Source: an uncultured Bacteroidota bacterium | GTDB lineage: Bacteria; Bacteroidota; Bacteroidia; Chitinophagales; LD1 | Assembly: GCA_903919075.1 (NCBI GenBank) | Contig: CAIXGR010000062.1 | Coordinates: 1 to 40,940 of the forward strand | Reading direction: 5' to 3' | Length of the DNA: 40,940 nt | Shown here: in pieces, positions 1 through 40,940 of the stretch | Layout of the letters: every line of letters starts with the position of its first letter | Position numbering within the stretch: position 1 is the stretch's first letter | The notes under the pieces: model-generated | Database searches by the model: none | Seen by the model: the letters and a program-made list of their open reading frames with translations, nothing else | What the model was told of the DNA's origin: nothing | Position numbers and translations under genes: made by a program

Positions 1-127
1 AATAAAACATTTAACAATTCTTCAATATTTTTTCAGAAAAAAACAAACAAACACTGCATTCCTATCAATAAGTATCCCATAATGCGCTACTTCTGACAAA
101 CTCATCTAAGAATTGATATAAACTATA

Positions 128-165
128 AAAAAAGGAAGCAGCCTTTTCAAGCTGCTTCCTTTTTA
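128..165 (-). terminator. Rho-independent terminator after the His-rich lipoprotein gene
   Basis: GGAAGCAGC (134-142) pairs with GCTGCTTCC (151-159) around an 8-base loop, with A-runs on the left and T-runs on the right extending the stem. It lies about 20 bases past the stop of the minus-strand gene ending at 185 and has T-runs in both orientations. The first 127 bases of the window hold no gene that I can see. Confidence 0.8.
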
Positions 166-184
166 TTTCGTTATATACCTGTGC

Positions 185-874
185 TTAACGTATAAATACG
201 AAAAAGCCCAGGAACCCTAAGAAGGCTAATGCACCTAATACTATAGCAACTATGGCTAGTATTCTTGCCCATTCTCTTCCACCATCGTGATTAATCTTAA
301 TCAATGCTATAATACCTATTATCAATCCTACTATTCCAAACACCAAAACGCAGGCAATGGCAACAATAGCCAATATTTCGCCCGTAGTAAACTCGCCGCC
401 ACCATCACGGGCTAAAACTGATTGGGCAGGTGCCGGATATTTTTTATCTAGTCTATCCATTTTCTTCAGCACTATCTTTTTCAGCATTGGTGTTTTCGAA
501 AACATAGTCGAAACCTTATCTTTAACCTGCTGGCGTTCCTGAGTGGTAAGTATTTTAAAAATATCGGCAGGCTTCTTTATAGCAGGCATACCACTCGATA
601 CAGAAGCCGTACCTATTGGCTCAATAGTTCCAGCAGTGTTCGGCTGATTAGTTTTTGTTGTGCCTACTTCATTATGCCGCTCTTCCTTAGCACTTTGTTG
701 TGCAACAACATTACGATTTTCAGAATGATGTGTTTTATGCATTGCCATTTGGTGGTGGCTTGTGCGGTGTAAATCAGGACAAGAAACCATTCCCTGCCTG
801 GTTGAACAGGATTGTATATTTAGAATGATAACGCCAAAGCCTAGTAATACTAATAGCAGTTTTATGTTTTTCAT
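185..874 (-). CDS. His-rich lipoprotein with two C-terminal membrane helices (DUF4190-like end)
   Basis: The 229-residue product starts with a lipoprotein signal peptide: a hydrophobic stretch after MKNIK and lipobox IQSC with the modified Cys at residue 23. Residues about 35-52 are rich in His and Met (HRTSHHQMAMHKTHH), followed by a polar linker. From about residue 165 to the end there are two strongly hydrophobic glycine-rich helices separated by a short charged loop (KINHDGGREWAR), resembling DUF4190-type small membrane domains. A lipid anchor at one end and two helices at the other is an unusual combination. The His/Met cluster could bind a metal, but this is inference. No enzyme motif is visible and I do not recognise a named family for the whole protein. 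A terminator follows the stop. Confidence 0.8.
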   Translation of the reverse strand: MKNIKLLLVLLGFGVIILNIQSCSTRQGMVSCPDLHRTSHHQMAMHKTHHSENRNVVAQQSAKEERHNEVGTTKTNQPNTAGTIEPIGTASVSSGMPAIKKPADIFKILTTQERQQVKDKVSTMFSKTPMLKKIVLKKMDRLDKKYPAPAQSVLARDGGGEFTTGEILAIVAIACVLVFGIVGLIIGIIALIKINHDGGREWARILAIVAIVLGALAFLGFLGFFVFIR

Positions 875-967
875 ATAGTTAATTTTTAGCCATCGTTAAA
901 TAAATCTAAAGTTACTGCCTATTTCGGACATATGTACATATATTTCAACGAACGGCTTCTTCACTAT

Positions 968-1019
968 AAATGTCAATGGCCTGTAGTAAAACCTACAGGC
1001 CATTGACATTTATTTTTTT
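968..1019 (+). terminator. Perfect 19-bp hairpin followed by a T-run on the plus strand
   Basis: Bases 968-986 pair perfectly with 993-1011 around a 6-base loop (TAAAAC), and the plus strand continues ATTTTTTT. This is a textbook terminator shape for rightward transcripts. Both flanking genes (185-874 and 1045-1581) are on the minus strand, where the run is A upstream of the stem, so it would have to end the 1045-1581 transcript without a good U-tract, or block antisense transcription. Confidence 0.65.
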
Positions 1020-1044
1020 GCAAAAAGTATTATCGAAGTGCTAA

Positions 1045-1581
1045 TTAGAAAGTAACACCTACGTTAGCAAATGTTGCACCCCAACCAAACTCACCAAAAA
1101 TTGCCACCTTGCCTAACCAATAGCGGGCACCTACTTGTGGTCCCACTTGTAAAAAACCAATCACCGGCGCCCCTTGGTAAGTACCAAAAGCGGGCCCACC
1201 GCCCAAATTCAGCCCGCCATAAACGTCCAATTTGTCAGCAATTGCTATTCCGCCAATTGCATCAAGAATGTGAACGTTGGCCTTGATTGCGATAGGTATG
1301 CCAATATATGAGGCGGGACCATAACTAAAATAGAAATTTAAACCTGTTTGAAATCCCAAGCCAATAAATTCATATACCTTGTACTCGCCCGAAAAATTGA
1401 GAGACAAGCCCACCGGAGAAACTGCATGGTAACCGCGATAAAGACCAATGCCTTGTGTGCCGCCAATACCTGCAGAATAGATACCTGATTTACCTTGCAC
1501 CCATTGATCCTGAGCATAATTTTTCTCAAAAGCCAGGGTTAATAAAACTGTAACGGCCGTAATTAGTATAATCCTTTTCAT
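1045..1581 (-). CDS. Small outer-membrane beta-barrel-like exported protein
   Basis: The 178-residue product has a clear signal peptide (MKRIILITAVTVLLTLAF, cut after NYAQ). The rest alternates glycine and aromatic residues in short amphipathic strands (for example YRGYHAVSPVGLSLNFSGEYKVYEF and GPQVGARYWLGKVAIFGEFGWG), and it ends in Phe (GVTF), which fits the C-terminal signature of many outer membrane barrels. It is short for a full porin but close to 8-stranded barrels. No specific family is recognised. It is transcribed alone, leftwards, with a very AT-rich 224-base spacer separating it from the divergent sugar permease. Confidence 0.75.
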   Translation of the reverse strand: MKRIILITAVTVLLTLAFEKNYAQDQWVQGKSGIYSAGIGGTQGIGLYRGYHAVSPVGLSLNFSGEYKVYEFIGLGFQTGLNFYFSYGPASYIGIPIAIKANVHILDAIGGIAIADKLDVYGGLNLGGGPAFGTYQGAPVIGFLQVGPQVGARYWLGKVAIFGEFGWGATFANVGVTF

Positions 1582-1805
1582 ATCACTATATTTTGGTTAA
1601 TAAATAATCTACTCTCATTTCTACCGGCAAATAAAAGTATATTAAATTAAAAAAAAAAATAACGTTTGTCGTTTTTTTAAACATAAAAACTCAATTAACA
1701 CATACAAAATCTTCCGTATAAATACTTATACTTTTCAAACTGTTTTTTTTGCCGCTTACTTAATTACCTTTATGCTAATTAATTAAATAAAAAAATGTCT
1801 CAGGT

Positions 1806-3107
1806 ATGCAGCAGCCTCCAAAGTCAGGTATAGTTCCCATATTAATTCTCGGAGCATTTTTTTTCATTTTTGGTTTTGTTACCTGGCTTAACGGCACACT
1901 TATTCCATACCTCAAAATTGCATGTCAGTTAAATACATCGCAATCGCTATTAGTTGCCGGTGCATTTTATCTTTCGTATTTTTTTATGGCTTTACCTTCA
2001 TCCTGGATACTTAAAAAAACGGGTTTAAAAAAAGGTATGATGCTGGGCCTGTTGGTTATGTCTGCCGGGGCATTAATTTTTATACCCGCTGCCCAAACCC
2101 GTACATACGGGTTGTTCCTTACCGGACTTTTTGTTATAGGTACCGGGCTTACCATTTTGCAAGCTGCCTCCAATCCATACATAACCATTGTAGGCCCTAT
2201 TGAAAGTGCCGCACGGCGAATTAGCATTATGGGTATTTGCAACAAAGTAGCTGGTGTGCTTGCGCCGCTTATTCTTGGTGCTATAATTTTATCCGATGCC
2301 GATACTTTAACCAAAGACTTGTTAACCCTAAATGCGGCACAAAAAATTGAAAAGCTAAATGAGCTTGCTTCGCGTGTAATAATGCCTTACACTTTTATGG
2401 CAGGTGCTTTGGCTTTTTTAGCTTTTTTAGTCCGCTTTTCCCCACTACCCGAAATAGAATCTGAGCAGGATGCAGTGGTAGAATCAATAAGCGAAAGCAA
2501 AACCAGTATTCTTCAGTTTCCCAATTTAATTTTGGGTGTTATAGCTCTGTTTCTTTATGTAGGTATAGAGGTAGTGTCTGTAGATACTATTAGCTTATTT
2601 GGGCAATCACTGGGGGTTCCGTTATCCATATCAAAAAACTTCGCTTCTTACACTTTGGCCTCTATGGTAATTGGCTATATTCTTGGCGTAATGCTAATCC
2701 CAAAAGTTATATCGCAATCAAAGGCACTAACCTATTCTGCAATATTGGGCATTCTATTAAGTGTAGCGGCTATACAAGCCCGTGGCATCTCCGGTTTGGG
2801 CCCCTTTACAGGTACCCCAATTTCCATTTTGTTTATTGCATTACTTGGTTTTGCCAACGCTATTATGTGGCCAGCAATATGGCCACTGGCTATTCATGGC
2901 TTGGGTAAATTCACAAAAACAGGCTCGGCACTGCTTATTATGGCAATAGTGGGTGGTGCATGTTTATCATGGTTATACGGTCGGTTGGCAGATATAGATT
3001 TTATTGGCCACCAAAAAGCATATTGGATATTGGTGCCTTGTTATATAGTAATATTATTCTATAGCACAACAGGCCATAAACTTAAAAACTGGAGCCTGAA
3101 AGGTTAA
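1806..3107 (+). CDS. Sugar MFS transporter, FucP/GluP family
   Basis: The 433-residue product is a 12-helix major facilitator of the FucP/glucose-galactose transporter (GluP) type, which imports a sugar with protons across the inner membrane. Visible family marks are FFFIFGFVTWLNGTLIPYL in helix 1, a Gly-Lys-rich loop between helices 2 and 3 (LKKTGLKKGMMLG), the helix-4 segment GLTILQAASNPYI, and the C-half segment ANAIMWPAIWPLAIHGLGKF. Helices 6 and 7 are linked by an acidic loop (EIESEQDAVVES). The substrate cannot be decided from sequence. An ATG at 1795 is in another frame and stops after 12 codons, so 1806 was kept. No sugar-catabolic genes are adjacent. Confidence 0.9.
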   Translation: MQQPPKSGIVPILILGAFFFIFGFVTWLNGTLIPYLKIACQLNTSQSLLVAGAFYLSYFFMALPSSWILKKTGLKKGMMLGLLVMSAGALIFIPAAQTRTYGLFLTGLFVIGTGLTILQAASNPYITIVGPIESAARRISIMGICNKVAGVLAPLILGAIILSDADTLTKDLLTLNAAQKIEKLNELASRVIMPYTFMAGALAFLAFLVRFSPLPEIESEQDAVVESISESKTSILQFPNLILGVIALFLYVGIEVVSVDTISLFGQSLGVPLSISKNFASYTLASMVIGYILGVMLIPKVISQSKALTYSAILGILLSVAAIQARGISGLGPFTGTPISILFIALLGFANAIMWPAIWPLAIHGLGKFTKTGSALLIMAIVGGACLSWLYGRLADIDFIGHQKAYWILVPCYIVILFYSTTGHKLKNWSLKG

Positions 3108-3347
3108 TTAGCAAAAAGATTTTTGAACCCTTCAGTTGTAAAAAGCGCCCAAACCTTTGTAGCTTTTGGCAGCATTGTTTACAATATTTATTTGTATTAA
3201 TTACTTGGTTTTGTATATTTTGCCGGTAATGCTTTACTAAAGCATAGTTTTTAAATATATTTGGTAGGTTTTGGGTATAAAAAATCATTAATAACATTAG
3301 CCCAATAACCGAACATCATTTCATTTTTTTCGTTTAATATAAATAAC

Positions 3348-4481
3348 ATGCCCATGGAAATTAAACAATACAAACTGGATGAAGGAATTTCGTTCAAAGG
3401 TCCCGAATTTGAAGCGGCAAATATTGTGCTTGTATTTGGCGAAAGGGCATTAATAGAAAAAGATAAAATTTACCCTGAGTTTCGAAAAGGATTTCCTAAC
3501 GCAGATATTATTTTCTGCTCTACCGCGGGTGAGATAATTAATACCGAAGTGAACGATAATACCCTTGCCGTTACAGCTATTGCTTTCGAAAAAACTAAAA
3601 CTAAAACTACGCTGGTTAATATCAGCAACTTTAAAAATAGTTTCGAAGCTGGAACACACCTTGTAGATTTACTAAAAGGTACCGACTTAAAAAACATTTT
3701 GGTACTTGCCGATGGGCAGTTAGTAAACGGTAGCGAATTAGTAGAGGGCATTAATAAAAATCTGCCCCAATCTGTTACAGTTTCAGGTGGCTTAGCCGGC
3801 GATGGTGCACGTTTCCAAAAAACTTTAGTGGGTTTAAACGATAACATTACCCAAGGCAATTTAGTAGCCATAGGCTTTTATGGTAAAAATCTTATTGTAG
3901 GCCACGGTAGCAAAGGTGGTTGGGATTCGTTTGGCCCTTACCGTAAAATTACAAAGTCATCGGCCAATGTGCTGTACGAGTTGGAAGGCAAATCAGCGCT
4001 TGAACTTTATAAACAATATTTAGGCGATTTGGCATCCGGTTTACCGGGCACTGCTTTGCTTTTCCCGCTTTCAATGCGCCTTACTGAAAATGACGAGCCG
4101 GTGGTTCGAACTATTTTATCAGTAAACGAAGCCGACCATAGTATGACCTTTGCCGGTAATATGCCCGAAGGTGCTTATGCACGATTGATGAAAGCAAATT
4201 TCGACCGGTTAGTTGATGCTGCATCCGATGCTGCAACAAGTAGCTTTACACCGTTCAATTCTCACAAACCGGAATTGGCAATTTTAATAAGCTGTGTAGG
4301 AAGAAAATTAGTATTAAATCAACGAGTAGATGAAGAAGTAGAAAGCGTTCGAAGTGTATTAGGCCCTAACACTAAAATCACAGGGTTTTACTCTTATGGC
4401 GAAATTTCTCCACTTACCAATTCTGTTAATTGCGAATTACATAACCAAACAATGACCATTACAGCTTTATCTGAAATATGA
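3348..4481 (+). CDS. FIST domain sensory protein
   Basis: The 377-residue soluble protein contains a FIST N domain (about residues 30-220) followed by a FIST C domain (about 225-365). Recognisable segments are the N-domain beginning DIIFCSTAGEI, the glycine-rich VSGGLAGDGARF, and the C-domain end LGPNTKITGFYSYGEISP, typical of FIST. FIST proteins are thought to bind small ligands, perhaps amino acids, and to feed signalling proteins; the ligand here is unknown. The stop overlaps the start of the histidine kinase by four bases (ATGA), so the two are translationally coupled. ATG at 3348 is followed by another in-frame ATG at 3354, so the first two residues are uncertain. Confidence 0.9.
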   Translation: MPMEIKQYKLDEGISFKGPEFEAANIVLVFGERALIEKDKIYPEFRKGFPNADIIFCSTAGEIINTEVNDNTLAVTAIAFEKTKTKTTLVNISNFKNSFEAGTHLVDLLKGTDLKNILVLADGQLVNGSELVEGINKNLPQSVTVSGGLAGDGARFQKTLVGLNDNITQGNLVAIGFYGKNLIVGHGSKGGWDSFGPYRKITKSSANVLYELEGKSALELYKQYLGDLASGLPGTALLFPLSMRLTENDEPVVRTILSVNEADHSMTFAGNMPEGAYARLMKANFDRLVDAASDAATSSFTPFNSHKPELAILISCVGRKLVLNQRVDEEVESVRSVLGPNTKITGFYSYGEISPLTNSVNCELHNQTMTITALSEI

Positions 4482-5395
4482 GTGCCGCGCAATACCATTA
4501 TAACAAACTGCTTTTAAAGCAAATCCAGAAAAAATACGGGAATTTTCAGGATTTGCCCCCTGAAATGATGGAGCTCATTATTTCAGTCAGCCAAACTTAT
4601 GACCAGTACGAACGCGAGCGCCAACTTATTGAACGCTCAATGGATCTCAGTTCTCAGGAAATGATTGAAGCCAATAATAAATTGGAACAACAGGCCGAAA
4701 AACTACAGCGCTCTAATCAGGAACTCAGTGAGTTTGCTTATGCTGTATCTCATGATTTAAAAGAACCGTTACGAACCATTGCCAGTTACGTGCAATTAAT
4801 TGAAGCCCGCCTTAGAAAAAATTTAGATACAGAAACTACAGAGTTTATGAATTATGCGGTATCGGGTGTTAAGCGCTTACAAACAATGCTTGATGGTATG
4901 TTGAAATACGCACAAGCCGGCGAAGAACAAAAAGATTTTTCGAGACTAGATTTGAATATTATTCTCGAAAATGTATTGGATAACCTGCGCGATAATATTG
5001 TAGATAACAAAGCCGAAATAAAACTTTCAAATGTTTTACCCGAAGTAAGCGGAAACAGAGTGCAGTTGGTACAATTATTTCAAAACCTGATTGCGAACTC
5101 TATTAAATTTAGAAGTGCAGAAGCCGCTCCGGTTATTGAAATAAAATCTGAACGGGTGAAAAACGAATTTCATTTTTCTATTTCCGATAATGGTATTGGT
5201 ATATCCGATCGCGATAAGCAAAAGTTTTTTGTTATGTTTAAGCGTGGCCACAGCAGCAATTACGAAGGTATAGGCATGGGCCTTTCTATCTGCAAAAAAA
5301 TTGTCGAAAATCATGGCGGCAAAATATGGATAGCCGAAACAAACACACATACCGGGTTAAAAATCAACTTTACCCTGCCTGTAAGTCACATCTAA
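4478..5395 (+). CDS. Soluble sensor histidine kinase, partner of the FIST protein
   Basis: The 305-residue product has no membrane segment. Residues about 45-88 form a charged coiled coil leading into a HisKA domain with H-box YAVSHDLKEPLRT (phosphoacceptor His92). The HATPase domain shows the N-box NLIANSIKFR (about 204-212), G1 box DNGIG (237-241), the segment FKRGHSSNYEGIGMGL (G2) and ending NHGGKIWIAE. This is the phytochrome-like subgroup common in Bacteroidota. It lacks its own sensory domain, so the upstream FIST protein probably supplies the input. No response regulator is next to it, so its output is unknown. Just downstream, 5418-5428 (TTACAATTGGC) and 5437-5449 form an imperfect hairpin. 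Confidence 0.92.
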   Translation: MSAAQYHYNKLLLKQIQKKYGNFQDLPPEMMELIISVSQTYDQYERERQLIERSMDLSSQEMIEANNKLEQQAEKLQRSNQELSEFAYAVSHDLKEPLRTIASYVQLIEARLRKNLDTETTEFMNYAVSGVKRLQTMLDGMLKYAQAGEEQKDFSRLDLNIILENVLDNLRDNIVDNKAEIKLSNVLPEVSGNRVQLVQLFQNLIANSIKFRSAEAAPVIEIKSERVKNEFHFSISDNGIGISDRDKQKFFVMFKRGHSSNYEGIGMGLSICKKIVENHGGKIWIAETNTHTGLKINFTLPVSHI

Positions 5396-5491
5396 ATTTC
5401 TAATTGCTACTGAAGTCTTACAATTGGCTTAGTATTGCCAAAATTGTAAATTAGCTTACTTATTTAATGCTAACCGCATACTTGTATCCTA

Positions 5492-6832
5492 ATGCCTAAC
5501 TACATCATTCGCAATGCTCAACTTATTAATGATGGAAAAATTCGTGCATTAGATGTATTAATAAAAGGTAAAAGAATTGAACGCATTGATTCCTCCTTCG
5601 ATGTAAAATTTAGAGTTACCGAAATTGATGCCGGAAATTTGCATGTAATGCCGGGCATCATCGATGATCAAGTACACTTTCGCGAACCCGGGCTTACAAA
5701 CAAGGCAACAATATATACCGAAGCTAAAGCAGCATTGGCCGGCGGGGTAACTTCATTTATGGAAATGCCCAATACAAAGCCACCGGCTACAACTATTGAA
5801 TTGTTAGAGCAGAAATATCAAATCGCCTCGCAAACATCTTTAGCTAATTACACATTTTATATGGGCACAAGTCTCAATAATTTTGATGAACTGCTTAAAG
5901 TTGATAAACAAAAAGTATGCGGAATCAAAGTTTTCATGGGCTCGTCAACCGGCGATATGTTAGTTGATGATGCAGAAGTTTTAGAAAAAATATTTGGCGA
6001 ATTAGATGATATTTTGATTGCCACACATTGTGAGGACGATAAATTGGTTCAGCAGCGTTTGCAGATGTATAAAGAAAGATATGGCGACAATATTCCATTC
6101 GAATGCCATGCCGAAATACGAAACGAAGAAGTTTGCTACAACTCATCTTCATTTGCAGTTGAACTGGCTAAGAAATATAATACGCGCCTTCACGTCCTCC
6201 ATATTTCAACAGCCAATGAATTGAAACTTTTTAGAAACGATATTCCCTTAAAAAACAAAAGAATTACCAACGAAGTATGTGTTCATCATTTATGGTTCGA
6301 TAAAAATGATTACGACCGGTTAGGCAGTAAAATAAAATGCAATCCATCTATCAAAGAGGCCCATCATAAAAAAGCACTATTCGAAGCCATGCTAGATGAT
6401 ACACTTGATGTTATTGCTACCGACCATGCCCCACACACCATCGAAGAAAAAAATAGCGACTACATCAATGCTCCATCCGGGTTGCCGCTTGTGCAGCATT
6501 CATTAAACATAATGCTCGAATTTTACCACCAGCGCAAAATCGGTTTAGAAAAAATAGTTGATAAAATGTGCCACAAGCCGGCAGAGTGTTTCAAAATAAA
6601 AGACAGAGGCTACCTGTACGAAGGTTACATGGCCGACTTAGTATTACTAGATGTAAATGAAAAATGGAAAGTTACTCCAGATAACATTTTATACAAATGC
6701 GCCTGGAGCTCTTTTGAGAAATATGAATTTACCGGCACGGTGCTTAAAACCTTTGTAAATGGCAATTTAGTTTACGATAATGGAAAATTTGAGGAGAACA
6801 TAAAAGGCGAACGACTGGAATTTGCCAGATAA
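5492..6832 (+). CDS. pyrC: Dihydroorotase (amidohydrolase family)
   Basis: The 446-residue cyclic amidohydrolase closes carbamoyl-aspartate to dihydroorotate in pyrimidine synthesis. Visible ligands are the first metal loop IDDQVHFREPG (Gln60, His62), Lys146 in GIKVFMGSS as the likely carboxylated lysine, His179 in ATHCED, His237 in LHVLHIST and Asp311 in IATDHAPHT. The first His of the usual H-x-H is Gln60; I recall the same DDQVHFREPG in other Bacteroidota dihydroorotases, so it may be a lineage trait rather than damage. REPG and GLPLVQHSL support dihydroorotase over allantoinase or hydantoinase. The next gene begins 6 bases after the stop. Confidence 0.88.
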   Translation: MPNYIIRNAQLINDGKIRALDVLIKGKRIERIDSSFDVKFRVTEIDAGNLHVMPGIIDDQVHFREPGLTNKATIYTEAKAALAGGVTSFMEMPNTKPPATTIELLEQKYQIASQTSLANYTFYMGTSLNNFDELLKVDKQKVCGIKVFMGSSTGDMLVDDAEVLEKIFGELDDILIATHCEDDKLVQQRLQMYKERYGDNIPFECHAEIRNEEVCYNSSSFAVELAKKYNTRLHVLHISTANELKLFRNDIPLKNKRITNEVCVHHLWFDKNDYDRLGSKIKCNPSIKEAHHKKALFEAMLDDTLDVIATDHAPHTIEEKNSDYINAPSGLPLVQHSLNIMLEFYHQRKIGLEKIVDKMCHKPAECFKIKDRGYLYEGYMADLVLLDVNEKWKVTPDNILYKCAWSSFEKYEFTGTVLKTFVNGNLVYDNGKFEENIKGERLEFAR

Positions 6833-6838
6833 ATAAAT

Positions 6839-7945
6839 ATGAGAATTCTTTTGTTAGAACCTTTCTATACAGGCTCGCACAAAAAATGGGCCGATGAATT
6901 CCGGCAATTCAGCAAGCATGAAATTGAAATTTGCAGCCTGCCCGGTAATTATTGGAAATGGAGAATGCACGGTGGTGCTGTTAGCTTAGCCAAAATTACT
7001 CCTTCACAAAAACCAGATTTGATATTGGCAACCGATATGTTGGATTTATCAACCTACCTTGCTTTAACCAAAAGTTGGTCGCACAACATACCGGTAGCCA
7101 TTTATTTTCACGAAAACCAGTTGAACTACCCCTGGTCTTCTACCGATGAAGACGTGAGACTGCAACGCGACAACCATTATGCGTTTATCAACTATACATC
7201 GGCGCTATGTGCCGATCATGTTTTTTTTAATTCGCAATATCATAAAGATGCTTTTATAAATGAACTACCAAAATTTCTAAAAGCATTCCCGGATAATAAT
7301 AACATTGACACCATTGAAACTATTGCGAATAAAAGTTCGGTGCTGCCGTTAGGTTTAAACCTCAAAAAATTTGATACCTGCAGGCCAACTAAATTCGAAA
7401 AACCAGAGCGGGCAGTAGTATTATGGAACCACCGGTGGGAGTACGACAAAAACCCCGCACTGTTTTTCAACGCACTTTTCGATATTGCAAGCCGCGGAAT
7501 TGATTTCAAGTTAATTGTACTCGGCGAAAGCTACGGTCGAAAACCTTCGGTTTTTGATATAGCAAAAGAAAAGCTTGCCGATAAAATACTACACTTCGGC
7601 TATGCCGATACTTTTGAGGAATACGGCAAATGGTTGTGGATGGCTGACGTATTACCCGTTACATCTAATCAGGATTTTTTTGGCGCCAGTGTAATTGAAG
7701 CCATGTATTGCAATGTTGTACCATTTCTGCCTAAGCGCCTGGCTTACCCCGAACATTTGCCTGCTCAATTTCATGGCACCTTCTTTTATGAGGAAGACGA
7801 TTTTGTAAATAAATTGCAGCGAAGAATTTGGGACGTAGGCTACGTTAGGGTAATGAACGCCCAACAATATGCCTTAAAATACGACTGGAGCAACTTGGCT
7901 AAGTTCTATGATGACCAAATGGATAGCCTTATTATGTTAAAATAG
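6839..7945 (+). CDS. DUF3524 glycosyltransferase, tRNA-queuosine alpha-mannosyltransferase-like
   Basis: The 368-residue product opens with the DUF3524 signature: LLLEPFYTGSHKKWADEF, then LPGNYWKWRMHGGA, and later FHENQLNYPW and FFNSQYHKDAF. The C-terminal half is GT4-like, with WNHRWEYDKNP, LGESYG and DFFGASVIEAMYCNVVPFLP, where the E of the EX7E region contacts nucleotide-sugar in the fold. The animal homologue (GTDC1/QTMAN) transfers mannose from GDP-mannose to queuosine in tRNA-Asp; the same role in this bacterium is inference from homology. There is no signal peptide, so it is cytoplasmic. It follows the dihydroorotase gene by 6 bases and is probably co-transcribed with it. Confidence 0.85.
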   Translation: MRILLLEPFYTGSHKKWADEFRQFSKHEIEICSLPGNYWKWRMHGGAVSLAKITPSQKPDLILATDMLDLSTYLALTKSWSHNIPVAIYFHENQLNYPWSSTDEDVRLQRDNHYAFINYTSALCADHVFFNSQYHKDAFINELPKFLKAFPDNNNIDTIETIANKSSVLPLGLNLKKFDTCRPTKFEKPERAVVLWNHRWEYDKNPALFFNALFDIASRGIDFKLIVLGESYGRKPSVFDIAKEKLADKILHFGYADTFEEYGKWLWMADVLPVTSNQDFFGASVIEAMYCNVVPFLPKRLAYPEHLPAQFHGTFFYEEDDFVNKLQRRIWDVGYVRVMNAQQYALKYDWSNLAKFYDDQMDSLIMLK

Positions 7946-7989
7946 AGACGGTTTACCTGCCATTAAAAACTACTTTCCAATTTTTTTCT

Positions 7990-8022
7990 GACCTTAATCA
8001 TTATTAAAAACCGATTAAGGTC
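7990..8022. promoter_or_regulatory. 10-bp inverted repeat upstream of the iron permease
   Basis: GACCTTAATC (7990-7999) and GATTAAGGTC (8013-8022) are perfect inverted repeats separated by 13 AT-rich bases. No T-run follows on the plus strand, so it is a poor terminator for the preceding glycosyltransferase gene. It sits 52 bases before the proposed start of the FTR1 gene, just left of a TACATTCG sequence (8024-8031) that is one base from the Bacteroidota -7 consensus TAnnTTTG. An operator role is inference. Confidence 0.45.
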
Positions 8023-8037
8023 TTACATTCGCGCTTG

Positions 8038-8054
8038 TTTAGAATTAATCTAAA
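8038..8054. promoter_or_regulatory. Palindromic Fur/DtxR-like operator candidate before the iron permease
   Basis: TTTAGA (8038-8043) and TCTAAA (8049-8054) are exact inverted repeats around ATTAA, giving a 17-base palindrome 19 bases before the proposed ATG at 8074. Its size and base composition resemble binding sites of Fur- or DtxR-type metal regulators. Its position in front of an iron permease makes iron repression a reasonable hypothesis. The regulator is not in the window. Confidence 0.45.
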
Positions 8055-8073
8055 TACAACCCATTGTAAACAC

Positions 8074-9990
8074 ATGCTGAAAGGTCTGCACTTTACATTT
8101 TTATTGCTGATAACAAGCCACTTAGCTTTTTCAGAAAATGCCGAATCATCCCGAATATTAATTCACACCCTTAATTACTTAAGCCAAGACTATGCCGGCG
8201 CTGTAAAAGATGGCAAAATAATAAGCGCCACCGAGTTTCGCGAAATGCAACAATTTGGCGAATCGTCTATTAAATACTTTAATGAATGTTCTCCTAACTG
8301 GAGCGACAGCGATTCAGCAGCCATAAGGGTTTTAATATACCGACTTGATAGCCTTATCGAAAAGCACGCACCATTTAATGTGGTTTCAACCAGTGCTATT
8401 CAGGTCCGAAATAAAATTATTACAGCATCGGGGTTAAAAATTACTCCTGAAACTTACCCTAGTTTAGAAAACGGCAAAGTTGTTTTTAAAACCGAATGCG
8501 CTAAATGCCACGGACAGAATGGTAGTGGCGATGGCCCCGAAGGCAAAGAACTAAACCCAAAACCCAAAAATTTTCTGGATGATGAAAAAATAAAGCCCGT
8601 CTCACCATTTTTTGTTTTCAATACCGTTCGCCTGGGGGTTGAGGGCACCGGTATGAAAGCCCATACTACTTTAGATGATGATGAGGTTTGGAATGTTGCT
8701 TTTTATGTTTTGTCAATGCGCTACCAGCAGTATACCGATAGCTCCGGAATAAAAAATGATGATATAAAAGGCCTGATAGATTCTATTCCGCTCGAAAAAA
8801 TTGCAACAACTTCTGACGAAGATTTTTTGAAACTGTATTCCATTAAAGATAGTGCCAAAGCAAAGCTATTACTGGCTGCCATCCGTTTAAATCAACCCGC
8901 AAAAGATAACAGCGAGTTTATTACTACCTCTTTAAAATACTTAGATGGTGCCATGGATTTATACAGCCAAGGCAAATATCATGAAGCATCTCAACTGGCA
9001 ATCCTCTCCTACCTCGAAGGTATTGAGCCTATTGAAATGCAATTAAAATCGAACGACCCTAGGTTAATGAGCAAATTGGAGGAGCAACTACAAAGGGTTA
9101 GCCGGTTAATGGAACAACAAAAACCCCAGATTGAAATAAAAGATTCTTTGAATGAGGTAAAAAAATCTATCCATGCCGCTAGCGAAATTTTGAGTAAAAA
9201 AGAATACTCGTTTTTACTGGCCCTATTAATGGCAGTTTCAATTTTATTGCGCGAAGGATTGGAAGCTTTTTTGGTAATCATGGTTATCCTTTCAATTCTT
9301 AAATCAGCCAACTTAAAAAATGCCGCTCGGTGGGTTCACGGCGGGTGGATTGTTGCAGTATTGGCAGGGGTAGTGATGTGGATTATAGGTGGAAGCCTGC
9401 TTAAAGGGCAAATTGAGCACATGGAATTGCTAGAGGGGGTTATTTCCATAGTGGCCGTATTTATGTTGCTATTCGTTGGCTTTTGGCTGCACGGCAAAAG
9501 CGAAATCAATAAGTGGAAAGATTATGTAACCAAAATGATGCAAGGCGCTGTAAAAAGCGAAAGCATGATAGGCCTAGCCAGTCTTTCATTCTTCGTCGTA
9601 TTCCGCGAAGTATTCGAATCAGTATTATTTCTCTCCGCAATAAATATCGAATCGGCGGGCAAGCAAACTAACGCTATAATATTAGGTGTGGTTATTGCTT
9701 TTGTAGTAGTAATAACTTTGGCTGTAATTCTACTAAGGTTTTCAACCCGCTTACCGGTGCCCCAGCTTTTCAAAATTTCTTCATTAGTAATGAGCTTACT
9801 GGCTATTGTACTTGCCGGTAAAGGCATCCATTCATTACAGGAAACGGGCTATGTTGCCATTCATGGTATTCCAATAATACGTATGGAGTTAATAGGGGTT
9901 TTCCCAACTATTGAAACCTGCCTGGCGCAATTAGCAGTAATTATTGTAGTAGTAGTTGTGTGGAATTCTTCGAAGAAAAAAGTAAAATAA
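8074..9990 (+). CDS. Cytochrome c-FTR1 iron permease fusion protein
   Basis: I chose ATG at 8074 (638 residues) because it gives a clean signal peptide (MLKGLHFTFLLLITSHLAFS); a TTG at 8035 would add 13 polar residues. After an N-terminal helical region a c-type haem site is seen (ECAKCHG, CxxCH at 142-146) with a downstream Met (GMKAHTT) as candidate axial ligand. A periplasmic linker, partly coiled, leads to a seven-helix FTR1 permease with the iron motifs REGLE (from Arg393) and REVFE (from Arg511). FTR1 proteins take up ferric iron, usually coupled to oxidation of ferrous iron. The haem domain may oxidise or receive electrons from the iron. Palindromes lie at its promoter. It converges on the glutathione peroxidase gene. 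Confidence 0.9.
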   Translation: MLKGLHFTFLLLITSHLAFSENAESSRILIHTLNYLSQDYAGAVKDGKIISATEFREMQQFGESSIKYFNECSPNWSDSDSAAIRVLIYRLDSLIEKHAPFNVVSTSAIQVRNKIITASGLKITPETYPSLENGKVVFKTECAKCHGQNGSGDGPEGKELNPKPKNFLDDEKIKPVSPFFVFNTVRLGVEGTGMKAHTTLDDDEVWNVAFYVLSMRYQQYTDSSGIKNDDIKGLIDSIPLEKIATTSDEDFLKLYSIKDSAKAKLLLAAIRLNQPAKDNSEFITTSLKYLDGAMDLYSQGKYHEASQLAILSYLEGIEPIEMQLKSNDPRLMSKLEEQLQRVSRLMEQQKPQIEIKDSLNEVKKSIHAASEILSKKEYSFLLALLMAVSILLREGLEAFLVIMVILSILKSANLKNAARWVHGGWIVAVLAGVVMWIIGGSLLKGQIEHMELLEGVISIVAVFMLLFVGFWLHGKSEINKWKDYVTKMMQGAVKSESMIGLASLSFFVVFREVFESVLFLSAINIESAGKQTNAIILGVVIAFVVVITLAVILLRFSTRLPVPQLFKISSLVMSLLAIVLAGKGIHSLQETGYVAIHGIPIIRMELIGVFPTIETCLAQLAVIIVVVVVWNSSKKKVK

Positions 9991-10003
9991 ACTTTTACTT
10001 TTT
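9977..10003. terminator. AT-only hairpin spanning both stop codons of convergent genes
   Basis: AAAAAGTAAAA (9977-9987) pairs with TTTTACTTTTT (9993-10003) around TAAAC. The stop of the FTR1 gene lies partly in the loop and the stop of the glutathione peroxidase gene lies in the right arm, so the 4-base gap is wholly inside the structure. The stem has a single G-C pair, so termination would rely on the T-runs; support is moderate. Confidence 0.45.
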
Positions 10004-10540
10004 CAAAGCCTCTTCAATAGCGCTTATTACTTCTTGCTCAGTAACTTTTTTCCTGGGGTCGAACGAGGCAACAACCATTCCATCTTTATTCACCAAAAAT
10101 TTTTGGAAGTTCCAGGTAACCGGAGCATCAATAACACCATTTTCAGATTTTTGAGTTAAGTAAGAATAAAGCGGGTCTATTTTATCTCCTTTAACCGAAA
10201 TTTTTGAGAACATAGGAAACTTAACATCATAGTTCTTGGTGCAAAACGATTTTATCTCCGAATCAGTACCTGGTTCTTGTCCCATAAAATTGTTTGCTGG
10301 GAAGCCTAATACCACTAAGCCCATGCCTTGGTATTTTTCATACAGCGCTTCTATATCTTTATACTGTGGGGTATTTCCGCAAAGACTGGCAACGTTTACA
10401 ATAAGCAATACCTTGCCTTTGTATTGGTTTAATGAAACATCCTTCCCGTCAATATCCTTCACGGTAAAATCATGAACTGTTTTTACATGCGCTGCTCCTA
10501 TAAAAAAAAGGCCTACGGCAATCAAGGTTATTATTCTCAT
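9995..10540 (-). CDS. Glutathione peroxidase (Cys type), exported
   Basis: The 181-residue thioredoxin-fold peroxidase of the GPx/BtuE family reduces hydroperoxides with thiols. The catalytic set is present: Cys54 in NVASLCGNTPQY, Gln88 in FPANNFMGQEPG, Trp143-Asn144 in VTWNFQKF, and Cys100 in SFCTKNYDVKFP as a possible resolving cysteine. Cys replaces selenocysteine, and thioredoxin is the likely reductant in such forms. The N-terminus (MRIITLIAVGLFFIGAAHV) looks like a signal peptide, so it may act in the periplasm. Family members usually read ASKCGFTPQY; here Leu and Asn replace Lys and Phe around the active cysteine. Its convergence on an iron permease may be coincidental. Confidence 0.9.
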   Translation of the reverse strand: MRIITLIAVGLFFIGAAHVKTVHDFTVKDIDGKDVSLNQYKGKVLLIVNVASLCGNTPQYKDIEALYEKYQGMGLVVLGFPANNFMGQEPGTDSEIKSFCTKNYDVKFPMFSKISVKGDKIDPLYSYLTQKSENGVIDAPVTWNFQKFLVNKDGMVVASFDPRKKVTEQEVISAIEEALKK

Positions 10541-10660
10541 AAATCTGTTCGGTTTGTTTTAATAACAGTTCGCAAATGTAAATGTTTCAACTTAAAGCTA
10601 AACCAAAGTTAAAAAAAACCAGTATAGGGTTTTATTAAAAGAAAAAGTAGCCATAAAAAC

Positions 10661-10690
10661 AAAAACGGGGCTTGCGGCCCCGTTTTTAAA
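10661..10690 (-). terminator. Rho-independent terminator after the hibernation factor gene
   Basis: AAAAACGGGGC (10661-10671) pairs with GCCCCGTTTTT (10677-10687) around TTGCG. On the minus strand it lies just past the stop at 10695 and is followed by a T-rich stretch. The GC-rich core plus flanking A and T runs make it usable in both directions. Confidence 0.85.
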
Positions 10691-10694
10691 TTTA

Positions 10695-10994
10695 TTACAA
10701 TTGCTGTTGTCGTGCTTTTTGTTTTTTCAACTGCTCGGCAATAGTGCGTAGTGCCAGGTCAGTACTTTCTTCAAATGTTTTTGATGTTTTGGTTACAAAT
10801 AATGTTTTCCCGGGAACGTGTAATTTAACTTCTACAATTTTGTCTTTAATATTTTGTTTGGTTTCCATTTTCAGGAAAACTTCGGCTTCGATGATTCTGT
10901 CAAAGAAGGTTTCGAGCTTGGCAAGCTTTTTATTAATAAAATCAACAAGCCCTTCGGATGCATCAAAATGCACAGGATGTATTACCACATTCAT
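10695..10994 (-). CDS. hpf: Short ribosome hibernation-promoting factor (HPF/RaiA family)
   Basis: The 99-residue form starts at ATG 10994 (MNVVIHPVHFDAS); an upstream in-frame ATG would add MFF but fits the family less well. The beta-alpha-beta-beta-beta-alpha fold is legible: VVIHPVHFDAS, then DFINKKLAKLETFFDRIIEAEVFLKME, the strand VEVKLHVPGKTLFVTKTSKTFEESTDLALRTIAEQLKKQK. It ends after the second helix, so it is a short HPF without the dimerisation tail of the long form. Such proteins bind the 30S decoding region in starved cells and protect or pair idle ribosomes. It lies directly downstream of the recombinase gene on the same strand, a neighbourhood I recall from other Bacteroidota. Confidence 0.92.
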   Translation of the reverse strand: MNVVIHPVHFDASEGLVDFINKKLAKLETFFDRIIEAEVFLKMETKQNIKDKIVEVKLHVPGKTLFVTKTSKTFEESTDLALRTIAEQLKKQKARQQQL

Positions 10995-11188
10995 AAAGAA
11001 CAATTTAAATGGTTAAAAAATTTCTTTTACCTGATTCTAAGTTAATTAATTTTTATTTGATACTTCAATGATTTTTACGCAAATAATTTGAAAAGGTTAA
11101 CGCACACATTCAGTGCATATTATAAGCCTAACCCTATTTTATCATTATTTATGTTTTAACTGCTTTTTACTGAATACTGCCAAATTAG

Positions 11189-12076
11189 TTACGCTTTAGG
11201 GTGTGCTTGTTTATATACTTCTTTAAGTTTTTCTATAGTATTATGGGTGTAAACCTGTGTAGCTGCAAGGCTGGAATGGCCCAGTAGCTCCTTAACCGCA
11301 TTTATATCCGCCCCGTTATTCATTAAATGGGTAGCAAACGTATGGCGCAATATATGCGGGCTTCTTTTATGAATAGTGGTTACAAGGTTTAGGTAGTTTT
11401 TTACGTTACCATATACAAACGATGGGCTCATTTTTCTACCCTTATCATCAACCAGTAAAAAATTCTCCTGCTGCTGTTCCATCAACGTTTTTTTCGATGC
11501 AATAAAATCTTTTATCGTAGTTCTTAATTGCGGGTGTATCGGAATAATGCGCTCCTTATTCCCCTTACCTAATACTTTTAGCTGCGAGTTATAAGTGTCA
11601 AAATCCGTTTCGCGCAGATTTATTAATTCATTGCGGCGCATACCGGTGCCATAAAAAAGCTCCAGCATCAATTTATCGCGCAAGCCCTTGTATCCTTCCG
11701 GAAACTCAATCTGGTTCATTAATTTATCGATACCGGTAGACTCAACAAATGCAGGCAAACGTTTCGATGTTTTTGGTGTTTGCACCTTGGACACTGGATT
11801 CTTTTTTATTTCACCCTTCTTCAACAAAAACTTATAAAACGATTTAAGCGCCGAAATTTTCCGATTAACCGAGCGGGCTGTTATTTTTTGTTCCATCATA
11901 CTTACCATCCAACTCCTGATATCATTATGAGAGGCCAGCGTTATTTCGTTGCTCTCATTTTCTGCCAAAAAATCGCTGAACTGTTTCAGGTCATTCTGGT
12001 ATGATTCAAGTGTATGTTTGGAGTAGCGCTTTTCGAAGGCTATAAAATTGAGAAACGATTGAACGGATGGGTGCAT
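11189..12076 (-). CDS. Tyrosine recombinase XerC/XerD-like
   Basis: The 295-residue recombinase has the length and two-domain layout of chromosomal Xer enzymes: an N-terminal SAM-like core-binding domain (FLNFIAFEKRYSKHTLESY at about 8-26) and a catalytic domain. Catalytic residues are Arg147 in GTGMRRNEL, Lys171 in LGKGNKERIIPI, His241 and Arg244 in HILRHTFATH, His267 in LLGHSSLAATQVYTH and nucleophile Tyr276. It probably resolves chromosome dimers at dif rather than moving an element: it sits among housekeeping genes with ordinary base composition and no attachment repeats that I can see. Sequence alone does not separate XerC from XerD. Confidence 0.9.
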   Translation of the reverse strand: MHPSVQSFLNFIAFEKRYSKHTLESYQNDLKQFSDFLAENESNEITLASHNDIRSWMVSMMEQKITARSVNRKISALKSFYKFLLKKGEIKKNPVSKVQTPKTSKRLPAFVESTGIDKLMNQIEFPEGYKGLRDKLMLELFYGTGMRRNELINLRETDFDTYNSQLKVLGKGNKERIIPIHPQLRTTIKDFIASKKTLMEQQQENFLLVDDKGRKMSPSFVYGNVKNYLNLVTTIHKRSPHILRHTFATHLMNNGADINAVKELLGHSSLAATQVYTHNTIEKLKEVYKQAHPKA

Positions 12077-12174
12077 TCTATAAAATTAACGCCTTTTGCG
12101 GCGCTTAATTGCACATTTCAACCTATAGAATAGTTATGGATAGAGGAAAGGGCGAAATGCGAGGGTAATACTCT

Positions 12175-12774
12175 CTAACTCAGCTTAGCCGAAATCAAAT
12201 TAATAAACTCATTACGAGTAGTCTGCTTTTCAAACTCACCGGTAAAGGCCGAGGTAGTGGTAACCGAGTTTTGTTTTTGTACACCGCGCATCATCATGCA
12301 AAGGTGCTTGGCTTCAATAACTACTGCTACCCCTAAAGGCTGCAAGGCTTCCTGAATACAATCTCGTACTTGTGTGGTAAGACGCTCTTGCACCTGCAAC
12401 CGGCGCGCAAATACATCTACTACACGTGCCAGTTTGCTTAAGCCTACAATTTTCCCATCGGGTATATACGCAATATGGGCCCTGCCATAAAATGGCAACA
12501 TATGGTGTTCGCAAAGCGAAAAAAGCTCAATATCCTTTACAATTACCATTTCGCTATGGTGTTCATCAAAAACTGCAGATTTTAAAATTTCAAGAGCATT
12601 AAGGTCATAACCCTGAGTAAGAAAGTGCATAGCCTTCGCGGCACGTTCAGGGGTTTTTTCAAGCCCTACACGAGTTGCGTCTTCGCCAATAATTGAAAGT
12701 ATATCGGCATAGCTTTTATGCATCAACTTAAGCGATGTAGGGTCAAAAGTTTCTACTTTTTGATATTTCTTCAT
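12175..12774 (-). CDS. folE: GTP cyclohydrolase I
   Basis: The 199-residue enzyme turns GTP into dihydroneopterin triphosphate, the first step for folate, biopterin-type and queuosine precursors. Zinc ligands are Cys88 and His91 in [11 protein letters not shown] and Cys159 in [37 protein letters not shown] and [12 protein letters not shown] match conserved family blocks. Length is normal. It follows the pterin synthase gene by 32 bases and the thiolase gene further upstream on the same strand, so these three may form one transcript. The pair with the next enzyme of pterin synthesis fits its role. Confidence 0.96.
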
Positions 12775-12806
12775 ATCTGTTGCTGGGTGTTAAGATTGGC
12801 TATTTA

Positions 12807-13214
12807 TCACGTTCCGTAATACTCTACATATATATTTTCCGTTTCTACTAACTTAATGCAATGCAATTGGCAGGTTTTTAAGTGCGGCGCAATCCATTTC
12901 CATATCAGCATTATTATATTTTCAATACTTGGCAACACGCCTTCAAGTTCCGGCACATCAAGATTGAAATTTTTATGATCAAGCTTTTCAAGAACCTCTG
13001 TTTTTAAAATTCTGCTTAAATCATGTGCATTAATTACAAAACCGGTATTCGCATCGGGCTCACCTTTTACAGTAACAAATAATTCAAAATTATGACCGTG
13101 CCAGTTTTTATTAGCACACTTCCCGAATGTAGCTGCGTTTTGCTCATCAGTCCATTTGGAATTATATAGCCTGTGCGCTCCGTTAAAATGTTCTCGTCTC
13201 GTCAAATAAACCAT
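12807..13214 (-). CDS. 6-pyruvoyl-tetrahydropterin synthase / QueD family protein
   Basis: The 135-residue T-fold enzyme acts on dihydroneopterin triphosphate, the product of FolE encoded 32 bases downstream. Zinc ligands are His14 (FNGAHRL), His39 and His41 (NWHGHNF). Catalytic Cys33 lies in FGKCANKNWHGH, and Asp79-His80 in LEKLDHKNFN complete the active site, with Glu124 or Glu126 near the end. The Cys-to-HGH spacing is C-x5-HGH, as in animal PTPS, whereas typical QueD has C-x3-HGH. It may therefore make 6-pyruvoyl-tetrahydropterin or have mixed activity; I would not call it queD without assay. It starts 45 bases after the thiolase stop. Confidence 0.88.
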   Translation of the reverse strand: MVYLTRREHFNGAHRLYNSKWTDEQNAATFGKCANKNWHGHNFELFVTVKGEPDANTGFVINAHDLSRILKTEVLEKLDHKNFNLDVPELEGVLPSIENIIMLIWKWIAPHLKTCQLHCIKLVETENIYVEYYGT

Positions 13215-13259
13215 ATACCAAGTTAGAAGTATGTTCTTCTTTTATCAATTTATAAAATA

Positions 13260-14546
13260 TTATACTCTCTCCAAAATCATTGCATGCCCATGTCCACCGG
13301 CTGCGCAAGCGGCTATCAATGCGTATTTGCCGTTTTCCCTTATCAATCTGTTCGATGCTGTTGTTACCAACCGGGCACCGGTAGCACCAAATGGATGACC
13401 TAACGACAGCGACCCTCCCCACAAATTAAATTTTTCCATCGGTATCACTCCTACCGCTTTATCTCTGCCTAATTTCTGCTTTGCAAATTCATCCGATGCA
13501 AGGCATTTTAAATTGGTTAGAATTTGCCCGGCAAAAGCCTCGTGAAATTCAAACACATCAAAATCACTAAAGTTCATACCCGTTTGTTTCAACAATTTCG
13601 ATACCGCATAAGTTGGGCCCAACAACAATTCATTTTCAATATCGCAACCTACAAACGCGTACGAGTGGATATAAGTTTTAGGGTTAAAATTTAATTGCTT
13701 GGCTTTTTCTTCACTCATCAATAAAACAACTGCTGCACCGTCAGTAAGAAATGAAGCATTAGCAGCGGTAATTGTTCCACCATCTTTTACAAAGGCAGGC
13801 TTTAATCTTCCGACCTTTTCAATAGTAGTATCTGCCCTAAAACCATTGTCTTTTGCTATGCGCTTAAAATTGGGTGGCGCTTCAACCGGGGTTATTTCGT
13901 TAGCCAATAAGCCTTCTGCATCTGCTTTAGCGGCCAGTTGATGCGAACGTACTGCATATTCATCCTGCTCCTTCCGCCCAACATGGTATCGTGCCGCAAG
14001 TATATCGCAATCCAAACCCATAGTGCGATTGGTAAGAAACTCGGCCACCGCCGGTGCCTCGGGAGCAAAATCCGAGAGCCGCAAACTGGCAACAAACTTC
14101 ATCCACTCGCCAAAACCTTTTAACTTTTGTGCTTTAAAAAGTTTCTTGCGCATTCTTTTATTAAATAAAATTGGCGCATCGCTTACACTATCAGTACCAC
14201 CGGCTATTACCACATCAACCTCGCCATTTTGAATAGCATGAACGCCATTTACAATAGCCTGGTTAGCCGAAATACAAGCCATAGTAACGGTATGGCACGG
14301 TGCTGTAAACGGAATACCGGCAGTTAAAGCCGACTCGCGCGCTACATTGCCCGTTTTTACATTGCTGATGGTGGTGCCCATAATTACAGCACCTATTTCA
14401 TTTACATCAATACCGGTTTTGTTCATTAAGCCTTTAATAGCATATTGGCCCAACTGGTAACTCATCAGGTCCATATAATCGGTACCGGAGCGCAAAAAGG
14501 GGGTGCGGCTTCCATCTATTACTACAACGCGTTTACTGCTATCCAT
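13260..14546 (-). CDS. Acetyl-CoA acyltransferase (thiolase, FadI/FadA type)
   Basis: The 428-residue thiolase cleaves 3-ketoacyl-CoA in fatty-acid beta-oxidation or runs the reverse condensation. Active-site residues are the nucleophile Cys91 (TMACISANQAI), His335 in FEFHEAFAG, His384 in GHPFGATGAR and Cys414 in CAAGGHGHA. HEAF and GHPFGATG resemble the FadI/trifunctional-beta type. Its length fits this longer subgroup. No 3-hydroxyacyl-CoA dehydrogenase partner is next to it; it is the first gene of a probable minus-strand run with the two pterin genes, a linkage with no obvious metabolic reason. The divergent spacer to the DUF2147 gene is 169 bases. Confidence 0.93.
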   Translation of the reverse strand: MDSSKRVVVIDGSRTPFLRSGTDYMDLMSYQLGQYAIKGLMNKTGIDVNEIGAVIMGTTISNVKTGNVARESALTAGIPFTAPCHTVTMACISANQAIVNGVHAIQNGEVDVVIAGGTDSVSDAPILFNKRMRKKLFKAQKLKGFGEWMKFVASLRLSDFAPEAPAVAEFLTNRTMGLDCDILAARYHVGRKEQDEYAVRSHQLAAKADAEGLLANEITPVEAPPNFKRIAKDNGFRADTTIEKVGRLKPAFVKDGGTITAANASFLTDGAAVVLLMSEEKAKQLNFNPKTYIHSYAFVGCDIENELLLGPTYAVSKLLKQTGMNFSDFDVFEFHEAFAGQILTNLKCLASDEFAKQKLGRDKAVGVIPMEKFNLWGGSLSLGHPFGATGARLVTTASNRLIRENGKYALIAACAAGGHGHAMILERV

Positions 14547-14715
14547 TACTACGTTTTGAGTGAGCGAAGATAATTGAAGTTACGAGTATTAGTTAACAGA
14601 GTTAATTGCTTTGCAGTCAACAGTTTTAATGCCATAATTTTACAATTAACAAATAGCTGATAACGATTAACTTTCATTACTTTGCGCTAAAATTAAAACC
14701 GTAAGAAGTATTGTT

Positions 14716-15177
14716 ATGAAAAAGCTTTTTATTCCGCTAATTGCCGTTTGTATTGTTTTTTTTATCAATATAAGCCCCTTGTTTGCACAGCAAAAAGACC
14801 AGGTTGAAAGAATATGGTATAATGGCGAAAAGACCAGCAAAATTGAAATTTACCTGGCTAAAGATGGAAGCTATTACGGCAAAATTTATTGGCTGAAAGA
14901 ACCACTAGATAAAGAAACAGGCAAACCGAGGACTGATAAAGAAAATTCAGACAAAAACGCGCGCAGCACGCCGTTGATAGGACTAGTGATTATGAAAGGA
15001 TTTAAGAAAAATCCGGAGGACAAAAACCAATACATAGACGGAACAATATATGACCCTAAAAACGGCAAAAATTACTGCGGCAAAATAACCTTTAAGGGTA
15101 AGTCGTTAGATTTACGCGGTTATATATGCAGGCTTTCTTTTTTAGGAAGAACAGAAACTTGGGAGTTGGCAGAATAG
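14716..15177 (+). CDS. Exported DUF2147 protein
   Basis: The 153-residue product has a signal peptide (MKKLFIPLIAVCIVFFINISPLFAQ) followed by one DUF2147 domain filling the mature protein: RIWYNGEKTSKIEIYLAKDG, YYGKIYWLKEP, LIGLVIMKGF, NQYIDGTIYDPKNGKNYCGKI, LDLRGYICRLSFLGRTETWE. DUF2147 proteins are small secreted beta-rich proteins of unknown function, common in Bacteroidota and Proteobacteria. The two cysteines (in NYCGK and YICRL) could form a disulfide. A TACTTTG element at 14678-14684, one base shorter than the Bacteroidota -7 box, lies 31 bases before the start. The CDGSH gene starts 10 bases after its stop. Confidence 0.9.
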   Translation: MKKLFIPLIAVCIVFFINISPLFAQQKDQVERIWYNGEKTSKIEIYLAKDGSYYGKIYWLKEPLDKETGKPRTDKENSDKNARSTPLIGLVIMKGFKKNPEDKNQYIDGTIYDPKNGKNYCGKITFKGKSLDLRGYICRLSFLGRTETWELAE

Positions 15178-15187
15178 CCAAAAAATT

Positions 15188-15396
15188 ATGGAAGAATTAG
15201 AACAAGAAAAAAAGACTACGCTACTATTCAATTAAAACCACGCGGGCCGGTTACTATTACCGGTACGTTCGAGGTGATACTAGAAGATGGAACTACACTT
15301 GAGAAACGTGAAAAAGTGTCGCTCTGCCGCTGTGGAATGAGCCAGAAAATGCCTTTTTGCGATGGCGCCCATAAGGCGCTTGCATCTATGTTGTAA
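15188..15396 (+). CDS. CDGSH iron-sulfur protein, complete only after a -1 frameshift
   Basis: ATG 15188 opens a frame that stops after 15 codons. The -1 frame, which is open from 15178 and has no early ATG, carries a full CDGSH motif near its end: LCRCGMSQKMPFCDGAH (C-x-C-x2-S-x3-P-x-C-D-G-x-H), which binds a 2Fe-2S cluster. The zero frame reads GAA AAA AAG at 15206-15214, containing the heptamer A AAA AAG in slip phase. A -1 slip there gives a 69-residue protein beginning MEELEQEKKDYATIQLKPRG, the expected shape of a small CDGSH protein. Either the shift is programmed, or one A has been lost from an A-run in the cell or in the assembly. No close downstream stem-loop is seen. Confidence 0.75.
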
Positions 15397-15422
15397 TAAG
15401 CTTTGCGCTACCTGTTGCTACC

Positions 15423-16748
15423 CTAATTTGTTGGCCCGGTATCAACAACCGTTTCAATAGCATCCTGAACGCTGGCTGGAACATTAGAAAGAAAATTATA
15501 CCCGGTAATAGTTTCAAGTGCACGAACCGAAGTTCGGTAATAACCCCAAGGCTGCGAGTTTACAGTTTGATTATTCGGCATATCAACAGCAATTACACGG
15601 GTAGATTTATTAATCCTGCATATATCATCATCGCCTGTTGTTAAAACCACTACAATCTTCCAGCAATTTGATGGTACGTTTACCTTACCACCAGCTAATG
15701 AATATTTGAAAATCGGAATGTTGGTATTGCCGCTATCGCCGGTACCGCCCGAACCATAGCCACCTGAAATAATATATAGTTCCTTACCTTGGTTTATAAG
15801 TGCAATGCAATAATCCTCAAGCGAGTTCCATGTTTGTTGATTAAGTTTATCCGACTGTGGCATCATATTACTCATTAAAAAAGTAGCTGCATTATCGTTA
15901 CTAGTAGCGCTGCGCTGGCTTGATGTAGTCATATGGCCGCGGTCAAACCCCCCTCCGCTGTAATCGCTCGGTTGCACATAGTAATAAGATACAGGCAATG
16001 CCATATCAGGATAAAAACAATCGCAACGGGGCGCAGTGCCTAGCCAAGCTGCACTTAAATGCCAGCTTACCCAATTGGCTTCACCTTTCGAGTTGTTGTA
16101 TGAAAGTGCATACTCGGGTTTCACCATTAAATAATTGTCGTGCATTGCTGTATCAGTTGAAGCACTACTAGGGTTCCCCAGTGCCATATTATCATCCCGC
16201 TTAGGCCCCGAATCTCCTAGTATTAAAAAGTTATCAATGTTCAACTGTCCGCCTGATAATTTGCGCAATTGAAAACGCACATTTCCTAAGTAGCCGGTGT
16301 TAAATATTGCAGTGGTTAAAGAGGTAGAGCTTGCGGTAACTGTAGTGTCTAATTGAGTCCAATTACTTCCGCCGTCAGTTGAGGCAAACAAAGCCCAAGT
16401 AGAACTGCTGTCATTCCCATAAACTGCATAATCAATAGTAATTTGTGCGGCACCGGCTGTTGCATCAAAATTCATGGTTAAAATACCGGTATTTTCCATG
16501 CGTATGGCTTTGTTGCCATCTTTATGGTCATAAGTGGAGCTACTAATAAGGGCATCATTAAGATTCCATGAACCTGTTGATAGTGTAACATCGGCTGCCG
16601 CATACGATGCCTTGGTTCCGGTTTCAAAGTTTTCAAAAATCCCGCAATGAACTGCAGGTGGTGGGGCCTGTGGAGTTTTATCTTTTTTGCATGATGGCGC
16701 AAATATTAATAAGAAAGAGGCAACTAATATTAAAGGTATCTTCTTCAT
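15423..16748 (-). CDS. Lipoprotein DNA/RNA non-specific endonuclease (NUC family)
   Basis: Starting at ATG 16748 (MKKIPLIL) the product is 441 residues with a lipobox ending APSC at Cys20; an in-frame ATG at 16769 would add seven residues. Residues about 35-185 form a beta-sandwich, carbohydrate-binding-like region (FENFETGTKASY, LNIDNFLILGDSG). The C-terminal half is a beta-beta-alpha-metal nuclease with the DRGH motif (FDRGHM, His272 general base) and the metal/Asn segment MSNMMPQSDKLNQQTWNSLED. It should degrade DNA and RNA at the cell surface, for nutrient or phosphate gain. It ends 26 bases from the convergent CDGSH gene. Confidence 0.88.
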   Translation of the reverse strand: MKKIPLILVASFLLIFAPSCKKDKTPQAPPPAVHCGIFENFETGTKASYAAADVTLSTGSWNLNDALISSSTYDHKDGNKAIRMENTGILTMNFDATAGAAQITIDYAVYGNDSSSTWALFASTDGGSNWTQLDTTVTASSTSLTTAIFNTGYLGNVRFQLRKLSGGQLNIDNFLILGDSGPKRDDNMALGNPSSASTDTAMHDNYLMVKPEYALSYNNSKGEANWVSWHLSAAWLGTAPRCDCFYPDMALPVSYYYVQPSDYSGGGFDRGHMTTSSQRSATSNDNAATFLMSNMMPQSDKLNQQTWNSLEDYCIALINQGKELYIISGGYGSGGTGDSGNTNIPIFKYSLAGGKVNVPSNCWKIVVVLTTGDDDICRINKSTRVIAVDMPNNQTVNSQPWGYYRTSVRALETITGYNFLSNVPASVQDAIETVVDTGPTN

Positions 16749-16964
16749 AAACATCTTTATAACAATCAATTTTTAGGGCAACAATATTACAACAATAAAC
16801 TTGTGTTTTTAACAAATTTATCAAACACGCATGCAACAAGGTTGTTTACTATTTTTTCACCCAACAACAAAATCCATTTTCAATATAGCTTGCGCCGACC
16901 CGTTTGTAAAGATAAACATTGCCATTAAAATATATTAGCATTGTATTAACGAAAAAAGAACAAA

Positions 16965-17804
16965 ATGTTATTAGTTGCTGAAAGCGGTTCCACAAAAACA
17001 AAATGGTTGAGCAAGGAAAAAGAATATCAAACCATCGGTTTCAATCCGCTTTTTCACACCTCCGATTCTATTTATACTGAATTGATGAAGCACGACGAGT
17101 TGTTGAAAGACAAAGATAAGTTTACCAAAATTTTCTTTTACGGTGCCAGTTGTTCCAGCGAAGCGAGGAAGAAGGTGGTGTATGATGCCTTGAAAAAATA
17201 TTTTTCGAATGCAAAAATTATCAGTGTTGACCATGATATGAAAGCGGCTTCAGTGGCCACATTTGACGGAAGAAAAGCTATAGTGTGCATTTTGGGCACC
17301 GGCTCCAATTCATGCCTGTACGATGGCAAAGATATGCAGGAAATTATACCGGCACTAGGTTATGTATTGGGCGATGAAGGTAGTGGCGCTTATTTTGGTA
17401 AAAAGTTGCTTGCGCTTTTTCTATACCATAGCTTACCCGATGCCACTACAAAAATTATGAAAGAAAAATACGGGCTTGAGAAAGAAAAAATTATTGCCAG
17501 TGTTTATCAAAGGCCATTCGCTAACGTATATCTATCAGGTTTTGCAAAAATAATGAGCGAAACATCCGAGAAAGATTTTATTGCACAATTAGTTGAAACC
17601 GGTTTCACTGAGTTTTTTCAATACCATGTTTGCTGTTACGAAAACTACAAGCAATATCCGGTGCACTTTGTAGGCTCTATTGCTTTTTATTTTAAAGAAC
17701 ACCTGCAAAAAATAGCCAATAAATTTGGCTGCGAGATAGGAATAATAGACCAAGAACCAGCCTATCGTTTATTAGATTGGCATTTAAAAGAAGATACACT
17801 TTAA
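16965..17804 (+). CDS. BadF/BadG/BcrA/BcrD-type ATPase, N-acetylglucosamine kinase-like
   Basis: The 279-residue sugar-kinase-fold protein has the actin-like ATPase motifs: phosphate 1 ESGSTKTKW (6-14), phosphate 2 ILGTGSNS and the nearby ALGYVLGDEGSGAYFGKKLL, and the adenosine segment VHFVGSIAFYF. Bacteroidota members of this family are generally annotated as N-acetylglucosamine or related amino-sugar kinases in cell-wall recycling; the substrate here is inference. There is no signal peptide. TAGCATTG at 16936-16943 is one base from the -7 consensus. It converges on the BNR-like gene with only 22 bases between stops. Confidence 0.85.
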   Translation: MLLVAESGSTKTKWLSKEKEYQTIGFNPLFHTSDSIYTELMKHDELLKDKDKFTKIFFYGASCSSEARKKVVYDALKKYFSNAKIISVDHDMKAASVATFDGRKAIVCILGTGSNSCLYDGKDMQEIIPALGYVLGDEGSGAYFGKKLLALFLYHSLPDATTKIMKEKYGLEKEKIIASVYQRPFANVYLSGFAKIMSETSEKDFIAQLVETGFTEFFQYHVCCYENYKQYPVHFVGSIAFYFKEHLQKIANKFGCEIGIIDQEPAYRLLDWHLKEDTL

Positions 17805-17829
17805 TAACATTCTTTCGAAGAAATTATTA
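17802..17829. terminator. Hairpin spanning both stop codons of convergent genes
   Basis: TAATAA (17802-17807) pairs with TTATTA (17824-17829), and TTCTT (17810-17814) with AAGAA (17818-17822) around TCG. The stop codons of the sugar kinase gene and of the BNR-like gene are the two outer arms. It is weak, with no long T-run, so a terminator role is only moderately supported. Confidence 0.45.
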
Positions 17830-20100
17830 CTCCACCACTAATTTTCTGGCTGCAATAGTTTTTTCGCTGTTGCGAAGCAGGCAAAAATAAATGCCTCGGG
17901 TAAATTCAGCCGTACTAAACGTAATTTCACCAATGCCGGCACTTGCCGTATATGTCTTTACTGTCCTTCCAGTTACATCAACTATTAAAAATTCGCTTTT
18001 AAAGTTAACCGGTGTAAACATAGCATGACATAAGCCCAATGAGGGATTAGGAAAAATCTTTAGCTCTCCATTTTCGTTCGATACAATTTCTTGCAATCCG
18101 GTAACGGTTGGGTCGTTTAATACCCCATTACAAGTAAGCGCATAAACACCCCTGTTAGAGAGAGTATAAATGGTATCGCCAATTGGTACCAGACTATAAA
18201 CCGCCGGCCCGGTAAAACCAACCAAATGCCAGCTTGAACCCAAATTGTGAGTGCAATAAATACCAAGTCCTACCACGTTGTTAGTTACCGGTGTATATGA
18301 GTTAAAGGCAACAATAATACCATTAGTGTTATCAGCAGCAACTGCAGCAACCTCCACATACCCTGTTAAAGATGATGGAAATGGAATAGTGCCCCAGTTT
18401 CCACCCTGACGAAAATATAATGCCGGTGCCGGTAGCAATGCATTTGCTATCATATTATGGTGTCCATCGTGCGTAAGAAATTGCAGTATAGTGCCGGTCG
18501 GCAGCCCTGTAGTGTCGGGTGCCCAGTTACCACCGCTATTGAGGCGTTTCCAACAACTGGGAGACATATTGCCTGCCAAATAAATATTACCGCTACCATC
18601 CGAGGCAAAAGTGTTTACTCTTTTAAAGGCACCCAGCGAAGTGCCAATGCCACCTGTATCGGGTAAAAAGGAGCCTCCGGGAATTTTATTATAAATAACT
18701 GTTTGATCGTTAGAAACATTATCTGCAATGTGTTCATATCCAAATTCGTCAACATCAAAAGCTGTTTCATTGGTAATTTGCCATAGCCCCGAGGTATCGG
18801 CTTGCCAGTTATTGCCAAAGTCGGCGCTTTTTAATATTAACCTAGTAGCATTTGCTATGCTGGCATTTGCACGGGTATAAGTATTACCCAGCGCATCTTG
18901 GAACAGAGGGCCCGCATAGCCATAACCAGTGGCGGGCAATACTTTTGTAAAAGTGCTATCTGTAGAATTCTTATTAAAAAAACCGTTTTTACTGGTTTCT
19001 AGCAAACGGCCAGATGGACTTTTTAAAAAACCATTTAATCTGGTTTCGTGTAACCCATTGTTTACAGGCACCCATGTAAGGCCCTGGTTTACACTTACAA
19101 ATAATCCATAAATTGTAGCGGCGCAAACTACACTGTCTGCAGCTATATCATTAATAATGGTAGTGAAAGCCACATCGTTTGCAAGGTTGGTAATTGCTGA
19201 ATCTATTCTACTCCAGTTTATGCCTTCATCATTAGACCGGTAAATCTCGCTGCCACTTTGGTTTAACATGTATATATTACCAAATACATCTTGGCAAAAC
19301 TTACCCCCTTCAACACCATTAAGGCCATTGGTAATGTGCAACCACGTATGTCCGGTATCACTGCTATAATAAATGCCTAAAAAAGATGTGCCTGCAATAA
19401 TTCGATTGTTCTTAGCCACAAATAATGACGTTGGCGAAGATCCGTTGGGAAATGAAGTTAAATGCCAAGTATTTGAAAGAGGCCCCTGTTTATATACATT
19501 ACCCGATGCAATTGCATAAACGGTTTGATCAGCATCTAAAGCAAAGTCAACAACAACATTCCCGTTAAGCCCCGCCGAATCTGTTTGCCAGGTATGTCCT
19601 CCATCGCGAGATACATCAATATCATTTCCATTAAGCCAGTATAGAGCGTCACCGGCCAGTTTACCAAAACCATAAATACCGTGAGTAAGAATATCTTTGC
19701 CTAAAAGCACCGGCTGACTTACGGCTGATTCGCTAATAACTTCTGAAAGATATACCGAGCCATCATCCAATAAAATATAAAATTTACTTTGATTGCCCAC
19801 ACCCGCTTTTCGGCTTAGCCCTATAATGCGACCATTAAGGCTACCGTCAATAACAAAAAGCGATTGGTGTGTAGCGCCCGACAAAAGGGCGGTATCTAAA
19901 CTTAAACGTGCTATGTCAATTCCGAAAGGGTAATCATCTACCGTAATATTTACAATACCCGTATTGCCTGGTAACGAAACAATAATATCATTCGATACAT
20001 TTTTAATTTCAGGAGTGGAAACCTGCGCCTGAGCAGCATTTTGCCAGACAGCAAACGTAATAGTTAAAACCAAAAGAAAGCGAGCGAATATCTTTTCCAT
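17827..20100 (-). CDS. T9SS-secreted BNR/sortilin-type repeat protein with type A sorting domain
   Basis: I chose ATG 20100 (757 residues), which gives signal peptide MEKIFARFLLVLTITFAVWQ cut after AQAQ; an ATG at 20118 adds six residues. The body is a beta-propeller-like series of photosynthesis-stability/BNR repeats marked by SxDxGxTW units (SRDGGHTWQTD, SSDTGHTWLHI, SNDEGINWSRI, SVNQGLTWVPV, SADFGNNWQAD). The last 75 residues are a T9SS type A domain (LKIFPNPSLGLCHAMF ... VTGRTVKTY ... FTRGIYFCLLRN ... RKLVVE), so it is exported by T9SS and probably cell-surface bound or released. Binding partner unknown. Confidence 0.88.
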   Translation of the reverse strand: MEKIFARFLLVLTITFAVWQNAAQAQVSTPEIKNVSNDIIVSLPGNTGIVNITVDDYPFGIDIARLSLDTALLSGATHQSLFVIDGSLNGRIIGLSRKAGVGNQSKFYILLDDGSVYLSEVISESAVSQPVLLGKDILTHGIYGFGKLAGDALYWLNGNDIDVSRDGGHTWQTDSAGLNGNVVVDFALDADQTVYAIASGNVYKQGPLSNTWHLTSFPNGSSPTSLFVAKNNRIIAGTSFLGIYYSSDTGHTWLHITNGLNGVEGGKFCQDVFGNIYMLNQSGSEIYRSNDEGINWSRIDSAITNLANDVAFTTIINDIAADSVVCAATIYGLFVSVNQGLTWVPVNNGLHETRLNGFLKSPSGRLLETSKNGFFNKNSTDSTFTKVLPATGYGYAGPLFQDALGNTYTRANASIANATRLILKSADFGNNWQADTSGLWQITNETAFDVDEFGYEHIADNVSNDQTVIYNKIPGGSFLPDTGGIGTSLGAFKRVNTFASDGSGNIYLAGNMSPSCWKRLNSGGNWAPDTTGLPTGTILQFLTHDGHHNMIANALLPAPALYFRQGGNWGTIPFPSSLTGYVEVAAVAADNTNGIIVAFNSYTPVTNNVVGLGIYCTHNLGSSWHLVGFTGPAVYSLVPIGDTIYTLSNRGVYALTCNGVLNDPTVTGLQEIVSNENGELKIFPNPSLGLCHAMFTPVNFKSEFLIVDVTGRTVKTYTASAGIGEITFSTAEFTRGIYFCLLRNSEKTIAARKLVVE

Positions 20101-20282
20101 ACCTCGAGTATTAAACAATTACCGAAATGCAAAGAACGGGGATTCCTTAGGTTGTAAATTACCATTTTTTCAACAAAGCAACAAACCCGTGCAAATCTTC
20201 TTCAAAAAAGAGTACTTTAAAGCCTCAGTGCTGAAAATGCTTCAACATTACTCTGTTATTTGTATAATTGTGCCACATAATT

Positions 20283-21002
20283 ATGAGCCAACAAAAACTT
20301 TCGGTTATTGTACCTGCTTACAATGAAGAGCGGTCTATTTACAGCATTCTCGAAAAAATCTCTTCTGTTCAACTTATTAATAATGTTGAAAAGGAAATTG
20401 TAGTTGTAAATGACTGCAGTAGGGATAAAACCGAAGAAATGGTAAACCAGTTTAAGGCAGCTTACCCTACAGTGTTTATTAACTATAGTAAGCACGAAGT
20501 AAACCGCGGCAAAGGCGCCGCGATACATACAGGCATACGCGTTGCCACCGGCGATTTTATTATTGTGCAAGATGCAGACCTTGAATACAACCCCGAAGAA
20601 TTTAATGTATTGCTTAAACCTATACTGGATGGCTTTGCCGATGTTGTATATGGCAGCCGGTTTATGGGTGGCAAACCGCACCGCATTTTGTTTTTTTGGC
20701 ATACTATTGGCAACAAACTGCTAACCTTTCTTTCCAACGCGCTTACCAACCTTAACCTTACCGATATGGAAACCTGCTACAAGCTTTTCCGTGCCGGCTT
20801 TATTAAACAACTTAACCTTAAAGAAAACCGCTTTGGTTTCGAACCCGAAGTAACCGCCAAAATAAGCAAGGTGCCGGGTGTAAGAATTTACGAAGTGGGC
20901 ATATCATACTATGGCCGTACTTATGCCGAAGGCAAAAAAATAACATGGAAAGATGGCTTTAGGGCAATATATTGCATTATAAAATACAATATATTTAGTT
21001 AA
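20283..21002 (+). CDS. Family 2 glycosyltransferase, dolichol/polyprenol-phosphate mannosyltransferase-like
   Basis: Starting at ATG 20283 (MSQQKLSVIVPAYNEE) the product is 239 residues; the upstream TTG adds five implausible residues. GT-A fold motifs are VPAYNEE, VVNDCSRDKTEE, NRGKGAAIHTG, the metal site QDADLEY, and YGSRFMGG. The region TDMETCYKLFRAGF matches polyprenyl-phosphate sugar transferases of the DPM1/GtrB type, but the protein lacks C-terminal membrane helices, as in DPM1. It would transfer a sugar from a nucleotide donor to a lipid phosphate at the inner membrane. It converges on mgtE, 16 bases apart. Confidence 0.88.
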   Translation: MSQQKLSVIVPAYNEERSIYSILEKISSVQLINNVEKEIVVVNDCSRDKTEEMVNQFKAAYPTVFINYSKHEVNRGKGAAIHTGIRVATGDFIIVQDADLEYNPEEFNVLLKPILDGFADVVYGSRFMGGKPHRILFFWHTIGNKLLTFLSNALTNLNLTDMETCYKLFRAGFIKQLNLKENRFGFEPEVTAKISKVPGVRIYEVGISYYGRTYAEGKKITWKDGFRAIYCIIKYNIFS

Positions 21003-21018
21003 TATTTAGATCTCCCCC

Positions 21019-22395
21019 TTACAACAAAGTACCCCTAAGTATAATATAAGCCACCGAAAAATAAATAACCAATCCGGTAACATCTACCAGCGTAGCCACA
21101 AAAGGGGCCGATGATGCAGCTGGGTCGGCACCTACTTTTTTCAGGAATATGGGTAGCATTGAGCCTGATAAAGTGCCCCATAGAACCACGCCTATCAGCG
21201 AAAAGAAAATAGTAAAACTTACCAGCAACCAATGCGGGCCGTAATTATAAAGATGGGTTTGCTGCCATAAAAATATTCGTAAAAAACCAACCGAGCCAAG
21301 AATAGTGCCCAATGTAAGACCGGATAGCAATTCTTTGCGCAGCACGCGCCACCAGTCTTTAAACCCAATTTCGCCAAGTGCCATTGCACGAATAATGATT
21401 GATGAAGCCTGCGAACCGGAATTACCACCGCTGGATATGATAAGTGGAATAAATAATGCCAGTACTACCGCCTTACTTATCTCATCCTGAAAATAACCCA
21501 TGGCTGTTGCAGTAAGCATTTCGCCTAAAAAGAGGATTACCAGCCAACCCGCCCGCTTTTTCATCAGGTTGAAAAATGTTATCTGCGTATAGGGCTCATC
21601 CAATGCTTCGGAACCACCTATTTGTTGAATATCCTTAGTGTCCTCAACTTCAGCCAAACGCAGCACGTCATCTATAGTAACAATACCCAACAACACACCT
21701 TTATTATCAATAACCGGCAAGGCGAAACGATTATTCTTTCTAAACACATTAATAGCGTCAGTATCCTGATCAGTAACAAAAAGGCTAATAAATTTACTGT
21801 CCATAATTTCGCTTACAGAAGTTGCCCTGTCAACAAATAAAAACTCACGGATACGGATATCATCTATCAGTACCCCCCTATCGTCCAATACATAAACCAC
21901 GTCAATAGTTTCCGAATTTTGTCCGGTTGCCCGTATATAATCCAGCACCTGCCCCACTGTCCAGTTTTGCTTCACCGCTATATAATGTGGGGTCATAAGC
22001 CTTCCCACCGATTCTTGAGGATAGCCTAGCATGGCAAGCGCTGTTTTCCGGTTTTCGTCGCTCAATAGTTTTAGCCATTCGTTAACTACCCGGCTGGGCA
22101 GCCCTTCCATAAATGCGGTAAGGTCATCGTCGGGTAAGCCATTCAATAAGCGGGCGGCTTTCTCGTAATGCATATTTCTAATAAGCATCTGTTTTGTCTT
22201 TTCAGGCAAAACTTTAAAGCACTTCATGGCAACATAATCATCAAGAATATCAAATACTATTACTTTATATTCGTCGCTACAGTTTTCCAACATATCCAAC
22301 ACCTCTGAGAAAGGCATGGCCTCAATTTGCGCAGCTAGGTTATCCAGGTTCTCGCCGGTGCCCAGGTAGTTTTCTATCAGCTCGTTGTAATTCAT
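21019..22395 (-). CDS. mgtE: Magnesium transporter MgtE
   Basis: The 458-residue product has the full MgtE layout. The N domain of superhelical repeats (about 1-130) is followed by two CBS domains (about 130-255: GRLMTPHYIAVKQNWTVGQVL and SEIMDSKFISLFVTDQDTDAI) and a plug helix. The five-helix pore domain starts with RAGWLVILFLGEM, carries the conserved SGGNSGSQASSIIIRAMALGEI, and ends with ATLVDVTGLVIYF, where the Asp corresponds to the pore magnesium ligand. The CBS and N domains sense cytosolic magnesium and close the pore. Length is normal. No regulatory RNA is evident in the 280 bases upstream. Confidence 0.95.
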   Translation of the reverse strand: MNYNELIENYLGTGENLDNLAAQIEAMPFSEVLDMLENCSDEYKVIVFDILDDYVAMKCFKVLPEKTKQMLIRNMHYEKAARLLNGLPDDDLTAFMEGLPSRVVNEWLKLLSDENRKTALAMLGYPQESVGRLMTPHYIAVKQNWTVGQVLDYIRATGQNSETIDVVYVLDDRGVLIDDIRIREFLFVDRATSVSEIMDSKFISLFVTDQDTDAINVFRKNNRFALPVIDNKGVLLGIVTIDDVLRLAEVEDTKDIQQIGGSEALDEPYTQITFFNLMKKRAGWLVILFLGEMLTATAMGYFQDEISKAVVLALFIPLIISSGGNSGSQASSIIIRAMALGEIGFKDWWRVLRKELLSGLTLGTILGSVGFLRIFLWQQTHLYNYGPHWLLVSFTIFFSLIGVVLWGTLSGSMLPIFLKKVGADPAASSAPFVATLVDVTGLVIYFSVAYIILRGTLL

Positions 22396-22675
22396 TGTTA
22401 ATAAGTAGCGTTTGGATAAAGCATTTTACTTTAGCAAACAAAAATCAAATTTATAATAAGGATTAAACTATTTTCCATTTCACCCGTATAAACTGCCTGA
22501 TGTTATTTTTTCAATATAGATATTTTAAGTCGTTTAGCAACTCACCTAATATGTTCAAAACCGTTAAAAACTTATATTTCGCCTTATAATAGTCTCATTT
22601 TTTTCTAACAAAGGTTAAATAGAGTTTTTAAAAAGCATATTTATTTTATTTTTACTTCAACTAAAAAAAAACCAA

Positions 22676-23119
22676 ATGAAAAAGACAAGCCTTTTAACCA
22701 TCCTGATAGCTTTTATGGCTATGAGTACATTTGCACAAACTCCTGCACAAGCTCCTACACAAGCCCCAGCTTCCGGTCCACGCACTATGCCAACACCTGA
22801 AGAAAGAGCTCAAAGACAAACTGACAGAATGAAGACCGATTTAAATTTAACACCTGAGCAATATCAAAAAGTATTGGCCATTAACAAAGACTTTATAACC
22901 CAAAACGAAGCTTTAAGAGCCGCGAACAAAGGCCAGATGAGCGAAGAGTCAAAAGCAAAGTTTCAGGAACTACGCAAATCCAAAGACGACAAAACGATTG
23001 CCGTTTTAACTGCAGAGCAACGTACTAAATATCAAAGCGGCCCAAAACCACGTGGTAATGTAAATAATATGAGGCCTACACCAGCAACTACTCCGGCTAC
23101 AGCACCGGCTGCTAAGTAA
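22676..23119 (+). CDS. Small exported Spy/DUF4890-like helical protein
   Basis: The 147-residue product has a signal peptide (MKKTSLLTILIAFMAMSTFAQ) and then a Pro-Ala-Gln-Thr tract (TPAQAPTQAPASGP). The helical core has a LTxxQ-like repeat pair, LNLTPEQYQKVLAIN and VLTAEQRTKYQ, separated by a charged helix, as in Spy/CpxP-type periplasmic proteins and DUF4890. The tail repeats Pro-Ala-Thr again. A chaperone-like or stress role is inference. The two low-complexity Pro/Ala tails probably keep the core away from the membrane or wall. A strong bidirectional terminator follows. Confidence 0.8.
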   Translation: MKKTSLLTILIAFMAMSTFAQTPAQAPTQAPASGPRTMPTPEERAQRQTDRMKTDLNLTPEQYQKVLAINKDFITQNEALRAANKGQMSEESKAKFQELRKSKDDKTIAVLTAEQRTKYQSGPKPRGNVNNMRPTPATTPATAPAAK

Positions 23120-23150
23120 TAAACAAATAGGGTTTAATAAAACCTATTTT

Positions 23151-23201
23151 AAAACTTCCGTTTTTGCTTTGCTTCACGCAAGTAAAAACGGAAGTTTTTT
23201 T
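23151..23201. terminator. Bidirectional terminator between convergent genes
   Basis: A 15-base arm (23151-23165) pairs perfectly with 23184-23198, and the 18-base loop contains a smaller TTGC/GCAA stem. A T-run follows on the plus strand; on the minus strand the arm ends in T-rich sequence too. A second small hairpin with arms AAATAGG and CCTATTT lies just before it, at about 23125-23149. Confidence 0.85.
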
Positions 23202-24015
23202 ATGTACTTTTCTTTGTAAGGATGTAAATAAACCGGAGCGTCATATAATTATTAAACTCTCCATTTACTCGTGTTGCCGGATAAGAACTGCGTATTTTTA
23301 AAGTTGAATACGAAATTTTCCAACCAATAACATAGTGCTTTTTAATAATAACACTAACACCCGCAAAAACAGGCAGGTCAAATTTTCTTGGTTGCCCAAG
23401 ATGGGGGTTATCGGTTACATTTATACCATTATTCTGTTCTTTATAAAACACCATATACCCTGGTGCTAAACCCGCACTAAACATTAATAACCTCCTGTAA
23501 TGTGCATTTAAGGTTACCGGCATTTCAACATAATCCCAACGCAACAGATATGTTTCTGCCGTTTGCAAATGATTTAACAGCCACGAGCCTGCACCTTTCA
23601 TAGTATAATTCAACTCAAGGCTTGCCGATAAATATTTATGAAAGTGTGCAAGCGCTCCAATACCGGCTTCGCCACCAAAATAAAAGTACCCGTATTGTGT
23701 ATCGCCATCAACCTGGCAGGCATTAATACCGGCGTGAAACAAACCATTAAACACCCCTTCTTTTTTGAAGTCGTAGTAGTCGGCATGCTTAACTTTAATT
23801 GAAATAGTATCCTCTTGCTTTTTCTCCTTTTTAGGCTTTGGTTTCGTTTCCACAATTTCTACCGGTTGTTTTTGCTGCACCGTATCTACTTGTTTATCCT
23901 TCTTCTTTTTAAAGTCGAAAATAAATGTTCCGGTTTTATCATCCGGCGATGATGATTCTTGCGCCATAGTTATTAGGGGCAAGAAGATTATTAATAATGC
24001 CGGTATACTTTTCAT
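23200..24015 (-). CDS. Outer-membrane beta-barrel protein with lysine-rich N-terminal region
   Basis: The 271-residue product has a signal peptide (MKSIPALLIIFLPLITMAQ). A low-complexity, highly charged stretch (about 28-80, with KKKKDK and KPKPKKEKKQEDT) follows. The rest reads as beta strands of a porin-fold protein like the OMP_b-brl family: GLFHAGINACQVDGDTQYGY, YFGGEAGIGALAHF, YLSASLELNYTMKGAG and FDLPVFAGVSVIIKKHYVIGWKISYS. The domain start FHAGINACQVDGDxxxGY is shared with many Bacteroidota PorT-like or outer-membrane barrel proteins. Exact function unknown. The charged linker may sit in the periplasm. Confidence 0.78.
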   Translation of the reverse strand: MKSIPALLIIFLPLITMAQESSSPDDKTGTFIFDFKKKKDKQVDTVQQKQPVEIVETKPKPKKEKKQEDTISIKVKHADYYDFKKEGVFNGLFHAGINACQVDGDTQYGYFYFGGEAGIGALAHFHKYLSASLELNYTMKGAGSWLLNHLQTAETYLLRWDYVEMPVTLNAHYRRLLMFSAGLAPGYMVFYKEQNNGINVTDNPHLGQPRKFDLPVFAGVSVIIKKHYVIGWKISYSTLKIRSSYPATRVNGEFNNYMTLRFIYILTKKST

Positions 24016-24084
24016 TAATGCAAGTTCGCTTAAAAATTTGTTTTATGAAAATATAAAGAACGTAGCCAGCAGCAGCCCTAATTA

Positions 24085-24127
24085 AAAATGCCCCATACTT
24101 TTCTTGATGAAAAGTATGGGGCATTTT
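24085..24127 (-). terminator. Strong hairpin terminator after the TIGR03118 gene
   Basis: A 19-base arm (24085-24103) pairs perfectly with 24109-24127 around TTGAT. It lies 13 bases past the stop of the minus-strand gene ending at 24140. The left arm begins with AAAA, giving a short T-run on the minus strand. Confidence 0.85.
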
Positions 24128-24139
24128 GTTGATTTAATT

Positions 24140-25231
24140 TTATCTCACTTTCACATAGCCAAAAAGCCCGTGGGTTTCGCTGCCAGGCCCAGCAGTAAAA
24201 AACAGCTGATTCTGATCGCCTGACGGAATACCATTTTGCGGAAAGTTAAGTGCCCATAGCCCATCAATTGTTATAACGTTATTGATGCTGTCCTTCAATT
24301 GCCCTTGGTACGAGCCATTGGCATCGAAAACACTAATTTTCCCATCGCCAAAGTTACCAATTAAAATTGCGCTTTCAACCTGGCCAAATCCTACCGGTGC
24401 CTTAACAATGCCCCAAGGAGAATTAAGCGAACCTTGTGAAGCGAAACGTTTTACCAATACTCCGCTAGGGCTAAATATATTTATGTATCCGTTGCCTGTT
24501 CCGCTAAGGTCATCTGTATTATCGGGCCCTTTTTGTTTAGCATAACTAACATACAATTGGCCTCCTATATTCTGAATATTAAAAGGTGCAAAACCCGCTG
24601 GAATATTAGGATCTACGAAAGGCTTATTATGAACCAAATTGAAAGCCGAATCATACACGTCAACTTTGCCATTATGAAAATCGGATGCGTAAAGAAAATT
24701 TGAAGACCCAACACTGGCTAATGCAAGTCCTTTGTATACTGTATTTGATGAAGATTGGTCGGCCACCGTTACAGCTGATATTCCGGAACTCCACGCCGAA
24801 ATAATTCCATCTTCGGTTGAGTAAATAAACCGGCCTACCTGGCTATTGGTAGAAATCACAAAATCTGATGTGCCATTATAAACAACTCCCGTTGGCGAAC
24901 TTCCATTTAAATCGGCGCCCAATGGAATGTTTACAGGGGCTAAAAGTTGGGCTCCGCTTCTGTCGTATACAACCGTTGAGCCAGAATGATTAGCAGAAAT
25001 CCAAAACGAGCCGGTAGGTCCTATGGAAATACCCCATGCATTAGTCAAATTTGCATCTACTCTTGCGGCTCCGTAACCCGCAACATCAGAAACCAGGTTT
25101 ACCTGCTGGTATCTTTTAGCAGTTGCAGTATCAGTTTTTTTACAACCCGAAGTTGCCAGTAAAAAAGTTAGTAAAAAAATAAATGCACCGGTTACAATAG
25201 ACTTATAATTTATTTGCAGTTGTGTTGTCAT
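24140..25231 (-). CDS. TIGR03118-family beta-propeller lipoprotein
   Basis: The 363-residue product has a lipoprotein signal with lipobox ATSGC (Cys30, followed by KKTD). The mature protein matches TIGR03118: it opens VNLVSDVAGYGAARVDANLTNAWGI, then GPTGSFWISANHSGSTVVYD, VYKGLALASVGSSNFLYASDFHNGKVDVYD and SPWGIVKAPVGFGQ, an NHL-like beta-propeller. Its biochemical role is unknown; related proteins occur in many soil and aquatic bacteria. The 304-base upstream spacer is rich in palindromes and direct repeats, so the gene is likely tightly regulated. Confidence 0.85.
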   Translation of the reverse strand: MTTQLQINYKSIVTGAFIFLLTFLLATSGCKKTDTATAKRYQQVNLVSDVAGYGAARVDANLTNAWGISIGPTGSFWISANHSGSTVVYDRSGAQLLAPVNIPLGADLNGSSPTGVVYNGTSDFVISTNSQVGRFIYSTEDGIISAWSSGISAVTVADQSSSNTVYKGLALASVGSSNFLYASDFHNGKVDVYDSAFNLVHNKPFVDPNIPAGFAPFNIQNIGGQLYVSYAKQKGPDNTDDLSGTGNGYINIFSPSGVLVKRFASQGSLNSPWGIVKAPVGFGQVESAILIGNFGDGKISVFDANGSYQGQLKDSINNVITIDGLWALNFPQNGIPSGDQNQLFFTAGPGSETHGLFGYVKVR

Positions 25232-25535
25232 TAGTTATAGTTTTTTTAATTAAATAAGTTTAAAAAGCGATTAACAAAAAGTTTATCAGCATTATTCTTT
25301 TTGTGCTGATAAACCTGGTTTTAGAAAAAAACCTGAAGTGTTATCGTATTTGTATTTGTAATAAAATTATTACAGCGTAAAAGTAAAATCCATTTATCCG
25401 GAAGCGTTACACAATTCCAAATATTCGTTACACAATCCACACATTTGTGGCATACCCTTAGTGCAGGATTTAACTAGTAGGAAGGTAGTAAATGAAAGGA
25501 TTTTGGTGTGCGCTTATCGCCGCACAGTTCATTAT
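25232..25535. promoter_or_regulatory. 304-base spacer with palindrome, tandem repeats and hairpins
   Basis: No gene is seen here. From the TIGR03118 start upward it holds: a hairpin GTTTATCAGCA (25281-25291) / TGCTGATAAAC (25304-25314), which on the minus strand is followed by TTTTT and could end ogt transcripts or attenuate the lipoprotein gene; a perfect palindrome TGTAATAA-AA-TTATTACA (25357-25374); two direct copies of CGTTACACAAT at 25405-25415 and 25426-25436, exactly 21 bases apart; the small inverted repeat CCACA-CATT-TGTGG (25437-25450); and a TGTGCG/CGCACA hairpin (25507-25526) near the ogt stop. Operator roles are inference. Confidence 0.5.
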
Positions 25536-26078
25536 TTAAACAGCCAGTTGCATTTGCCCCATAGCTTTTGCTTCCAAATCAAGCAGCCATTTTTTTCGCC
25601 ATAGGCCACCGCCATAGCCGGTTAGGCTTCCGTTATTGCCAATTACCCTATGGCAAGGAATAATAATTGCAATCCGGTTCATTCCATTGGCATGTGCAAC
25701 TGCCCGAATAGCCTCGGGTTTTTTCAGTGCCATAGATTGCTGCTTATACGAGCGCGTTACACCATAAGGAATATTGAGCAACTCTTTCCAAACCGATTGT
25801 TGAAAATCGGTGCCTGGTATAAGTAAAGGAATACCGAATGTCTTTCTTTCACCCTTGTAATATTCTTCTAACTGTTTTTCAAGAATGGGGAAGTATTTGT
25901 TGTCACCATCTTCAACTTGAGCATTTAAAAGCTTACTAAGCGCTTTCAATTCCGCTTCAAGAATTTTTCTGTCGGTAAATTCCAATAAGCAAATACCCTG
26001 CTCCGTTGCTCCTGCAATCATCGGCCCTATAGGGCTTTCAAACTCCTTAATACTAATGGTTTGTATATCTTTTATCAT
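25536..26078 (-). CDS. ogt: Methylated-DNA-[protein]-cysteine S-methyltransferase
   Basis: Starting at ATG 26078 (MIKDIQTISIKEFESPIG), preceded by GGAG eight bases upstream, the product is 180 residues; an in-frame ATG at 26129 would add 17. It repairs O6-methylguanine and O4-methylthymine by moving the alkyl group to its own cysteine. The active site IPCHRVIGNNGSLTGYGGGLWRKKWLL is intact, and the DNA-reading helix is represented by IPYGVTRSYKQQS with ALKKPEAIRAVAHANGMN. There is no AraC/Ada regulatory domain, so this is the stand-alone Ogt form. Confidence 0.95.
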   Translation of the reverse strand: MIKDIQTISIKEFESPIGPMIAGATEQGICLLEFTDRKILEAELKALSKLLNAQVEDGDNKYFPILEKQLEEYYKGERKTFGIPLLIPGTDFQQSVWKELLNIPYGVTRSYKQQSMALKKPEAIRAVAHANGMNRIAIIIPCHRVIGNNGSLTGYGGGLWRKKWLLDLEAKAMGQMQLAV

Positions 26079-26275
26079 ACCCGTCGCTCCATAATTCCGT
26101 CTTTTCTCCTCTAAAATTAACAACTCCAACTACCATAAATAATTGCTATCTAAAATAAAACAATATGTTATAACTTACGCATGTATTTCGGCAAAAAACC
26201 GGCACATTTTTATAAAACCCAATAAGGCGCAACCACAACCGGTTTTTGCTTATCTTTATCAATTACAGAACCATT

Positions 26276-29200
26276 GTGAAAATAGCCCTACTTTTTTTAT
26301 GCCTTATTTCTTATCAGGTGTGCATTACTGCATCCCAATTACATTCCTTTTCGCCCAAGCAGCCGCAGGAGTTACGTTTTTCTGAAAATAAGGGCCAATG
26401 GAACCAGGACATAGCTTTCTGTGCTGATTTTCCTTATGGCAAAATGCTTCTCGAAAAAAACTCTTTCTTTTTTACACTTCTATCCCCCTCCGATTTATCA
26501 AAAATCCATCATCCTGGAACAAAGAATGGAGCAATTGTAAACGGCCATTCTTTTAGAGAAACTTTCGTGGGGACAAAGCCCGCACCAGTTATAGCCGGTG
26601 ATAACGCATTTTCTGATTACGAAAACTATTATATCGGCAACGATCCTACTCATTGGGCTTCGGGCGTAAAAATATTTCAAAAAGTGAAATACCATGATTT
26701 ATATGATGGTATTGACCTTGCCGTTACAGGCCGTGGAGAAGCAAACATAAAATACGATTTTATTGTAAAAAAGGGAGCCGATGCTTCGCAAATAAAAATA
26801 CAATATGAAGGTGTAGATAAACTGGAGCTATCAAAAAATAAATTACTTATAAAAACATCAGTAGGTAATTTAATTGAAGAAAAACCTTTTGCCTACCAGG
26901 ATATTAATAATACCAGAATTGAAGTAAAGTGTCGCTTTGTTATAAGCAACAACCAATTAACCTTTGATTTCCCTAATGATTACAATAAAAATTTTCCGTT
27001 GGTTATTGACCCCAGCATTATTTTTTCAACATATACCGGTGCCGTAGCCGATAACTGGGGCTATACCGCCACATATGATAACGATGGAAACATGTATTTG
27101 GCCGGCTTGGTTGATGCCCGCAACCCGTTTAATGGGTCAACCTCAGCTTATTATACCACTGTGGGGGCGTTTCAATCGGTATGGGGCGGTGGTAATAGCT
27201 CAGATGGCATAGCTTATCCCTGCGATATGGGCGTTTCAAAATTTTCATCTGATGGTTCTACACTGCTTTACCGAACTTATATTGGAGGAAGCAATAATGA
27301 AACACCCAACTCAATGGTGGTAGATCCTCAAAATAATCTTATCATCTATGGTGTTAGTTATTCAAGCAATTTTCCGGTAACAGCTAATGCTTACGACGGG
27401 TCGTATAACGGAGGTGGTGATATGGTAGTTTTAAAGTTAAATGCTACCGGTACCGCGTTATTAGGCTCAACTTTTATTGGGGGTAGCGCGAGCGATGGAA
27501 TTAACTACGACCCCGGTGAAGACATAGGCGGCAACCTTAAAAAAAATTACGGCGATCAGAATCGTGGAGAAGTAAACATAGATGCTAATGGTGATATTTA
27601 TGTGGCAAGTTGCACTATGTCATCCAATTTTCCGGTAACACCCGGCGTTATTCAATCCACTTTTGGCGGAACGCAGGACGGATGCGTTTTTAAACTAAAA
27701 AGCGATTGCTCACAGTTGCTATGGGCTACGTATCTGGGTGGCTCAAATGATGATGCCTGCTATTCTTTAGATATAGGTGCCGCCGGTAGTATATATGTTG
27801 CTGGAGGAACAATGAGTTCCAATTTCCCTACTACTGCAGGAACACTTCACCCCGGATATTTGGGTGGAACTTATGATGGATTTGTTGCACATATTAATGG
27901 CACAGGTACTCAACTTATCAAATCAACATACATAGGCACATCAGGCGATGACCAGGTTTATTGCGTTAAACTGGATGGGGAAAAGAATGTTTATTTCATG
28001 GGACAAACCACCGGTGGTTACCCCGTGCACAATGCAGCTTTTTCAAATCCTAACAGCGGGCAATTTATCTCAAAGGTTACACCGGGGCTTGATAGCGTTT
28101 TTTACTCCACAGTATTTGGCAATGGTAACGGTAAACCTAATATTTCTCCTACCGCTTTTTTGGTTGATACCTGTCAAAATGTGTATGTTGCGGGATGGGG
28201 CACCAGCAATAGTCTTTTTACCCAGCTAAGCGCTGTTTTTGAAAATGACATGCATAATATGCCTTTAACAGGCGATGCATTTCAAAGCAGTACAGACGGT
28301 ACAGATTTTTACTTTTTTGTACTGTCAAAAAATGCACAAAGCATGTTGTATGGCTCGTACTTTGGTGGCGATGGATACATTGACCATGTTGATGGCGGCA
28401 CCAGCCGTTTTGACAAACGCGGAATTATTTATGAGGCAATTTGTGCCGGCTGCACAGGGTACAGTGGCGTTTCTAACTCGCTTACGCCAACTACAACAGG
28501 GGCCTGGTCGCAAACTAACGACAGCTGGAACTGCAATGAACTTGGCTTAAAAATCGCTTTCAATTTATCTGCTATCAATCTTGATGTAAATGCTTACCCG
28601 CGTGCAACGGGCTGTGTTCCCTTAACCGTGCAATTTCAAGGCAATGTTTCAAACGTTCAGTCGGTGGAATGGTATTTCGACGACGGAGATAGTTCTTCTT
28701 TGCTAAATCCAATACATACTTTTATTGATACCGGTCTTTTTAATGTAATGCTTGTAGGTTATAACCCCAACGCTTGTATAACACGCGATACTGCATACGT
28801 AAGCGTAAATGTGGGCGATGACAGCCTTGTAGCCACCTTTCAACCATATATGGTAAATAAGTGCGACAGCTTTTTTGTGCATTTAAACTCTGCTTATTAT
28901 CCCGGTGCCAATTATTTGTGGAATGCAGGTGATGGCAACATATACACCGCCGATAGCCTTGTGCATTATTATAATACGCCGGGGCAATATAACGTTAGCC
29001 TTATCATCAAAGATTCGTCAAGGTGTAATTTGGTAGATACTTTTACAACGCAGTTAATTGTACCCAAAAATTCGGCAAGCTTTACTTTAAGCGATTCAGG
29101 GGGGTGCGCTCCCGCTTCTATACAATTTAATGCACCGGTTAGCCTGAATGCAATTTTTCTGTGGTCGTTTGGCGATGGTAGTTCAGGTAGTAATATTTCT

Positions 29201-30562
29201 AATCCCATTCATACTTTTGATACTGCAGGAATTTACAATGTAAGCCTAAAGGTAATTGATACTACTTGCGGCCACATTGATTCGGCTTCCGAACTTATAA
29301 CAGTATCTTCAATTCATTTAAATATAGATGTGGGCCCTCGCGCAAGCGGTTGTATTCCCTTAACTGTGCAATTTCAGGATAGTGGTTCAAACGTTACATC
29401 AGTAGAGTGGAATTTTGCCGATGGCAATAGTTCAGTTAATCAAAACCCTACCCACACTTTTACAAATACCGGCGTTTATAATGTAATGTTCATTGGCTAC
29501 AATAACGCCATTTGCAATACATCTGATACAACATTCATAACCGTAGTGGCCGGAAACGACAGCGTTATAGCTGCCTTTCAGTCGCACCTTTTAAATAAAT
29601 GCGATAGCTTTTTCTTGAAATTAAATTCTGTGGCCTCAGCTGGTGCCACTTATTTATGGAATACCGGCGATGGCAATAATTATACTACAGATAGTCTTAT
29701 TCATTACTATAATACACCGGGCCAATACAATATTACTTTGGTTGCTACCGATTCCAACCGGTGTAATATTTCAGATACACTTATGATGCAGTTAACCATA
29801 CCGGTAAATTTAGCGAGCTTTACTTTAAGCGATACCGAAGGCTGTGCGCCCCTGTTTGTACAGTTCACATCACCACCAACTACCAGCACTATATTTTCAT
29901 GGACTTTTGGCGATGGCAGTGCAGGAAGTAATATAGCCGACCCTAGCCACACTTATAATGCTGCAGGCATTTACAATGCTCATTTAAAAGTAATCGACAC
30001 TGCCTGCAATCAGGTAGACACTGCAGTAAGTGTTATCAATGTTTATCAACCGCCATTAGCAGATTTCATTCTTGCAAACGATAGTTTCCCATATCAAACA
30101 CCTGTTACTTTTACAAGCACCAGTACTTATTATTCGCATTTGTTTTGGAATCTGAGTGATACAACTATAACCGATGAAACCGATCCGGTATATGCTTTTC
30201 AATCTCTGGGTATTAAAACTATTTGTTTAACGGCTTCGAACAATTTTTGTATTGATACACTATGTAAAAATATCGACATCTTTTTTACCGCTTTAATTGG
30301 TGTGCCCAATGCCTTTTCCCCTAATGGCGATGGTGTTAATGATATAGTAAGAGTAGAAGGCAAAGGAATTATTGAAATTGTATTTAGAATTTACAACCGA
30401 TGGGGCGAAAAAGTTTTTGAAACCCACGATGTGAAACAAGGATGGGATGGCACATACAAAGGAGTGCCGCAGGAGGTAGATGTTTATACCTATACTGTTG
30501 ATGCAACTTTAATAAATGGACAGAATGTGCCTCTGAAAGGGAATATTACATTACTGAAATAA
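26276..30562 (+). CDS. Giant secreted surface protein: SBBP and PKD repeats with T9SS type B domain
   Basis: I chose GTG 26276, which gives 1428 residues and a signal peptide (KIALLFLCLISYQVCITAS); a TTG at 26246 is the alternative. The N-terminal region has the ENKGQW domain (RFSENKGQWNQDIAF). About residues 250-740 contain SBBP-type beta-propeller repeats (LLYRTYIGGSNNE, LLGSTFIGGSASDG, LLWATYLGGSNDD). Six PKD-like domains follow (WYFDDGDSSS, WSFGDGSSGSN, WTFGDGSAGSN), then the type B gliding-motility C-terminal domain from GVPNAFSPNGDGVNDIV to the end (NRWGEKVFE, GWDGTYKG). T9SS should export and attach it; an adhesin role is inference. The PorP/SprF gene follows after 19 bases. Confidence 0.93.
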   Translation: MKIALLFLCLISYQVCITASQLHSFSPKQPQELRFSENKGQWNQDIAFCADFPYGKMLLEKNSFFFTLLSPSDLSKIHHPGTKNGAIVNGHSFRETFVGTKPAPVIAGDNAFSDYENYYIGNDPTHWASGVKIFQKVKYHDLYDGIDLAVTGRGEANIKYDFIVKKGADASQIKIQYEGVDKLELSKNKLLIKTSVGNLIEEKPFAYQDINNTRIEVKCRFVISNNQLTFDFPNDYNKNFPLVIDPSIIFSTYTGAVADNWGYTATYDNDGNMYLAGLVDARNPFNGSTSAYYTTVGAFQSVWGGGNSSDGIAYPCDMGVSKFSSDGSTLLYRTYIGGSNNETPNSMVVDPQNNLIIYGVSYSSNFPVTANAYDGSYNGGGDMVVLKLNATGTALLGSTFIGGSASDGINYDPGEDIGGNLKKNYGDQNRGEVNIDANGDIYVASCTMSSNFPVTPGVIQSTFGGTQDGCVFKLKSDCSQLLWATYLGGSNDDACYSLDIGAAGSIYVAGGTMSSNFPTTAGTLHPGYLGGTYDGFVAHINGTGTQLIKSTYIGTSGDDQVYCVKLDGEKNVYFMGQTTGGYPVHNAAFSNPNSGQFISKVTPGLDSVFYSTVFGNGNGKPNISPTAFLVDTCQNVYVAGWGTSNSLFTQLSAVFENDMHNMPLTGDAFQSSTDGTDFYFFVLSKNAQSMLYGSYFGGDGYIDHVDGGTSRFDKRGIIYEAICAGCTGYSGVSNSLTPTTTGAWSQTNDSWNCNELGLKIAFNLSAINLDVNAYPRATGCVPLTVQFQGNVSNVQSVEWYFDDGDSSSLLNPIHTFIDTGLFNVMLVGYNPNACITRDTAYVSVNVGDDSLVATFQPYMVNKCDSFFVHLNSAYYPGANYLWNAGDGNIYTADSLVHYYNTPGQYNVSLIIKDSSRCNLVDTFTTQLIVPKNSASFTLSDSGGCAPASIQFNAPVSLNAIFLWSFGDGSSGSNISNPIHTFDTAGIYNVSLKVIDTTCGHIDSASELITVSSIHLNIDVGPRASGCIPLTVQFQDSGSNVTSVEWNFADGNSSVNQNPTHTFTNTGVYNVMFIGYNNAICNTSDTTFITVVAGNDSVIAAFQSHLLNKCDSFFLKLNSVASAGATYLWNTGDGNNYTTDSLIHYYNTPGQYNITLVATDSNRCNISDTLMMQLTIPVNLASFTLSDTEGCAPLFVQFTSPPTTSTIFSWTFGDGSAGSNIADPSHTYNAAGIYNAHLKVIDTACNQVDTAVSVINVYQPPLADFILANDSFPYQTPVTFTSTSTYYSHLFWNLSDTTITDETDPVYAFQSLGIKTICLTASNNFCIDTLCKNIDIFFTALIGVPNAFSPNGDGVNDIVRVEGKGIIEIVFRIYNRWGEKVFETHDVKQGWDGTYKGVPQEVDVYTYTVDATLINGQNVPLKGNITLLK
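28574..30049 (+). repeat. In-frame tandem duplication, two 738-base units coding three PKD domains each
   Basis: Residues from I767 (LDVNAYPRATGCVPLTVQF) recur 246 codons later from I1013 (LNIDVGPRASGCIPLTVQF). Internal anchors keep the same 738-base offset, for example TGCGACAGC at 28862 and TGCGATAGC at 29600, and both units contain NKCDSFF, HYYNTPGQYN and SFTLSD. Both halves have diverged but show no net insertions between these anchors. Confidence 0.85.
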
Positions 30563-30581
30563 AGGACACAAGATTTTTGAC

Positions 30582-31646
30582 ATGAGGGTGGCAATAAAAC
30601 ATAAACTGAGCTTTATGCGGGCAAAACATTTTTGCCTCGCGCTGCTTTTGTTTTATATTAATTCAATCTCCGCTCAGGATATTCATTTCACACAATTTTT
30701 CACCAACCCCCTAATTCTTAACCCCGCACAAACCGGCAATTTCGATGGCAATTACCGCATCGGCTTTAATTTTAAAGCCCAGTGGCCATGGGCTATTACC
30801 GGCACTGTATATAATTACCATACCGAAACTCCATATGTCGATTTTTCGTTCGGCGAAAAAAAAATAAAAACTGGATGGATGGGAATCGGTTTCAATTTTT
30901 TGAATGACGAAGCAGGTGATGGCGGATTGACATATAGAAGATTCAGTATAAGTTATGCATATCACCAAACGTTCGACAGGGAGCACCGCTATATTTTATC
31001 GGTAGGGGTGGTTGGTAGTTATATTATACGCTCGGTTAATTCAAACTTTTATTTTAATGACCAGTGGGTAGATGATGTTGGATTTAATACAGCCCTTAAT
31101 CCCAATGAGCCTATCCAACGATTTAGTTACAGCACCTTTGATTTGGGGGCAGGATTGAACTTCAACGCACAGGTTAGCGACAGAGTAAAGTTAGATGCCG
31201 GGTTTTCAATGCTTCACATCAACCGCCCATCAGGAAGTTTTTATAATGAAAATGAGCATATAGGTTACCGGTATCAGGCAAGCGCCGGGTTTCAATACAA
31301 CCTGGGCAGAAGAATTACGCTGAATGTAAATGGCTATTATGGCAATGAAAAAACAGCCGAGGAAGGCATAGCCGGTGCTATGGTTGGTTATGGCTTTTTT
31401 AATTCCAAATCATCTACACCCAGTAATGTATTGTATTTCGGAATGTACTATCGCGTTAAAGATGCATTGGCACCTTTAGCCGGATATCAGTATAAAAAAA
31501 CGCGGCTGCTTTTAAACTACGATGTACCTCTCTCGAAATTAGTAAGCGCCAGTAAAGGTAATGGCGGGCCGGAGCTTTCAATAGTGCATGTGGGCGGTTG
31601 GGAGCGTGAATTCAATAATAAAAAAGTGTACTGCCCTAAGTTTTAA
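30582..31646 (+). CDS. PorP/SprF family type IX secretion membrane protein
   Basis: The 354-residue outer membrane barrel has the PorP/SprF opening after its signal peptide: DIHFTQFFTNPLILNPAQTGNFDGNYRIG. The typical segments FSISYAYHQTF, NSNFYFNDQW, FDLGAGLNFN and the closing GGPELSIVHVGGWE are also seen. ATG 30615 (MRAKHFCLALLLFY) gives a more usual signal peptide, so the true start may be 11 codons inside. Family members help T9SS deliver or anchor type B cargo and are often encoded right after the cargo gene; here the giant PKD protein is 19 bases upstream, so they are probably one operon and functional partners. Confidence 0.92.
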   Translation: MRVAIKHKLSFMRAKHFCLALLLFYINSISAQDIHFTQFFTNPLILNPAQTGNFDGNYRIGFNFKAQWPWAITGTVYNYHTETPYVDFSFGEKKIKTGWMGIGFNFLNDEAGDGGLTYRRFSISYAYHQTFDREHRYILSVGVVGSYIIRSVNSNFYFNDQWVDDVGFNTALNPNEPIQRFSYSTFDLGAGLNFNAQVSDRVKLDAGFSMLHINRPSGSFYNENEHIGYRYQASAGFQYNLGRRITLNVNGYYGNEKTAEEGIAGAMVGYGFFNSKSSTPSNVLYFGMYYRVKDALAPLAGYQYKKTRLLLNYDVPLSKLVSASKGNGGPELSIVHVGGWEREFNNKKVYCPKF

Positions 31647-31657
31647 AGTGCGTTGCA

Positions 31658-32377
31658 TTATGTACTGCAAGTAGAAATAAATCTCACCAAACTTCTTTTT
31701 GCAATAGGCAGCATAGTTTCAGGCAAGGGGAATGATTTTTTAAATTCAACAGCATAAGTAGCCGGATTAGGCAAATGTGTATTCTGCTCCATTAATTTAT
31801 ATTTCACCTTCTCGTATGAATCGGATATACTAATATTATAGTTGAACAGAAACTTTGCGTGTATGCCTCTGAATTTTTCTTGCTGATTTTCGAACATGGA
31901 TATTTGGAAATAATAAACGTTCACAAGTTTTTTCAAAAAGTCTGACAAGAAAAAATATCCTTCTTCTGTTCTTAACGGAATAATCCCCACCGGAAAAACT
32001 TCCAGCTTATCTTCAACTTCTTCATACAATTCTTTTCCAATACCCAACTTACCTTCAATTTCCGATAACGCAAAATCAACAATTGAATCAATTTCCGTAA
32101 TTAATTCATCATCCTTAAAAATCTGTTTGTATTCAACTTTAAATTTTTCAAAATCAAGCTTCGAAATTTCTTTCGGAAAATCTTTTGAAACGGAAAGCTT
32201 TTCTTGCTTAAATATTTTCAGATTTTGGTAATGCTCTACCAATTCCGAAAGTTTGGGATAAAGTTTCTTTTCATCAAAACTTTTACCGGCTTGTTGCAGA
32301 TAAGCCAGAAGCAGATACTTTTTGTATTCAAAATCTATGGTGCCTTCGGTAAGCCAGTTTTTATCGAGCATATCCAT
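31658..32377 (-). CDS. Hypothetical soluble protein, helical
   Basis: The 239-residue product has no signal peptide or membrane helix. It is rich in Lys, Glu and aromatic residues and is probably mostly helical (DEKKLYPKLSELVEHYQNLKIFKQEK, FALSEIEGKLGIGKELYEEVEDKLE). The C-terminal third has a more beta-like pattern (EVFPVGIIPLRTEEGYFFLSDF). I do not recognise a family or catalytic motif. Start could be ATG 32377 or 32371. It is a lone minus-strand gene, convergent with PorP/SprF (11 bases between stops) and divergent from the GlcD-like gene. Intact frame and codon use like its neighbours argue that it is real. Confidence 0.75.
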   Translation of the reverse strand: MDMLDKNWLTEGTIDFEYKKYLLLAYLQQAGKSFDEKKLYPKLSELVEHYQNLKIFKQEKLSVSKDFPKEISKLDFEKFKVEYKQIFKDDELITEIDSIVDFALSEIEGKLGIGKELYEEVEDKLEVFPVGIIPLRTEEGYFFLSDFLKKLVNVYYFQISMFENQQEKFRGIHAKFLFNYNISISDSYEKVKYKLMEQNTHLPNPATYAVEFKKSFPLPETMLPIAKRSLVRFISTCST

Positions 32378-32575
32378 AAGAGTGCTTTTATATTGTTTAA
32401 CGGAAAATAGTGCTACTTGTTATAACCAAAAAACGGCCCAAAGTGGATTACTTAACTATTGTTTACAAAAACGGGCGGTATTCCATAAAAAGTAGCAATT
32501 ACGGGTCAAATCAGCTGTATAATGTTTAAAAACATAGGCTTTCTGAAAAATTTGCGTTTAAATTCACACCGCTTT

Positions 32576-33982
32576 ATGCCTATGAATTACAAGAAAATTT
32601 CCGCCGAAGACCTGCAACACTTCAAAACCATTTTTGGAGAAGATTCTGTTTTTGTTGATAAAGAAAGTATTGAAAAATTTAGCCGCGACGAAACCGATGG
32701 CGTAAGCTTTGCACCCGAAGTAGTTTTAAAACCTTCAACAGTTCAACAAATTAGCGAACTGATGAAATACTGCAATGCGAACAACATACCGATAAGCCCG
32801 CGCGCTGCCGGTACCGGCCTTTCGGCAAATAGCTTATGTGTGTATGGCGGAGTAATGCTGGTTACCGAGCGGCTAAACAAAATATTAAAAATAGACGAAC
32901 GCAATTTACAAGTAACTACCGAACCCGCCGTAATTACCGAAACACTTCAAAACATATTAAAAGAAAAAGGATTGTTTTATCCGCCCGACCCATCCAGCCG
33001 TGGAAGTTGTTTTATAGGTGGTAATGTAGCCTGCAACAGTGGTGGGCCACGCGCGGTAAAATATGGTGTAGTAAAAGATTTTGTTTTGAACCTTGAAGTA
33101 GTACTACCTAATGGCGATATAATTTGGACCGGTGCTAACACACTTAAAAACTCAACCGGTTACAACCTTACTCAGTTGTTGGTGGGCAGCGAAGGCACAT
33201 TGGGTATTATTACAAAAATAGTATTGAAGCTTCTGCCCTATCCGAATTACAACAATGTTATGCTGGCCCCTTTTAAATCTATGGATGATGCGAGCGCGGC
33301 TGTATCAGCAATTTTTCGCGCCGGTATTATCCCCTCGTGCCTGGAATTTATGGAGCGGGAAGCGATTGAATATGTAATGCAATTTTTGGGTGATGTAACG
33401 GTGCCATTAGCCGATGATACCCGAGCGAATTTGCTAATTGAAGTAGATGGCAACGACCTTGAGATAATTCAAAAAGATTGCGAGCGTATTTATGAAGTGC
33501 TTACAAAATTTGATGTGGGAGAAATTTTATTTGCTGATAACGAAACGCAAAAAAATGATTTGTGGCGTATGAGAAGGAACATTGCTTATGCTGTTAAAAA
33601 AACAAATGTTACTGTTGAAGAAGATACAGTTGTACCCCGAGCTGATTTACCCGAGCTGTTGAAACACATAAAAGCCACTGGTAAAAAATATAATTTTAAA
33701 ACCGTGTGCTATGGCCACGCGGGCGATGGCAACGTACATGTAAGAATATTGAAAGACGAACTGACCGATGACTATTGGAAAAATGAAGTCCCCAAAGGCA
33801 TACGCGAAATTTTTGAAAAGGTAGTTGAACTTGGCGGCACAATCTCAGGCGAACACGGTATTGGCTGGATACAGATACCGTACATGGATATAAAATTTAA
33901 GCAACCGCATCTTGATTTAATGCGCAGCATCAAAAAGGTTTTCGACCCTAATAATATTCTTAATCCGGGAAAGATTTTTTGA
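32576..33982 (+). CDS. FAD-linked oxidase, GlcD / D-lactate dehydrogenase-like
   Basis: I chose ATG 32576 (MPMNYKKISAEDL, 468 residues); the ATG at 32522 would add 18 residues poorly matching the family. The N-terminal FAD_binding_4 domain shows PEVVLKPSTVQQISELMKYC, ISPRAAGTGLSANSL, PPDPSSRGSCFIGGNVACNSGGPRAVKYG and VGSEGTLGIIT. The FAD-oxidase C domain has CYGHAGDGNVHVRIL and GGTISGEHGIG, carrying the histidines that bind the hydroxy-acid substrate and metal. It should oxidise a 2-hydroxy acid such as glycolate or D-lactate. No GlcE/GlcF partners are adjacent, so it is probably a single-subunit enzyme. Confidence 0.92.
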   Translation: MPMNYKKISAEDLQHFKTIFGEDSVFVDKESIEKFSRDETDGVSFAPEVVLKPSTVQQISELMKYCNANNIPISPRAAGTGLSANSLCVYGGVMLVTERLNKILKIDERNLQVTTEPAVITETLQNILKEKGLFYPPDPSSRGSCFIGGNVACNSGGPRAVKYGVVKDFVLNLEVVLPNGDIIWTGANTLKNSTGYNLTQLLVGSEGTLGIITKIVLKLLPYPNYNNVMLAPFKSMDDASAAVSAIFRAGIIPSCLEFMEREAIEYVMQFLGDVTVPLADDTRANLLIEVDGNDLEIIQKDCERIYEVLTKFDVGEILFADNETQKNDLWRMRRNIAYAVKKTNVTVEEDTVVPRADLPELLKHIKATGKKYNFKTVCYGHAGDGNVHVRILKDELTDDYWKNEVPKGIREIFEKVVELGGTISGEHGIGWIQIPYMDIKFKQPHLDLMRSIKKVFDPNNILNPGKIF

Positions 33983-34020
33983 AGATTTAGCGACAGAGCG
34001 CTCAACAATTTCCTGCTTTT

Positions 34021-35373
34021 ATGCGCAACAAAAATCTATTGCTCATTTTACTTACCGGTATTGCGCTATTACCTTATTTTTTAATTTGCTTTTATGCGCT
34101 GCCCTATGCCGATGATTTTTGCTCTGCCTGGAAAGCGACCGAGAAAATTTTGTTTAGCGAAAAATTTCTGAACCAATATCTTTATTGGAATGGCCGGTAT
34201 ACATCTATTGTATTATCCAATTTGCATCCACTTATTACCGGAAATTTATTACTCTATCAGTTTTGCTTATTTATGTCGTTGTTGCTTATGGTAGCAGGCT
34301 TTTTGTTTTTCCTTAATCAATTTGTAAAAGGGTTTTATACATCGTTAACCGTAGCACTTTTTATCACGTTGTTCTATTTATGTTATTTGCCGGATATAAC
34401 TGAAAGCGCTTATTGGTATATGGGCATCGTCAATTATCAATTAGGCAATATTTGCTTTCTGCTTCACCTTGCATTTCTTTCCAAATTACTTTCTGTAGAA
34501 AAACCCAATAAACTATTTTTTATACCTGTGGCCGTTATATTACTTATCATTTCAATTGGTTTTAATGAAATTGGAGCTTCGCTCATTCCGTTTTTTTATT
34601 TATTAGCAACCATTGTTAGCGATAAAATAAAAATACCAGACCGCCGATTGATACTGCTATTTTTTGCCATTGCTGTTGTAGCTTCCGCATTCGTTATTTT
34701 TTCCCCAGGAAACACTGTAAGGAGTAACGAATTTTCAGGGCATTTCAATCTTCTTCATTCGTTATTATATGCAGCGCTTCAAACTACCCGGTTCATCTCT
34801 TCGTGGATTTTATCCGTTCCATTTATAGGGATAAGCATATTGGTTATAGCTTATGCAGATAAAATTCAAAGAAACTTCATTAAACAATTTGATTACCGGT
34901 TAATATTATTCACACTTCTATTTACAGTATTTACCGGCGCATTTATACCGTACTATGCTACCGGCATATTGGGGCAACACCGCACTATTAATTATGTATT
35001 CTTTTATTTCATTCTGTTATGGCTATGGTTTCTTGTATCGCTTTCCGAAAAATTTTCTTTAGTCCAAGTGTTCTCGTTTTTAAAATTGGGTAATATAGCT
35101 TTTCACATTGCTATAGTCTGCATAATTTTTATGGTGTTTTCATCTACAGGTCGTGCCATTATTTTCGATTTCTCCAACAATAGATTTACTGATTACAAGA
35201 AAGATTTTGTATTAAGACAAGCTGAAATTATTGCTCATCCCGATTCGCCTGTTAAGCCATTAGCACATGTGCCCAACACTTTTAAAATTACCGATACAAG
35301 GGCAGATAGCACTTGGTGGGTAAATAAGTGTATGAAAAAATATTATACCGAAACCGGTTTGGAATTGAAATAA
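34021..35373 (+). CDS. Polytopic membrane protein, DUF6056-like
   Basis: The 450-residue product has roughly eleven hydrophobic helices. The first loop is acidic and aromatic (YALPYADDFCSAWKATEKI) and is followed by QYLYWNGRYTSIVLSN. An Asp pair just after helix 1 and the NGRY segment recall DUF6056 and GT-C-like glycosyltransferases that use lipid-linked sugars. Helix 4-5 region TESAYWYMGIVNYQLG is also characteristic of that group. The soluble C-terminal tail (about 395-450) ends in TRADSTWWVNKCMKKYY. The family name is tentative and function unknown. It starts 38 bases after the GlcD-like gene and may share its transcript. Confidence 0.75.
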   Translation: MRNKNLLLILLTGIALLPYFLICFYALPYADDFCSAWKATEKILFSEKFLNQYLYWNGRYTSIVLSNLHPLITGNLLLYQFCLFMSLLLMVAGFLFFLNQFVKGFYTSLTVALFITLFYLCYLPDITESAYWYMGIVNYQLGNICFLLHLAFLSKLLSVEKPNKLFFIPVAVILLIISIGFNEIGASLIPFFYLLATIVSDKIKIPDRRLILLFFAIAVVASAFVIFSPGNTVRSNEFSGHFNLLHSLLYAALQTTRFISSWILSVPFIGISILVIAYADKIQRNFIKQFDYRLILFTLLFTVFTGAFIPYYATGILGQHRTINYVFFYFILLWLWFLVSLSEKFSLVQVFSFLKLGNIAFHIAIVCIIFMVFSSTGRAIIFDFSNNRFTDYKKDFVLRQAEIIAHPDSPVKPLAHVPNTFKITDTRADSTWWVNKCMKKYYTETGLELK

Positions 35374-35388
35374 TTTAAAAACCGAATA

Positions 35389-38300
35389 TTACTTGCCGTT
35401 GTATACTCTATTAAAGTACTTATTGTAAGCATCAATATCTTTTTGCGAAAGCAGAATACTGAAATTGGTAGTTGAAATTACCGTAATGGCATACTGGCTG
35501 GCTTTAAAATCATTAAACAACTGCCCCTGGCCTTTAATGGCATTGAAATAATCTATGGCATCATTCCTATCCTTAAACTGGCGAATGTTGAGCAGCTTGT
35601 TTTTGCTATCTATTATAGTTTGCTTGGCCTGTAGCTTTTTAGTTGGATATTGTGTTGAATTAAAGGCATCAATTTTTGCCATGGTGCTCATAATACTACT
35701 TTGTGGTGTTGCCCCATCTTTGATATAAACAATGAAATAATGCGTGTCTTTATCGGAGCGCTTATATGGCGAAGTGGTATCTACTTGTACAATATTAGCA
35801 GCGGTATCTATCTGTGTCGCGTTATCGTTTGCCTCAACGTTTTCAGCAACTGCATTACCGGAACTATCTTTAGCCGGATTTGTTTTTACTTGCGCTGTAT
35901 CAACAAATTTTCCCTGTTTAATGGCAAGCTGCTTTGCAGCCTCCAGCTTTTGCAGCAATGTGATTTCAGCAGAATCAGGTTTTGCTGCTTTTACATTTGC
36001 AGAGCTGAAAGATGATTGCATTTTGCTATAAACATCGTTCAACGAATCACGGCGTGAGGTATCTTTACTCAAGTCAATTTGTGGTAAAGAAGATTTATTA
36101 AGTGTGGCTAGCAAATCGGTCGCAGCTTTCTTTACCTGCACATCTGATGTTTTATTTACTATCGCATTTAAAGCTTGCACATAATCGCTTAACCGGTTTT
36201 GCTTGGCCAGTATCAACGCCTCAAGTAATTGAAACTTCGCGCTAAGAGGATTCGGCTTAAAAACCGAATTACTCATTTCGCTTTTATACCATGCCGAGTC
36301 GAGCTTGTTTTTCGAATAATCTTCGTACGCACTTTGATAATATTCGTTGATGGCCTTCTCTTTTGTTTTGGCTTCGTTTACATAGTTCGGGTCTTTCAAA
36401 ACCTTAGCAATTACACTTTCCGGAAATTCGGAAAGAATAAGTGCTTTATACTTTTCAGCCATGTTTGTCATCTTTCGTTTCATGGCAATTAAATACAAGT
36501 TGTAATAGCTTTCAAGTAACAACTTATGTTTTGGGTAACGTTCGTTTACGGTTTCAAACATATCCTGTGCCTTGCCGTAACTTTCCAATCCATCTTTATA
36601 AATAGTACCAGCCATGTAATAAGCATCTACTATCCTATCTACCGACTTTGCCATTTTTTCGGGGCTGGTAGGTATGCCTGCATACATTTGCTCCTCCGGT
36701 GTACCTTTAGGGGTTTGCACAGTATCTTTTTTCTCTACTACTGTATCAGCGGCAGTTTCATCAATAGCAACGCTGGTAGTGGTTTTATCTTTCCTTCTCC
36801 AATTTTCCTCAAGATTTCTGCGCCCCCATTTTTTTGTAAACTCGTTATAGCCCAATGCCACCGTACCTTGATTATAGAAGTACCAATTTGATGGCGGCTG
36901 TTGTCCGTTTTTGTTAGCCGTAGTTTGAGGATTATTCACCAAGTTCTGTTGTTGCTGTTTCGCGGCATCGGCGGCAGCTTTTTCCTCTTCAATTTGTTTC
37001 TCTTTTTGCGAAAGAGAATTCTTAATAACCTTCTCAATTTCGCTTTTTGAAAGCGTGGCAAGTTTTTGAATGCTATCTTCCTCAGCAATAATATTTAGTT
37101 GCTTTACTAAGTTCGAAAGCATTTTATCTTTTTCATCAATACCCCCGTATCGCGAATCGTTTTTGGCAAGAAAACGCAAAGTAGAATCGTAAAGAAATTT
37201 TGATGTTACATAAGCCTCTTCTTCATAATCCATATCAGCCAACTTTAAAAAGGAAAGTGCCTTCTGGTCATCGTTATTGGTAGAAACTTTTATTGACTTA
37301 TGTAAAAACTTTCTCGCCTCATCGCGGTTCTTGTCAGAAATTGAAAGAAGGGCCATTTCGTAATACACTTGGTCCCAATAATCGTGGTATCGGTTATCTT
37401 TTACCATATGAGCCAACAAGGCCCTCATTTCCTTATTATCCCCTGAACTACCTCTTGATAATTTCGCCATTTTTATTTTGGCATAAAATTCCATTTCGGT
37501 GGTGGGCCGGCTTTTAAGCACTCTTTTGTAATTCTCAATTGCCTTTTTATTGTTGCCGGTAATCTGATAGCATTGTGCCAACACAAAAAACGGACGCAGC
37601 GTTAACCTCTTTTTATTTTTTATAGTTTTCGCATCAACATATTTGTTTAGCGGTTCAATAGCACCGGCATAATCTTTTTTCGAAACCCTTAGGTCGGCAT
37701 CAACAAGGTTCAACTCTGCATCGTAGTTTTTATAAAACAAATTATCCCCTCTTGCATAAGTAATTACTGTTGCGGCCTCATCATACTTTTTCTGACGAGT
37801 GTATGTTTTAATTAGCCACAACACAGCCTCGGTGCGCGCCGGGGTATGTATCCAAATAGATTTTTCCGGCCGGTTGTCAATTCTTTCCAGCGATTTTGTT
37901 CCGTCTTTATTAATTACCTCTCTTGCCTGTGGCTTAAGGGCCTTTCTTTTTGCCAGTACATATTTTCCTACCCGTTTGCCCAACGATTTCATCACCTTTA
38001 TATAATCTACACCTTCTTTAAATTCGGTAGTAATGTATTTAAAACTGTTGCTTGCTTTTCCGTATTCACCTTTTAAATAATTCGATTGCCCTATAAGCAG
38101 AAAATGGTCGTCGGTCCAGTTAGAAGGTGTGTGTATTTGTATGGCGGTGGTAGAGTGCTTAATAACCTCATCCAACGCGCTCGACTGGCTTGCAAATTCT
38201 TTTGGGTCGCTATAAAAATATACCGGTATTACCGAATCGAATTTATCTTTATGCGCAGCCTCGGCCGTAGCCATTATCTCCTTATATTTTTCGGTAGCGT

Positions 38301-38517
38301 TAAAATATGCGTTATAGTGCGACGTAATATCATGATACGCCATTTTTGGAAGTTTGGCATGGTTGGTAGTAGAGCAACCATACCACAGTAAGGCAACACA
38401 AAAAGAAAATATTGATACCTTTGGCAACTTCAATTTAAAAGGGCTTTTTGGAGAAACATTAAATACAACACTCAAATAGCAAAAATATTTCGTTTTGCTT
38501 AAAATAAAAGTCCTCAA
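35389..38517 (-). CDS. SprE/PorW-like TPR lipoprotein of the T9SS/gliding system
   Basis: The 1042-residue product has a lipobox LLWYGC with Cys48 after an unusually long N-terminus; there is no other ATG, but a TTG about 20 codons before the Cys is possible. Right after it, KLPKMAYHDITSHYNAYFNATEKYKE matches the start of SprE/PorW proteins. TPR units follow (YGKASNSFKYITTEF, YDEAATVITYARGD, KAIENYKRVLKS). A Gln/Ala-rich linker is at about 520-545, and a C-terminal domain (HYFIVYIKDG to the end) matches the family's conserved tail. SprE/PorW is a periplasm-facing lipoprotein needed for T9SS export and gliding. It converges with the membrane protein gene. Confidence 0.85.
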   Translation of the reverse strand: MRTFILSKTKYFCYLSVVFNVSPKSPFKLKLPKVSIFSFCVALLWYGCSTTNHAKLPKMAYHDITSHYNAYFNATEKYKEIMATAEAAHKDKFDSVIPVYFYSDPKEFASQSSALDEVIKHSTTAIQIHTPSNWTDDHFLLIGQSNYLKGEYGKASNSFKYITTEFKEGVDYIKVMKSLGKRVGKYVLAKRKALKPQAREVINKDGTKSLERIDNRPEKSIWIHTPARTEAVLWLIKTYTRQKKYDEAATVITYARGDNLFYKNYDAELNLVDADLRVSKKDYAGAIEPLNKYVDAKTIKNKKRLTLRPFFVLAQCYQITGNNKKAIENYKRVLKSRPTTEMEFYAKIKMAKLSRGSSGDNKEMRALLAHMVKDNRYHDYWDQVYYEMALLSISDKNRDEARKFLHKSIKVSTNNDDQKALSFLKLADMDYEEEAYVTSKFLYDSTLRFLAKNDSRYGGIDEKDKMLSNLVKQLNIIAEEDSIQKLATLSKSEIEKVIKNSLSQKEKQIEEEKAAADAAKQQQQNLVNNPQTTANKNGQQPPSNWYFYNQGTVALGYNEFTKKWGRRNLEENWRRKDKTTTSVAIDETAADTVVEKKDTVQTPKGTPEEQMYAGIPTSPEKMAKSVDRIVDAYYMAGTIYKDGLESYGKAQDMFETVNERYPKHKLLLESYYNLYLIAMKRKMTNMAEKYKALILSEFPESVIAKVLKDPNYVNEAKTKEKAINEYYQSAYEDYSKNKLDSAWYKSEMSNSVFKPNPLSAKFQLLEALILAKQNRLSDYVQALNAIVNKTSDVQVKKAATDLLATLNKSSLPQIDLSKDTSRRDSLNDVYSKMQSSFSSANVKAAKPDSAEITLLQKLEAAKQLAIKQGKFVDTAQVKTNPAKDSSGNAVAENVEANDNATQIDTAANIVQVDTTSPYKRSDKDTHYFIVYIKDGATPQSSIMSTMAKIDAFNSTQYPTKKLQAKQTIIDSKNKLLNIRQFKDRNDAIDYFNAIKGQGQLFNDFKASQYAITVISTTNFSILLSQKDIDAYNKYFNRVYNGK

Positions 38518-38572
38518 TATATTGATTTATAAATTATTGACTGATAACCGATAAAGCAATACCCAATTTACA

Positions 38573-39451
38573 ATGGCAGGTAAAGTAAAAACAAGCCAGA
38601 ATAAAAAACTGAGAAACAAATTCAGGTTTGTCGTATTAAACGACGAAACCTTCGAGGAAAAGTTTTCGCTTTCACTCTCACGCACCAATGTATGGGTGTT
38701 TTTAGGAATTATAACCTTTACCCTTATTTTTTTAACAACAGCGGCTATTGTATATACTCCACTTAAATACTTTATACCCGGCTTTGGCGATTACAATTAC
38801 CGCAGCGAAATACTACAACTTAAATTTAAAACCGACTCGCTGCAAGATGCCCTGCAGTCAAGGGCTGCCTGGCTTGAGGATGTGGTAAACGTTGCCAATG
38901 GCACTATTGATACCACCAAACCAGCTACTAAGCTCGATGGAAAGACAAAAATTGATAAATCGAAGATTAATTTAACCGAGGTAAAGCCCCAAGACCGCGA
39001 ATTGCGTAAGGAGGTGGAAGAGGCTGATAACTACTCGCTTAGCAACAATGCCGGCAATTCGGGCATTATGGAGGAGTTGAAACAAAGGCACCTGATTACG
39101 CCCGTAGATGGCTATGTAACAGACGAATACAACGCCCAAAAGGAGCATTACGGTATTGATATTGCTGCCAAACAAGATGCCCCCGTAAAGGCGGTGTTGG
39201 ATGGGAAGGTAATCTCATCGGTTTATACCCTCGAAACCGGTTATGTAATGCAAATACAGCATAAAGACAACCTGGTATCGATATATAAACATAACCGCAG
39301 CCTGCTTAAAAAAGAAGGTAGTTTTGTAAAGGCAGGCGAGGTGGTTGCCATAGTGGGCAACACAGGCGAATTATCATCGGGCCCCCACCTGCACTTCGAG
39401 CTGTGGTACGAGGGCAAAAGTTTGAATCCTAAGGATTATATTGTATTTTAG
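38573..39451 (+). CDS. M23 family peptidoglycan endopeptidase, membrane anchored
   Basis: The 292-residue product has a basic cytoplasmic N-terminus, one membrane helix (about 40-61) and a periplasmic linker. The C-terminal LytM/M23 domain has zinc ligands His192 and Asp196 (EHYGIDIAA) and His274 in GPHLHFELW, with His240 (YKHNRSL) and His272 as catalytic partners. All are present, so it should be an active D,D-endopeptidase cutting peptidoglycan crosslinks, not a degenerate activator. The type II topology (N-in) is common in Bacteroidota. It lies 40 bases before a bactofilin gene, a pairing seen in many bacteria where bactofilin places an M23 enzyme to shape the wall. Confidence 0.93.
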   Translation: MAGKVKTSQNKKLRNKFRFVVLNDETFEEKFSLSLSRTNVWVFLGIITFTLIFLTTAAIVYTPLKYFIPGFGDYNYRSEILQLKFKTDSLQDALQSRAAWLEDVVNVANGTIDTTKPATKLDGKTKIDKSKINLTEVKPQDRELRKEVEEADNYSLSNNAGNSGIMEELKQRHLITPVDGYVTDEYNAQKEHYGIDIAAKQDAPVKAVLDGKVISSVYTLETGYVMQIQHKDNLVSIYKHNRSLLKKEGSFVKAGEVVAIVGNTGELSSGPHLHFELWYEGKSLNPKDYIVF

Positions 39452-39491
39452 CGGCTTGTTTATACGCATAACTCATTAAAAACCACCGACT

Positions 39492-39911
39492 ATGTTTGCA
39501 AAAAATAAAGCGGAAGAAGCCAACGCAGCGCTTCGCGTAATGAACCAGTTTGGACAGGGTACTATTATTAACGGCGACGTAAGCACCGAAGGCGATGTGC
39601 GGGTTGACGGTAAAGTAACTGGCAATGTAACCTCGAAATCGAAAACGGTAATAGGCACCACAGGAGTTGTGGAAGGCGATATTTTTTGCCAGAACGCATA
39701 CATTGATGGCCGCGTAACCGGAAACATTGAAGTAAGCGAGCTGCTTATTTTAAGCAAAACCGCTCACGTAATCGGCGATATTAAAATAAAGAAATTAGTA
39801 GTTGAAGAAGGTGCCAAGTTTACCGGCAGCTGTATGATGGGCATGAGCGTAGCCCGCAACGAACAACAGGACAAGCCTGTGGCACGACAAAAATATCCGC
39901 AAGCGGTATAA
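39492..39911 (+). CDS. Bactofilin (polymer-forming cytoskeletal protein)
   Basis: The 139-residue product is a bactofilin: a short N-terminal tail, then the right-handed beta-helix domain (about 20-115) with repeated six-residue rungs such as TIINGDVSTEGDVRVDGKVTGNV, VVEGDIFCQNAYIDGRVTGNI and HVIGDIKIKKLVVEEGAKFTGSC. The tail after about 120 is polar. It forms filaments without nucleotide at the inner face of the membrane. Together with the upstream M23 peptidase it probably directs local cell-wall remodelling, for shape or stalk-like structures. Confidence 0.94.
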   Translation: MFAKNKAEEANAALRVMNQFGQGTIINGDVSTEGDVRVDGKVTGNVTSKSKTVIGTTGVVEGDIFCQNAYIDGRVTGNIEVSELLILSKTAHVIGDIKIKKLVVEEGAKFTGSCMMGMSVARNEQQDKPVARQKYPQAV

Positions 39912-40028
39912 AATTGGATAATTTGAAAATTCGGAAACTTGAAAATTGACGAAACCATAAATCCGTATTTTCTGAATATTTACAACTGGTTTTCACCTTT
40001 CACATTTTACCTTTCACCTGCATTTAAT

Positions 40029-40100
40029 GGCTCCGTAGTTTAATGGATAAAACGAAGGTTTCCGGAACCTTTGATGGCAGTTCGATTCTGCCCGGGGCTA
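40029..40100 (+). tRNA. tRNA-Arg (anticodon CCG)
   Basis: The 72-base cloverleaf folds well. Acceptor arm GGCTCCG (40029-40035) pairs with CGGGGCT (40093-40099), with G1-U72 and U4-G69 wobbles, and the discriminator is A100. D-stem GTTT/AAAC, anticodon stem AAGGT/ACCTT with loop TTCCGGA (anticodon CCG at 40062-40064), and T-arm GGCAG/CTGCC around TTCGATT are all present. CCA is not encoded. A terminator follows immediately, and an integrase-type module lies downstream, so its 3' end is a likely attachment site. Confidence 0.95.
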
Positions 40101-40108
40101 CGAAAATG

Positions 40109-40148
40109 ATGCGCAACAGATTGTAAATCAATCTATTGCGCATTTTTA
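40109..40148 (+). terminator. Terminator after tRNA-Arg
   Basis: ATGCGCAA (40109-40116) pairs with TTGCGCAT (40136-40143), and AGATTG (40118-40123) with CAATCT (40129-40134), with one C-A mismatch between and a TAAAT loop. The plus strand continues with TTTTATTT. It sits 8 bases after the tRNA. The rest of 39912-40259 outside the tRNA and this hairpin holds only short AT-rich repeats (TTGAAAATT twice, at 39922-39950) and no gene. Confidence 0.85.
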
Positions 40149-40259
40149 TTTAATCCGTATACGAGCCGTTGCACAGGCCTCACAAAAAATAATCTTCCTG
40201 TAAACCTGAATCAAGTCTCACCTATCCGCTATAATGCTATGAAGCAAATGTAGGAACAA

Positions 40260-40577
40260 ATGAGCAACGATACACAAGTCATAGGCATCACGATTGGTGC
40301 GCTACGCGAACTAATCAGGGACATATTCAGAGAGGAGTTCGACCGGTTGGATAAATCGAGCACCCCTACCATTGAATACAAGGACACCGACCGGTTGTCC
40401 ATCATGCAGGTAGCCACATACCTCGGCGTCAGCAGGAAAACCGTCGACAACTACCGGGCCGCCAAGTTGATACCGGAACCGGAGTATAACCTGTCGGGCA
40501 AACCGCGCTGGACTGTGGCGCAACTGAAAGAAGCCGTCAACCAGCGAAAGGCAAAACAGAAGTTCCCGGTTAGCTGA
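40260..40577 (+). CDS. Helix-turn-helix protein, excisionase-like
   Basis: The 105-residue product has an N-terminal helical part (residues 1-35, acidic) and a winged HTH_17/MerR-like DNA-binding domain from about 46 to 95: LSIMQVATYLGVSRKTVDNYRAAKLIPEP, then GKPRWTVAQLKEAV. Small proteins of this kind next to tyrosine recombinases in Bacteroidota elements serve as excisionase or directionality factor, or as regulators of the element; which applies here is unknown. GGA lies 7 bases before ATG. Its GC content (about 53 % over 40261-40560) is higher than that of the host genes. It lies between a tRNA and a recombinase gene. Confidence 0.85.
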   Translation: MSNDTQVIGITIGALRELIRDIFREEFDRLDKSSTPTIEYKDTDRLSIMQVATYLGVSRKTVDNYRAAKLIPEPEYNLSGKPRWTVAQLKEAVNQRKAKQKFPVS

Positions 40578-40638
40578 CCGCTCATACCATAACACATATT
40601 GCAGCAACTATTCAACATGATATTATAAAAACAGTATA

Positions 40639-40940
40639 ATGAGAGAAGTAAAGAAATACGCGAGGTTCTACCTGCAAGCACGAAAAAAATGGGCCGGCGA
40701 TAAGCAGCGCGACAAACCGGTTATCATGTGGTTCAACTACAACAACAAATGTCTGAATACCACCACCGGTATTCACACCAGTGAACAGAACTGGGATTCA
40801 AAGAAACAACGGTTGAAGCCGGGTGTGACCAGGGCGACCGAGGTAAACCGCTACCTCGATTTGCTCGAGCAGAAGGTCAATGACATATATTTTAAGGCGC
40901 TATCCGAAGGCACGCCCATCAATAACGCCTACATCATTGA
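40639..40940 (+). CDS. Tyrosine recombinase (integrase), N-terminal part, cut by window end
   Basis: The frame starts at ATG 40639 and is open for 100 codons to the window edge. It begins MREVKKYARFYLQAR, then NYNNKCLNTTTGIHTSEQNWD, KKQRLKPGV and NRYLDLLEQKVNDIYFKALSEG. This matches the N-terminal arm-binding domain and start of the SAM-like domain of phage- and transposon-type integrases of Bacteroidota (TGI-x-S-x-x-WD pattern). The catalytic Arg, His and Tyr lie beyond the window, so activity cannot be judged. It probably inserted the element at tRNA-Arg, 540 bases upstream. Confidence 0.88.
   Translation, partial: MREVKKYARFYLQARKKWAGDKQRDKPVIMWFNYNNKCLNTTTGIHTSEQNWDSKKQRLKPGVTRATEVNRYLDLLEQKVNDIYFKALSEGTPINNAYII

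Follow-up and report, generated by a model that had tools for sequence, protein, structure and literature searches.

The stretch of DNA analysed here (the window) is an entire contig, C62, of 40,940 bases, from a draft genome (G000; 97 contigs, 3.53 Mb) of an uncultured Bacteroidota bacterium. It ends with a tRNA gene, a small gene and the beginning of a tyrosine recombinase. Insertion by a tyrosine recombinase at the 3' end of a tRNA gene is a textbook arrangement. The locus raises the question of whether the window ends inside such an insertion and, if so, where the inserted DNA ends. The contig breaks inside the integrase gene, so that the DNA to the right of the integrase start is unreadable on C62, and any repeat of the tRNA 3' end must be sought outside the window. 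We consider it highly probable that the window closes with the left end of an integrated mobile element, which takes up the final ~840 bases and whose far end is most likely at positions 468-480 of another contig, C80.

The left end at tRNA-Arg(CCG)

The features at the right-hand end of the window are listed below. L052 and L053 are related loci described in the next section, and G015 is the genome that contains L052.

39492-39911: bactofilin gene (open reading frame call and Pfam)
40029-40101, + strand: tRNA-Arg(CCG), the proposed insertion target, with the proposed left attachment site at its 3' end (ARAGORN)
40089-40101, + strand: TGCCCGGGGCTAC, the final 13 bases of the tRNA gene and putative attachment core (by comparison with the G015 island, whose ends are mapped)
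40108-40144, + strand: terminator-like hairpin directly 3' of the tRNA (fold of 40102-40152)
40230-40236, + strand: TATAATG block between the tRNA and the helix-turn-helix gene, shared with L052 and L053 (alignment of the three tRNA-to-gene spacers)
40260-40577, + strand: excisionase-like helix-turn-helix protein of 105 aa (open reading frame, HTH_17, PHROG)
40639-40940, + strand: arm-binding tyrosine recombinase, truncated by the contig end after its N-terminal 100 codons (Arm-DNA-bind_5)

The tRNA-Arg(CCG) is the sole tRNA that ARAGORN found in the window. The region 40102-40152 folds with -19.3 kcal/mol (z -5.7), a value that none of 200 shuffled sequences reached, and contains a T-rich run 3' of the hairpin. 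This hairpin was probably brought in by the element. The TATAATG block may be a promoter -10 element.

The 105-aa protein matched HTH_17 with an E value of 6e-5, which is under the Pfam cut-off, and its counterpart in L052 was above this cut-off. It also matched the PHROG family "excisionase and transcriptional regulator" (E 5e-9) and had no match in NCBIfam. Proteins in the same place are 63% (L052) and 54% (L053) identical. HTH_17 is among the profiles used to detect excisionases in the description of PMC8138268. The predicted function of the protein is probably to steer excision. The integrase fragment scored above the Pfam cut-off for Arm-DNA-bind_5 (E 1.4e-6), indicating that the arm-binding domain is present. 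The tRNA-Arg with its own terminator, the excisionase-like gene and the start of the tyrosine recombinase, all named in the original prediction, were confirmed by ARAGORN, folding, Pfam and PHROG.

The window contains a second tyrosine recombinase domain at 11237-11734 on the minus strand, in a 298-aa frame (Phage_integrase, E 9e-38). From its size, this protein is probably a housekeeping recombinase of the Xer type.

GC content rises at the end of the window. It is 53.1% in the helix-turn-helix gene and 47.7% in the integrase part, versus 39.1% for positions 1-39911. The earlier hand counts of 53% and 50% for the two genes, and of 35-40% for host genes, came close to these values. Windows of 600 bases over positions 1-39900 have a mean GC content of 39.0 (sd 3.0, maximum 46.3), and 40260-40940 reaches 48.8. 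However, GC content is not a constant mark of these elements, since the L052 integrase, an 80% homologue, has a GC content of 39.0%.

Relatives of the integrase and a complete island at tRNA-Met

A pattern-seeded scan of a genome contig collection, with the 100-aa integrase fragment as the query, yielded three loci, L052, L053 and L054, with 80%, 59% and 53% identity to the fragment, respectively. The match to L052 extends over 95 aa at the start of a complete integrase. In L052 and L053, a tRNA-Met is followed by a helix-turn-helix gene and an integrase of 429 or 434 aa, with spacing like that in the window, and the integrase gene adjoins the tRNA 3' end in all three places. The complete integrases of L052 and L053 contain arm, SAM-like and catalytic (Phage_integrase) domains. 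L054 has the helix-turn-helix/integrase pair, and its 11 kb contain no tRNA.

These relatives bear on another explanation of the contig end, namely that misassembly or contamination joined foreign DNA to the tRNA gene. The rise in GC content by about 10 points, which falls within the last 1 kb of the contig, would fit such an artefact, as would the fact that tRNA-Arg(CCG) does not lie beside bactofilin in relatives. Yet independent assemblies show the tRNA and the integrase arranged in the same way and similarly spaced, and the closest relative of the integrase comes from the same genus. We regard an artefact as very improbable.

The distribution of the integrase was then assessed in genomes that are mostly fragmented drafts, with the flanks of relatives covered in part. 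A search of 396 genomes of the order with the L052 integrase at E 1e-60, with no more than 4 candidates scored per genome, gave matches in 7 genomes from two genera. G000 itself had no match at this threshold. Within the genus, a close complete integrase was present in 1 of 18 genomes (G015), again with up to 4 candidates scored per genome, indicating a patchy distribution. Four others (G006, G010, G011 and G014) had nothing beyond 32-47% relatives of the G015 integrase, and the remaining genus genomes had none at E 1e-60. These genomes gave no sign that the integrase is a fixed chromosomal gene of the relatives, which would have spoken against an island; the one close relative in the genus sits at tRNA-Met. 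Of the 12 loci from the order-wide search, ARAGORN identified 3 that contain a tRNA. Two of them are the L052 locus (L068) and the L053 contig (L069) again, and in the third (L073) a 41% relative starts ~0.5 kb after tRNA-Phe. No tRNA was seen in the other 9 loci, several of which are truncated at a contig end. At class level, a search at E 1e-90, run without a positive control, found the integrase in 0 of 395 genomes, and the viral contigs searched contained no relative.

L052 lies on contig C8 of G015 (CANJZE010000008.1, a same-genus MAG contig). We compared tRNA-Met neighbourhoods in the genus via the gene preceding tRNA-Met, which was found in 15 of the 18 genomes. In G004 and G014, the closest by this gene, the gene after tRNA-Met is ~90% identical to G015 C8:100871 onward, so that ~46 kb are inserted in G015 and absent from both relatives. 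The other 12 loci had no such gene after tRNA-Met in the flank compared. G004 and G014 thus have an empty tRNA-Met site, and the G015 island comprises 46.2 kb (C8:54622-100821).

The last 13 bases of tRNA-Met, allowing up to 2 mismatches, occur at exactly three places in C8:54400-150910. The copy at 54609, within the tRNA, is the left end, the copy at 100643 an internal junction and the copy at 100822 the right end. The DNA 3' of the 100822 copy is 89% identical to the empty site of G014. The right-end core differs by one base, which is why an exact-seed repeat scan missed it. A 13-base exact match at C8:124464 was rejected because it lies outside the delimited island. A second helix-turn-helix/integrase pair (C8:98771-100409; integrase 46% identical) lies just before the internal core copy, and the island therefore looks composite.

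PADLOC was applied to 10 of the 41 island open reading frames (at least 80 aa). It returned matches to SspA, SspB, SspC, SspD, a cytosine methylase and a SIR2-like protein; 1 of the 10 had no match, and for the SspA match the DndA model scores almost as well. By these profile matches, the island carries an SspABCD-type phosphorothioation defence set.

The candidate far end on C80

The repeat in the G015 island is limited to the final 13 tRNA bases. By the same rule, a far copy of TGCCCGGGGCTAC is predicted for tRNA-Arg. G000 contains 45 sites with up to 2 mismatches to this core and 38 sites for the reversed control, making the number of 13-base matches uninformative. Four sites have at most one mismatch, namely the tRNA itself and one each on C75, C80 and C97. 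The C80 site (468-480) has 12 of the 13 core bases, lies 468 bases from the contig start and has the orientation of a right end. It falls outside long frames, the stop-free frame there measuring 64 codons. A hairpin with a T run lies 3' of position 480 (90-base fold, z -2.1; 6 of 200 shuffles as good). By a hand estimate, the chance of a site in such a position is about 4%.

The other sites were rejected. C75:74062 lies inside a 471-aa frame, and no contig end lies within 18 kb of either this site or C97:153330. Four sites with 2 mismatches near contig starts in + orientation (C10:50, C93:674, C90:795 and C47:1257) lie in stop-free frames of 113-428 codons, with no palindrome in the stretch examined.

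The palindrome in question, the 15-bp TTACAAnnnTTGTAA, was noticed in G015 before C80 was examined. The G015 island contains 6 copies, the 50.1 kb on the right of the island none, and L053, 3 kb long, two. In G000 it was found once, at C80:273, left of the candidate core. There were no copies in the window, in C36:58000-73594, in the rest of C80:1-20000, in C80:20001-30433 or, as a control, in 17 other G000 stretches totalling 340 kb. It was likewise absent from 151 kb of tRNA-Arg loci of relatives and from 33 kb of more distant integrase loci. Among 45 further loci (141 kb, partly overlapping), it was solely in L116, which is the same C80 site. The left ends of L052 and L053 carry the palindrome, and the left end in the window is without a copy, which speaks against the C80 reading. 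The palindrome is perhaps a binding site of the element's own regulator.

The DNA beyond the candidate core also has a counterpart near a tRNA-Arg. A RibD_C gene at C80:2664-3254 is 69% identical to, and in the same orientation as, one located ~1.3 kb beyond tRNA-Arg(CCG) in G024, a genome of another genus in the same family. Against giving this counterpart much weight, RibD_C lies near tRNA-Arg in 1 of 9 relative loci, and the intervening genes differ. RibD_C proteins can have paralogues.

As judged from the core copy, its position, the palindrome and the RibD_C gene, the island most likely ends at C80:468-480. Linking C62 to C80 is our inference. The site is a good candidate for the repeat of the tRNA 3' end that was expected downstream. 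Twelve of 13 bases recur on another contig, and a longer repeat did not appear: a 21-base tRNA-end pattern with 3 mismatches allowed, searched in the whole G000 assembly, found just the gene itself and tRNA-Arg(CCT).

A different right end was considered on C36, where the element, though real, would terminate in a phage-like block before atpZ and not at the start of C80. In 10 of 16 relative loci, atpZ follows bactofilin, which implies that something separated the two genes in G000. There, atpZ lies at C36:66610-66831, behind genes for an S24-type repressor and a DnaC-like helicase loader. However, C36:58000-73594 contains neither the 13-bp core (up to 2 mismatches) nor TTACAAnnnTTGTAA, and the GC content of the block is 38-43%. 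We consider this right end improbable and retain the C80 site. The block before atpZ (in the locus C36:66610-73594; L088) is possibly a second insertion or a rearrangement in its own right.

The left end might also be all that is left of an old insertion that has decayed, with no functional island following it. A search of G000 by Pfam family for the remainder of the integrase gave 6 matches, all in frames of 298-464 aa and none continuing the fragment; the assembly also yielded neither the middle of the island nor further island genes, and the far core carries a mismatch. These observations would agree with decay. On the other hand, neither the frame of the 105-aa gene nor that of the integrase is interrupted in the readable sequence, and C80:1-467 resembles another, separate element end. 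We therefore judge a mere remnant unlikely, though less so than the C36 alternative, and favour an element whose missing middle would lie between the end of C62 and the start of C80.

Proposed integration and relation to known elements

The original prediction of an island inserted at tRNA-Arg(CCG) draws support from the anatomy of the left end, the recurrence at tRNA-Met and the candidate far end. We propose that the 3' end of tRNA-Arg(CCG) recombined with a circular form of the element, in which a copy of the last ~13 bases of a tRNA gene was followed by the element's own terminator. Integration would have been catalysed by the arm-binding tyrosine recombinase that begins at 40639, and the helix-turn-helix protein would steer excision. 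The tRNA gene would remain intact, since the element supplies the 3' end that it lacks. The original end, TGCCCGGAGCTAC, would have been displaced and would now mark the far side, most likely at C80:468-480.

The core differs by one base between the tRNA-Arg end and the C80 copy. The tRNA-Arg of the window has a T4-G69 wobble, and the A69 of the C80 copy would pair with T4. By eye, four tRNAs of the genus have C4-G69 and two T4-A69, and three from other genera have T4-G69. The pattern at positions 4 and 69 fits an element that brings its own 3' end and displaces the original one, and is suggestive only, as tRNAs of other genera also have T4-G69.

A pattern search recovered a tRNA-Arg(CCG) of this type from 7 of the 18 genus genomes, and its neighbourhoods differ. 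No empty tRNA-Arg site was found in relatives and, with surroundings that are not conserved in the genus and a tRNA found in 7 of 18 genomes, none could be shown. A giant secreted protein upstream of tRNA-Arg in G006, G011 and G013 was tried as a guide to the ancestral site in G000 and proved uninformative (87 matches, a repetitive family).

The closest parallel is the G015 island. Like the window, it has a tRNA 3' end, a hairpin, a helix-turn-helix gene (63%) and an integrase (80% over 95 aa) in the same order, and it shares with the window's element the 13-bp tRNA core and the palindrome (for the window's element, at the candidate far end on C80). Unlike the window, it is located at tRNA-Met, complete, composite (two integrases), 46.2 kb long and equipped with Ssp defence genes. 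NBU1, NBU2 and Tn6031 are described in PMC5704250 as Bacteroidota integrative mobilizable elements at the 3' ends of tRNA-Leu, tRNA-Ser and tRNA-Pro, and a tandem composite at a tRNA is described there as well. By this description, and not by sequence, they resemble the window in having a tyrosine recombinase and insertion at a tRNA 3' end. The L052 integrase matched 44 plasmid and 61 phage records; every best place was below 60% identity, with ~23-31% among the matches listed. The IntCTnDOT subgroup of arm-binding tyrosine recombinases, as described in PMC8138268, shares with the window's integrase its Bacteroidota origin and an N-terminal arm-binding domain; the catalytic domain of the window's protein is cut off by the contig end. 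On the best reading, the element integrated at a tRNA 3' end and rebuilt the gene there, which is known behaviour of integrative elements.

The analysis connects an integrase truncated by a contig end with a family of islands whose limits can be mapped, and it offers a practical rule for finding island ends in fragmented genomes, namely the last 13 bases of the tRNA together with the palindrome. Tentatively, these elements may form a narrow island lineage of Bacteroidota, spanning two genera of one family, with integrases at Arg-CCG and Met-CAT tRNAs, a 13-bp core and a 15-bp palindrome as its mark. Such islands would supply a new tRNA 3' end and terminator, and the lineage may be a vehicle of phage defence. 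In G015, an element with this type of integrase carries a phosphorothioation defence set that is absent at that site in two close relatives.
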